From contig NZ_RRCH01000007.1 in NCBI RefSeq assembly GCF_003862495.1, positions 1 through 47,714 on the forward strand: a stretch of 47,714 nucleotides of DNA. The letters are read 5' to 3'. A model generated the notes under the pieces. It was not told the origin of the DNA. It worked only from the letters and a program-made list of their open reading frames with translations, and did not search any database. Below, piece by piece: positions 1-47,714 of this stretch. The stretch is from Halocatena pleomorpha (GTDB taxonomy: Archaea; Halobacteriota; Halobacteria; Halobacteriales; Haloarculaceae). Every line of letters starts with the position of its first letter. The first letter of the stretch is position 1. Both the position numbers and the translations under genes were made by a program.

Positions 1-71
1 GTTGCGTTTTCGAGGACTTCGTTCGCGGTGAGTGACCTGCCCGCTCCGCGACCGCTACCGCCTTTCTGTTC

Positions 72-623
72 TCAATCGTCGGCGTGGACAGCTGGCGGCG
101 CGTCCACGACACGAGCCACGTCAGGGTAACAGGCCCGCAGTCCATCGAGATCGCCGCGCTGGCGATACTGACAGTACTCCGCCAACAGCTCTACCAGTGC
201 GGCCGGGGCACTCCTCGCCTCGGGTTGTTCGGTCATCGCAGTCGGGTCCTGGTCGTCTTCGGGCGTGTACACCGACTGCACCACGGTCCCATCGCGCTGT
301 TCGTGGTACCGAACGCGGCCACCGTTCTCGAACCACCCGGTGGTGACCAGCTCGCCCGTCGCCTCATACCGCGTGATGTTCGCAATGCCGGGCAAATCGT
401 CGTACGCCACTTGTGACCGACCAAGCCCGGCCGTCGCTAAGATCTCCTCGATCTGGGTGGCGTGCGCACAGCCTGTACTCCGACAGGGCTTGCACCACAC
501 TCCTGTCCCCACGTCCATCACGTAGTACAGCTCAGCCTTCGAGATCTTTGATCGATCGTCGAGGGTCGAGATGTTCACCGACTCGCCCAGCCGATCCCAG
601 AACTGAAACACCGGCAACGTCAT
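72..623 (-). CDS. Small zinc-binding protein of unknown function
   Basis: This 183-residue protein matches no family I recognise. I chose the internal ATG at 623 because it overlaps the stop codon of the upstream small zinc-finger gene in an ATGA arrangement, typical of translational coupling; a longer frame reaches 698. Residues 44-54 hold a C-x2-C-x4-C-x-H cluster (C44, C47, C52, H54), a likely zinc knuckle. The C-terminal third is acidic and probably helical. The pairing with a second cysteine-rich miniprotein, and no housekeeping gene beside it, suggests an accessory or plasmid/provirus-type operon. That origin is inference; no enzymatic motif is visible. Confidence 0.6.
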   Translation of the reverse strand: MTLPVFQFWDRLGESVNISTLDDRSKISKAELYYVMDVGTGVWCKPCRSTGCAHATQIEEILATAGLGRSQVAYDDLPGIANITRYEATGELVTTGWFENGGRVRYHEQRDGTVVQSVYTPEDDQDPTAMTEQPEARSAPAALVELLAEYCQYRQRGDLDGLRACYPDVARVVDAPPAVHADD

Positions 624-811
624 CGACGACCCTCCAGCAGTGGACACCCCACCCGATGCGCGTACCGTGACCGAATCGGACGGCCACAGTTCCGGCAACG
701 CTGGCGCTGTTCATATTCTTGATACGATTCGACACCGTTACATGTCTCTGCTTCGTTCCCAATCATGGGTTCTTGCACCGCAGAGGACCCAGCGTCGGGT
801 GCTTGTGACAC
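620..811 (-). CDS. 63-residue zinc-finger miniprotein
   Basis: A GTG-started frame of 63 residues ends with its TGA overlapping the ATG of the next gene. The C-terminal half carries CRNCGRP followed by a histidine and another cysteine (HRVGCP), a plausible C-x2-C...H/C zinc site. A second possible start is the ATG at 766. Haloarchaeal genomes encode many such small zinc-finger proteins, mostly uncharacterised. The coupling to the downstream cysteine-rich gene is the main reason to believe it. A TATA-like stretch lies at about 884-895 on this strand. The function is unknown, and the N-terminal 25 residues may be untranslated. Confidence 0.5.
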   Translation of the reverse strand: MSQAPDAGSSAVQEPMIGNEAETCNGVESYQEYEQRQRCRNCGRPIRSRYAHRVGCPLLEGRR

Positions 812-965
812 CCGGCGCGTTCACTATGAACGCACACGCCATGGGGCGCTGCTGGCGTCCTCGTTTATCGTTCCTTACCCCATCACATATAAAGGTACTG
901 ATCGTATCGGGTATATTATAATACACTAACAACTCGTCCGTGATGCTCACGCAGGGATCGCGGCC

Positions 966-1631
966 CTACCGGTTCCCATCAACACCGAGTTCAGCAGCGA
1001 ACCGGTCGAAAAACGCCTCCATGAACTCCCAGCGAGCGGCTCCGAGCTGGCGCGCTGGTGGCGTGTACAACCGATCCAGACGCTCCCGCGCCCACTCTCG
1101 AAGGAGTGTCACGTCCGGGCGATCCGATTCGATCGTCTCCGATGCCGTCGCGTCGTCGATCACGGCGTACTGCTCTCCGGCTCGTCCCGATCGCTCACCG
1201 ACGATACAAGCCAGCCGAACGATACCGCGCGCACCGGCAGCGTCCAACTTGTCCGCGTCGAACAGCAGTTTCGCCTCGATCGTCTCCGGCTCTGGAGAAC
1301 TCGACCGAATGCTATGGGCACGGACGCAGTGTGTGATCGCATCGATTCGGGCACTTGCCACGCTTTCGGCGTCGAGCAGCGCCGCCGCTTTCGTCGTCGC
1401 CCACTTATCGTGATGATCGATCGCCCCGACGCGCTCCCGTGGACGACCAATGTCGTGGAGCCACGCCGCTGCGGACAGGATCGCGCGATCAACGGCAGTA
1501 TCACACTCATCCGCCAGCCGAACAGACAGATCTCGCACGCGTTTAGCGTGGAATTCATCGTGCGCCGGAAGCGCGTCCTCGTAGTAGGGCATCGCCAACC
1601 GTCGAGCAAGCGAACCCAATTCTTCCGTCAT
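966..1631 (-). CDS. HD-domain phosphohydrolase
   Basis: This 221-residue cytoplasmic protein is an HD-superfamily metal-dependent phosphohydrolase. The motif is visible as H28, then H59-D60 in the segment LHDIGRP, histidines 73-74, and a distal aspartate in FDADKLDA. These are the metal ligands of HD hydrolases such as YfbR- or YpgQ-like nucleotide hydrolases. The start at 1631 was preferred over 1742 because the extra 37 residues lie in the promoter zone of a compact gene and do not resemble the family. The gene follows the crotonase gene on the same strand with a 64 bp gap. The substrate cannot be told from sequence. Confidence 0.8.
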   Translation of the reverse strand: MTEELGSLARRLAMPYYEDALPAHDEFHAKRVRDLSVRLADECDTAVDRAILSAAAWLHDIGRPRERVGAIDHHDKWATTKAAALLDAESVASARIDAITHCVRAHSIRSSSPEPETIEAKLLFDADKLDAAGARGIVRLACIVGERSGRAGEQYAVIDDATASETIESDRPDVTLLREWARERLDRLYTPPARQLGAARWEFMEAFFDRFAAELGVDGNR

Positions 1632-1695
1632 AGGCGGGATCGACACCCAGACAGTATAGCGATTGTGGCTGGAATCCCCGACGCCGGTGGCCGAT

Positions 1696-2481
1696 CTACC
1701 GACCAACGAACGCCGGATCGTCGTCGTCGAAAAACGCCGCATACCCCCGTTGATAGTCTTCAGTTCGGGCGGCAGTTGCGATAGCGTCGGTTTCCTCTGC
1801 GAGCTGTTGGGCGAGATCCCGGTCGAAGCTCTCGGTGAGCAGCCGTTTGGTCGCGCTGAGCGCGGCGGTCGGGCCGTCCGCGAGCCGTTGCGCGACGGCG
1901 TCGAGCCGCTCGTCGAACGAATCGGCGGAAACGCTCTCGGTAACGAGACCGAGACTCACCGCATGATCGGCTCCGATGGGTTCATCGAGCAGAGCGATCT
2001 CCTTGGCCCGGCGAAGCCCGACCAGTCGGGGCAACAGAAACGTCGCGCCGCCGTCGCCGGTGAGGCCGATCTCCGGATACGCGAACTGGATCGTTGCGTC
2101 TTCTGCCATCACGACGAGATCCCCACCGAGCGCCAGCCCGACGCCCGCACCGGCGGCAACGCCGTTGATCCCGGTCACAACCGGCGTGTCCGCCTGGTGA
2201 AGTTGGATCACGCTGTCGTGCAACATCGACGCGAGCCGTCGCAATCGCGGTGCGTCCCGCTCATCTCCATCCAATGCTGTGAGATCAGCACCCGAACAGA
2301 ACGCGTCCGTCCCCGTGAGTACCAAACACCGTACGGCGTCATCATCGTTCAGCTCCGTGATCACGGTGAAGAGTTCCTCGGCCATCGTCGTCGTGAGCGA
2401 GTTGAAACCGGCTGGGCTGTCGAGCGTGATCCGAGCGACCGACTCGTCGGTCTCGACGCGAAGGGTCTCGTAATCGGTCAT
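1696..2481 (-). CDS. Enoyl-CoA hydratase/isomerase family protein (crotonase fold)
   Basis: This 261-residue crotonase-fold protein acts on acyl-CoA thioesters. The oxyanion-hole segment FCSGADL and the second conserved block GINGVAAGAGVGLALGGD are present. Of the two catalytic glutamates of classical enoyl-CoA hydratase, the second is kept (E137 in YPEIGL) while the first is replaced within GAGVGLA. D143 in TGDGG resembles the isomerase branch (PaaG-like, C-C double-bond isomerases). It may therefore be an isomerase rather than a hydratase. The start at 2481 removes 11 unlikely residues. It lies 45 bp downstream of the Rieske gene on the same strand, so co-transcription is possible. Confidence 0.85.
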   Translation of the reverse strand: MTDYETLRVETDESVARITLDSPAGFNSLTTTMAEELFTVITELNDDDAVRCLVLTGTDAFCSGADLTALDGDERDAPRLRRLASMLHDSVIQLHQADTPVVTGINGVAAGAGVGLALGGDLVVMAEDATIQFAYPEIGLTGDGGATFLLPRLVGLRRAKEIALLDEPIGADHAVSLGLVTESVSADSFDERLDAVAQRLADGPTAALSATKRLLTESFDRDLAQQLAEETDAIATAARTEDYQRGYAAFFDDDDPAFVGR

Positions 2482-2526
2482 GACCCGTGTACAAGCGCAG
2501 CTGTGATAAAGCAAGTGGAGTGAAAT

Positions 2527-4278
2527 TCATTCTGCCGTCGATGTGTGGATCGATTCACCCCGGTGGAGGCGGTCAGCGATCGTGTACGTCTGTTCGGCTT
2601 CGCGTCGGGTCGGGAAGTGGGCGGCCATATACCGGGCGGTCGCCATAAGCGCCACGCGTCGATCACCGTCGCAGTCAGCTCGGTCGAACTGCGAGAACGC
2701 GGCTTCAACGTTTTGGAGCGTGTGGAAGTTCGCGTCTTCGCGCAACAGTCCCGTTCCCAGCGTCTGTTTGAGTGCCACAGGATCACCACCCGCGTCGAAA
2801 TGCTCGTTTACCAGCCGCGCGGCCCGATCGACCTGCCCCTGTTTGTCGAACGTTTCCAGCAGTCCCTCCCGAATCTCGGCAGGATCGCCGTCGGATGCTC
2901 CCGGTTCGGGATCAGGGATCGGGGCGGGAGGCGTGTTGAGAAACCGATCGAGGTAGACGCTCATCGCAGCGTCAATACAGCCACGATACACCTCGATGGC
3001 GTCGGTTCGTCGGGCCATGCCGTGAACGGCGTTCGCGTAGGAAAACGTGTGATGAACGGTGTTCCAGTCCGAGAACTCGTTACTGGTCGAAAACTGCACG
3101 ATCCGGCGGGCGGCGGCGGTGGTGACCGCGTGGGCGAGTTGTTCGTGTGTCGCCCCTAAACGGATAGCGTCGGTGAGCGCCTCCGTGATCGCGTGGGGAT
3201 CGTCTCCGAGGAGCGTTTCGATGAATCCAGCCGGGCGCTCCCACGTTCGACCGTCGCCCGCAACGACCAGTTCCGACAGCCGCTCGTCGGCGTCGAAACA
3301 CAGCTGTGCCACGTCGATCGGTTGGCGCCACGCTGAGCGCTCCTCGCTCCGACTCGCGTCCGTGATCTGCTGGACCGTCGCTGCGAGAATCGAATCGGCG
3401 TGCTCCCACCCGAGGTGATCAACTGTTTCGAGCGCTTTGTTGATGAAATCGAGCGTATGTCCCGTATTCATGTACAGGTGATCAGTGGCGGCAGCGACCA
3501 GTATCCCCGCGACCTGTGGCGGAGCGAGGTTCTCGACAGCAGTGAGCAAACACCGCTCAGCGCCATCGGTGTCGCGCACGGCACACGTCTCCCGGAACCA
3601 CGATTTCAGCCGGTCGTAGCCTAACGATCGATTCGCAAGCTGATACTGGCTGAACCGTGGTGGCTCATCCGCGCAGTCATCAGCGACGTATCGAACGCCC
3701 GTGTACAGCGCGCGGGTCCGATCGGCAACCGCGAGATCGTCGTAAATGTTCGCCATCGCAGCCAACACTGTCAGTCCTGATCCCCACCCCATATCACGGT
3801 AGTTCGTTCCAAAGTTCACCGCAGTCTCGATGGGCGTGTAAAACCCCTCGTCCTCGGCGTCGAGTCCGATGACCGCCTTCGCCATAACGAGCGGAAGGTT
3901 CTCCTGAAGACCGTCCGCGAGTCGGTTGCGCCAGTAGATCGGTTCGGAGACGGTTCGCTCGGGATCCGGATTCAGGTACACGCCGTCATCGCGGAGTTCA
4001 ACCGGATACGTCTGTACGTCGTCCGCCCAGATGTCGAACGTGTCTCCCTCTGCTAGCTCGAACCGGGCGTGGTGCCAGTGACAGGTCAGTATTCCCGAAT
4101 CGACCGTTCCCTGTGAGAGGGGAAATCCCATGTGGGGACACCGGTTATCGACCGCGTACACCGTGCCGTCGTGGTGAAAGAGCGCGATTGCCTTCCCCGG
4201 ATTGACGACCATCTGCCCGTCCGCCTTGACTGCCGACCGATCGGCAACCCGGACGAACGCTGATTCATCATCAGTCAT
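2527..4278 (-). CDS. Rieske 2Fe-2S protein with large C-terminal helical domain
   Basis: The 583-residue product begins with a Rieske domain (about residues 5-105). The ligands are C47 and H49 in CPHMGFPL, and C66 and H69 in CHWHH, the standard C-x-H ... C-x2-H arrangement for a [2Fe-2S] cluster. The remaining roughly 470 residues are predicted largely helical, rich in histidine and aromatic residues, with repeats of the type YANAVHG, and have no ring-hydroxylase 2-His-1-carboxylate motif that I can recognise. It may be an oxygenase-like or electron-transfer protein; the substrate is unknown. A start at 4278 places the Rieske domain at the N-terminus. It is divergent from dnaJ with a 118 bp shared promoter region. 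Confidence 0.75.
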   Translation of the reverse strand: MTDDESAFVRVADRSAVKADGQMVVNPGKAIALFHHDGTVYAVDNRCPHMGFPLSQGTVDSGILTCHWHHARFELAEGDTFDIWADDVQTYPVELRDDGVYLNPDPERTVSEPIYWRNRLADGLQENLPLVMAKAVIGLDAEDEGFYTPIETAVNFGTNYRDMGWGSGLTVLAAMANIYDDLAVADRTRALYTGVRYVADDCADEPPRFSQYQLANRSLGYDRLKSWFRETCAVRDTDGAERCLLTAVENLAPPQVAGILVAAATDHLYMNTGHTLDFINKALETVDHLGWEHADSILAATVQQITDASRSEERSAWRQPIDVAQLCFDADERLSELVVAGDGRTWERPAGFIETLLGDDPHAITEALTDAIRLGATHEQLAHAVTTAAARRIVQFSTSNEFSDWNTVHHTFSYANAVHGMARRTDAIEVYRGCIDAAMSVYLDRFLNTPPAPIPDPEPGASDGDPAEIREGLLETFDKQGQVDRAARLVNEHFDAGGDPVALKQTLGTGLLREDANFHTLQNVEAAFSQFDRADCDGDRRVALMATARYMAAHFPTRREAEQTYTIADRLHRGESIHTSTAE

Positions 4279-4396
4279 ACAGTGGTATGGTATTCCAACA
4301 CACAAAACAGTTCCCTGAACAGTATTTTTGTAAGTAAATACGATAGATCGGGAGGCGTTCTTTTCAAGTATCTCAACAGCCAATAGTCTCTAACGA
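4279..4396. promoter_or_regulatory. Divergent promoter region between Rieske gene and dnaJ
   Basis: This 118 bp AT-rich intergenic stretch separates two divergent genes and must hold both promoters. It contains an interrupted inverted repeat, GTATTT and AAATAC separated by eight bases, near 4323-4343, which could be an operator. No single TATA box is decisive on either strand. Confidence 0.35.
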
Positions 4397-5539
4397 ATGA
4401 GCGACGATTTTTATGATGTACTCGGCGTCTCTCGAGATGCGAGCGAGGACGAGATCAAATCGGCGTACCGGAAGAAGGCTGCGGAGTACCATCCAGACGT
4501 GAGCGATGAGCCGAACGCAGAAGAGAAGTTCAAGCAGGTGAAGAAGGCCAAGGAGGTGCTCACTGATCAGGAGGCCCGCAGAGCGTACGACCAGATGGGT
4601 CATGAGCGCTTTGAGCAAGCCGAAAAACGCGGCGGGTTCGATGGCGGTGCTGGAGCAGGGGCGGGGGGCAATCCGTTCGGTGGTGCTGGCGGTGATGGTC
4701 CCTTCGGTGATATCTTCGATCAGTTCTTTGGCGGCGGAAACGGTCGTCGCAGCGGTGCTCGTCCGGGGCGCGATCTCCAGACACGACTCCGGATTGATCT
4801 CGAAGACGCCTATCACGGCGTCGAAAAACGGATGACAGTCAACCGGCCCGAGCAGTGTGACGAATGCGGCGGGGCGGGACACCCACCGGACGCGGAATCT
4901 CGCACCTGTTCGGTGTGTAACGGCAGGGGGCAACAGACAACAGTTCAACAGACGCCGCTGGGACGGGTCCAGCAGACACAGACGTGCCGGGAGTGTGAAG
5001 GAACCGGCACGGTGTACACGGCAAGCTGCTCGGTGTGTGATGGTGACGGGCAGGTCATCAATGAGACGACACTCACGGTCGACGTTCCGGCAGGGATCAA
5101 CGACGGACAGACGCTTCGCCTCGAACGGGAAGGTGCCCCGAGCGAGAGCGGCGGTCCGAACGGCGACCTCCTCGTTGAGATCGCCGTCGAATCGCATCCG
5201 GACTTCGAACGCGATGGCGACGACCTTGTCCATCGACTCGCGGTGTCGTTCCCACAAGTGGTGTTCGGTGATGAGGTCGAAGTGCCGACGATTGACGGGG
5301 CTGCGACCTTCGAGATCCCATCGGGAACCCAAAGCGGCGAACAGTTCCGGTTACAGGGGAAGGGAATGTCCCGGTTGCAACGGCGCGGGCACGGCGATCT
5401 CTATGTGTACGTACAGGTCGTCACGCCCGAAAGCATGAACGACGAACAGCGCGAGGCGCTGCAAGCGTTTGCCGAAGCCGGTGGCGAGGAGATCGACGTG
5501 AGCCAAGGATTCTTTGAGAAACTCAAACATTCCTTGTGA
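4397..5539 (+). CDS. dnaJ: Chaperone DnaJ (Hsp40)
   Basis: This is a full-length type I J-protein of 380 residues, the co-chaperone that stimulates DnaK ATPase and delivers unfolded clients. In order, it has a J-domain with the HPD triad at residues 32-34, a Gly/Phe-rich linker (about 79-120), and four zinc-binding C-x2-C-x-G-x-G repeats starting at C154, C171, C197 and C211. The C-terminal substrate-binding domain follows. Haloarchaeal dnaJ is often next to dnaK and grpE; here neither is adjacent, and the next gene downstream is a degenerate AMP-ligase-like frame 61 bp away. It starts at the first ATG after the divergent promoter. Confidence 0.95.
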   Translation: MSDDFYDVLGVSRDASEDEIKSAYRKKAAEYHPDVSDEPNAEEKFKQVKKAKEVLTDQEARRAYDQMGHERFEQAEKRGGFDGGAGAGAGGNPFGGAGGDGPFGDIFDQFFGGGNGRRSGARPGRDLQTRLRIDLEDAYHGVEKRMTVNRPEQCDECGGAGHPPDAESRTCSVCNGRGQQTTVQQTPLGRVQQTQTCRECEGTGTVYTASCSVCDGDGQVINETTLTVDVPAGINDGQTLRLEREGAPSESGGPNGDLLVEIAVESHPDFERDGDDLVHRLAVSFPQVVFGDEVEVPTIDGAATFEIPSGTQSGEQFRLQGKGMSRLQRRGHGDLYVYVQVVTPESMNDEQREALQAFAEAGGEEIDVSQGFFEKLKHSL

Positions 5540-5600
5540 GACGATACGCACTGGTCTCTCTCCGACCGACGGTGTTTCCCGAGCGAGGGCAATCTCAGAC

Positions 5601-6305
5601 ATGACCAGACTCAACGAGTTACTCGCCCGCGATCGACGAACCGATGTGCTGGCGTTACGGGACGAAGCAAACGACCATCAGTACGACTACCGGCGGTTCT
5701 GTACGACGGCATGGAAAGTCGGGAACCTGCTTCATCACTTCGGTGTGCGGACGGGGACAACCGTCGTTGTCGCCGGAAGACAACGACCGGAACCAATACT
5801 GTCGGTGCTCGGAACGGCGTTGCTCGGCGGGACCGTTCGCGTCGGCTCTGAGATTGCAGACGCACGGGCACTGATTGCGCCGACAGTCGATTTCGACAGT
5901 GACACCCGTCAACCGGGAACTCACCGGATCGGGTATGGTGAGCGACCGACCGATCCGAGCGACACCTTTTTCGAACAGGATGTGTGGCGGGAGAATCCCA
6001 CCCAGCCACCGGGTCGTGTCGCTCCCGATACACCCTTGGTAGAAACGACCGAAGCGACCTACACCCACAAGGCGGTGTTCAGCGCTGCCCAGTCGGTTGT
6101 CGACCGGTGGGATCTCACAGCCGACACCACGGTCGCCGTTCGCGCACCGCTTAAACGCCCCGAAACGATTGTCGCCGGCGTCGTCGCACCGCTGATGGCT
6201 GGTGCAACCGTTCTGCTTCCTGACGGCGGCGTGGGCGACTGCGCCGTCGTTGCTGAAACCGGACCAGAATCGCGGACGCTGACGGTCGATGCAATCGATC
6301 TCTGA
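5601..6305 (+). CDS. Degenerate AMP-binding (acyl-CoA synthetase-like) protein, N-terminal part only
   Basis: The 234-residue product resembles the N-terminal subdomains of adenylate-forming ligases: an early RLNELLARDR...ALRDE segment, a YDYRRFCTTAWKVGNLL helix and a VRTGTTVVVAG segment. At the position of the AMP-binding P-loop (TSGTTG-x-PKG) only TPLVETTEATYTHKA remains, and the whole C-terminal catalytic domain is absent. It is therefore unlikely to catalyse adenylation. The reading frame is intact, so it is either a pseudoenzyme or a recent remnant. I chose the ATG at 5601 rather than the upstream start that overlaps dnaJ. Co-transcription with dnaJ is likely. Confidence 0.6.
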   Translation: MTRLNELLARDRRTDVLALRDEANDHQYDYRRFCTTAWKVGNLLHHFGVRTGTTVVVAGRQRPEPILSVLGTALLGGTVRVGSEIADARALIAPTVDFDSDTRQPGTHRIGYGERPTDPSDTFFEQDVWRENPTQPPGRVAPDTPLVETTEATYTHKAVFSAAQSVVDRWDLTADTTVAVRAPLKRPETIVAGVVAPLMAGATVLLPDGGVGDCAVVAETGPESRTLTVDAIDL

Positions 6306-6356
6306 TTCAATTCGGTTGAGAACCTTACACAGCCAGTGAGACACTCCCGTCTGATA

Positions 6357-7307
6357 TCATCCGAACGAATCCGAGCGAACGAGCAGCCACAACGCGAGCA
6401 CCGCCAGCGGAAGAGACCCGACTACCCCGATCACCATCGGACCGAGCAGCCGACTCGGATCGCCCTGCTGGAAGAGCACGGCGAGACCCGTGTTCGCGTT
6501 GATGGCGGCGTGACCGATCACGGCTGGCCAAACGCTTTCACCCCGAAGTGCCACCCACGCCAAGAGCACGCCCACAACGGTAGTGAAATACACCATCCCG
6601 ACGCTGCCGAGCAGCGGTGTGTCTGGGTAGTTGTGCCCCATCAGAATCAGTGGCCAGTGCCAGACGCCCCAGATCACGCCCGAGAGGAGGACCGCTTGCC
6701 GATTCCCGAGCGGGAGTAGTTTCGGAACGAGATACGCCCGCCACCCGAATTCCTCTCCGAACGTGGCGACACAGTTGATGGCAGTGGCAATTGTGAGCGC
6801 GCTGATCGTCTGAATGAGTACGAATTGCTCTGGTTGGAACGGAATCTCGCCGGACTGTCCCGTGCGGTGGAGCAACTCATTCACACTGCTCAGTGTCGGA
6901 TCGAAAAACGCTGGGAACAGCGCGAAAAACAGCCCTCCTCCGAGATAGATCAGGAGCGGCAGACCGACCCACGCGAGAAGCCACCACTGCCAGTTGCGAC
7001 GCAGGTGGGGACGGAGGTACAACCCACGCCAGCCTTCGTCCGTGACGACCCGTGTAAGAACGTTCCCGATCGCCGGTCCGAACATGTAGATTACGAGGAG
7101 CGCGTTCCACAATCGTATCCCAGCAAACAGCTCGGGACTGTCGGGACCGATGCCACCCGTCACGTAGACGACCGTTCCGATTATCCACGAGAATCCCATG
7201 GAAAACGCCACGAACAAATACACACGACGCCACGCCACCGCGCTGCGCTCGATCGCGCTCCATGTAACGGGAAGCAATGATAGCGTTTCAGGTTCTAATT
7301 TTGACAT
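6357..7307 (-). CDS. CPBP family intramembrane protease
   Basis: This 316-residue polytopic membrane protein has about eight hydrophobic segments. The CPBP/CAAX-protease motifs are all visible: GEEFGWR (the EExxxR motif) in the middle of the protein, then HWPL about 35 residues later, and GHAAIN near the C-terminus. These motifs mark intramembrane glutamate endopeptidases related to Rce1. Bacterial relatives process prenylated or bacteriocin-related proteins; the haloarchaeal substrates are unknown. It is transcribed toward the AMP-ligase-like gene, with converging ends at 6305 and 6357. Confidence 0.88.
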   Translation of the reverse strand: MSKLEPETLSLLPVTWSAIERSAVAWRRVYLFVAFSMGFSWIIGTVVYVTGGIGPDSPELFAGIRLWNALLVIYMFGPAIGNVLTRVVTDEGWRGLYLRPHLRRNWQWWLLAWVGLPLLIYLGGGLFFALFPAFFDPTLSSVNELLHRTGQSGEIPFQPEQFVLIQTISALTIATAINCVATFGEEFGWRAYLVPKLLPLGNRQAVLLSGVIWGVWHWPLILMGHNYPDTPLLGSVGMVYFTTVVGVLLAWVALRGESVWPAVIGHAAINANTGLAVLFQQGDPSRLLGPMVIGVVGSLPLAVLALWLLVRSDSFG

Positions 7308-7378
7308 TCGTCGCTAGAACGAATTGCAATTATATTATACTATCGTCGTAAATACACTCTGGACGAGTAAATCAGTTG

Positions 7379-9376
7379 TTAGCGGGCGTCTTCGAGCCGA
7401 TCGAGCGCACGGGGGTTTTCGATGCTCGAAAGGTCACCGAGGTGCTCGTCGTTGTACACCGACTCGATGGCGCGCCGGACGATCTTTCCGGACTGTGTTT
7501 TGGGGAACTCCTCGACGAACAGTATTTCTCGGGGCCGGAACGGCTTTCCGAGCGTCTCGCCCACCAGTTCCCGCAGTTGCGTCCGGAGATCGCCGGACAC
7601 TTCGACATCGTTCTCCGCAATGACGTATGCGACAACCGCCGTTCCGGTCGTGGAATCGTCTGCACCGATGGCTGCGGCTTGGTTGACGGCGTCGCTGTCC
7701 ATGAGCGCGCCCTCCACTTCAGCGGGACCGACCTTCCGCCCGGCCACGTTGAGCGCGTCATCAGCGCGGCCGTGAAGGAACCAAAAGCCGTCGGCGTCTT
7801 GTTGCGCCCAGTCACCGTGATCCCACAGCGGCGGGTCCTCGAACGTCGACCAGTACTCTTCGAGATACCGCTCGTCACCCGACCAGAGTGATTTCGTCAT
7901 CGAGGGACACGAATCGCGGGCGACGAGAAACCCGCGCTCGTTGTCTTCAGCGACGCTCTCGCCCGACGCGTCTACGATGTCGACAGCCATACCGAGTCCG
8001 GGCTTACCGAGCGTGCACGGTTTGAGCGCCATTCCGGGGAGGGGCATCAGGAAACAGCCACAGATCTCGGTGCCGCCGGAGATGTTGATGATGGGAATCT
8101 CGCTGCCTCCCACGTTCTCGAAGAACCAGTGCCACGATTCGGGATCCCACGGCTCACCAGTCGATCCAAGGAGGCGAAGGGATGAGAGATCATAATCTGA
8201 CGGCCGCACGTCGTCTTGCTTGCGGAGCGCACGGATCGCAGTGGGAGAGACGCCGAACACTGAGAGTTTGTGGCGATCGATCATCTCCCAGAACCGATCC
8301 GGGCTGGGATAATCAGGCGCACCCTCATAGATGAACACCGTACCGCCGAACGTGTGGTTACCGATGAGCGTCCACGGTCCCATCATCCAGCCGATGTCTG
8401 ATACCCAGAAGAACCGATCGCCGGGCTTGTGATCGAAGCCGAAGTACACTTCCTTTGCACACTGCATCTGGATGCCGGCGTGGGTGTGCACGATCCCTTT
8501 CGGCATTCCGGTGGTGCCCGAGGAGTAGAGTAGCATCGATTCGTCGCTCGCGTCAAGTTCGCGGGTTTCGAACGCGGCCGAACACGCACCGACAGCCTCA
8601 GTCCACCGTTCATCACGGGAATCGTTCCACGGAACGTCAGCACCGAGCCGATCGTAGACGATCGTGTGCTCGACGTGGCCCGCCGCGTCGATCGCCGCGT
8701 CGGCGGTGTCTTTCAGGATGACATCGTTTCCGCGCCGACGGAAGCCGTCACCGGTGAACAACACCGAACAGCCCGCGTCCGCAATCCGGGTTGCGGTAGC
8801 ATCCACGCCGAAGCCCGAAAAGATCGGCACCGCGATCGCGCCCGCTTTGAAACACCCATACAAGATCGACACGACTTCGGGGACCATGGGCATGTACAAC
8901 CCCACCGTGTCGCCCGGTTCGATCCCCCGCTCCACCAGCGCGTTGGCCACCTTGTTCGACTCTCGGTACAGTTCGTGGTAGGTGACTTCCCGAACGGTGC
9001 CGTCTTCGCCCTCCCAGACCGTTGCAACCGAATTCCGGGTGGGGCTGTCCGGCGCAGCGTGACGATCGACCGTATTATGGGCGATGTTGATCGTCCCGCC
9101 GGGATACCAGTCGGTAAACTGAGGGCCTGCTGTGTCGTCGGACCGCGCCCGACTGCCTGAGGTGTCGTCTCGAACGCTGTCGTACGGCTCGTAAAATTCA
9201 ATACCCAGATAATCCACCAGCTCGTCCCAGAACCATTCTACGTCTTGGCTGCGTTCGATCAACGCGTCGTAATCCTCGATGTCGTGTTCGTCCATGAACT
9301 CGAAGACGTTCGTCGATTCAACGGTCGCTTGGTCCGGCTCGTAAACGATCTCATCCATCGTCGGTGCATCGCTCAT
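7379..9376 (-). CDS. Acyl-CoA synthetase (acetate/propionate-CoA ligase type)
   Basis: The 665-residue, AMP-forming ligase activates a short carboxylic acid to its CoA thioester. The P-loop SSGTTGMPKG lies at residues 285-294, and the catalytic lysine of the C-terminal domain is K631 in SGKIVRRA. Length and N-terminal cap match the acetyl/propionyl-CoA synthetase group. The methylmalonyl-CoA mutase and epimerase genes lie 0.9-2.7 kb away, so propionate is an attractive substrate, but this is inference. Near residues 70-82 there is a short insertion flanked by an 8 bp direct repeat (see the repeat at 9132-9169). It starts at the first ATG, 9376. Confidence 0.85.
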   Translation of the reverse strand: MSDAPTMDEIVYEPDQATVESTNVFEFMDEHDIEDYDALIERSQDVEWFWDELVDYLGIEFYEPYDSVRDDTSGSRARSDDTAGPQFTDWYPGGTINIAHNTVDRHAAPDSPTRNSVATVWEGEDGTVREVTYHELYRESNKVANALVERGIEPGDTVGLYMPMVPEVVSILYGCFKAGAIAVPIFSGFGVDATATRIADAGCSVLFTGDGFRRRGNDVILKDTADAAIDAAGHVEHTIVYDRLGADVPWNDSRDERWTEAVGACSAAFETRELDASDESMLLYSSGTTGMPKGIVHTHAGIQMQCAKEVYFGFDHKPGDRFFWVSDIGWMMGPWTLIGNHTFGGTVFIYEGAPDYPSPDRFWEMIDRHKLSVFGVSPTAIRALRKQDDVRPSDYDLSSLRLLGSTGEPWDPESWHWFFENVGGSEIPIINISGGTEICGCFLMPLPGMALKPCTLGKPGLGMAVDIVDASGESVAEDNERGFLVARDSCPSMTKSLWSGDERYLEEYWSTFEDPPLWDHGDWAQQDADGFWFLHGRADDALNVAGRKVGPAEVEGALMDSDAVNQAAAIGADDSTTGTAVVAYVIAENDVEVSGDLRTQLRELVGETLGKPFRPREILFVEEFPKTQSGKIVRRAIESVYNDEHLGDLSSIENPRALDRLEDAR
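9132..9169. repeat. Short direct repeat with internal palindrome inside the acyl-CoA synthetase gene
   Basis: GTGTCGTC occurs at 9132-9139 and again at 9162-9169, exactly 30 bases (10 codons) apart. Between them is a hairpin with GTCGG arm 9137-9141 and CCGAC arm 9149-9153. The encoded segment holds a repeated DDT. The spacer wording (TGTCG before the hairpin, CTGCCTGA after it) resembles the larger hairpin arrays at 42268-42399 and 17902-17960. The stems are short, so this could be chance. Confidence 0.35.
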
Positions 9377-9549
9377 ACTGGCGAATGTTACCCGAACAGC
9401 AAGTAATTTCGGACATATATCACTGATCGAGACAGGAACGGGACCGCTCCGGTGGAACGGACTGGATCAGGATTCATCCGGTGAAGGACGTGATCAGATG
9501 GAGTAGCGGGCGATAAACGCTTTTGTCGACTGCTAGCCAATCATCGAGT

Positions 9550-10161
9550 ATGTACGTCCGGGACGCCAAAAACCGAGACGAAGTTTGGTTGCTCGACCAC
9601 ATCGAGGAAATGGAACTCGATGAAACCACGTTCCGGTCGCGTGATTACGTCATTGCTATCGACGAGCAGACAAACGAAAAAGCAGGATTCGGCCGTATTC
9701 GTCTGCACAAAACGGGGGCGGAGACCGAACGAAGCCCGAGCGGACAAGGTGAGGGTGGCGAGATCTGTGAACTCACGAGCATCGGTGTGCTCGACCACTG
9801 GCGCCGGCAAGGCGTGGGTGCACACGTCGTTGAGCGACTCGTCGAGACCGCTACGGACCAAGGGTACGAAACGGTGTATTCTCTCACCGACGAGCCGAGA
9901 TATCTCGCACAGTTCGGATTCGAAGCGATCGAAACCGACGAACTCCCGACAGTCCTGCAACACCGACTATCGGAAAAACGCGAATCGCTCGCCCCCGAAG
10001 CGGTCCCGATGGCGATCGACAGCGGAGCGTTCGAGATGCCGACGCGACTCCGAGAGCGGTTCAAACACGCCTCCGAGCAGGTCCCAGAGGACGAACCGGA
10101 AGAGACACCCGAAGACTTCGGTATCGACTCCGAATCAGCGACGTACAAATACGACATATAA
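9550..10161 (+). CDS. GNAT family N-acetyltransferase
   Basis: This 203-residue protein has the acetyl-CoA-binding signature RRQGVG at residues 85-90, preceded by ELTSIGVLDHW (motif A strand) and followed by YLAQFGFEAI, the usual beta-bulge and C-terminal GNAT segment. The C-terminal 60 residues are acidic and probably disordered or helical. Residues 57-70, Gly/Ser/Glu-rich, look like a loop insertion between two core strands. ATG at 9550 was chosen over an in-frame TTG at 9523. It lies between the divergently read ligase and the mutase gene. The acceptor is unknown; a role in regulating the neighbouring ligase by lysine acetylation is possible but unproven. Confidence 0.8.
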   Translation: MYVRDAKNRDEVWLLDHIEEMELDETTFRSRDYVIAIDEQTNEKAGFGRIRLHKTGAETERSPSGQGEGGEICELTSIGVLDHWRRQGVGAHVVERLVETATDQGYETVYSLTDEPRYLAQFGFEAIETDELPTVLQHRLSEKRESLAPEAVPMAIDSGAFEMPTRLRERFKHASEQVPEDEPEETPEDFGIDSESATYKYDI

Positions 10162-10277
10162 TGTTTATTTTCACCCACTCCTCACTGACAGGTCTGTTCT
10201 ACCTCGTAATATAAATATGATAATTTTTGAGCGGCAACCCACCAAGGGTTAAGCCTGCTCGTCGCCACGATCCACGC

Positions 10278-11960
10278 ATGTTCGATGAAGAGGACCTTCG
10301 TTCGATTCGAGAGGGTCGAGACGAATGGGAAGAAGCGTTCCACCAGCCTACACTCGATCGGTTCGGTGAACGGAAAGACCAGTTTATGACCGACACGGGC
10401 GGACACGAAGTCGACGCCCTGTACACACCGAGTGATATCGCTGATCTCGACTACGAGGACGACCTCGGATTTCCGGGTGCAGAACCCTACACGCGCGGTG
10501 TCTATCCAACGATGTACCGCGGGCGGCTGTGGACGATGCGCCAGTATGCCGGGTTTTCGACGGCCGAAAAGACGAACGAACGATATCATTACCTCCTAGA
10601 CGAAGGCCAAACCGGGCTGTCGATGGCGTTCGATCTCCCGACCCAAATGGGGTACGACTCCGACGCGGAGATGGCAGCAGGAGAAGTCGGAAAGTCCGGA
10701 GTCGCCATCGACTCGTTACACGACATGGAGACGGTGTTCGACGGCATCCCGTTGGACGAAGTATCGACCAGTATGACGATCAACGCACCGGCATCGGTGT
10801 TGTTGGCGATGTACATTGCCGTCGGTGATCAGCAAGGTGTCGACCGCTCACAGCTCCGGGGCACCATCCAAAACGACGTTCTCAAGGAGTACATCGCTCG
10901 CAACACCTACATCTATCCACCGGAGCCGTCGATGCGGATCATCACCGACATCTTCGAGTTCTGCGCGTCGGAGGTTCCGAAGTTCAACACCATCTCGATT
11001 TCTGGGTATCACATTCGAGAAGCCGGCTCGACCGCTGCACAGGAGATCGCCTTCACGCTCGCGGACGGGATGGAGTACGTCGAGACGGCACTCGACGCCG
11101 GACTAGAAGTCGACGAATTCGCCCCGCAGCTGTCCTTTTTCTTTGCGGCGTACAACAACATCTTAGAGGAGGTTGCGAAGTTCCGCGCCGCCCGGCGACT
11201 GTGGTACTCGCTGATGGAGGATCGATACGGCGCGGAGAATCCGAAGTCGAAACAGCTGAAGTTCCACACCCAAACGGCAGGCTCGACGCTCACTGCCCAG
11301 CAGATCGAGAACAACGTTGTCCGTGTCGCGTATCAAGCGCTCGCGGCCGTCCTCGGGGGAACACAGAGTCTCCACACCAACGGGAAAGATGAGGCGCTGT
11401 CGCTACCGACCGAGGAGAGCGTCCGTACTGCCCTCCGTACACAGCAGATCCTCGCCCACGAGTCGGGCGCGGCCGACACGATCGACCCCCTCGGAGGCAG
11501 CTACTACGTGGAGCACCTCACGGACAAACTGGAACAGCAAGCCCGCGAGATCATCGAGGAGATTGACGAACGCGACGGGATGCGCAACGCCATCGAAGAA
11601 CAGTGGGTGCAACGCCAGATCCAAGACGCCGCGTTCGAACGCCAGCGCGAGATCGAGACGGACGAACGGATCATTGTGGGCGTCAACGAGTTCACCGTCG
11701 ATGAAGAACCGACCGAAGACATCAAAGAGGTCAATCCTGCGGACGAAAAGCGCCAGATCGAACGGCTCGAAGGCGTCCGAAAGCGCCGCGACGACAGCGA
11801 AGTTGAAGACGCCCTCGGGGCGCTCAGAACGGCCGCCCGTGGCGAAGACAATCTGATGCCGTACCTCATCGACGCAGTCAAGGCGTATGCGACGACCGGC
11901 GAGATCTGCAACGCAATGCGAGACGTGTTCGGAGAGTACCAACCCGGTACCGCACTGTGA
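10278..11960 (+). CDS. Methylmalonyl-CoA mutase, large (catalytic) subunit
   Basis: This 560-residue protein is the substrate-binding TIM-barrel subunit of the B12-dependent mutase that interconverts (R)-methylmalonyl-CoA and succinyl-CoA. Diagnostic segments are [35 protein letters not shown], the SGYHIREAG block and the [13 protein letters not shown] and [20 protein letters not shown] blocks. The cobalamin-binding domain (DxHxxG) is absent, as expected where archaea encode it as a separate small subunit; that subunit is not in this window. The methionine at 10278 starts the conserved region. Epimerase follows 90 bp downstream. Confidence 0.95.
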
Positions 11961-12018
11961 GCGATTGGTCACAGTTCCCACGGCGGACACCGCCGTCCCG
12001 AACTGCCCGTTCCCGAGT

Positions 12019-12027
12019 GTTTTATTC
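12019..12027 (+). promoter_or_regulatory. TATA-like box of the epimerase gene
   Basis: GTTTTATTC centred about 28 bases upstream of the ATG at 12051 fits an archaeal TATA box with a leaderless transcript. The epimerase may thus be transcribed independently of the mutase. Confidence 0.45.
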
Positions 12028-12050
12028 GTGGGGCCAATTACCAATCACAT

Positions 12051-12461
12051 ATGGACTTCGATCACGCCGGAATCGCTACGGACAACGCGGCGGAACTCGC
12101 CCACCAGTACTGTGAACTGTTCGAAACAAGCGTCGTTCACGAGGAGGAACTCGACAGCCTGCGCGTCCACTTTCTCGATGTCGACGGGGGCTACTTCGAA
12201 CTACTCGAACCAACCGAACCGGGGACTGTCCAACGATATCTTGACCACAACGGTCCTGGCGTCCACCACCTCGCACTCACCACCCCGAACATCGAAAACG
12301 CACTCGAACGCGCACGAGAGATGGGAATCGAACTCATCGACACGACACCCCGTCCCGGTGCATGGGGACACGATGTCGCATTTCTCCACCCGAAGTCAAC
12401 CGGCGGAATCCTCATCGAATTCGTTCAACACACCGATCGTGAATCGAACCCACGACACTGA
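12051..12461 (+). CDS. mce: Methylmalonyl-CoA epimerase (VOC fold)
   Basis: The 136-residue protein is a glyoxalase/VOC-fold epimerase. It converts (S)- to (R)-methylmalonyl-CoA between propionyl-CoA carboxylase and the mutase. Metal ligands are recognisable as H5 in FDHAGIA, the histidine pair in GVHHLAL, and E in ILIEFVQ near the end; FELLEP is another family block. Its place directly after the mutase large subunit supports the assignment over other VOC enzymes. Confidence 0.92.
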   Translation: MDFDHAGIATDNAAELAHQYCELFETSVVHEEELDSLRVHFLDVDGGYFELLEPTEPGTVQRYLDHNGPGVHHLALTTPNIENALERAREMGIELIDTTPRPGAWGHDVAFLHPKSTGGILIEFVQHTDRESNPRH

Positions 12462-12530
12462 CGTCAGTACGAACGTAATAAATAATAGGTGATGAAAATG
12501 CTTACGGATATGGCTGCGATGGAGTAACTA

Positions 12531-12992
12531 ATGACCATATCGATAGATCATTCAACTATGGATATAGAAGATGATAAAATATCTGAGCGAGGGGAGCTTA
12601 ATAAGGGTTTTATTCGACGGCAGAAAGAGCGCATAGCGACCATCGAAGATCGAGACGATCACATCATTTACGACCGTCCTGCCAAGATCAGAATTCAGGC
12701 CGTCAAAGGACGGAACATCTCCGATTGGGATGTCGATTTTGAGACGACCGTAGAGGGGGGTGGATGGACTACGTTCGAGGTTACCGGCCACGAATATCGG
12801 ATCAAACTGTACGGCATTGAGAAACGAGAAACCCATATCCACCAATTACAAAGTGGATTACACGTTTGCGTTTCAGTCGATCGGTTCGAGAACGACAGAT
12901 GGGTCGAGTACATCGATAAGGGAGGGAGCCACCACCACGACCTGCGATGGGATGTCTCCTACGACATCGAATTCCTTAAGTTCATGGAATAA
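12531..12992 (+). CDS. Hypothetical protein in an AT-rich island
   Basis: A 153-residue cytoplasmic protein that I do not recognise. It has a basic/acidic N-terminus, then a mostly beta-looking body (KIRIQAVKGRNISDWDVDFE, YRIKLYGIEKRETHIHQLQ), with HHHDLRWD near the end. It has more Lys and Ile and a lower GC content than the neighbouring genes, which suggests recent acquisition. No signal peptide or membrane segment is seen. An alternative in-frame start is the methionine at residue 10. No gene partners are obvious. Confidence 0.5.
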   Translation: MTISIDHSTMDIEDDKISERGELNKGFIRRQKERIATIEDRDDHIIYDRPAKIRIQAVKGRNISDWDVDFETTVEGGGWTTFEVTGHEYRIKLYGIEKRETHIHQLQSGLHVCVSVDRFENDRWVEYIDKGGSHHHDLRWDVSYDIEFLKFME

Positions 12993-13185
12993 TTTCGGTT
13001 CTCGAATCGATTCCCTGTCACATTCGTTCGCAGGGAACCCGAGCGGACCACTTCGACATTCTCAAACAAACCGAAGCGTTCGCTGTGATCTTTTGGAATA
13101 AACGGATAGCAACTGGTAACGAGATCACTTCGACCGACAAGTTAAAGCTGTATGAGTTCGTAACACATTCGCGCGCAGATACTAT

Positions 13186-13190
13186 GGAGG
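13186..13190 (+). promoter_or_regulatory. Shine-Dalgarno site of the zinc microprotein
   Basis: GGAGG at 13186-13190, within GGAGGGTGA, lies six bases before the ATG at 13197. It fits the 3' end of haloarchaeal 16S rRNA and sets the start of the 32-residue frame. Most genes here lack such a site. Confidence 0.55.
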
Positions 13191-13196
13191 GTGAAT

Positions 13197-13295
13197 ATGC
13201 TGATCCAGTGTAACGAATGTGGCAGTAAAAATACCGTGATTACCGAGGACAGGGAATTTATCCGTTGTCTTGAATGTGGTAACACCGAAGGGTAA
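13197..13295 (+). CDS. 32-residue zinc-ribbon microprotein
   Basis: A complete frame of 32 residues with a well-spaced Shine-Dalgarno. It reads as a minimal zinc ribbon: CNECGSKN, a short beta-hairpin of about 14 residues, then CLECGNTEG. The two C-x2-C-G knuckles are exactly what a four-cysteine zinc ribbon needs, which would be unlikely in a random frame. It lies in an AT-rich stretch between two unrelated genes, with a TATA-like GTTAAAG about 50 bases upstream. The function is unknown; similar haloarchaeal microproteins are thought to bind nucleic acid or protein partners. Confidence 0.55.
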   Translation: MLIQCNECGSKNTVITEDREFIRCLECGNTEG

Positions 13296-13785
13296 TTCGA
13301 GGGAAAGCGGTAAAACCTCCCGCCGGCCGCCAGTTTTTCGCTATTCAGCATCTAACAATATTCATTATAGAATTATATAAACTATAATTGTGATGTATTC
13401 TGAGTATGCGAACGGATGTAAATAGATCTACCCCGTCCCGCCGCATTCATGATTGAGTATTATCACATATCCACTAATGAAATTTATTTGTCTATTTAAT
13501 CGAAGAGTGAAGAACTGACGCATTACGGATTATTCCAATCATTCGGCGCAGCAATTCGGATTCTCTTTTTGATCGGACCGTCTTAAAAGAGTGAGGAGAT
13601 TTTCCGTATTCGACCGAATTACTGCTCCAAGAACCCAGCACCAAGTCCGATCTATCCGTAACAGTGGAATGAACCTTCGACACATTGTTATGTCAGCATA
13701 TATTATAATAGCAATATAATTATTGCACAAGTTATGAAAATGAATATATAGAAAACATCATTTTGGATGCGCTCGGAGGCAAGGT
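13296..13785. other. AT-rich intergenic stretch without a convincing gene
   Basis: About 490 bases of low-GC DNA, including runs such as TATATTATAATAGC near 13700. Frames on both strands are short, lack start-site context and carry no motif. I see no RNA gene, and no repeat longer than a few bases. The last 60 bases hold the promoter of the following gene. Confidence 0.5.
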
Positions 13786-14274
13786 ATGTTCCGACGTGGT
13801 GCGTTCGTTCGTGAGCAGTGTACACCAGTTTCGGACGACCAACTACAGCCCAACGGGATCGACCTCACAGTAGGCAGCGTGTTCGAACAGATTGACGCGG
13901 GTCGTGTTGGGTGTGACAGTAAGGAGATTGGCGATCGTCGGGAGCGGACCCCACAATCCCTCACAGAAAACGAAGCACAAACGTACTATCTCGAACCCGG
14001 GGGATACATCGTTCGATATGGTGAAACGGTGACCATTCCAGACGATCACGTCGGATTCGTGTATCCCCGATCGACGCTCATGCGTAACTCCTGTATGCTT
14101 AACACGGCCGTCTGGGACGCCGGATACGAGGGCAAGGGGGAGGGGCTGTTGCAAGTTCATCACGACATTGAGCTCGAACAGGGTGCACGAATCGCACAAC
14201 TCGTTCTCGCTCGGGCAAACCACGATGAGACGTACGACGGAACGTATCAGGGTGAAAACGTCGATACAGAGTAG
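13786..14274 (+). CDS. dUTPase / dCTP deaminase family protein
   Basis: This 162-residue protein belongs to the dUTP diphosphatase/dCTP deaminase fold, which removes dUTP or makes dUMP. Visible motifs are QPNGIDLTVG near residues 21-30, YPRSTLMRN (nucleotide-binding serine/arginine motif), TAVWDAGYEGKGEG (uracil-binding loop) and ARIAQLVLAR near the C-terminus. Whether it is a mono- or bifunctional enzyme cannot be settled by eye. It starts at the first ATG after the AT-rich stretch. Confidence 0.85.
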   Translation: MFRRGAFVREQCTPVSDDQLQPNGIDLTVGSVFEQIDAGRVGCDSKEIGDRRERTPQSLTENEAQTYYLEPGGYIVRYGETVTIPDDHVGFVYPRSTLMRNSCMLNTAVWDAGYEGKGEGLLQVHHDIELEQGARIAQLVLARANHDETYDGTYQGENVDTE

Positions 14275-14355
14275 AGATCCGACGCAGTCGCTGAGGCACG
14301 CCAGCAGTTGCTGGAATACCACGGCCGGAGGAGCAAACGGTTACAGAGCCCAACG

Positions 14356-15897
14356 ATGCCACCACATTATTCACGGACAGCCATCACGGCCGTACTTGTG
14401 ATCGCTGTCATCGGTCCAGTGCTCGGCGCGCCCGCAGCGCATCCAGCAGACGAGCACACGACACCGGACGATGTGGAGGGACACGGCAGTACTGACTGTC
14501 AGCCGCCTATCTTGTCTGAAAGTAATGGTGATCGGGCGGTGGACACTGGCACGGTTCCAGTCGCTGACACGGCACACAACACCAGCGAACGAGGAGAACA
14601 AGGGGTATCCGGGGACGATATCACCGAAACAATCGGGATCGCGAACAGCACGATCCGCTCCACGCTACTGTGTCATACCGTACCGACGTCCACGAGCGAA
14701 ACGGACGATCAGAGTCCCATCACACTGGAACGACTCACCAACGCAGCGGTCCGAACGCTAAACCGAACTGGAGGAAGAACCATCACTGTCGTCGACACAG
14801 TGGAACACGGCGTCGTGCGCGTCGTCAACAGAACAGTTGTTGCGGTGCGTCTGCCGGGCCGAACGGAGAGACAGCCCACCACGCCGCCGACGGAGGCGAA
14901 CGACGATTTACACAACGCCACTCGAACGGAACGAACGGACTCCGCACCGGTCAAGCGGACGATCAGCGCTGAAACCGAACGGCGGCAGTCGACTCCGTCG
15001 ATCGACGAGACGGTCCCAAACACACCCACGCCAGCAGCAACGGCAACGACGCCAGCGGCGACAACAACAAGACAGCCGACGAACGTTCACTCCTCGTCCC
15101 CTGAAACGACGACGGAGCATCATCCGGATCGAGAAACGACAACCGTTTCTCTCCCAGTCTCAGTTCAGTCACCACCGGACAACAACGACGGTGGCTCGAA
15201 CGCGCCGCGAGGAACGAAACCACCGTTCGAACCAGAACGGAAAACGGGGGCCGCCGTCGGTTTGAGTGCGACTGCGGTGCGGCTACTCCTCAGACACGGA
15301 AGCACTGCGTCCGAAACCGTATCGAGACCACACGCGGTGTCTGTCCAGTTCCGACTCACGACCGTCCTCAGTTCACTCTCGCAGGTGATGGTGCTGCTAC
15401 GGTACAGTCGGTACGACGATTCGGATCCGCTCGAACACGACGGACGGGAAATCGTGTTTGAGGCGATCGAAGAGACGCCGGGGATCTATCTCTCAGCGAT
15501 AAATAGCCACACAGAGTTCTCACTGTCGACGCTGCGCCACCATCTCCGAGTTCTGGAGCGAGAAGAACTCATCACGAGCGTGAAGGTGCATGGGAAACGG
15601 CGTTTTTATCCGACCAATAGCGAACGCATCGAACTCACGGCTGCGTTGGGAGAGGAAGCGACCGCGAACGTCATCGAAGCGCTCTCTGACCTGGGTCCCG
15701 TGACGGTATCGGAGTTAGCGGACGAACTGGATCGGGATCCGAGTACCGTGACTCACCACCTCCAACGGCTCGACGACGATGATCTCGTCTGTCGGAAACG
15801 ATCCGGGCGTGTGGTGATAAATCGCCTCTCGGACGACGTTATGACGTATCTCACGGAGCAACCGGAGCGAATCCCGACAGCGTCGAGTGCTGATTAG
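14356..15897 (+). CDS. Membrane-anchored protein with tandem winged-helix domains
   Basis: The 513-residue product starts with a signal-anchor (hydrophobic stretch at about residues 9-28). A roughly 270-residue Thr/Ser/Pro-rich region follows, likely extracellular and glycosylated, then a weakly hydrophobic segment near residues 300-350 and a block [13 protein letters not shown]. The rest is two winged-helix DNA-binding domains: the first has [20 protein letters not shown], the second [20 protein letters not shown]. Proteins of this plan are common in haloarchaea and are presumed one-component membrane regulators. The start at 14356 precedes the signal segment. Its stop overlaps the valS stop on the opposite strand. 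Confidence 0.75.
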
Positions 15898-18563
15898 CTG
15901 TAGATGAGGATCGTCGCCGCATCCAGTTCGATTACGTCGACTTCCTCGCCGCTCGCAGCGCGCTGTTCGTCGAGGATATCGACCGCATCAGGATCGAGTG
16001 CGACCGAATCGCCATCGACATCAACGGAGATTTCGCCGTTCGTTTCGATCTGTGCCGTCAGTTCGGCGGGATCAGCTGCTTCGAGCGCAGAGACGACAGC
16101 ACCGGCTTGATCCCGGAACTGGGGACCGATCACCGAGTGATCGGGATCAATACCGACAGGAACGAGTTCGACGTTTGGCCGGCCGGATTCGATGTAGACG
16201 GGAGCGTTGACCGCAGAGCTGAGGTCGTAGGTGTCGATTGCGGGCTGTTCCTCGTCACGGTCGACATACAGCTCAATCCGATCTAACTCCGCGTTGAGCG
16301 CCATTCCGGTGTCGGACTTCCAGCCACGGATCGCGCTTGCGACGTTCACGATGAGCCGTCCCCGTTGAGCGGCGTCAGCGTTGAACGTTTGGAGCGACGG
16401 CCACATCTCCGTGTGCACGCTTTCGGTTCCGTCGGGAAGCGTCTGATACGCCTCTTCGGTGAGGAACGGGGCAAACGGGGAGAGCATCCGTAGCGAGGCC
16501 GACAACACGGTGTACAGGGCATGGCGAGCCGCATCCCGTTCACCGGGACGACCCTCATACAGGCGTCCTTTGAGCAGTTCGAGGTAGTCGTCAGCGAGAT
16601 CGTGCCAAATGAATTCCCGCAGTTCGCGCAACGCAGCGTCGAACCGATAGGCGTCCATGTGTGCTTCAACCTGATCAGCGACATCGCTACACCGGATCAG
16701 GATCCACTTGTCGGCGTCGCGGTAGGCCGGATCCTGAATCGATGGGGTGTCCGCGTCAAAATGATTCGACGCGAATTTGGTGATGTTCCACACCTTCGTG
16801 AGAAACCGCGAGGCAGACGTGACTTCTTTCCACTGGAATTGGATATCGGTGCCGGGCTGTCCACCGAGCGCGATCGCCTGACGGAAGGCGTCAGCGGAGT
16901 ACTCCGAAATGACTTCCTTTGGCTCGACGAAGTTCCCTTTCGATTTGCTCATCTTGTTGCCGTCCTCCCCGAACACCATGCCGTTGATCAGTGCACGATC
17001 CCACGGACGTTCGTCTTCGAGCGCAGTAGTCCTGAGAATGGTGTAGAACGCCCACGTCCGGATGATGTCGTGGCCCTGCTCGCGCAACTGAACCGATTCG
17101 AACGATGATTCGGGCCAGTCGGTCACGTACAACGGCGTGATTGAGGAGTCCATCCACGTGTCCATAACGTCGGTCTCTCCCTCCCAGTTTGTGCTACCAC
17201 ACTCCGGACACGAATGATCGGGATCAGTCTCAGTCGGATCGATCGGAAGCGCGCTTTCGTCAGCGGTGTGGACATGGCCACAGTCTTCGCAGAACCACGC
17301 CGGGATGGGCGTCGCAAACACCCGTTGGCGGGAGATAACCCAGTCCCAATCCATCCCTTCGGCCCACTCTTCGAGGCGGGCGTACATGTGCTCGGGGACC
17401 CATTCGATCTCTTGAGCCGTTTCGAGAATCTCCGCTTGGTCGACCCGGACGAACCACTGGTCTTTGCTCAAGATCTCGATCGGTGTGTCACACCGCCAGC
17501 AGATCCCCACCGACTGTTCGGTAGACTCGCGGTCGTTCAAAACGTCCGCCGCCGCAAGAGCCTGTGCGATCTCCTCTTTTGCCTCGCTCACACCGAGTCC
17601 TTCGAACTCACCCGCGCGTTCAGTGAGATGACCGGACTCGGTGATGACCGGTCGAAGATCCAGATCGTGTTCAGCCCACCACGTAACGTCTTGTTTATCA
17701 CCGAACGTACAGACCATCACAGCACCGGTCCCAAACGTGCTATCGACTTCCTCGTCGGCAAACAGTTCGACTTCCTGACCGAACAGTGGCACCTCGAACG
17801 TCTCGCCGATCCGGTCGGCGTAGCGCTCATCGTCGGGGTTGACAGCGATTCCTACACACGCAGCGAGCAGCTCGGGGCGCGTCGTTGCGATCTCGATACC
17901 GTCGCTGTCGCCGGACTGCGTCCGGCTGTTCGAGGAACGTTGGTCCTCGCTGTCGCCGGAGAACGTGAGATAGTACAGTGTTCCGGTTCGGTCGTCGGTT
18001 TCGACTTCGGCGTCAGCGATCGCGGTTTCACAGCGCGGACACCAGTTGACAGGGTGGTCGTCGCGGTAGACGTAGCCGTCGTCGGCCATCCGAACGAACG
18101 AGCGTTGCGTTTCCCCCCAGTATTCGGGATCCATCGTCCGGAACTCGTGGGTCCAGTCCTGCGAGAAGCCGAGATCGAGCATCGTCTCGTACATCGCGTC
18201 GATCTGGGACTCGGTGTGTTCGATACACAGCTCCCGAAACTCCTCGCGGGGAACGTCTGTGCGGTGGATGTCGTGGTTCTCCTCGACTTTCACTTCGGTC
18301 GGAAGCCCGTGGCAGTCCCATCCCTGCGGAAACAACACGTCGTCGCCGCGCAACCGGTGATAGCGGGCAGCAAAATCCATATAACACCAGCCCAGCGCGT
18401 TTCCGATGTGGAAGTTCCCGGTCGGGTAGGGCGGCGGTGTGTCGATCACGTAATCTGGGCGCTCCTCGTCGTCGCGGTACTGGTACACGCCCATCTCCTG
18501 CCACTGCTCGCGCCACTTCTGCTCGATGCTGTCCGGATCGTATTCGTCCTCTATCTCTGTCAT
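15894..18563 (-). CDS. valS: Valyl-tRNA synthetase
   Basis: This class I synthetase of 889 residues charges tRNA-Val. The HIGH signature is HIGN at residues 52-55 ([12 protein letters not shown]), the KMSKS signature is intact at 537-541, and the CP1 editing domain lies between them with [12 protein letters not shown]. Zinc-ribbon-like CxxC pairs occur at WCPRCE, CWRCD and CEDCGH. A 15-codon in-frame insertion sits in the editing-domain approach (near residues 203-218, [20 protein letters not shown]), flanked by direct repeats and made of palindromes. It starts at the first ATG. It is convergent with the upstream-numbered winged-helix gene, and the stop codons overlap. Confidence 0.96.
17902..17960. 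repeat. In-frame palindromic insertion inside valS
   Basis: A 14-base direct repeat, TCGCTGTCGCCGGA, occurs at 17902-17915 and 17947-17960, exactly 45 bases (15 codons) apart. Between are two hairpins: CCGGAC/GTCCGG at 17911-17925 and CGAGGA/TCCTCG at 17931-17949, joined by CTGTT. The encoded residues (Ser/Asp/Arg/Gln-rich) are not part of the conserved synthetase core. Layout and spacers resemble the array at 42268-42399. Confidence 0.6.
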
Positions 18564-18730
18564 AGCTTACGGAGTGGTCGACGGTCGTGCCAACTGAGAA
18601 GAGTTGTGACTCCGATGTGCGCGTTCCGGTTGCGACACTCACACACGTACTACCGGCGACCAACGCATACCCGTCCGTTGTGTGGTTGTGCGTATAAACG
18701 TGTTCCTCCGACGTGGGTTTGTTGGGAATG

Positions 18731-19150
18731 TCAAGCCGGATCCTCACGGAACCGCTCGATCGCAACAGTCGTAATATCATCATAATCGTCATCTGCGCCC
18801 ACGAGAAGCGTTCCGTCAACGGCTTCAGCAGTTGCCAACGCAAACGAATCACCCAAGGAAGGATTGTATTCGATGACATACTCGGCAGCGTTATCCCAGA
18901 GTGCCTCGATATTAACCGGTGTCAGTCCGAGATCAAGAAGCCAGTCAAGATATTCATCAGCCACGTTCCGATCGTATTTTCGCGCGATAATGTAGCGGAT
19001 TTCGGTGAGATTCACCCGACTGATATACCCGGTGGCGTTCTCTGCGGTAATAGCGTTCAGGTACTCTTCGACCGACTCACTTCCGGGTTCGTCGTCAGCG
19101 TGAGCAACAATCGGTTCTATGTCAAAAACGACACGATCGGGGACCGACAT
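18731..19150 (-). CDS. PIN-domain ribonuclease toxin (VapC type)
   Basis: This 139-residue PIN-domain protein is predicted to be a metal-dependent RNase. The acidic active-site residues can be placed at D10 (VVFDIEP), E50 (NLTEIRY), D101 (LGDSFALATA) and D120 (GADDDY). It begins directly after the stop codon of the AbrB-type gene (TGA followed by ATG with no gap), the typical antitoxin-toxin order. Targets of archaeal VapC proteins are usually tRNA or rRNA; the target here is unknown. Confidence 0.85.
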   Translation of the reverse strand: MSVPDRVVFDIEPIVAHADDEPGSESVEEYLNAITAENATGYISRVNLTEIRYIIARKYDRNVADEYLDWLLDLGLTPVNIEALWDNAAEYVIEYNPSLGDSFALATAEAVDGTLLVGADDDYDDITTVAIERFREDPA

Positions 19151-19456
19151 TCACTTCTCCAACGATGGATGATCATCCCGGTCTTGCTTTTCCCGCTCGC
19201 GCTTCTCCTGGAGAAGTTGCGTTGCGGGTTTGTCGGTCGTCGCCTCGCCGTGTTCTTTTGCGAAACCTCGCATCTCACACGGGGAGCGAACGTGCTCAAC
19301 CACAACCGCACCCTCTTCTGTTTCACGAAACAGGACCTTTCCCGGAGTGTCGATACCGAGCTTCTCACGGAACGGCTTTGGAATCGTTGCTTGTCCGTGT
19401 TTGGTTACAGAGACAACTCTTTTCTCTGAATTAGTGTCTGGTTTCGAGCCACTCAT
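19151..19456 (-). CDS. AbrB/SpoVT-type antitoxin (VapB type)
   Basis: This 101-residue protein has an N-terminal swapped-hairpin AbrB domain: VVSVTKHGQATIPKPFREKLGI then GKVLFRETEEGAVVVE. The charged C-terminal tail (QEKREREKQDRDDHP) would wrap the toxin. It is the first gene of the pair and likely autorepresses the operon. The upstream region holds AT-rich TATA candidates around 19478-19510. It is divergent from gnd. Confidence 0.82.
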   Translation of the reverse strand: MSGSKPDTNSEKRVVSVTKHGQATIPKPFREKLGIDTPGKVLFRETEEGAVVVEHVRSPCEMRGFAKEHGEATTDKPATQLLQEKREREKQDRDDHPSLEK

Positions 19457-19616
19457 TATTCATAACTTCGGCTCAATCATACATAACCCCCTCCCCCGAT
19501 ATTTATAAGATGAAAGAGACATAGTGGTCTTCACAGTATCCGGAATACGACAAACTCCATCGAGAGCTGTTCCACCGAATCACAACACACACCGTCATGA
19601 CCGTCGAACGCCGTGT

Positions 19617-20510
19617 ATGCAACTCGGAGTCGTTGGTCTCGGACGGATGGGGCAGATTGTCGTCGATCGCGTTCTGGCTGCTGGTCACGACGTGGTGGCG
19701 TTCGATGTCGATGAGGCAGCAGTGGCAGAAGCGGCCGACGTAGGCGCACAGCCGGCCGATTCGCTCAGTGATCTCGTCGAGCAGTTGGGCGATGAAAAGC
19801 GAATCTGGCTCATGGTTCCCGCGGGCGAGGCGATCGATGCCGCGCTATCCGATCTCGAACCGCAACTCGGTGAGGAGGCTATCGTGATCGATGGCGGCAA
19901 CTCCCATTTCGAGGCGTCGGTTCGACGGAGTCGGGAGACGAGCGCCGCGTATCTCGACTGTGGAACGAGCGGCGGACCGGCCGGTGCGAAGCTGGGCTTT
20001 TCGCTGATGATCGGCGGTCCCGAATGGGCCTACGAGGCGTGCGTGCCGGTGTTCGACGCGGTCGCCACCGGACCGGACGGACACGCGCGGATGGGACCGT
20101 CGGGAGCTGGACATTACGTGAAGATGGTTCACAACGGGATCGAATACGCGCTGATGCAGGCCTACGGCGAGGGGTTCGAACTGCTCGCAAACGGACGGTA
20201 CGATCTCGATCTCGAATCGGTGGCCCAGACGTGGAATAATGGGGCTGTCATCCGGTCGTGGCTGCTCGAACTGTGTGAGGAGGCCTTCGCGGAGGAAGGT
20301 AACGATCTCGGGAACGTAGCTGACTACGTGGCTGGCGGCTCGACGGGGACATGGACCGTTGAAGAGGCGCTCACACAGGAGGTGCCGGTGCCACTCATCT
20401 ACACCGCGCTGTCCGAACGGTTCGGCAGCCGGTCAGATCGGTTCTCGCGGCGACTCGCAAACCGGCTCCGATACGGGTTCGGACGCCACGAGGTAGCGCG
20501 CACGGAGTGA
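19617..20510 (+). CDS. gnd: 6-phosphogluconate dehydrogenase (decarboxylating, short archaeal type)
   Basis: The 297-residue enzyme oxidatively decarboxylates 6-phosphogluconate to ribulose 5-phosphate. The nucleotide-binding GLGRMG is at the N-terminus. Substrate motifs are DGGNSHFE, GTSGGPAGAKLG (the Ser-Gly-Gly catalytic loop) and KMVHNGIEYALMQAYGE (catalytic lysine and asparagine). The length fits the short GntZ-like form used by haloarchaea. The start at 19617 places the Rossmann motif properly; upstream in-frame residues are not conserved-looking. Confidence 0.93.
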   Translation: MQLGVVGLGRMGQIVVDRVLAAGHDVVAFDVDEAAVAEAADVGAQPADSLSDLVEQLGDEKRIWLMVPAGEAIDAALSDLEPQLGEEAIVIDGGNSHFEASVRRSRETSAAYLDCGTSGGPAGAKLGFSLMIGGPEWAYEACVPVFDAVATGPDGHARMGPSGAGHYVKMVHNGIEYALMQAYGEGFELLANGRYDLDLESVAQTWNNGAVIRSWLLELCEEAFAEEGNDLGNVADYVAGGSTGTWTVEEALTQEVPVPLIYTALSERFGSRSDRFSRRLANRLRYGFGRHEVARTE

Positions 20511-20635
20511 CTACCCTCTGTGGACGAATGAGTGACAGTCACTATCCGAAGTTACACGGTCAGTCGCAGAAGCGGAGCAGTCGCGGAGCGGTCGCGGAGG
20601 CGGGGCGGTGCAGTCGCGGAGGATAAGACGTAGCA

Positions 20636-20661
20636 CCGCGAGCTTCGCTCGCGGCTTTTTT
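20636..20661 (+). terminator. Hairpin plus T-run terminator
   Basis: An 8 bp stem (CCGCGAGC, loop TTC, GCTCGCGG) at 20636-20654 is followed by C and six Ts. It suits termination of rightward transcripts such as gnd, although it also belongs to a repeated element. Confidence 0.5.
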
Positions 20662-20669
20662 AGTTCAGG

Positions 20670-20712
20670 TTTTTTACGGAAGGGTGCGTCCCACGCACCC
20701 TTCCGTAAAAAA
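20670..20712. terminator. Perfect 20 bp hairpin, bidirectional terminator candidate
   Basis: The left arm 20670-20689 and right arm 20693-20712 pair perfectly over 20 bases around a CCC loop. The outer six pairs are T:A, so either strand ends in a U-run. It sits between convergent gnd and tRNA-Arg, 11 bases past the 3' end of the tRNA. Confidence 0.6.
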
Positions 20713-20723
20713 AGTGGGTGTAC

Positions 20724-20795
20724 GAGCCCGACGGGATTTGAACCCGCGACGTCTTGGTCCGGAACCAAGAACTCTGTCCACTGAGCTACAGGCTC
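20724..20795 (-). tRNA. tRNA-Arg (anticodon CCG)
   Basis: Read on the minus strand, the 72-base sequence folds as a full cloverleaf. The acceptor stem is GAGCCTG with CGGGCTC. The D-arm contains GCTCAGTGGACAGAG, the anticodon arm is CTTGG-TTCCGGA-CCAAG with anticodon CCG, and the T-arm is GCGGG-TTCAAAT-CCCGT-like. CCA is not encoded. It decodes CGG. Confidence 0.95.
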
Positions 20796-20819
20796 ACATC
20801 GTACGATTTTCGATGGGTG

Positions 20820-20829
20820 GATATAACAG
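20820..20829 (-). promoter_or_regulatory. TATA-like box of tRNA-Arg
   Basis: On the minus strand CTGTTATATC lies about 25-34 bases upstream of the tRNA 5' end, the expected place for an archaeal TATA box. Confidence 0.55.
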
Positions 20830-20858
20830 TTTTGAGTCGTTGATCCTCTGCCGGAGGA

Positions 20859-21449
20859 CTACGGCGATTCGCCGGTTTCGAGGCTGAGGTCAGCAGTCGG
20901 ATAGGCAACACAAGTGAGAGTGTATCCGTCGGAGAGTTCGGCTTCACCGAGCATCTGGTTGGTGTGGTGTTCGACGTACTCCTCGGCGTGGCCGTTCGTG
21001 ATGTGACCACCACAGGAGATACACTGGCCTTCACGGCACGCGTAGGGGAGATCCCATCCCTCCTCTTCGCCGGCTTCGAGGAGTGTGGTGTTCTCTTTGA
21101 CTTCGATTGTCTGTCCCTCTTTGACGAATTCGACTTCGTACACGTCGGCCTCGTCGTCGGGGATCGCGGACGGATCGTCGTCGGCTCCGGCGGCTTCGCC
21201 GCCCTCTTCGAGTTCCCCTTCGGCTGCGGTCTCACCGGCGACGGCTGCCCCGACCCCGGCTGCCCCTCCACCGATCGATCGATTCATCGGCTCGGGAAAT
21301 GCCGTTTCGGGCACGGTGGCAGCGCGGTGTTCGAGCACCTCGTCTGAGATGTCCTCCTGGGGTCGCCACCCGGTTCCTTTCGAGAAATGGAGCACGACCA
21401 TGATGAGCGTAAACGTGATCCCCACCCCGAGACCCAGTGTGTCTACCAT
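20859..21449 (-). CDS. Membrane-anchored 2Fe-2S ferredoxin
   Basis: The 196-residue protein begins with a single transmembrane helix (about residues 4-22), then an Ala/Glu/Gly-rich linker (about 55-98) and a plant-type [2Fe-2S] ferredoxin domain. Cluster cysteines are C138, C143 and C146 (CREGQCISC) and C180 (LTCVAYP), with the family block LLEAGEEEGWDLPYAC before them. HHTNQMLGEAELSDGYTLTC is typical of haloarchaeal ferredoxins. It probably shuttles electrons at the membrane; the partner is not in this window. The start at 21449 includes the anchor. Confidence 0.88.
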   Translation of the reverse strand: MVDTLGLGVGITFTLIMVVLHFSKGTGWRPQEDISDEVLEHRAATVPETAFPEPMNRSIGGGAAGVGAAVAGETAAEGELEEGGEAAGADDDPSAIPDDEADVYEVEFVKEGQTIEVKENTTLLEAGEEEGWDLPYACREGQCISCGGHITNGHAEEYVEHHTNQMLGEAELSDGYTLTCVAYPTADLSLETGESP

Positions 21450-21490
21450 GACGGTCGGTTAGAAGCAAGCGTTTAACAGCGTTGTGATTC

Positions 21491-21639
21491 CGCACCCCCA
21501 CCTTTTTTCGCTCGGGTGGCTGCGCCCCCCCTCGCGGAAAAAGATGGGGCAAAAAAGCCGCGAGCAAAGCTCGCGGTGCTGCGGGTTCATACCGCCTCCG
21601 CGACTGCACCGCCCCGCGACTGCTCCGCCTTCGCTGCAA
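21491..21639 (-). repeat. GC-rich repeat element, copy B (minus orientation)
   Basis: Read on the minus strand this copy repeats the plan of copy A (20561-20722): GGCGGAGCAGTCGCGG, GGGCGGTGCAGTCGCGGAGG, then AGCACCGCGAGC with a TTT loop and GCTCGCGGCTTTTTT. A Pu/Py-biased imperfect hairpin follows, flanked by T and A runs and ending GGTGGGGGTG. It is 120 bases upstream of the ferredoxin ATG. Confidence 0.6.
21551..21576 (-). terminator. Hairpin plus T-run within repeat copy B
   Basis: CCGCGAGC and GCTCGCGG (21558-21576, loop AAA on the plus strand) are followed on the minus strand by C and six Ts. No gene ends just upstream on that strand, so the terminator-like form may simply be part of the repeat. 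Confidence 0.4.
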
Positions 21640-21678
21640 CAGTAGTGCCGTGCAGTTTTGCGGCGCTGTATCCCCATC

Positions 21679-21684
21679 TATTTA
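21679..21684 (+). promoter_or_regulatory. TATA-like box of the MaoC gene
   Basis: TATTTA ends 26 bases before the ATG at 21711, consistent with a leaderless transcript. Confidence 0.5.
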
Positions 21685-21710
21685 GCCCGCTCGGCCGATG
21701 AATTCGGGAT

Positions 21711-22169
21711 ATGGTCGGACGCTACTACGAGGAATATGAGATCGGTGAAACGATCGAACACGAGAAACGACGAACGATCAGTGAAAGTGATAACCAACGG
21801 TTCTGTGACATGACCATGAACCAGCAGCCATTGCATCTCGATCAAGCGTTCGCGGACGAAACACAGTTCGGACGGCAGTTGGTCAACGGCCTGTACACCA
21901 TGTCGCTGGCCGTCGGACTGTCTATTCCCGACACCACGGACGGAACCATCGTCGCTAACCTCTCCTATGACAACGTCGAGCATCCCAATCCGGTGTTTCA
22001 CGGGGACACGCTCCGCGCACAATCAACGGTGACGGACAAACGCGAAACCTCCGATGGGGAACGCGGCGTCGTCACCATGCACGTCGAGGCGTTCACGATC
22101 AACGGCGAAGCGGAAACGCTCGTTTGCGAATTCGATCGGACTGCACTTTCGTTGAAAAAACAGCAGTAA
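21711..22169 (+). CDS. MaoC-like (R)-specific enoyl-CoA hydratase family protein
   Basis: This 152-residue single hot-dog domain belongs to the MaoC dehydratase family. The hydratase-2 type motif is seen as NQQPLHLDQAFAD...FGRQLVNGLYT: the Asp/His-like pair lies in the PLHLD segment, with the following FG and VNG blocks. Such enzymes hydrate 2-enoyl-CoA to (R)-3-hydroxyacyl-CoA, for example feeding polyhydroxyalkanoate synthesis. The substrate is not determined here. It lies alone between two opposite or unrelated genes. Confidence 0.82.
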   Translation: MVGRYYEEYEIGETIEHEKRRTISESDNQRFCDMTMNQQPLHLDQAFADETQFGRQLVNGLYTMSLAVGLSIPDTTDGTIVANLSYDNVEHPNPVFHGDTLRAQSTVTDKRETSDGERGVVTMHVEAFTINGEAETLVCEFDRTALSLKKQQ

Positions 22170-22280
22170 CACGAGCCAGACGCGGAAATTATATTTCTGA
22201 GCATCAGAATGTGCCGAGTTGAGCGGCGGTACCCTGCGGTGATCAGACAGCCAACCCACCCAACAGTTATCAGCCGTGGT

Positions 22281-22886
22281 ATGAGTATCGAACACATGGA
22301 CGCGCCATCAGCGGATGAGTTCGAATGGTTGACGCTCGATGAGGATGAGGAGTTGTTATGGGGTGACACGCCACATCGACTCAGTTTGCTGCTATCGATC
22401 GGCGTCGGACTCCCGTTGTGTTTGGTGATCGTTGGAATCCCACTCGTGATTTCGTCGTATCTGCACCACACGAACACGAACTACGTGATCACGACCACAG
22501 CCGTATACAAAAAGCGGGGAATCTTTTCACGGAGCGTCAAACGGGTCGAGTTCGACAAAGTCCAAAACACCTCCTACCAGCAGTCGATGATGGGATCGTA
22601 TTTCGGCTACGGAACGGTCGAGATCGCCACTGCCGGCACCGGTGGGGTCGAGATGCGGTTTCGAAACGTCGCGTCGCCCCGAGCGGTACAAGCGAGGATC
22701 AACGAGCGCAGCGCGGAGACAGAGAATGGAGCGAATGGAGAGGACGCCGAGGCAGTCCTTGATGAGATTCTCGCGGAACTACAAGCGATCCATCAGACGA
22801 TCGATGAATCTGCTGACACGGCGAACCCAGAACGCGACGGGATGAATGCGGAACCGACAGCCAGCGAAGCCGAGGAGCCGTCATGA
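22281..22886 (+). CDS. PH-domain (YdbT/bPH2-like) membrane protein 1
   Basis: This 201-residue protein has two closely spaced transmembrane segments (about residues 33-56). A bacterial-type PH domain follows: NYVITTTAVYKKRGIFSRSV, then KVQNTSYQQSMMGSYFGYGTVEI and an acidic, probably coiled C-terminal tail. The DUF304/bPH2 family has no assigned biochemical activity. The start at 22281 (MSIEHMD) avoids a basic leader that overlaps the promoter. The stop overlaps the ATG of the next gene (ATGA), so the two are coupled and probably act together. Confidence 0.8.
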   Translation: MSIEHMDAPSADEFEWLTLDEDEELLWGDTPHRLSLLLSIGVGLPLCLVIVGIPLVISSYLHHTNTNYVITTTAVYKKRGIFSRSVKRVEFDKVQNTSYQQSMMGSYFGYGTVEIATAGTGGVEMRFRNVASPRAVQARINERSAETENGANGEDAEAVLDEILAELQAIHQTIDESADTANPERDGMNAEPTASEAEEPS

Positions 22887-23461
22887 GTTCCGTCTCTGCG
22901 CTCTCACTCGACGCCGAGGAAACGGTGCATTGGACCGATCATCCTCGACTGATGCTCATCGTGCCCGACACCATGGTCGGAATAATGCTGGTGGTTGTCG
23001 GGATCACGGTGGTCCTCGTTCCGGAGATCGTAACCCCGGTTCTGTCCGAGGAGATCACGCCGTGGTTTGGAGTGCTTGTGCTCCCCGGTATCGCCCTCCC
23101 GGCGTGGTCGTATCTGGTCGTCGTGAATACGGTGTTCGTGATCACCGACCGAGCGCTGTACGTAAAACGGGGTGTCTTCAGCAAGCGCGTCGACCGAATC
23201 AGACACAGCCGTGTCCAAAACAGTTCATTCTCGCAAGGATATCAGGAGAAAATACTCGGCTACGGAACGGTGTCGGTCGACACGGCCGGCGTTTCGGCTG
23301 CGATCCGATTTTACGACATCGACAATCCGGAATCCGTTCGCGAACGCATCGACGCACACGCCTCTGAGGCGAGCGAAACGGAAATTCCAGGGAGTATCGA
23401 ACAGTGGAACGCGGTCCTCGAAGAAGTACAAGCACTCAGAGCAGCACTCGAATCGAACTGA
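22883..23461 (+). CDS. PH-domain (YdbT/bPH2-like) membrane protein 2
   Basis: The 192-residue paralogue of the preceding gene has two transmembrane helices (about residues 25-46 and 55-80) and a bPH2 domain: VFVITDRALYVKRGVFSKRV, RVQNSSFSQGYQEKILGYGTVSV. It ends with a helical segment LEEVQALRAALESN matching the tail of protein 1, which suggests pairing through these helices. In bacteria such genes also occur in tandem. The function is unknown. Confidence 0.8.
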   Translation: MSSVSALSLDAEETVHWTDHPRLMLIVPDTMVGIMLVVVGITVVLVPEIVTPVLSEEITPWFGVLVLPGIALPAWSYLVVVNTVFVITDRALYVKRGVFSKRVDRIRHSRVQNSSFSQGYQEKILGYGTVSVDTAGVSAAIRFYDIDNPESVRERIDAHASEASETEIPGSIEQWNAVLEEVQALRAALESN

Positions 23462-23468
23462 GCGGAAC

Positions 23469-25175
23469 TTACAGCACTGTGCCGTGTTTCTTGTCTGGGA
23501 GATCCTTCTCAACGGTCTCGTAGAACGCAAACCTGTTTGCGAGTTCTTCGCGCAGGCTACTCGGGGGGACGATCTCGTCGATAACCATCTCACTGGCCAT
23601 CCGGTGGATGTCGATGTCCTCGCGGTACTCCTCACGGAGTTGTCGCTCGCGCTCGGCGCGCTCCTCGGGATCGTCGATCGCGTCGAGTTTGTTGGCGTAC
23701 ACGGCGTTGATGGCTGCTTCCGGTCCCATGATTCCGATTTCACCGGACGGTAGCCCGATCGTTGATTCGGGACCGTAGGCCGGCCCAGACATGGCGTAAA
23801 TCCCCGCGCCGTAGGCCTTCCGGGCCACTACACACTGTTTTGGAACCGTCGCTGACGAAGTGGCGTAGATCATCTTCTTCCCTTTTTCGAGGATCGCCTC
23901 TTGCTCGACGCTCGATCCGGCCATAAAGCCCGGCGTATCACACAGATACAGCAGAGGGATCTCGAACGCGTCGCACTTCCAGATGAACCGAGCGGCCTTC
24001 TCGGCTGCGTCAGGGAAGATGGCACCAGCGCGCTGGGCTGGCTGGTTGGCGACGATGCCGACCGGTCGGCCGTCGATGCGCGCGAACGCAGTGATGATCT
24101 CTGGTCCAAACGACGGTTGGAGCTCGAGAACCGACTCGCCATCGACGACACGGTCGATGAGATCGTGCATGTCGTACCCCTTGTTGGGGTGATCGGGAAT
24201 GACACGGTCGGTAGTCGACGGCGAGATTGTCGGTGGGACAGTGTCTGTCGTCGGCGGGGACGCCTCGCAGTTGTCCGGAAGATAGGAGATCAGTTTGGCG
24301 ACCAACTCCCGGGCGTGCTCTTCGTCGTCGGCAATGAGATCGGCGCTCCCGGACTGAGTGGTGTGAACCTCTGGACCGCCGAGATCCTGCATATCGATCG
24401 TCTCGCCAGTGACCATCTCCACCATCCGTGGGCTAGCGATCGCCATCGCTGACATGTCCCGAACCATGACCGTAAAATCAGCGAATACAGGAGTGTACGC
24501 AGCGCCGGCGATACAGGGACCGTACAGCACGCAGATCTGGGGCACCCGGCCCGAAAGCATCGAGTGGTTGTAATAGTACTTACCGATCCCTTCCCGGTTG
24601 GCAAAAAAGCCGGTCTGCTGATCGATGCGTCCGCCCGAGGAATCCATCAGATACAACACCGGACGGCCTGTGTCGAGCGCGCGCTGTTGCATTCTGAGGA
24701 ATTTCTCGACGCCCTTCTCGGCCATGCTCCCCGCTTTCACAGTGAAATCGTTGGCCATGAAATGGATCGTTCGGCCTTCGAACTCCGCGCCGCCAGTAAT
24801 GAGACCGTCGGCCGGGAGCCGATCATCGGCGTCGAATTCCGCGAACGTCCCGTCCTCGAACAGCACATCATCGAACCAGAGATCCAGTCGGTCCCTGACG
24901 AACAGCTTGCCGTGGTCTTCTAGCCGTTCTTTGTATTTTTCTGGTCCACCTTGTTCGATGCGAGCGATCTCCTCGATGAGCGCGATCTCTCGCTCGCTCG
25001 GTCCGATGTCATCCTCTGGAACAGCGTCTCCGACCTGGTCGCCCGTGTGAACGACGGCCGGCTCGGCTGCGTCCCCAATGTACACTTCGACCTCCTCGAC
25101 AGCGTGACGTGCGAGCGCAGCAGCAGTCGCGCTTGCTTCCTCCGCACTCGCGTCCGTATCAATCCGGACCTTCAT
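23469..25175 (-). CDS. Acyl-CoA (propionyl-CoA) carboxylase, carboxyltransferase beta subunit
   Basis: The 568-residue protein carries the full two-lobed carboxyltransferase fold, which moves the carboxyl from biotin to acyl-CoA. N-lobe: RDRLDLWFDD, DFTVKAGSMAEKG, LMDSSGGRIDQQ and YGPCIAGAAYTP. C-lobe: PDHPNKGYDMHDLI, IVANQPAQRAGA, DTPGFMAGSSVEQ, KAYGAGIYAMSG and GIMGPEAAINAVY. The first 60 residues (MKVRIDTDASAEEASATAAA...) are an extra domain not found in bacterial PccB; it resembles a small acyl-CoA carboxylase accessory chain fused in front. The biotin carboxylase/carrier subunit is not nearby. With the mutase and epimerase in the window, propionyl-CoA is the likely substrate. Confidence 0.9.
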   Translation of the reverse strand: MKVRIDTDASAEEASATAAALARHAVEEVEVYIGDAAEPAVVHTGDQVGDAVPEDDIGPSEREIALIEEIARIEQGGPEKYKERLEDHGKLFVRDRLDLWFDDVLFEDGTFAEFDADDRLPADGLITGGAEFEGRTIHFMANDFTVKAGSMAEKGVEKFLRMQQRALDTGRPVLYLMDSSGGRIDQQTGFFANREGIGKYYYNHSMLSGRVPQICVLYGPCIAGAAYTPVFADFTVMVRDMSAMAIASPRMVEMVTGETIDMQDLGGPEVHTTQSGSADLIADDEEHARELVAKLISYLPDNCEASPPTTDTVPPTISPSTTDRVIPDHPNKGYDMHDLIDRVVDGESVLELQPSFGPEIITAFARIDGRPVGIVANQPAQRAGAIFPDAAEKAARFIWKCDAFEIPLLYLCDTPGFMAGSSVEQEAILEKGKKMIYATSSATVPKQCVVARKAYGAGIYAMSGPAYGPESTIGLPSGEIGIMGPEAAINAVYANKLDAIDDPEERAERERQLREEYREDIDIHRMASEMVIDEIVPPSSLREELANRFAFYETVEKDLPDKKHGTVL

Positions 25176-25249
25176 ACATAATATTCCTAAACGGTCCTAA
25201 TAGGACTTTGCGAATTGTCTGCCACGGCCGACGACGGCCGACCGTCCAG

Positions 25250-26224
25250 TTACCAGCTCGCGTCGTGGATCTCACAGACACCGGGGAGTTCGACCGTTCT
25301 GTCACCAAGCGTGCCCTGCCACCGACCGAATGGTTGGACAATGCGGTATGAGATCGGACCGAGGGAGACGGTGCGACGGTGAGGGTATTCGACATCGAGG
25401 GTGACGGACAAGGAGCCGTCTTCGGTTTCGATCCGCCACCCGTCGGAAGTGATAGTCGTCGGACCGACTCCTCGAGGCACTCCATCGATCCAGACGACGT
25501 TCCCAACACCCTCCGGATCCCCTCCGACAGTGAAGCCAACGGCCGTCCCATCAGCTGCGTATCCGCTAGCGAGCGCTCTGCGCCACGTCGTTGTGGTAGG
25601 CACGAGTCCGTGGGCGTATTCGAGCATCCCTGTGGCGTCCTCGGAAAACCGGTAGCGGTGACCGTCGGCGTTGAGCCAACCAGTCACCGGAAGTGATGTC
25701 GATCGCTGAGAGATCACGACGCGCTGAGAGGAGTCCCGACCGTCGGTAGTCGGACGAACAGCGGTCGTCGGTTCGGCCGCCGGGGTGTCGTAGCCGATCG
25801 TGAACTTCGTCCGTTCCATCCGTCCCGAAACTCGCGTCGTATCACCACGGTTATCGAGAGTCACGCGGTGATCCAGAAAGCGCGCGACTGCGATGGGATC
25901 TGCCATGGGATTGTCGTCGATCCGGGCCACGAACGGGGGAAGTACTGACGTGCTGTCGGTGAGTACCGTCCCTGCGTCGCGGTCGAACACCCATAACGAA
26001 ACCATTCCAACCGGACCGGCGTCGATGACCGACCCGTACAGCGCAATCGCTTCATCGACCGCCCAAAACCGCTGGAGTTTCTTCTCGTGGCGCAGTCGGA
26101 CGAAACGACCAAGTCCGAACCGAAAGCCGAGATCGATTGCCGTCGAGGTACACGACCCTCGGTATGTGCCGAACGCGATATCACCGTCGGATACGGGAAC
26201 GGACGGCGCGGTCCCAAGATCCAT
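25250..26224 (-). CDS. DUF2804-like protein
   Basis: The 324-residue cytoplasmic protein has the character of DUF2804. It is a beta-rich scaffold with many tryptophan and glycine turns, SVLPPFVARIDDNP, RWQGTLGDRTVELPGVCEIHD at the C-terminus and a central RVSGRMERTKFTIGYD. DUF2804 proteins have a lipocalin- or tocopherol-cyclase-like build and are suspected to bind hydrophobic ligands; nothing is known experimentally that I can rely on. It starts at the first ATG. A 74 bp gap separates its 3' end from pccB, so the two could be in one transcript. Confidence 0.6.
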   Translation of the reverse strand: MDLGTAPSVPVSDGDIAFGTYRGSCTSTAIDLGFRFGLGRFVRLRHEKKLQRFWAVDEAIALYGSVIDAGPVGMVSLWVFDRDAGTVLTDSTSVLPPFVARIDDNPMADPIAVARFLDHRVTLDNRGDTTRVSGRMERTKFTIGYDTPAAEPTTAVRPTTDGRDSSQRVVISQRSTSLPVTGWLNADGHRYRFSEDATGMLEYAHGLVPTTTTWRRALASGYAADGTAVGFTVGGDPEGVGNVVWIDGVPRGVGPTTITSDGWRIETEDGSLSVTLDVEYPHRRTVSLGPISYRIVQPFGRWQGTLGDRTVELPGVCEIHDASW

Positions 26225-26301
26225 ACAGTATTAACACATACGCTATCAAGTATGTGTTGTGGTCATAACGGATCCAACAAACGGTGGAAAATGACGTAGT
26301 A

Positions 26302-27144
26302 CTACCGTGTCTGAAGCCGCTCTTCTAATTGAGCGATGTACTCAGCGTTACCGACGTGGACAGGGACGCGCTGGTGGAGCGCACTCGGTGTACCGTCGAG
26401 CAACGACTGTGACCCGTCCGAGGAGCGGCCGCCTGCCGTTTCCACGATGTAGCCGATCGGAGCGCCCTCGAACAGCAGACGGAGCTTCCCGTCCGGATGC
26501 GATTCGAGCGCCGGATAGGCGAAGACACCGCCGTAGGTCATGACCTGATTGACATCAGCGATCATCGCACCACCGTATCTGAGTTTCAATTCCTGTTCGA
26601 CTGATGAAGCGAACGTCGAGAAATCGTCCGGCCACTCCGGGACGCGGCCACCGAAGCCGTACACCACCGGGTCGTCAGGCAACGTGACGTTCTCCCGGAC
26701 CGGTTGACGCGCGCCGTCCTCCACGACGTACTCGGTGACAGTGCCGTCGTGAGCGGTCATCATCGTTGTGAGCGGTCCGTACAGCACATACGCGGCTGCG
26801 ATGAGGGACCGACCGGGTGCTGGTAGTTCGGCGTCGTACACACCGAGTACGGTTCCCATAGCGTTGTTAGACTTCACATTCGAAGAGCCATCGAGCGGAT
26901 CAACAGCGACGGAATAGCCCGCTCCATCGGTGCTGATCTCCTCGCGTTCTTCGCTGGCGTACGCACCGACGGAATCGAGCGCGAGAAGTCGCTCTTCGAG
27001 CAACCGATCGGCGTGCACGTCTGCCGCGAGCTGTTGCTCGCCGCTTGGATTCTGCCCGTCTGCGTACGTTCGCCGTCCGGCCAAGCTGTCCCGGATATCA
27101 TCGGTGCTCGACGCGATGACATCGAAGATCGTCTCGACGCTCAT
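26302..27144 (-). CDS. fbp: Fructose-1,6-bisphosphatase, class I
   Basis: This 280-residue gluconeogenic phosphatase belongs to the inositol-phosphatase superfamily. Metal ligands are E65-E66 (SEERE) and the D82-P-L-D85-G-S-S-N motif. The substrate block LRYGGAMIADVNQVMTYGG and C-terminal EGAPIGYIVETAGGRSSDG are typical of FBPase rather than inositol monophosphatase. Its ATG overlaps the stop codon of the aldolase gene (ATGA), so the two consecutive gluconeogenic enzymes are translationally coupled. Confidence 0.92.
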   Translation of the reverse strand: MSVETIFDVIASSTDDIRDSLAGRRTYADGQNPSGEQQLAADVHADRLLEERLLALDSVGAYASEEREEISTDGAGYSVAVDPLDGSSNVKSNNAMGTVLGVYDAELPAPGRSLIAAAYVLYGPLTTMMTAHDGTVTEYVVEDGARQPVRENVTLPDDPVVYGFGGRVPEWPDDFSTFASSVEQELKLRYGGAMIADVNQVMTYGGVFAYPALESHPDGKLRLLFEGAPIGYIVETAGGRSSDGSQSLLDGTPSALHQRVPVHVGNAEYIAQLEERLQTR

Positions 27145-27929
27145 GTTTCGAGTGCGGTGTCAACTGAGGCCCCCTCGTAGATGATCTGTTCGAGCGAATC
27201 GAGGATCTGTTCGGGGTTCTCGCGCTGCCAGACGTTCCGGCCGACAGCGAGTCCCTTACCACCAGCGTCCATGACGGCTTTGACGCTCTCTAAGAACGCT
27301 CGATCGGATCGTTTGGAGCCACCGCTCATGATAACGTTCGTCTTTCCAGCCATTCTGACCGCTTTCTTCATCCCTTCTTTCGAACCAGGATATTTCACTT
27401 TCGCCACGTCAGCACCGAGTTCAAGCGCGAGCCGGGACGCGTACGCGATAACGCTGGATTTCGTATCGTTTTTCAGACCTTGACCGCGCGGATACGACCA
27501 CATCACCACCGGCATGTCGTGCGCCCGAGCGTTCTCCTGAATCTCGCGGAACTCTTCTGCCATCTCGATCTCGTGGTTTGCGCCGCCGTACAGCGTGAAG
27601 CCGACGGAGCTCGCTCCGACCTCGCGGGCGTACTCAACCGAACAGTTGACGGCGCTGTCGGGTTCGCCCATCCAGAGGTTGGACGTGCCGTTGAGCTTCA
27701 TGAGCAGATCGACAGCGTCCGAATACGACGGATAGTACGCCTCAGCAATCCCCTTCTGTACCGCGACCGACGTGACTGCCGGGTGGGTGGCCGCCTCGAA
27801 CGTTCGAGACGGATCGGCGCTTTTGGGCACGTCCGTGAAATCGGTCGGACCGTGCTCAAGCCCGTGATCGTACGCCAAAATGAGTACCTTACCGTCCCGT
27901 GTAAGCGGCGCCTCGGTGATTGGGAGCAT
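27141..27929 (-). CDS. Fructose-bisphosphate aldolase, archaeal class I
   Basis: The 262-residue Schiff-base aldolase is of the DhnA family. Motifs are AYDHGLEHGP near residues 19-28, MWSYPRGQG, the lysine segment AKVKYPGS (Schiff-base lysine within residues 177-179), NVIMSGGSKRSD and GKGLAVGRNVWQRENP. Related 2-amino-3,7-dideoxyheptulosonate synthases (aromatic pathway) look similar, but overlap with FBPase strongly favours fructose 1,6-bisphosphate. It starts at the first ATG, divergent from the 3-hydroxyacyl-CoA dehydrogenase gene. Confidence 0.9.
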   Translation of the reverse strand: MLPITEAPLTRDGKVLILAYDHGLEHGPTDFTDVPKSADPSRTFEAATHPAVTSVAVQKGIAEAYYPSYSDAVDLLMKLNGTSNLWMGEPDSAVNCSVEYAREVGASSVGFTLYGGANHEIEMAEEFREIQENARAHDMPVVMWSYPRGQGLKNDTKSSVIAYASRLALELGADVAKVKYPGSKEGMKKAVRMAGKTNVIMSGGSKRSDRAFLESVKAVMDAGGKGLAVGRNVWQRENPEQILDSLEQIIYEGASVDTALET

Positions 27930-27980
27930 AGATGGAATCTTGCAGAGCGGAGTAATCAGTGTACCGGCCTGCGATTTTCA

Positions 27981-27990
27981 AAATATTAAC
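27981..27990 (-). promoter_or_regulatory. TATA-like box of the aldolase-FBPase operon
   Basis: GTTAATATTT on the minus strand lies about 52 bases before the aldolase ATG, which would give a leader of roughly 25-30 bases. It is the best candidate in a 147 bp divergent region. Confidence 0.35.
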
Positions 27991-28076
27991 TCGTCTCAAA
28001 ATTCAGTATTTCAAATGATATGAGAGAAGGTATCGGATCTCGGCAGCTTTAGGGGTGGTCACCATCCACCGGTAGT

Positions 28077-28940
28077 ATGCGCGACTTAGATGCGATCAAG
28101 CGCGTCGCCGTCGTCGGGGCGGGGACGATGGGGAACGGCATTGCCCAAGTGGCAGCGATGGCCGGCTACGACGTGGTGATGCGCGACATCGATCAGGACC
28201 GCGTTGATGCGGGGTTCGAGTCCATCGAGGAAAGCCTCTCGCGGCTCGTTGATAGCGAGGCACTCACGGAGGCGGAGGCGACGGCCGCCCGCGAACGGAT
28301 CACTGGAACCACGGCACTGGGGGAACTGTCCGGCTGTGATTTCGCCATCGAGGCCGCTGTGGAGTCGATGGAGATCAAACAAGACATCTTCGCGGAGCTG
28401 GATGAAACACTCGCTGCGGAAGTGGTGTTAGCAACGAACACGAGCACGTTGTCGGTCACGACCATCGCCAGCGCGACCGACCGGCCTGAGCGCGTCGTCG
28501 GACTCCATTTCATGAATCCCGTTCCCGTGATGACCGGTGTCGAGATCGTCATCGGGGAGAAAACCGCACCGGCCACTGCCGAACTCGCGGATGGATTCGC
28601 AGAGGAACTGGACAAAGAGACGTGGGAGTCAGACGACAAACCCGGCTTCGTCTCGAATCGGATTTTGATGCCGTGGATCAACGAGGGGATCCGCGCCTAC
28701 GACGAGGGCGTCGCCTCGAAGGGCGACATCGATCGCGGCATGAAACTCGGCACGAACGTCCCGATGGGACCGCTCGAACTCGCTGACCACATCGGGCTAG
28801 ACATCTGTCTCGACGCAACCCAGACGCTCCACGAGGAGCTCGGTGACAGGTATAAACCCGCCTACCTGCTCAAACGGAAGGTCCACGCCGGAGATCTCGG
28901 GAAGAAAACTGGTGAAGGATTTTACGAGTACGAACAGTAA
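28077..28940 (+). CDS. 3-hydroxyacyl-CoA (3-hydroxybutyryl-CoA) dehydrogenase
   Basis: The 287-residue NAD-dependent dehydrogenase oxidises (S)-3-hydroxyacyl-CoA in beta-oxidation. The Rossmann motif GAGTMG is at residues 14-19. The catalytic histidine lies in GLHFMNPVPVM, followed by KPGFVSNRILMPWINEGIRAYDEGVA and GPLELADHIGLDICLD, hallmarks of single-domain HBDH. It works in the same pathway as the acyl-CoA dehydrogenase downstream at 29404 and the crotonase at 1696. Confidence 0.94.
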   Translation: MRDLDAIKRVAVVGAGTMGNGIAQVAAMAGYDVVMRDIDQDRVDAGFESIEESLSRLVDSEALTEAEATAARERITGTTALGELSGCDFAIEAAVESMEIKQDIFAELDETLAAEVVLATNTSTLSVTTIASATDRPERVVGLHFMNPVPVMTGVEIVIGEKTAPATAELADGFAEELDKETWESDDKPGFVSNRILMPWINEGIRAYDEGVASKGDIDRGMKLGTNVPMGPLELADHIGLDICLDATQTLHEELGDRYKPAYLLKRKVHAGDLGKKTGEGFYEYEQ

Positions 28941-28983
28941 CGTCGCTGTCATGGCAGGGGGGTGTTAAAGTCCGACACAGCAG

Positions 28984-29211
28984 TCAGGACCAAAAGCGTT
29001 CAGCCACCCGTGTAAGTCGATTACGATCACTCTTGCGCAACTTCTCGATCGCGTCACGCGTCTCAGTCGCCTGTTTGTCGCTGATGATCGGTTCTGCTGG
29101 TGGCGGAGTGTGTGTTAATCGTCGCAGCGTCTCACCCATCGTTTCATCGTCTCTCTTGTGCGAGGCGAGCCACCGGTGATACTCCTCTGGAACTCGAATC
29201 GTCTTCACCAT
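28984..29211 (-). CDS. Orphan antitoxin-like small protein
   Basis: The 75-residue protein begins MVKTIRVPEEYHRWLASHKRDDETMGETLRRL, a ribbon-helix-helix or VapB-like N-terminus (beta strand then helix). A basic C-terminal helix (EKLRKSDRNRLTRVAERF) follows. No PIN or other toxin gene lies beside it, so it is an orphan or a DNA-binding regulator. The AT-rich upstream bases (29212-29234) provide a promoter shared with the opposite strand. Confidence 0.65.
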   Translation of the reverse strand: MVKTIRVPEEYHRWLASHKRDDETMGETLRRLTHTPPPAEPIISDKQATETRDAIEKLRKSDRNRLTRVAERFWS

Positions 29212-29238
29212 GTATATATCTAAGATATACGTTTATGT

Positions 29239-29358
29239 ATGGGTTGCGAGGGGATTGGGATAGACGACGAACAGGGCGTTCAGCCGGGACATCTCACGAC
29301 TTGCGTTTGCTGTAACGAAGAGTCGTACTCGGTAGATACAAAGCGACGGTGCATCTGA
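29239..29358 (+). CDS. Possible 39-residue cysteine-rich microprotein
   Basis: An ATG at 29239 opens a 39-residue frame with cysteines at 3, 22, 24, 25 and 38 (MGCEGIG..., TTCVCCNEES, RRCI). The cysteine content and the position just after an AT-rich promoter-like stretch argue for a real zinc-binding microprotein; the length is too short for certainty. It lies between the orphan antitoxin-like gene and the acyl-CoA dehydrogenase gene. Confidence 0.35.
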   Translation: MGCEGIGIDDEQGVQPGHLTTCVCCNEESYSVDTKRRCI

Positions 29359-29403
29359 CAGCGGATGCTAACAATCAAGAACCGGTAGGACCCACCATCG
29401 TTC

Positions 29404-30546
29404 ATGGACTTTAGCCTCACGGCTGAGCAAAAGCAGATCAAGGAGATGGTGTCGGAGTTCGTCGACGAGGAAATAAAGCCTGTTGCGGACGAGATTGACG
29501 CAACCGACGAATTCCCAGCGGAACTAGTTCGAGAGATGGGCGAGCTCGGACTGATGGGAATGCCATTCCCCGAGGAGTACGGCGGCGCAGGCCTGGATTA
29601 CCACTCGTACGCCATTGGACTGTCTGAGATCAGTCGCGGGAGCGGCGGACTCGGCACCGTTGTCGCTGCGCACACCTCGCTCGCGGGGAATATGCTGTAC
29701 GCGTTCGGTGACGAACATCAAAAGGAGACGTACCTGACGCCGCTGGCGGAAGGGACGGACGTGGGAGCGTTCGCGCTGTCGGAAGCGGGTGCTGGCAGCG
29801 ACGTTCCTGCTATGGAAACGACCGCAGCGAAAGACGGCGACGAGTACGTCATCGAGGGCGGAAAGCTGTGGATCTCGAACGGCTCGGTCGCGGACACCGT
29901 CACGCTGTTCGCCAAAACCGACTCCGACGCTGGCACCGACGGTATCTCCTCGTTCATCGTCCGTCCGGAGGAAGACGACGGCTTCTATGTGGAAGGTACT
30001 GAGCACAAACTCGGTGACAAGGGCTGTCCGACTGCCGAACTCCGGTTTTCCGATCTCCGGATTCCCGCCGAGCGACGGCTTGGAGAAGAGGGCGATGGGT
30101 TCGTCCAAGCGTTGAAAACGCTCAACGGGGGTCGGATTACGATCGCAGCGCGAGGGGTTGGAATCGCACAGGCCGCACTGGACGCCGCTCTCGGATATGC
30201 CGAGCAGCGCGAGCAGTTCGGCCAGCCGATTTCCGGATTCCAATCCATTCAGCACAAGCTCGCAGACATGGACACGAAAGTGAGCGCGGCCCGCATGCTG
30301 ATGCACAAGGCCGCAGACCGGAAAATCAGGGGCGAGTCGTTCATCAAGGAGGCTGCACAGGCGAAGCTGTACGCGAGTGAGGTGTCCCGAGAAGTCGCAA
30401 ATGAGGGTATCCAGATCCACGGCGGGTACGGCTACACGAAGGACTTCCCCGCCGAACGGTTCTATCGCGACGCAAAACTCAACGAGATCTACGAAGGAAC
30501 AAGCGAAATCCTGCGGAACACGATCGCCCAGCAACTCCTTGAGTGA
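29404..30546 (+). CDS. Acyl-CoA dehydrogenase
   Basis: This 380-residue FAD enzyme introduces the 2,3-double bond in acyl-CoA. Its segments include [47 protein letters not shown] (FAD binding), [19 protein letters not shown] and [18 protein letters not shown]. The C-terminal [19 protein letters not shown] and catalytic glutamate E364 (IYEGTSEI) are of the short-chain type. Electrons normally go to ETF, which is not in this window. It starts at the first ATG. Confidence 0.95.
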
Positions 30547-30612
30547 CGCTGCGATGAGCGTTCATCCGAGACCAACCAACAGCTACGACAGGATCCCGGT
30601 CGAACCGACAGT

Positions 30613-30882
30613 ATGGACGAAGTAGCGACTGACGACATCACGGCTCAGTACTACGAAACTGAAAGCGAGCGTGTGCTTGCGTTCGAGCACGGCGAGGAAA
30701 CGGTTGCGATCGCACAGAACACCGACGGCTACGCGATGGTGTCTGTCCGAACGTCACCGACAGGTGAGGAGGTAGAACGATACTACGGATTCGATATGGC
30801 GCTTGATCACGCCGCCGAGCGACTCGGCGTCCGAATAAACGATCTGCCGATCCCTGAACGCGCGAACGATATGGGGATGTAA
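30613..30882 (+). CDS. Small conserved-type haloarchaeal protein of unknown function
   Basis: The 89-residue, acidic protein has a beta-rich pattern (YYETESERVLAFEHGEETVAI, YAMVSVRTS) followed by a helix FDMALDHAAERLGVRIND and a short tail. I recognise no catalytic motif. It follows the acyl-CoA dehydrogenase by 66 bases on the same strand and might share its transcript. The regular secondary-structure pattern and codon bias support a real gene. Confidence 0.65.
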   Translation: MDEVATDDITAQYYETESERVLAFEHGEETVAIAQNTDGYAMVSVRTSPTGEEVERYYGFDMALDHAAERLGVRINDLPIPERANDMGM

Positions 30883-31020
30883 TCACTCGCTCACAGCCGG
30901 TCCGTCTCGAACGTTCGCTCTACCGTATCAACTCGGTAGTGGAGCGTATAAATGAACTAGATCGGGGTTCGAAACTCGATCCCAGCGAAGTGAGGATAAC
31001 GACGACCTGAATCGGGTGCT

Positions 31021-32166
31021 TCACCGACGGCTACACGCGCCGGAGAGGGCGTTTTTGACCTGCGTCGTCTCCTCAGAGTCAGTGGCGGGTTTGACGTCGA
31101 GCTTTTTCGATTCCGATTTGATGTTCGCGCCGATCTTTTCGAGATCGAGCGGCTTCTCGTTTCGAAGGACATCGATCGGTTGCGTAAGCGTGAGATCGGT
31201 GATCTTACCGGTGTAGACGAAGGTGTCCTTCCACGGACCGACACCACCGCTTGCGGTCGAGCCGTCGATGACATCCGAGTCCTCAATCGAGGCCTCCATC
31301 GACCGATCCTGTTTGAACTCGCCTGAGACGGTGATTTCGTACTTCGCCCAGCCCTGCGCGGAGCTGCCGTCGAGCGTGATCGTACTCGTGGCGCTGCCAC
31401 TTCCAGAACCGCTGCTCTCTCCAGAGGTAACCTCTTCAGAGTCCTCTTTCGGCAGGAGCTTGTCCGCCTTCGAGAGGTTGGCATTGATAAAGCTCACGAG
31501 ATCGTTGAATTCGTCTGATTTTGGACCGACAAACGTCGAGTCAGCGATCTCGAACGTCGGAGTGTGCTCTATCTTCAGGTCCAGCGCGGACTCGTGGGAG
31601 TCCTTCACCAGACTATCATATTTGCCTTTCTTCACCCGCGCAACAATTTCCTCAGGATTATCGACGCCTGTCTTCTCCATAACGGGCTTGAGCTTCTCCG
31701 GAGTGACGGTTCCGCTGACGAGCGAGCCCGCGAACATCGACTCGAAGTACTTCCAGTACGCCTCGGGATCCTCTTCCCACACGCCGAGATGGGTCGCACT
31801 GATTTTGGGGTCGCTGTCAGAAATGAACGCGTTCGACTGTGTGCCGTGGGTCTTACCGCGTCCGTACGGCTCATACGAGATCGTACGGAAGCAGATGTTC
31901 AGCTTGCCTTCGACGACGTATTTGTCGACGAGATCCGGGAGAACGTTGTTGACGAAATCCTGCGTGAACGGGCACTTGAAGTTTCCGTACACCGTCGCAG
32001 TCGGATTATCCGCGTCCGTCCCCATCACAGGATACATCTGTGAAGTGTTGTCCGGTACTGGGACGTTACTGACCGGCGTAGCGGCGCTCGCAGAGCCGAC
32101 ACCAGCAACGCTCGTAACCGCAGCGCTACCTGTAACTGCCAGGAACTTTCGACGTGATGGCTTCAT
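31021..32166 (-). CDS. Tat-exported DsbA-like thioredoxin-fold protein
   Basis: The 381-residue protein starts with a Tat signal (SRRKFL at residues 4-9, hydrophobic core, ASA-A cleavage near 28). A DsbA-like thioredoxin fold follows (about 45-235): YGNFKCPFTQDF, a long helical insertion and EHTPTFEI with the cis-proline. The active site keeps only the first cysteine (C65); the second is threonine (T68), so it cannot do normal dithiol chemistry. A Ser/Gly/Glu linker (about 245-262) leads to a beta-rich C-terminal domain of roughly 90 residues. A role in redox sensing, isomerisation through a mixed disulphide, or substrate binding is possible. Its promoter region is unusually structured. Confidence 0.78.
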   Translation of the reverse strand: MKPSRRKFLAVTGSAAVTSVAGVGSASAATPVSNVPVPDNTSQMYPVMGTDADNPTATVYGNFKCPFTQDFVNNVLPDLVDKYVVEGKLNICFRTISYEPYGRGKTHGTQSNAFISDSDPKISATHLGVWEEDPEAYWKYFESMFAGSLVSGTVTPEKLKPVMEKTGVDNPEEIVARVKKGKYDSLVKDSHESALDLKIEHTPTFEIADSTFVGPKSDEFNDLVSFINANLSKADKLLPKEDSEEVTSGESSGSGSGSATSTITLDGSSAQGWAKYEITVSGEFKQDRSMEASIEDSDVIDGSTASGGVGPWKDTFVYTGKITDLTLTQPIDVLRNEKPLDLEKIGANIKSESKKLDVKPATDSEETTQVKNALSGACSRR

Positions 32167-32171
32167 CCGTC

Positions 32172-32194
32172 TACCCCTGCACTGAACAGGGGTA
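32172..32194 (-). promoter_or_regulatory. Hairpin just upstream of the DsbA-like start codon
   Basis: TACCCCTG and CAGGGGTA form a perfect 8 bp stem with a seven-base loop, ending five bases before the ATG at 32166. In the mRNA it would occlude the start region, so translational control is possible. Confidence 0.45.
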
Positions 32195-32204
32195 AAAAGG
32201 CAAG

Positions 32205-32270
32205 TGGTCGTTTACGACCATTTACTGACAGTTTTGACTGTTGCAACTGTTGCAAGGGATCGTTTAACCG
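32205..32270 (-). promoter_or_regulatory. Operator-like repeats upstream of the DsbA-like gene
   Basis: The region holds an inverted repeat TGGTCG/CGACCA (32205-32220), a tandem pair of CTGTTGCAA (32238-32246 and 32247-32255), and a TATA-like GGTTAAAC near 32262-32270 on the minus strand. The tandem repeat would lie near the transcription start, where a repressor would act. Confidence 0.4.
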
Positions 32271-32499
32271 CAACATAGTAACGGTTTGGGACCCCCTAAA
32301 CAGCGGATTGGGTGGGAAGAGACGGTACATTCCGTCTCAGTCGGGTACGTATACGCTATGCACTCGTCGATATTATTACTTTTTGTTAAAATATTGAATG
32401 AATATGGTGGGCGTGTGAGACGCTCCTGAATAATCAATGGAAACTAAGAGACAATACGGCAGCAGTGAATCCATATCGATCGAGGAGTACTGGAAAAGC
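32271..32499. other. Intergenic stretch between DsbA-like promoter and tRNA-Asp
   Basis: This is the remainder of a 333-base gene-free gap; no reading frame with a motif is seen. It includes an AT-rich part (TTATTACTTTTTGTTAAAATATTG near 32375) that could serve as the 3' end region of tRNA-Asp. Confidence 0.4.
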
Positions 32500-32571
32500 G
32501 CCCGAGGCGGGATTTGAACCCGCGTCACGACCGTGACAGGGTCGTATGATGGGCCACTACACCACCCGGGC
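32500..32571 (-). tRNA. tRNA-Asp (anticodon GTC)
   Basis: The minus strand folds into a 72-base cloverleaf. The acceptor is GCCCGGG with CTCGGGC, the anticodon arm CGACC-CTGTCAC-GGTCG gives anticodon GTC, and the T-arm is GCGGG-TTCAAAT-CCCGC. CCA is not encoded. Confidence 0.95.
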
Positions 32572-32600
32572 ACGCTGCATTCGTTGGTATTAGGTTCTTT

Positions 32601-32609
32601 CATTTAAGC
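32601..32609 (-). promoter_or_regulatory. TATA-like box of tRNA-Asp
   Basis: GCTTAAATG on the minus strand lies 30-38 bases upstream of the tRNA 5' end, consistent with an archaeal TATA box. Confidence 0.5.
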
Positions 32610-32762
32610 CTTTCTAAAGTGGCTGGCTGGATGTTGGCTATCGAACACAGATTCACGGGCGAGCGTGCTGTTAGCCGTCGGTAGTAACTCTTATGCCGGT
32701 CGCTCCGGTATCAATCTGTAGTATCTCGAGATAGCCTTCTCCACCACTGGTCAGAGACACAC

Positions 32763-32993
32763 ATGGTAGACGCAACCGAACACGAGCTCGTCCCAGAGCA
32801 CTCGCTCGTTGACGAAGAGACACTCGAAGGAGTGCTCGACGAGTACAACATCGACCGAACAGATCTTCCAAAAATAAAGCGGCGCGACCCAGCACTCGCG
32901 GATATCGATGCGGAAGCTGGAGACGTGATTCGTATCGTTCGTGATTCACGAACTGCAGAAACGGCCGTAATATACCGACTCGTAATAGAATGA
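32763..32993 (+). CDS. rpoH: RNA polymerase subunit H (Rpo5)
   Basis: This 76-residue archaeal homologue of the C-terminal domain of eukaryotic RPB5 sits at the downstream jaw of RNA polymerase. The recognisable block is [23 protein letters not shown], followed by [24 protein letters not shown]. It is the first gene of the polymerase operon and overlaps rpoB'' by 4 bases. A TATA-like ACTCTTATG lies about 70 bases upstream. Confidence 0.95.
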
Positions 32994-34552
32994 ACAGAGA
33001 AAGCAGACGCGCAATTTCCCGGGAATATTTCTCACGGGATCGGCTTGCAGCTCACCACTTTCGGTCGTTCAACGCGTTCCTCAACCGAGGAATGCAGGAG
33101 GTGGTCGACGAAAAGGAAACCATCGACACCGATATCGGTGACAAGGAGGGCCAAGAACCGGTGTGGGTAGAACTCGGAAACGTCCGCGTGACGACTCCCC
33201 GTGTGCGCGAGGCCGACGGAAGTGAAGAGCTACAGTATCCACAGGAAGCCCGTCTCCGGAACATCACGTACGCCGCCCCGGTGTTCATGGAGATGACGAT
33301 CGTTCGTGGCGGAGAAGACGAGGAAGAGCACATCGTCGATCAGGCCGAAACGAAGGTCGGTCGAATGCCGGTCATGGTCGGATCGGATAAATGTAATATC
33401 ACTGGTTTTTCAGACGACGAACTCATCGAAATCGGGGAGGATCCGGCGGATCCGGGCGGCTATTTCATCGTCAACGGTTCCGAGCGAGTGTTAATGACCT
33501 CCGAAGATCTCGCTCCGAACAAGATCCTCGCGGAAGAAGACACGAAATACGGGGAGACGATACAGGTCGCAAAGACGTTCTCCCAGCGCCGTGGCTACCG
33601 CGCGCTCGTGCTGTGTGAGCGCAATCGTGAGGGATTGCTTGAAGTATCGTTCCCGTCCGTTTCGGGCAGTATCAACTTCGTGACGCTCGTTCGCGCGCTT
33701 GGACTAGAGTCGGACGAAGAGATTGTCCACCGTGTGAGCGACGACCCGGAAGTCGTGAAGTTCATGCTTGAGAACTTGGAAGCGGCGGAAGTCCAATCCA
33801 CAACGGAAGCGATCGAAACGCTCGGGCAGCGCGTCGCCCAAGGCCAAGGGAAGAACTACCAGCTCAAACGCGCAAACTACGTTATCGATCGGTATCTGCT
33901 GCCACACCTTCACGAGGATGGGGTCCCCGAAGAGGAAGTTCGGCTGAACAAGGCGTTTTATCTCTGCCGGATGGCCGAGGCGTGTTTCGAGCTCGCGTTA
34001 GGCCGCCGAGAGGAGGACGACAAGGACCACTACGCCAACAAGCGGCTGAAAGTGTCCGGCGATCTGATGCGGGATCTGTTCCGAACGGCACTGAACAAAC
34101 TCGCACGAGACGTGAAATACCAACTCGAACGAGCCAACATGCGCAACCGGCAGCTATCAGTGAGCACCGTCGTCCGCTCAGACGTGCTGACCGAACGGCT
34201 CGAACACCCGATTGCGACCGGAAACTGGGTCGGTGGTCGGTCGGGCGTCTCCCAGCTCGTCGATCGGACCGACTACATGGGTGTGCTCTCACACCTCCGC
34301 CGACTCCGGAGTCCGCTGTCTCGCAGCCAGCCCCACTTCGAAGCGCGAGACCTCCACGCAACCCAGTGGGGACGCATCTGTCCGTCCGAAACGCCGGAAG
34401 GACCGAACTGTGGACTCGTGAAAAACTTCGCACAAGCGATGGAGCTCTCACAGAACGTCGAAGACGAGCGGACCTTAAAGCGAGAGCTCTCGACGATGGG
34501 AGTGCGAGGAATCGCGGGGATCGACACACTCGAACGAACAGCAGGCGACTAA
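32990..34552 (+). CDS. rpoB2: RNA polymerase subunit B'' (N-terminal half of beta)
   Basis: The 520-residue N-terminal half of the second-largest subunit; B is split in haloarchaea. It includes the protrusion, lobe and fork. Segments [31 protein letters not shown] and [28 protein letters not shown] (fork/rifampicin-pocket region), and [24 protein letters not shown] are diagnostic. It ends 9 bases before rpoB', which carries the rest of the chain. Confidence 0.97.
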
Positions 34553-34561
34553 CAGCAAACA

Positions 34562-36388
34562 ATGAGTCAGGGACAAAACGCGAAAGTGTACGTTAACGGT
34601 AGTTTGGTCGGAACGCATCCCGAGCCCCAGCAGCTCGCAAGCGATATTCGAGAAGCACGCCGGCGCGGGGATATCGGAGAGATGGTGAACGTCGCAGTCA
34701 AAGAGCGCACCAGTGAAGTCATCGTCAACGCTGACGCAGGACGCGCGCGGCGGCCGCTCATCGTCGTTGAGAACGGCGAGCCACGGGTAGACGACGAGGA
34801 CATCGAAGCGATCAAAGACGGAGGGATCGAATTCGAGGACCTCATCGCCAGCGGCGCAGTCGAGTTCATCGACGCTGAAGAAGAAGAAGACATCTACGTC
34901 GCTGTCGACGAGTCAGATCTCACCGAGGACCACACCCACCTCGAAATCGATCCGCAGCTGATGTTCGGAATCGGTGCGGGGATGATTCCCTATCCCGAAC
35001 ACAACGCTTCACCGCGTATCACGATGGGATCGGGGATGATCAAACAGTCGCTGGGGCTGCCATCAGCGAACTACCGCATCCGCCCGGATACGCGCCAACA
35101 CCTGTTGCATTATCCCCAGCTGTCGATGGTCTCCACTCAGACCACAGAACAGATCGGGTACGACGACCGTCCAGCCGCTCAGAACTTCGTCGTTGCCGTG
35201 ATGTCGTATGAAGGGTTCAACATCGAGGACGCGCTCGTTTTGAACAAAGGAAGCGTCGACCGTGCGCTCGCGCGGTCGCATTTCTTCCGGACATACGAGG
35301 GAGAGGAACGTCGGTACCCTGGTGGACAGGAAGACCACTTCGAGATTCCGGACGACGAGGTCCGTGGCGCACGCGGTGAGGAAGCCTACAACCACCTCGA
35401 TGAGGACGGGTTGGTCAACCCCGAAACCGATGTTGGAGAAAACGACGTGCTGTTGGGCAAAACCAGCCCCCCCCGCTTCCTCGAAGAGCCGGACGACATG
35501 GGTGGACTTGGACGACAGAAACGCCGGGAGACCAGCGTAACGATGCGCTCAGGAGAGAATGGCGTGGTCGACACTGTCACGCTCATGGAGGGTGAAGACG
35601 GCTCAAAGCTCTCGAAAGTGAGCGTCCGCGACGAGCGGATTCCCGAACTCGGTGACAAGTTCGCGTCCCGGCACGGTCAGAAAGGCGTTATCGGGCACAT
35701 CGCACCCCAAGAAGACATGCCGTTCACGCAGGACGGTGTCGTTCCGGACCTGATCCTCAATCCCCACGCGCTTCCGTCACGGATGACCGTCGGCCACATT
35801 CTTGAGATGCTCGGTGGGAAGGTCGGCGCGCTCGAAGGGCGGCGCGTCGACGGAACGCCGTTCCAAGGCGAAGGCGAGGAATCGCTCCGCTCGGCACTCG
35901 ACGACCACGGCTTCAAATCCAGCGGCAAGGAGATCATGTACTCGGGCGTGACCGGCGAGAAGATCGACGCGGAGATCTTCGTCGGCGTTATCTTCTACCA
36001 GAAGCTGTATCACATGGTCTCGAACAAGATCCACGCTCGTTCGCGGGGGCCCGTTCAAGTGCTCACCCGCCAACCGACCGAAGGACGCGCTCGGGAGGGA
36101 GGACTCCGCGTCGGAGAGATGGAACGCGACGTGCTCATCGGGCACGGCGCGGCGATGGCGCTCAAAGAACGCTTACTGGATGAATCCGATCGAGAACAGG
36201 TGTATGTGAGCGCAGACACCGGAATGGTCGCCGTCAACGACGTTAACCAACGACGGGTGTACGACCCGCTCACCGGCGACGAAAGCGATATCCACGAGGT
36301 GGAGATCAGCTACGCGTTCAAACTCCTGCTAGACGAAATGATGGCGCTCGGCATCCGACCACGACTCAACCTAGAGGACGCAGTATAA
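34562..36388 (+). CDS. rpoB1: RNA polymerase subunit B' (C-terminal half of beta)
   Basis: The 608-residue C-terminal half of the beta subunit carries the hybrid-binding and wall domains and the clamp anchor. Blocks seen are [33 protein letters not shown] at residues 364-375, [21 protein letters not shown] and YYQKL-type [25 protein letters not shown]. Its stop overlaps the rpoA' start by one base (TAATG). Confidence 0.97.
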
Positions 36389-39324
36389 TGTCAATGCAAA
36401 CGCCAAAAGACATCAGTTCGATCGATTTTGGACTGATGGATCCCGAGACGTATCGTGATATGTCAATAACGAAGGTTATCACGGCGGACACCTACGATGA
36501 CGACGGATTCCCGATCGACATGGGGTTGATGGACCCGCGATTGGGCGTGATCGATCCGGGGTTAGAGTGTCCGACGTGCGGGCAGCGGTCGGGCTCTTGT
36601 CCCGGCCACTTCGGTCATATTGAGCTCGCGGCTCCGGTCATCCACGTCGGCTTTTCGAAGCGGGTTCGACGGCTGCTTCGCGGGACGTGTCGAGAGTGTT
36701 CACAACTGCTGTTGACCGCAGAAGAGCGGGGCGAATTCAGAGACCGGCTCCAGCGGACAATCGAGTTGGGTGACGACCAAAGCGACGTGATGAAAGCGGC
36801 GATCCGTCAAGCCCGAAAGAAAGACCAGTGTCCTCACTGTGGCGAAAAGCAGTTCGACATCAAACACGAGAAGCCGACGACGTACTACGAAGTACAGGAC
36901 GTTCTCACGAACGAGTATCCCGAGTTGATCGCGGCGGCGATGCAAGGCGAAGCCATCGGTGATGAGGATCCCGAATCGGTGTCCCGAGAGCCGAAGTCAC
37001 CCGACGAACTCGCAAACGAGACCGGGATCGATCTGTCGCGCATCAACGAGATCCTTTCGGGGACGTTCCGGCCGCGCCCGGAAGATCGCAAATCGATCGA
37101 GTCAGCGCTGTCGGCCGATCTGACCGAAGAGGACATGAACAAGCTGATGGCTTCGGACATCCGGGACTGGTTTGAGGACATTCCGGACGAGGACCTCTCG
37201 GTGTTGGGGATCGATCCCGACAACTCCCGGCCGGAATGGATGATCCTCACCGTGTTGCCGGTGCCGCCGGTGACAGCTCGACCGTCGATCACGCTGGACA
37301 ACGGCCAGCGATCGGAGGACGATCTCACCCACAAGCTGGTCGATATCATCCGAATCAACCAGCGGTTCATGGAGAACCGCGAGGCAGGCGCACCACAGCT
37401 CATCATCGAGGACCTGTGGGAACTGCTCCAATACCACGTGACGACGTTCATGGACAACGAGATTTCCGGAACGCCACCGGCCCGGCACCGCTCGGGTCGC
37501 CCGCTGAAAACGCTGTCACAGCGGCTGAAAGGCAAGGAAGGTCGGTTCCGTGGGAGCCTCTCGGGCAAACGAGTCAACTTCTCGGCCCGGACGGTGATCA
37601 GCCCCGATCCGACGCTGTCGCTGAACGAAGTCGGTGTTCCACGACGGGTCGCAAGCGAGATGACCCAGACGATGAACGTCACAGAGCGCAACGTCGGGGA
37701 AGCGCGCCAGTACGTCCGTAACGGTCCGAACAGCCATCCAGGCGCAAACTACGTGAAACGGCCGGACGGACGGCGGCTGAAGGTGACTCAGAAGAACTGT
37801 GAGGAGCTTGCAGAGAAGGTTCAAGCCGGCTGGGAAGTGAACCGGCATCTCGTGGACGGAGACATCGTGATCTTCAACCGGCAGCCGTCGCTCCACCGGA
37901 TGTCGATCATGGCCCACGAGGTTGTGGTGATGCCGTACAAGACCTTCCGGCTCAACACGACCGTCTGCCCGCCGTACAACGCCGACTTCGACGGCGACGA
38001 GATGAACATGCACGCCCTCCAAAACGAGGAGGCACGTGCAGAAGCGCGCGTACTCATGCGCGTTCAAGAGCAGATCCTCAGTCCTCGGTTCGGTGAGAAC
38101 ATCATCGGCGCAATTCAGGACCACATCTCAGGGACGTATCTGCTCACCAACGAAAATCCCAGCTTCAACGAGACCCAAGCGCTCGATCTGCTCCGAGCGA
38201 CCCGAGTCGACGAGCTGCCCGAGCCAGATCACGTCGAGGGAGAGACCGAGTACTGGACCGGCCGGACGCTCTTCTCGGAGTTGCTTCCGGACGGGCTCAA
38301 TCTCGAATTCACGAGCTCAACGGGCGATACAGTCGTTGTCGAGAACGGCCAACTCATGGACGGCACCGTCGACGAGGACGCTGTCGGTGCGTTCGGTGGT
38401 GAGGTAGTTGACACGATCTGCAAGCAGTACAGCACGACCCGAGCGCGGATGTTCGTCAACGAGGTGGCCGCGCTTGCGATGCGCGCGATCATGCACTTTG
38501 GGTTCTCGATCGGGATCGACGACGAGTCGATCCCACGGAACGCGCAAGCAGAGATCGAAGAAACCATCGACAACGCGTATGACCGCGTCGAAGAGCTGAT
38601 CGAGGTGTACGAAAACGGGGACCTCGAATCGCTTCCCGGCCGAACCGTTCACGAAACCCTCGAAATGAAGATCATGCAGGCACTTGGAAAAGTGCGTGAC
38701 ACCGCCGGTGACATCGTCGGTGATCACTTCGGAAGCGACAACCCTGCGGTCGTGATGGCTCAATCCGGCGCGCGTGGTTCGATGCTGAACCTCACACAGA
38801 TGGCTGGCTGTGTTGGCCAGCAGGCAGTTCGTGGCGAGCGGATCAACCGCGGCTATGAGAACCGCACGCTGAGTCACTACCAGGAGGACGATCTCGGTGC
38901 CGATGCCCACGGATTCGTGGAGTCGTCGTATCGCAACGGACTCTCCCCGCGTGAGTTCTTCTTCCACGCCGTGAGTGGCCGTGAAGGGTTGGTCGACACG
39001 GCAGTTCGAACGTCGAAATCCGGGTATCTCCAGCGCCGACTCATCAACGCACTGTCAGAGCTGGAGACCCAATACGACGGAACGGTGCGAAACACGAAAG
39101 ACACGATCGTTCAGTTCGAATTTGGAGAGGACGGCACCAGTCCGGTGAAAGTCTCCTCTGATAAAGATCACGAGATCGACATCGAGGGCATCACCGAGTC
39201 AGTGCTCGAAGCCGAATTCGAAGACGAAGGGGTCGCGTTCCTCGGCGAGGAGCGCGACGCGACCGACACCCGAACGAACCTCTCTGAGCGCATGGACGCA
39301 ACGATGGTTCAAGGTGATGACTGA
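36388..39324 (+). CDS. rpoA1: RNA polymerase subunit A' (N-terminal part of beta')
   Basis: The 978-residue part of the largest subunit holds the active site. The N-terminal clamp zinc site is C61, C64, C71 and H74 (CPTCG...CPGH), and a second zinc pair is CPHCG near 148. The catalytic NADFDGDEM has the three aspartates at D533, D535 and D537. The bridge-helix-like region is within [19 protein letters not shown]. It overlaps rpoA'' by one base (TGATGG). Confidence 0.98.
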
Positions 39325-40517
39325 TGGCAGTGAGTGACGATATCGAACTCGTCGTTGAGGACACGGAACTCCCACGACGGCTCAAAGACAAGGTGTACAG
39401 CGTTATCAACGAGAAAGGCGTGACCGACATCGAGGACGCCGATCAGATCGCCCGCCAGGTCGAACGGGAGTACGTCGATACGCGCGTCGATCCGCTCGAT
39501 CCTGTGGGCACCGTCAGCGCCCAATCCATCGGGGAGCCGGGGACGCAGATGACGATGAACACCTTCCACTACGCGGGGGTTGCAGAGATCGACGTGACCC
39601 AGGGGTTGCCACGTCTCATCGAGTTGGTTGACGCGCGGAAGACGCCGGACACGCCGACGATGACGGTGCATTTAGACGAAGAGCACGCCGAAAACCGCGA
39701 GAAGGCCCACGAAGTGGTGTGGAAGGTTGAGGCAACCCGCATTCTCGCGTTAGGTGACGTGTCGACCAACGTCGCTGACATGCTGGTACGGATCGATCTC
39801 AACGAAGAGACCCTCCGTGAGCGGTGGCCGACGGTCGAGAGTTTGGAGATCATCGTCACTGAGATCGCTGACACGATCGAAGGCGAACTTGGTGTTGAAA
39901 CATATCACCAAGAGACGATGATCGAATTCGGGCCGGACGAACCGAGTTACCGTGATCTCCTCCAGTTGGTTGAGGAGCTTCGTGACATTGTCTTCAAAGG
40001 AATTGGGGACATCTCTCGGGTCGTCATCCGGAAAGAGGACCGCGAGGACGGAGACGGGCAGGAATTCGTGTTGTACACCGAAGGCGCGGCCTTCAAGAAA
40101 GTACTCGAAATCGAGGGCGTCGACGCGAGCCGAACGACGACCAACAACATCCACGAGGTGTACCGCGTACTGGGCGTCGAAGCCGCCCGTGAGCGCATTA
40201 TCGAGGAGACGATGGACACCCTCGAAGAACAGGGTCTCGGCGACGTGAACATTCGACATCTGATGTTGGTCGCGGACATCATGACCAACCGAGGAACGAT
40301 CGAATCGATCGGCCGACACGGCATTTCCGGGAACAAAGAGAGCGTTCTCGCGCGCGCTGCGTTCGAAGTGACCGTCAACCACCTGCTTGATGCCGCTGTT
40401 CACGGCGAATCCGACGAACTTGACGGCGTGACCGAGAACGTTATCGTCGGAAAGCCGATCAGACTCGGGACAGGAGACGTTACACTCCGAATGGGGTCGA
40501 CGGCGTCAGACGAATAG
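39324..40517 (+). CDS. rpoA2: RNA polymerase subunit A'' (C-terminal part of beta')
   Basis: The 397-residue C-terminal part of the largest subunit carries the trigger loop and cleft. Key blocks are [52 protein letters not shown]-like [22 protein letters not shown], and [24 protein letters not shown]. Haloarchaeal operons normally continue with nusA here; instead the next 430 bases contain only a small gene on the opposite strand. Confidence 0.97.
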
Positions 40518-40559
40518 GGGTCCGAACGCCGTGGTTCGGAACCGAAGCGGTTCCTCCCC

Positions 40560-40829
40560 TTACCGTACGGATATGACGATCCCAACCACGAGTCCGACCA
40601 GAACGATGACAGCCGCAAGCGAATAGGACATTCCGATGAGGACACTGACCATCGTGGAGTGTTCGATCAGTCCTGTGTTGATGGCTACCCAGTCGAGCAG
40701 GCGACCGAACACGAACAGGAAGACGACGAACGAAAATATTTTCCCAGTAATACTTCCGAAGAATTCCTTGAGCTTGTGACCGATCGAGCCATCAGAGTCG
40801 ACCTGATCCGCTCGCGAGACGTTTGACAT
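40560..40829 (-). CDS. Small two-helix membrane protein in the nusA position
   Basis: The 89-residue protein has an N-terminal polar part (MSNVSRADQVDSDGSIGHKL) and two hydrophobic segments (about residues 29-50 and 62-86: FSFVVFLFVFGRLLDWVAI, SYSLAAVIVLVGLVVGIVIS). No family is recognised. It is read opposite to the polymerase operon. Because archaeal operons usually have nusA here, it probably arrived by rearrangement. The hydrophobic pattern, ATG start and compact fit make it likely real. Confidence 0.6.
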   Translation of the reverse strand: MSNVSRADQVDSDGSIGHKLKEFFGSITGKIFSFVVFLFVFGRLLDWVAINTGLIEHSTMVSVLIGMSYSLAAVIVLVGLVVGIVISVR

Positions 40830-40917
40830 ACCCTACCGGTAATGGGGCAAGCATAATGAGCGTGGTGATCGGTTCGACAGGACCCAACACGCTCCTCGAA
40901 CGAGAGCGAAAAGGGAG

Positions 40918-40926
40918 CCTTAAGTA
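40918..40926 (+). promoter_or_regulatory. TATA-like box of rps12
   Basis: CCTTAAGTA ends about 26 bases before the rps12 ATG. It suggests that S12 and S7 have their own, leaderless promoter, separate from the RNA polymerase genes. Confidence 0.5.
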
Positions 40927-40951
40927 GCTCGATCAGGTACACGGGCGTACT

Positions 40952-41380
40952 ATGGCGAACGGCAAGTACGCCGCGCGGAAACTGAAGAAGGACCGCCAGA
41001 ATCATCGGTGGTCCGACTCGGAATACGCGCGACGCGCTCGCGGACTCGGAGAGAAATCCGATCCCTTAGAGGGTGCTCCTCAGGGACGAGGCATCGTGCT
41101 CGAGAAGGTCGGCGTCGAGGCAAAGCAGCCCAACTCGGCCATCCGGAAATGTGTCCGGGTGCAGCTCATCAAGAACGGAAAGCAGGTGACTGCGTTCTGT
41201 CCCGGCGATGGCGCGATCTCCTTTATCGATGAGCACGACGAAGTGACGATCGCCGGTATCGGTGGCGCGAAGGGTCGCGCAATGGGCGACCTCTCAGGCG
41301 TGAACTACAAAGTCGAAAAGGTAAACGGCGTCAGCCTGATCGAACTCGTCCGCGGGAACGCGGAGAAGCCGGTGCGATAA
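40952..41380 (+). CDS. rps12: Ribosomal protein S12 (uS12)
   Basis: The 142-residue protein of the small-subunit decoding centre is longer than bacterial S12, as usual for archaea. Blocks are [37 protein letters not shown] and [25 protein letters not shown], where the loop holds the decoding-site residues. A two-base gap separates it from rps7. Confidence 0.97.
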
Positions 41381-41381
41381 T

Positions 41382-41996
41382 ATGAGCGGCTCAGAAACAC
41401 CGGATCCAGATCAGCCGGCGGGAAGCGACGAGATTGATGTCCACGCACAACTGTTTGCTCGGTGGAGCGTCTCCGATATCGCCTACTCTGATCCCTCGAC
41501 CGAGCGCTATATCACGGTCACGCCGGTTGCCCACACGATGGGACGGCACTCCTCCAAACAGTTCAAGAAAAGCGAGATCAGCGTCGTCGAGCGGCTCATC
41601 AACCGACTGATGCGAACCGAGGAGAACACGGGCAAGAAAGGGATGACGACGCGGATCGTCCGCGAAGCGTTCGACATTGTCCACGACCGCACGGAAGAAA
41701 ACCCGGTACAAGTGCTCGTGACAGCGGTCGAAAACGCTGCTCCGCGCGAGGAGACGGTCCGACTCAAATACGGCGGAATCTCCGTCCCGCAGGCCGTCGA
41801 CGTCGCTCCGCAGCGCCGGGTCGACCAAGCACTCAAGTTCCTTGCTGAAGGCGCACACGAGGCGTCGTTTAAATCGACGACATCGGTCGAACAAGCACTT
41901 GCCGAGCAGTTGATCGGAGCGTCCAACTACGACGTGCAAACCTACGCCATCAACCAGAAAGAAGAGAAAGAGCGCGTCGCCGCAGCAGCACGATAA
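41382..41996 (+). CDS. rps7: Ribosomal protein S7 (uS7)
   Basis: The 204-residue small-subunit head protein. Segments are FARWSVSDIAYSDPSTERY, RTEENTGKKGMTTRIVREAF, NPVQVLVTAVENAAPREET and VDVAPQRRVDQALKFLAEGAHEASF. It has the normal archaeal N-terminal extension. It ends 34 bases before the converging HExxH gene. Confidence 0.96.
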   Translation: MSGSETPDPDQPAGSDEIDVHAQLFARWSVSDIAYSDPSTERYITVTPVAHTMGRHSSKQFKKSEISVVERLINRLMRTEENTGKKGMTTRIVREAFDIVHDRTEENPVQVLVTAVENAAPREETVRLKYGGISVPQAVDVAPQRRVDQALKFLAEGAHEASFKSTTSVEQALAEQLIGASNYDVQTYAINQKEEKERVAAAAR

Positions 41997-42029
41997 CTGT
42001 TGGCTTCGAGTTTCGAGCCGTCGGAGCAC

Positions 42030-42920
42030 TCATCCGTTCGTGCTGGCCGTGTACGCCCGCGTTACGTCTACGAGTGCGTTCCGGTATTCGGCTTCGTCAG
42101 GGTCGGTGGTGAGCGTCCGAAACCGTGATTTGAACGCGTCGAGATCGATGTTTGGGGCGTCGTTAGCGGCTGCGTGAGCGAGATCATACAGCCGGTGGTC
42201 CGTCCCAACCAGACCATGGCGTTCACACAACGCGAGCGCAAACGCCGCGTTCACAGCGGTGATGTCACCAGAACGCTTCGCGTTCTGGTTGCTAACCGAA
42301 ACTCCCTGAGTTTCGGTGATGTCGCCAGAACTGGCTGGTTCTGGCTGCTGACCAGAATCCCGGATTCTGGTAATGTCACCAGAACGCTTCGCGTTCTGGT
42401 TGCTACCCGACCTCCGCTCGGCTTTTCGAGCAAGCCGTGACCAGACGACCGGAGCAGTTGTCGACTGGTTTATGATTGCACCCGCTAACCCGGATTCGAG
42501 GAACGTAACTAGCTTGTTCGATGGAGTGACATCGAGCGTGATGTCATCGGCGTAAATGTCTTTCATATGATTTGCGATCTGGTAGCAGTGGGCAAGTGTC
42601 CGGCGCTCAACGGACTGTCCGGCAAGCGCGAGGTAGATCGCTTCAGCCGTGGATTGGGTGTGAGAGGGATGCTGCTGTTCGTTACGGTGCATGTGAGAGA
42701 ACTCGTGTAACGCCAGTTCGCGCGCCATTGTCGAACGCGCCGTTTTGTGTGACATATTGAGGAGGTGATGATCGTCGTAGTGAGCTGTCCACGTCCGTTC
42801 GTCTGGATCGGACCGAACACGGACGAAGACCCGTTTGTTGAGATCGTACTCCGTCTCGAACACATCACGCGCGCTCAAAAACGGATCCGCTGGACCACCA
42901 CCCTGCACGTGTACCTCCAT
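42030..42920 (-). CDS. HExxH metalloprotease-like protein interrupted by a palindromic array
   Basis: The protein is 296 residues from the second ATG (42920; a start at 42935 adds five residues). Its N-terminal half contains LHEFSHMHRNE with HEFSH at residues 72-76, an HExxH zinc-hydrolase motif inside a helical region. The C-terminal part is conserved-looking (ALALCERHGLVGTDHRLYDLAH). I think it is the uncharacterised haloarchaeal family (DUF5781-like) often found between rps7 and EF-2; this is recognition, not proof. Residues about 172-222 are low-complexity and repeated: NQNAKRSGDIT at 174-184 and 211-221. They are encoded by the hairpin array at 42268-42399. A likely loop insertion tolerated by the fold. 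Confidence 0.75.
   Translation of the reverse strand: MEVHVQGGGPADPFLSARDVFETEYDLNKRVFVRVRSDPDERTWTAHYDDHHLLNMSHKTARSTMARELALHEFSHMHRNEQQHPSHTQSTAEAIYLALAGQSVERRTLAHCYQIANHMKDIYADDITLDVTPSNKLVTFLESGLAGAIINQSTTAPVVWSRLARKAERRSGSNQNAKRSGDITRIRDSGQQPEPASSGDITETQGVSVSNQNAKRSGDITAVNAAFALALCERHGLVGTDHRLYDLAHAAANDAPNIDLDAFKSRFRTLTTDPDEAEYRNALVDVTRAYTASTNG
42259..42405. repeat. In-frame array of five consecutive palindromes
   Basis: Five hairpins follow one another inside a coding region. They lie at 42268-42288 and 42379-42399 (identical: CCAGAACGC arms around TTC), 42296-42316 (CCGAAACTC arms), 42325-42344 (CCAGAAC arms) and 42352-42370 (CCAGAATC arms). The joining spacers alternate: TTGCTAA, TGATGTCG, CTGCTGA and TAATGTCA. 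The first and last units, with their flanks, form a direct repeat of 36 bases with one mismatch at a 111-base (37-codon) period. All arms vary while pairing is kept. Confidence 0.85.
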
Positions 42921-43127
42921 GCGTATGCATACCACGGCTCGAACGGGTATGATTCTTGTGTCGCCAATGAGTGATCTGAAAAATTCGTGGGCGAACGTGT
43001 GTTATGTTCGGTACGTACGTGGATAACCGAGTAATCATCGAGAGAGTCATCATTCATTGAAAATAATACAAACAGAATCTCATATGCATAACAGTTAGGG
43101 AGGACAAAAAAGATTCACAAAACGACA

Positions 43128-43895
43128 ATGGTCTCCACGAACGCGGATGCCGTCGCCATCGAGGCGAACGACCTCCAAAAAACGTACGGGACGGAAACCG
43201 CTCTCGATACGGTATCGTTTTCCATTGAGACTGGAACAGTGTATGGGTTTCTCGGACCGAACGGCGCTGGCAAGACGACCACGATGCGGCTGTTGACCGG
43301 CCTGACACAACCGACCAGCGGAACGGTCCGGATCTGTGGGACTGCCGTTGACGATCGGCGCGCGATCGCGTCACTTGTGGGTTATCTCCCCGAGACGCCA
43401 CCAGTGTATGAAGCGTTCAGTGCCCGCGAGCAGTTGGAATACGTCGCGGAACTGCGGGACATTCCAGCAGGGAGTGCGACTGAGCGGATCGAGCAGTATC
43501 TCGATCGGTTCGATCTCGCTGATGACGCCGACAAACGCATCAGCACCTACTCCAAGGGGATGAAACAGAAAACTGCCTTCATTCAGAGCGTGCTACACGA
43601 TCCGGACGTGCTGTTGTTGGACGAACCGACTTCCGGCCTCGATCCGCGGGCAGCCCGGCGCATTCGGGAGTCAATCACCGAGCTTGCTGACGCGGGAACA
43701 GCCGTCTTCCTGTCGACGCATATTCTTCCGGTTGTGGAGGCGGTCGCTGACGCGGTCGGCGTGCTGTTCGACGGCCGATTGGTTACCGAGGGAACGCCGG
43801 AAGGCGTGACATCACTGGCTGAAACAGGCGAGGACGGAACGCTCGAAGACGCGTTCCTCGCCGTCACCAGCAAGGAGGCGGCCACCGACCGATGA
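43128..43895 (+). CDS. ABC transporter ATP-binding protein
   Basis: The 255-residue ATPase of an ABC-2-like exporter. Walker A is GPNGAGKTT near residues 43-51, the signature region is YSKGMKQK, and Walker B VLLLDEPTSGLDP is near 160-170. The switch region STHILPVVEAVAD follows, and the C-terminal tail ends EDAFLAVTSK. It is coupled to the permease gene by an ATGA overlap. The substrate is unknown. A Shine-Dalgarno-like GGAGGAC lies about 20 bases upstream of the ATG, probably too far to act. Confidence 0.93.
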   Translation: MVSTNADAVAIEANDLQKTYGTETALDTVSFSIETGTVYGFLGPNGAGKTTTMRLLTGLTQPTSGTVRICGTAVDDRRAIASLVGYLPETPPVYEAFSAREQLEYVAELRDIPAGSATERIEQYLDRFDLADDADKRISTYSKGMKQKTAFIQSVLHDPDVLLLDEPTSGLDPRAARRIRESITELADAGTAVFLSTHILPVVEAVADAVGVLFDGRLVTEGTPEGVTSLAETGEDGTLEDAFLAVTSKEAATDR

Positions 43896-45499
43896 CCGGA
43901 CGAAGAGACGTGCATCACGCCATCCGTATCGCCCGTGCAGAAGTCATCCGAGAGCTGCGAGGGGCCACCGGGGACAGACGGCGAGTGATCGGACTTCTCA
44001 TGGTCGGGCTGTTCTACGGAAGCGGACTCCTCTTTGCTCTCCCAGCGGTGTACGCCCTCGGACAGGCGACTGGCACCGTGCAGTCGATCCCGTATCTTGG
44101 TGGAATCGCAACCGTGGCACCTGTCTCCATGGTAGTGCTTTCGATATTTCGGACGAGTCAACAGATCGGTACCATCGACAGCGAGGAGCTCGTCTTACTG
44201 ACTGTCCACCCGCGAGCGGTCGTTCTCGGAGTGATCGGCGCAGAGGTCGTTCAGTCAATGCTCTGGTTCGGCGTTCCGATCGGGCTAATCGCCACCGCGT
44301 TCGCGTTGGGGATCGGAGCGCCAACGCTTCCCGTGACCGCTGGTCTCGTTCTCCTCCCGTTGTTCTGCTGGGCAACTGTCTGGGGATACGCAGGAGGAAT
44401 CGGAATGTTGCGGCTGTTTCGCTGGCTGCCCGGACTCAAGCAACTCCTGAAGATCGGGTGGGCACTCGCGCTGTTGCCCATCATAGTCGGCTCACAGTAC
44501 ATCGGGACCGCCATCGCTGACAGGACGTTCTCGATAGCAGGACTGCTCGAAACGCTCGCGTTCGAACCACTGCAGTCGTACGTCGAACTCGCGTTCGTCG
44601 GCACCGAGCTGTTTCACTCCCCATCGATCGGTGCGATCGGGGTTCTCGGGGGACTGGTGGCACTCACGCCTGTCGGACTTGCCGTGGCGACGAGACAGGC
44701 GACGACGTTCTGGTTCACTGACGACCCGGCACCCGAGCAACCACAGCGGACCGAACGTTCTGTTGGTGGATTCGAGGCACCGCAACCGTTCGGCTCAACG
44801 AGCGCCGGAGCCATCGCGTGGGGCCATCTGGTCAGGGCCGTCCGCCAGCCCCAAGAATTCGCCCATCTCATGATAATGCTGGTCATGCTCGGACCGGCAG
44901 TCGCGCCGATCGTTCAGGTAGATGGGAACGTCGGCCCGATCGTCGCCGCTATCGGCGTCGTGGTCGGAACGTATCTCGCCGGCGCGGCGTTCGGCTTGAA
45001 CCCGCTCGGTGACGATCGACCCGCGTTCCCGTTGTTGTTGCTCACTGAGGCGGGACCACGAACGCTGGTGTGGAGCCGAGTGATCGCCGGGCTGGCGATC
45101 GGAGCGCCGATCGCCTTCCTCATACCGCTGGGGTCGATCGTCGCCGGTACGCCCGCGCTCTTCGCCGTCGGCTTTGCGGTCGTCGGTTGTGGGATGTGTC
45201 TCACTGCGGCGATGTTCGCGGTCGGCATCGGAGCTGTGTACCCGATCTACGAGGAACAAGAATACTGGGGCACGGAGACGGTGGTCCCATCAACCGGCAT
45301 CATGATGGTGTACTTTTGGGTCGTCGCTGGCGGGACGGTGATCGGCCTGATACTCACGTGGGTCGTACTCACTGGAGCGGGAAGTCTCAGCCTCCTCATC
45401 GCTGCCGGTGTCGGCGTGTATCTTCTATTGACAGCACTCGTTCCCTACGGGTCGTATCGGTACGCAATCCGACGCTATCGGACGTACACCCTTGAGTGA
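43892..45499 (+). CDS. ABC transporter permease
   Basis: The 535-residue integral membrane protein has about ten to twelve hydrophobic segments in two groups separated by a cytoplasmic loop (near residues 265-300). It belongs with the preceding ATPase (4-base overlap), together a complete two-gene transporter of the haloarchaeal ABC-2 type. Nothing in the sequence indicates the cargo. It stands between the HExxH gene and EF-2, interrupting the usual translation-gene neighbourhood. Confidence 0.85.
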   Translation: MTGRRDVHHAIRIARAEVIRELRGATGDRRRVIGLLMVGLFYGSGLLFALPAVYALGQATGTVQSIPYLGGIATVAPVSMVVLSIFRTSQQIGTIDSEELVLLTVHPRAVVLGVIGAEVVQSMLWFGVPIGLIATAFALGIGAPTLPVTAGLVLLPLFCWATVWGYAGGIGMLRLFRWLPGLKQLLKIGWALALLPIIVGSQYIGTAIADRTFSIAGLLETLAFEPLQSYVELAFVGTELFHSPSIGAIGVLGGLVALTPVGLAVATRQATTFWFTDDPAPEQPQRTERSVGGFEAPQPFGSTSAGAIAWGHLVRAVRQPQEFAHLMIMLVMLGPAVAPIVQVDGNVGPIVAAIGVVVGTYLAGAAFGLNPLGDDRPAFPLLLLTEAGPRTLVWSRVIAGLAIGAPIAFLIPLGSIVAGTPALFAVGFAVVGCGMCLTAAMFAVGIGAVYPIYEEQEYWGTETVVPSTGIMMVYFWVVAGGTVIGLILTWVVLTGAGSLSLLIAAGVGVYLLLTALVPYGSYRYAIRRYRTYTLE

Positions 45500-45604
45500 T
45501 TGGACGGCGAACCACCGCCAGTGTTATCGTCGCAGTACATATCCGGTTCTCAGCGGCCATCGGAAACACTATGCTTTTCACTGCGCTTCTGATATAGCGC
45601 GGTA

Positions 45605-47714
45605 ATGGGCCGACGTAAGAAGATCGTACAGGAGTGTGAGCGGCTGATGGACAGGCCGGAGAACATCCGGAACATTGCGATTGCCGCCCACATCGATCAC
45701 GGAAAGACGACTCTAACTGATAATTTGTTGGCAGGTGCGGGAATGATCTCGGAGGATCTCGCTGGCGAGCAGTTAGCGATGGACACCGAGGAAGACGAAC
45801 AGGAACGTGGGATCACCATCGACGCGGCGAACGTGTCGATGACCCACGAGTGGGAGGAAACGAACCACCTCATCAACCTCATCGACACGCCGGGCCACGT
45901 CGACTTCGGTGGCGACGTGACGCGTGCGATGCGCGCTGTCGACGGTGCGCTCGTGGTTGTTGACGCCGTTGAGGGGACGATGCCCCAGACTGAAACCGTG
46001 TTGCGCCAGGCGCTCCGGGAGGGCGTCAAGCCGGCGCTGTTCATCAACAAGGTCGACCGTCTCATCAACGAGCTACAGGAAGGACCTGAAGAGATGCAAC
46101 AGCGCCTTCAGGGTGTCATCCGGGATGTCAACGAACTCATCCGCGGGATGGCAGAAGAAAAATACGAGGAGGAGAACTGGCGGGTCAGCGTTGAGGACGG
46201 CACCGTCGCCTTCGGATCGGCGCTGTACAACTGGGCTGTCTCTCTGCCCTCGATGCAGGCGACCGGCATCGACTTCGGTGACATCATCGACTACAACCGA
46301 CGTGGCGAAGAGGGCATTGCCGAACTCAAAGAGCAGTCGCCGCTGTCGGACGTGGTGTTGGACATGGTCGCAGAACACTTCCCGAACCCGGTCGAAGCCC
46401 AGCCCGAGCGCATTCCAACGGTGTGGCGGGGCGACAGCGAGAGCGAGCTCGCGACGATGATGCAGGAAGTCGACAAGGATGGCGATGTCGTGTTCATGGT
46501 CACCGACATCGGTATGGACCCCCACGCCGGAGAGATCGCCACGGGACGGGTGTTCTCCGGGACGCTCGAACGCGGACAGGATCTGTACGTGTCGGGGACT
46601 GCTGGTACGAACCGCATTCAGTCGGTCGGGATCTTCATGGGCGGCGAACGCGAGGAAGTCGAACGCGTTCCCGCCGGGAACATCGCAAGCGTCACCGGGA
46701 TGCGCGACGCGATCGCTGGCTCGACCGCATCCAGCGTCGAGATGACGCCGTTCGAGTCGATCGAACACATCTCCGAGCCGGTCATCACGAAATCCGTCGA
46801 GGCACAGCACATGGACGACCTGCCGAAACTCATCGAGACGCTCCGGCAGGTGTCCAAAGAGGATCCCACGATCAAAATCGAGATCAACGAGGACACCGGC
46901 GAGCACCTCATCAGCGGACAGGGCGAGCTCCACCTCGAAGTCATCACTCAGCGTATCGAGCGCGAACAGGGTATTCCAGTCACGACCGGTGAGCCGATCG
47001 TCGTCTTCCGGGAAGCACCACGCGAGGACAGCGAGGTCGTAGAGGGCATCTCTCCGAACCGCCACAACCGGTTTTACATCGGTGTTGAGCCGCTCTCGGA
47101 AGATCTCATTGAGCTGTTGAAACGCGGCGAGGCGACCAACGACATGCCGGAGTTGGAGCGGCGAGAGGCTCTCATGGAGGCCGGCATGGACAAAGACACC
47201 GCCCAGAACGTCGAACACATCCACAGCTCGAACATTCTCATCGACGACACGAAAGGGATCCAACACCTGAACGAAACGATGGAACTCGTCATCGAGGGGA
47301 TCGAAGAGGCACTCAACGACGGGCCGCTTGCCGCCGAGCCGGTTCAGGGCTCGCTCATCCGTCTCAAAGACGCCAGGCTCCACGAGGACGCGATCCACCG
47401 CGGACCTGCGCAAGTGATCCCAGCGGTGCGTGAGGCGGCGCACAACGCGCTTATCGACGCCCGGATCTCGCTGCTCGAACCGATCCAAGACGTACGGATC
47501 GACGTACCCAACGAACACATGGGAGCTGCCTCCGGTGAGATTCAGGGCCGCCGGGGTCGCGTCGACGACATGTACCAAGAAGGCGATCTGATGGTCGTTG
47601 AAGGCGTCGCTCCGGTGGACGAGATGATCGGCTTTGCGAGCGACATCCGCTCAGCGACGGAAGGCCGCGCGTCGTGGAACACCGAAAACGCGGGCTTCCA
47701 AGTGATGGCCGACA
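45605..47714 (+). CDS. fusA: Translation elongation factor 2 (aEF-2), 3' end beyond the window
   Basis: The translocase GTPase; 703 full codons are present and about 25 C-terminal residues are missing at the window end. The G-domain shows AHIDHGKT at residues 28-35 (P-loop), the switch region [16 protein letters not shown] and NKVD. The diphthamide histidine is H598 in the block [11 protein letters not shown], the site of post-translational modification in archaea and eukaryotes. ATG at 45605 was chosen since [15 protein letters not shown] is the family start. A TATA-like GCTTTTCAC lies 25-35 bases upstream. Confidence 0.97.

Follow-up and report, generated by a model that had tools for sequence, protein, structure and literature searches.

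A block of five perfect hairpins inside a protein-coding gene of Halocatena pleomorpha probably represents three small mobile DNA cassettes standing in tandem, members of a haloarchaeal family that inserts behind the tetranucleotide GRTG. This reading comes from sequence comparison, and we infer movement by comparing paralogues and species.

Structure of the array in the DUF5781 gene

The window analysed here is a 47,714-nt stretch of H. pleomorpha contig NZ_RRCH01000007.1. The block lies antisense and in frame within an open reading frame of 301 aa (42030-42935, minus strand). The encoded protein belongs to the DUF5781 family (PF19093), as judged from Pfam and homologues, and matches Pfam in two stretches (3.4e-119), being interrupted by the array after residue 172. 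The initial annotation had described five tandem palindromes in frame in a protein gene, each perfectly paired over 7-9 bp and joined by spacers of two alternating kinds. Five tandem perfect hairpins are present at 42267-42400: hairpins 1 (42267-42289), 2 (42295-42317) and 5 (42378-42400) have arms of 10 bp and loops of 3 nt, hairpin 3 (42324-42345) has arms of 8 bp and a loop of 6 nt, and hairpin 4 (42351-42371) has arms of 9 bp and a loop of 3 nt. The in-frame position and the perfect pairing were thus borne out, but the arms measure 8-10 bp, since the outermost pair (G-C or A-T) belongs to the arm. The spacers do alternate, but they read TGCTA/TGCTG and GATGTC/AATGTC rather than as first written. 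A sixth, decayed hairpin (CCGA-cctccgc-TCGG, 42407-42421) follows the perfect ones. The array has the top Tandem Repeats Finder score of the window (185; runner-up 67), and in dinucleotide shuffles of the window (n=20) a 160-bp stretch had no more than three hairpins whose arms reached 7 bp.

Read on the plus strand, the array resolves into three units behind a target tetranucleotide GATG (42261-42264). We built a covariance model of the two-hairpin unit from real unit sequences. It scored unit 1 (42265-42321; TC-hairpin 1-TGCTA-hairpin 2-GATG) at 78 bits and unit 2 (42322-42375; TC-hairpin 3-TGCTG-hairpin 4-AATG) at 65.5 bits. Unit 3 (42376-42422) consists of TC-hairpin 5-TGCTA followed by the weak sixth hairpin, and its right end is decayed.

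Comparison with homologous genes

The DUF5781 gene is present in 48 of 59 related genomes, and the great majority of the homologues align to residue ~172 and then from ~222 onward. Among the 30 loci read at this site, 27 have a linker of only 6-69 nt, compared with 150 nt in the window's own gene. Residues 173-222 are thus missing in distant haloarchaea, the outcome expected if the segment is an insertion. The congener G003 carries a 168-nt linker with other hairpins at the same place, and one distant genome has 183 nt of unrelated sequence there. The gene in the window has gained 144 bp net and that of G003 162 bp; both numbers are divisible by three, and the protein of the window has a surplus loop of 48 residues. 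In several homologues, including the empty sites L037, L039 and L044, the junction on the plus strand reads CGGTGATNTC, which appears to be the ancestral state, so the target resembles the array spacer itself.

Local tandem duplication or replication slippage, with chance resemblances elsewhere, would produce the tandem layout. However, within an array the arms vary from unit to unit in sequence and in length although the spacers are fixed, and the family is found genome-wide and order-wide, which makes this explanation scarcely credible.

Unit anatomy and covariation

The main unit, as it appears in the sequences, is 5'-TC-hairpin1-TGCTA-hairpin2-GA(TG)-3', about 49-57 bp long; its two perfect hairpins flank a constant core of 5 nt. 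Among 257 hairpins in fetched arrays, arms were 6-11 bp, loops were 3 nt in 218, and the dominant spacers were TGCTA (53 times) and GATGTC (17 times). When 147 distinct matches were aligned, pairing held in 97.5% of cells, and 18 of the 19 pairs had changes on both sides. There were 532 double-change cells; shuffles gave 142 +/- 9 and slid controls 19-81, with pairing in the slid controls down to 26-44%. The figures for the alignment lean upward because it was fitted to the model and holds both strands of some units. The strong covariation supports the proposal that arms diverge with compensatory changes.

Two side types follow the same plan as the main type, GTC-HP-TGCC(N)-HP-GA and GTCGTT-HP-TGATGA-HP-AACCAC. 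Four-hairpin arrays, which are common in other genera, contain the second side type with a main-type unit set into its centre (TGATG^A); these composites, of about 107 bp, read as nested insertions. A further array type was seen at L154, L155, L164 and L172, with hairpins such as CGCAAGACC and ATCAGACC, spacers such as GACGTT, TCGCACA and GCCA, and a grammar unlike that of the main type. The window also contains a perfect hairpin with 20-bp arms at 20670-20712, flanked by T and A runs and adjoining tRNA-like sequence; it looks like an ordinary bidirectional terminator with no relation to the family.

Distribution of the family

Array DNA used as a query retrieved further copies in the own genome. 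The covariance model matched in all seven genomes of the genus. Counting both strands, it gave 55 matches in the own genome and 133 in the congener G005, numbers that overstate the loci because a single locus can be counted several times, through adjacent matches and through matches on the reverse strand. There are tens of copies in the own genome and more than 60 loci in the congener. Across Halobacteriales, 80 of 195 genomes had matches, and in a phylum sample of 148 genomes all 13 positives fell within this order. These counts agree with the dispersed family that the initial annotation had postulated, and many copies lie in frame in protein genes. A strict pattern scan of GTDB returned haloarchaea only, apart from one Brevundimonas match that we attribute to chance, the site having no hairpins. 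Matches also occurred on plasmid records from several haloarchaeal genera, and none were found in the phage records searched. Among open-access papers on haloarchaeal palindromes we found no published name or description of the family; an earlier description elsewhere is possible.

The valS gene (15894-18563, minus strand), where similar spacers had been noticed, contains a genuine related unit of 45 bp in frame at 17910-17954 (plus strand; GCCGGAC..GTCCGGC-TGTT-CGAGGA..TCCTCG-CTGTC). Sister species carry zero, one or two units: one is present in the window, two stand in tandem in G003, and valS lacks the unit in G005, G002, G001, G004 and more distant genomes. A candidate decayed unit in the AMP-ligase gene (9132-9169, plus strand) shows a weak hairpin only, and plasmid-borne homologues differ by 1-9 residues in length.

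Insertion target and host genes

Filled and empty sites were compared at the nucleotide level. The left flank of filled main-type sites retains the recipient's GGTG, TC coming directly after whatever the recipient had; the right flank is GATG followed by the recipient's next base. This pattern gives a unit TC-HP1-TGCTA-HP2-GA with TG duplicated or matched, and places the insertion point immediately 3' of GRTG (GGTG or GATG) in the sequences compared. Either the final TG arose by duplication of 2 bp of the target, or the element itself ends on the right in GATG and matches the target there. A 6-bp duplication of GATGTC was rejected: on the left the sequence agrees with the recipient (GGTG), and on the right GATG is followed by a base of the recipient. 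Net insertions of the main type measured 51, 53 and 55 bp, in every scored case the sum of hairpins, core and 6 bp, and single-unit insertions overall measure 45-58 bp. Within the own genome, the difference between two TnpB copies of ~98% identity is exactly 54 bp.

These flanks also bear on a DDE-type transposase, which would act at TCRCC...GGYGA termini and duplicate 2 bp of the target, TG in the main type and CC, AC or CG in side types. In most cases the two bases after ...GA do equal the two bases before the left TC or GTC, and the element ends are inverted repeats. Against this, variable arm sequence and length leave almost no conserved terminal repeat, and some side-type cases mismatch (L193). 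We consider a DDE enzyme improbable.

In-frame hosts include genes for DUF5781, AMP-binding, GH3 (between domains), beta-galactosidase/ricin, alpha-amylase, LMW phosphatase and TnpB proteins. The inserts found in cellular genes are frame-compatible and presumably translated. Of 77 arrays, 18 were enclosed in open frames that span 250 codons or more and leave at least 40 codons on each side, though some of these 18 frames may not be real genes, several having no Pfam family. Units occur in both orientations relative to the host gene, and parts of transposons are also hit, namely TnpA, TnpB and one IS605 near-terminal palindrome.

Several individual sites were also recorded. At L204 and L210, two different Y1 transposase (TnpA) proteins have extra in-frame residues in the PKYR region, apparently from such units, suggesting that the family also parasitises IS200/IS605 genes. 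At L122 (G005:C1:1926359-1926421) a unit breaks a GNAT-like gene, its loop TTT creating an in-frame TGA where the reverse-complement loop AAA would keep the frame open. L138 (G005) and L181 (G003) are apparently orthologous sites with similar flanks and different hairpins, a third case of a changed cassette at the same site.

We also considered that the hairpins are immobile functional RNA or regulatory structures, inherited vertically and maintained by compensatory mutation. The strong covariation would fit, as would arms and spacers that stay unchanged among paralogues (described below) whose flanks have dS about 0.7. However, many genes have clean empty sites, and filled/empty pairs contradict vertical inheritance. 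Unrelated genes and transposase genes are hit, in both orientations relative to the host gene. Immobility is highly improbable on these grounds, and mobile cassettes are the better explanation.

Cassettes at one codon of a multigene family

A multigene family of ~183 codons, present in many copies per genome and confined to this genus in the sample examined, carries cassettes at a single codon (TGG TG^Y). The protein of about 183 aa (MTLPVFQFWDRLGE...WCKPCRSTGCAHATQIEEIL) had no match in Pfam or NCBIfam. There are tens of copies per genome along the main chromosome, with other copies at L247-L250 and L284-L327; the empty copy L249 (75-623, minus strand) is a full-length open frame. The cassette is present in five of ~10 copies in G000 and five of ~36 in G005. 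The G000 cassettes are 55 bp long; those of G005 are 51 bp and include an in-frame TAA. They break the frame or add a stop, and the sequence on both sides stays conserved. Most copies have diverged from one another (dS 0.4-0.8). Behind the cassette, dN/dS was 0.08-0.11 in filled G000 copies and 0.08-0.14 in empty copies.

In G000 the arms and spacers of these cassettes are identical and the loops alone differ (GAA versus TTC, TCC versus TTC). A 4-nt target can hardly by itself account for identical cassettes at one codon of paralogues that have diverged. A single ancestral insertion was rejected since filled and empty copies intermix, forcing at least three changes and eight on the best tree. 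Gene conversion was likewise set aside as the source of the identical cassettes, identity not being raised beside the insertion and differences occurring within ~8 nt. Any of four processes could account for the same-codon cassettes: recent insertion that recurs at a specific site, precise loss of the cassette from copies that were filled ancestrally, conversion over short tracts, or omission of the insert during expression. A switch or skipping would fit cassettes that are scattered over the gene tree, with broken frames and conserved flanks. An archaeal mobile element recognised by the shape of its hairpins and not by their sequence would then move out of one exact site and back into it, with the flanks left intact, the cassette being a reversible switch or skipped; we think this unlikely.

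The loops raise the question of template switching inside palindromes, which would keep arms perfect and flip loops whatever the way in which the units spread. GAA and TTC loops alternate between otherwise identical cassettes, and loops are common in both their direct and their reverse-complement form. As template switching leaves the dispersal, the fixed spacers and the empty sites unexplained, we regard it as somewhat unlikely, and it is compatible with mobile cassettes.

A possible mechanism of mobility

A unit inserted 3' of GRTG leaves GATG at its right end, which recreates the target. More units can then land beside it or inside related units, which explains tandem and nested arrays with alternating GATGTC and TGCTA spacers. 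Where a gene is under selection, only stop-free copies in frame would survive, so that the host protein gains a surplus loop. Recognition would be mainly structural, through hairpin shape and spacers, since arm sequences vary with compensation and arm length changes even at the same site.

The mobiliser is possibly, at less than an even chance, an HUH-type single-strand 'peel and paste' enzyme acting in trans, since such an enzyme would recognise hairpins and a target tetranucleotide and make no long duplication. The Y1 transposase, a single-strand enzyme to which hairpins and a tetranucleotide target would be suited, was not associated with the element across the 195 genomes, being found in 52 of 80 element-bearing and 63 of 115 other genomes (Fisher p 0.18); its role as an obligatory resident partner is not supported. 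Two genomes that are 99% complete have 13 unit matches each and zero Y1 matches.

The cassettes could also be reduced IS200/IS605 ends, that is PATE ('terminal-only') elements or Haloquadratum small mobile repeats, moved by TnpA in trans. There is no long target duplication, and a tetranucleotide-like target on the left matches the right end. In Haloquadratum, terminal-only IS605 derivatives of 52 bp are mobile and their insertions differ between strains, and SMR-A favours elements of IS605 type, landing in the near-terminal palindromes (PMC3119063); units here too lie in TnpA, TnpB and one near-terminal palindrome. However, the family did not track Y1_Tnp in those 195 genomes, and none of the Y1/tnpA loci read was bracketed by these units as its own ends. 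The arms also vary beyond what sequence-specific TnpA recognition, as in IS608 and REP systems, would tolerate. We hold this origin to be possible, at less than an even chance.

Comparison with known systems

The initial annotation had proposed a counterpart of Rickettsia palindromic elements, short palindromic mobile DNA found in frame in unrelated protein genes and tolerated there (PMC10969869). The analogy stands (mobile, palindromic, in-frame, tolerated), with insertions in protein genes that are missing from homologues (DUF5781, TnpB, valS). Membership does not, as no sequence relation was shown and the architecture differs. The Rickettsia families are described as ~150 bp, whereas haloarchaeal single units insert 45-58 bp, and the cassettes have a double hairpin, fixed spacers, a GRTG target and free arm sequence, in Archaea.

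REP/BIME elements with RAYT are palindromic, dispersed, at times inside genes and linker-joined (PMC3733652). Unlike these, the cassettes have no GTAG/CGTC tag, the fixed neighbours of the main type being TC, TGCTA and GATG; no RAYT-flanked copy was seen, and there was no association with Y1_Tnp. Mitochondrial double-hairpin or repetitive hairpin-forming elements and yeast GC clusters form tandem hairpins and insert inside genes, and their stems exceed synonymous sites in conservation, with variable loops and complementary substitutions (PMC4478555, PMC2800124). They belong to eukaryote organelles, and no sequence relation to the cassettes was shown. Mitochondrial byps (translational bypass hairpin elements) are short hairpin inserts inside conserved reading frames. 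The cassettes too are short hairpin inserts in frames, but those found in cellular genes differ in being frame-compatible and presumably translated.

The family extends tolerated in-frame palindromic insertion to Archaea, with clear filled and empty sites, and explains odd species-specific loops in conserved haloarchaeal proteins (ValRS, DUF5781). With constant spacers and target but variable loops and stems that vary in both sequence and length, it is a natural set for reading recognition rules, and in the multigene-family copies precise excision, homing and bypass can be tested directly.

With the Haloquadratum PATE and SMR elements the cassettes share a haloarchaeal host, the lack of a transposase, short palindromic structure and the absence of a long target duplication. 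Strain-specific insertions were reported in a Haloquadratum strain whose IS200-type transposases are all pseudogenes (PMC3119063), a gap similar to cassette presence not tracking Y1_Tnp. Of the traits of a PATE, the hairpins and a GRTG target are present, while a 2-bp duplication is indistinguishable from a matching right end. Of the SMR-A traits, which are a length of about 110 bp, inverted termini and insertion into IS605 near-terminal palindromes, the four-hairpin composites come near in length at ~107 bp and one unit lies in a near-terminal palindrome, whereas the window unit does not. As published, SMR-A is about 110 bp with >95% identity within type, and the cassettes differ from that description in their compensated arm variation, their two-hairpin ~50-bp unit and their presence also in cellular genes. 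On these comparisons we class the family as a variant of mobile palindromic elements that is a member of none of the Rickettsia palindromic elements, REP elements or mitochondrial hairpin elements and GC clusters, and that in behaviour is closest to the Haloquadratum PATE/SMR elements and the mitochondrial double-hairpin elements.
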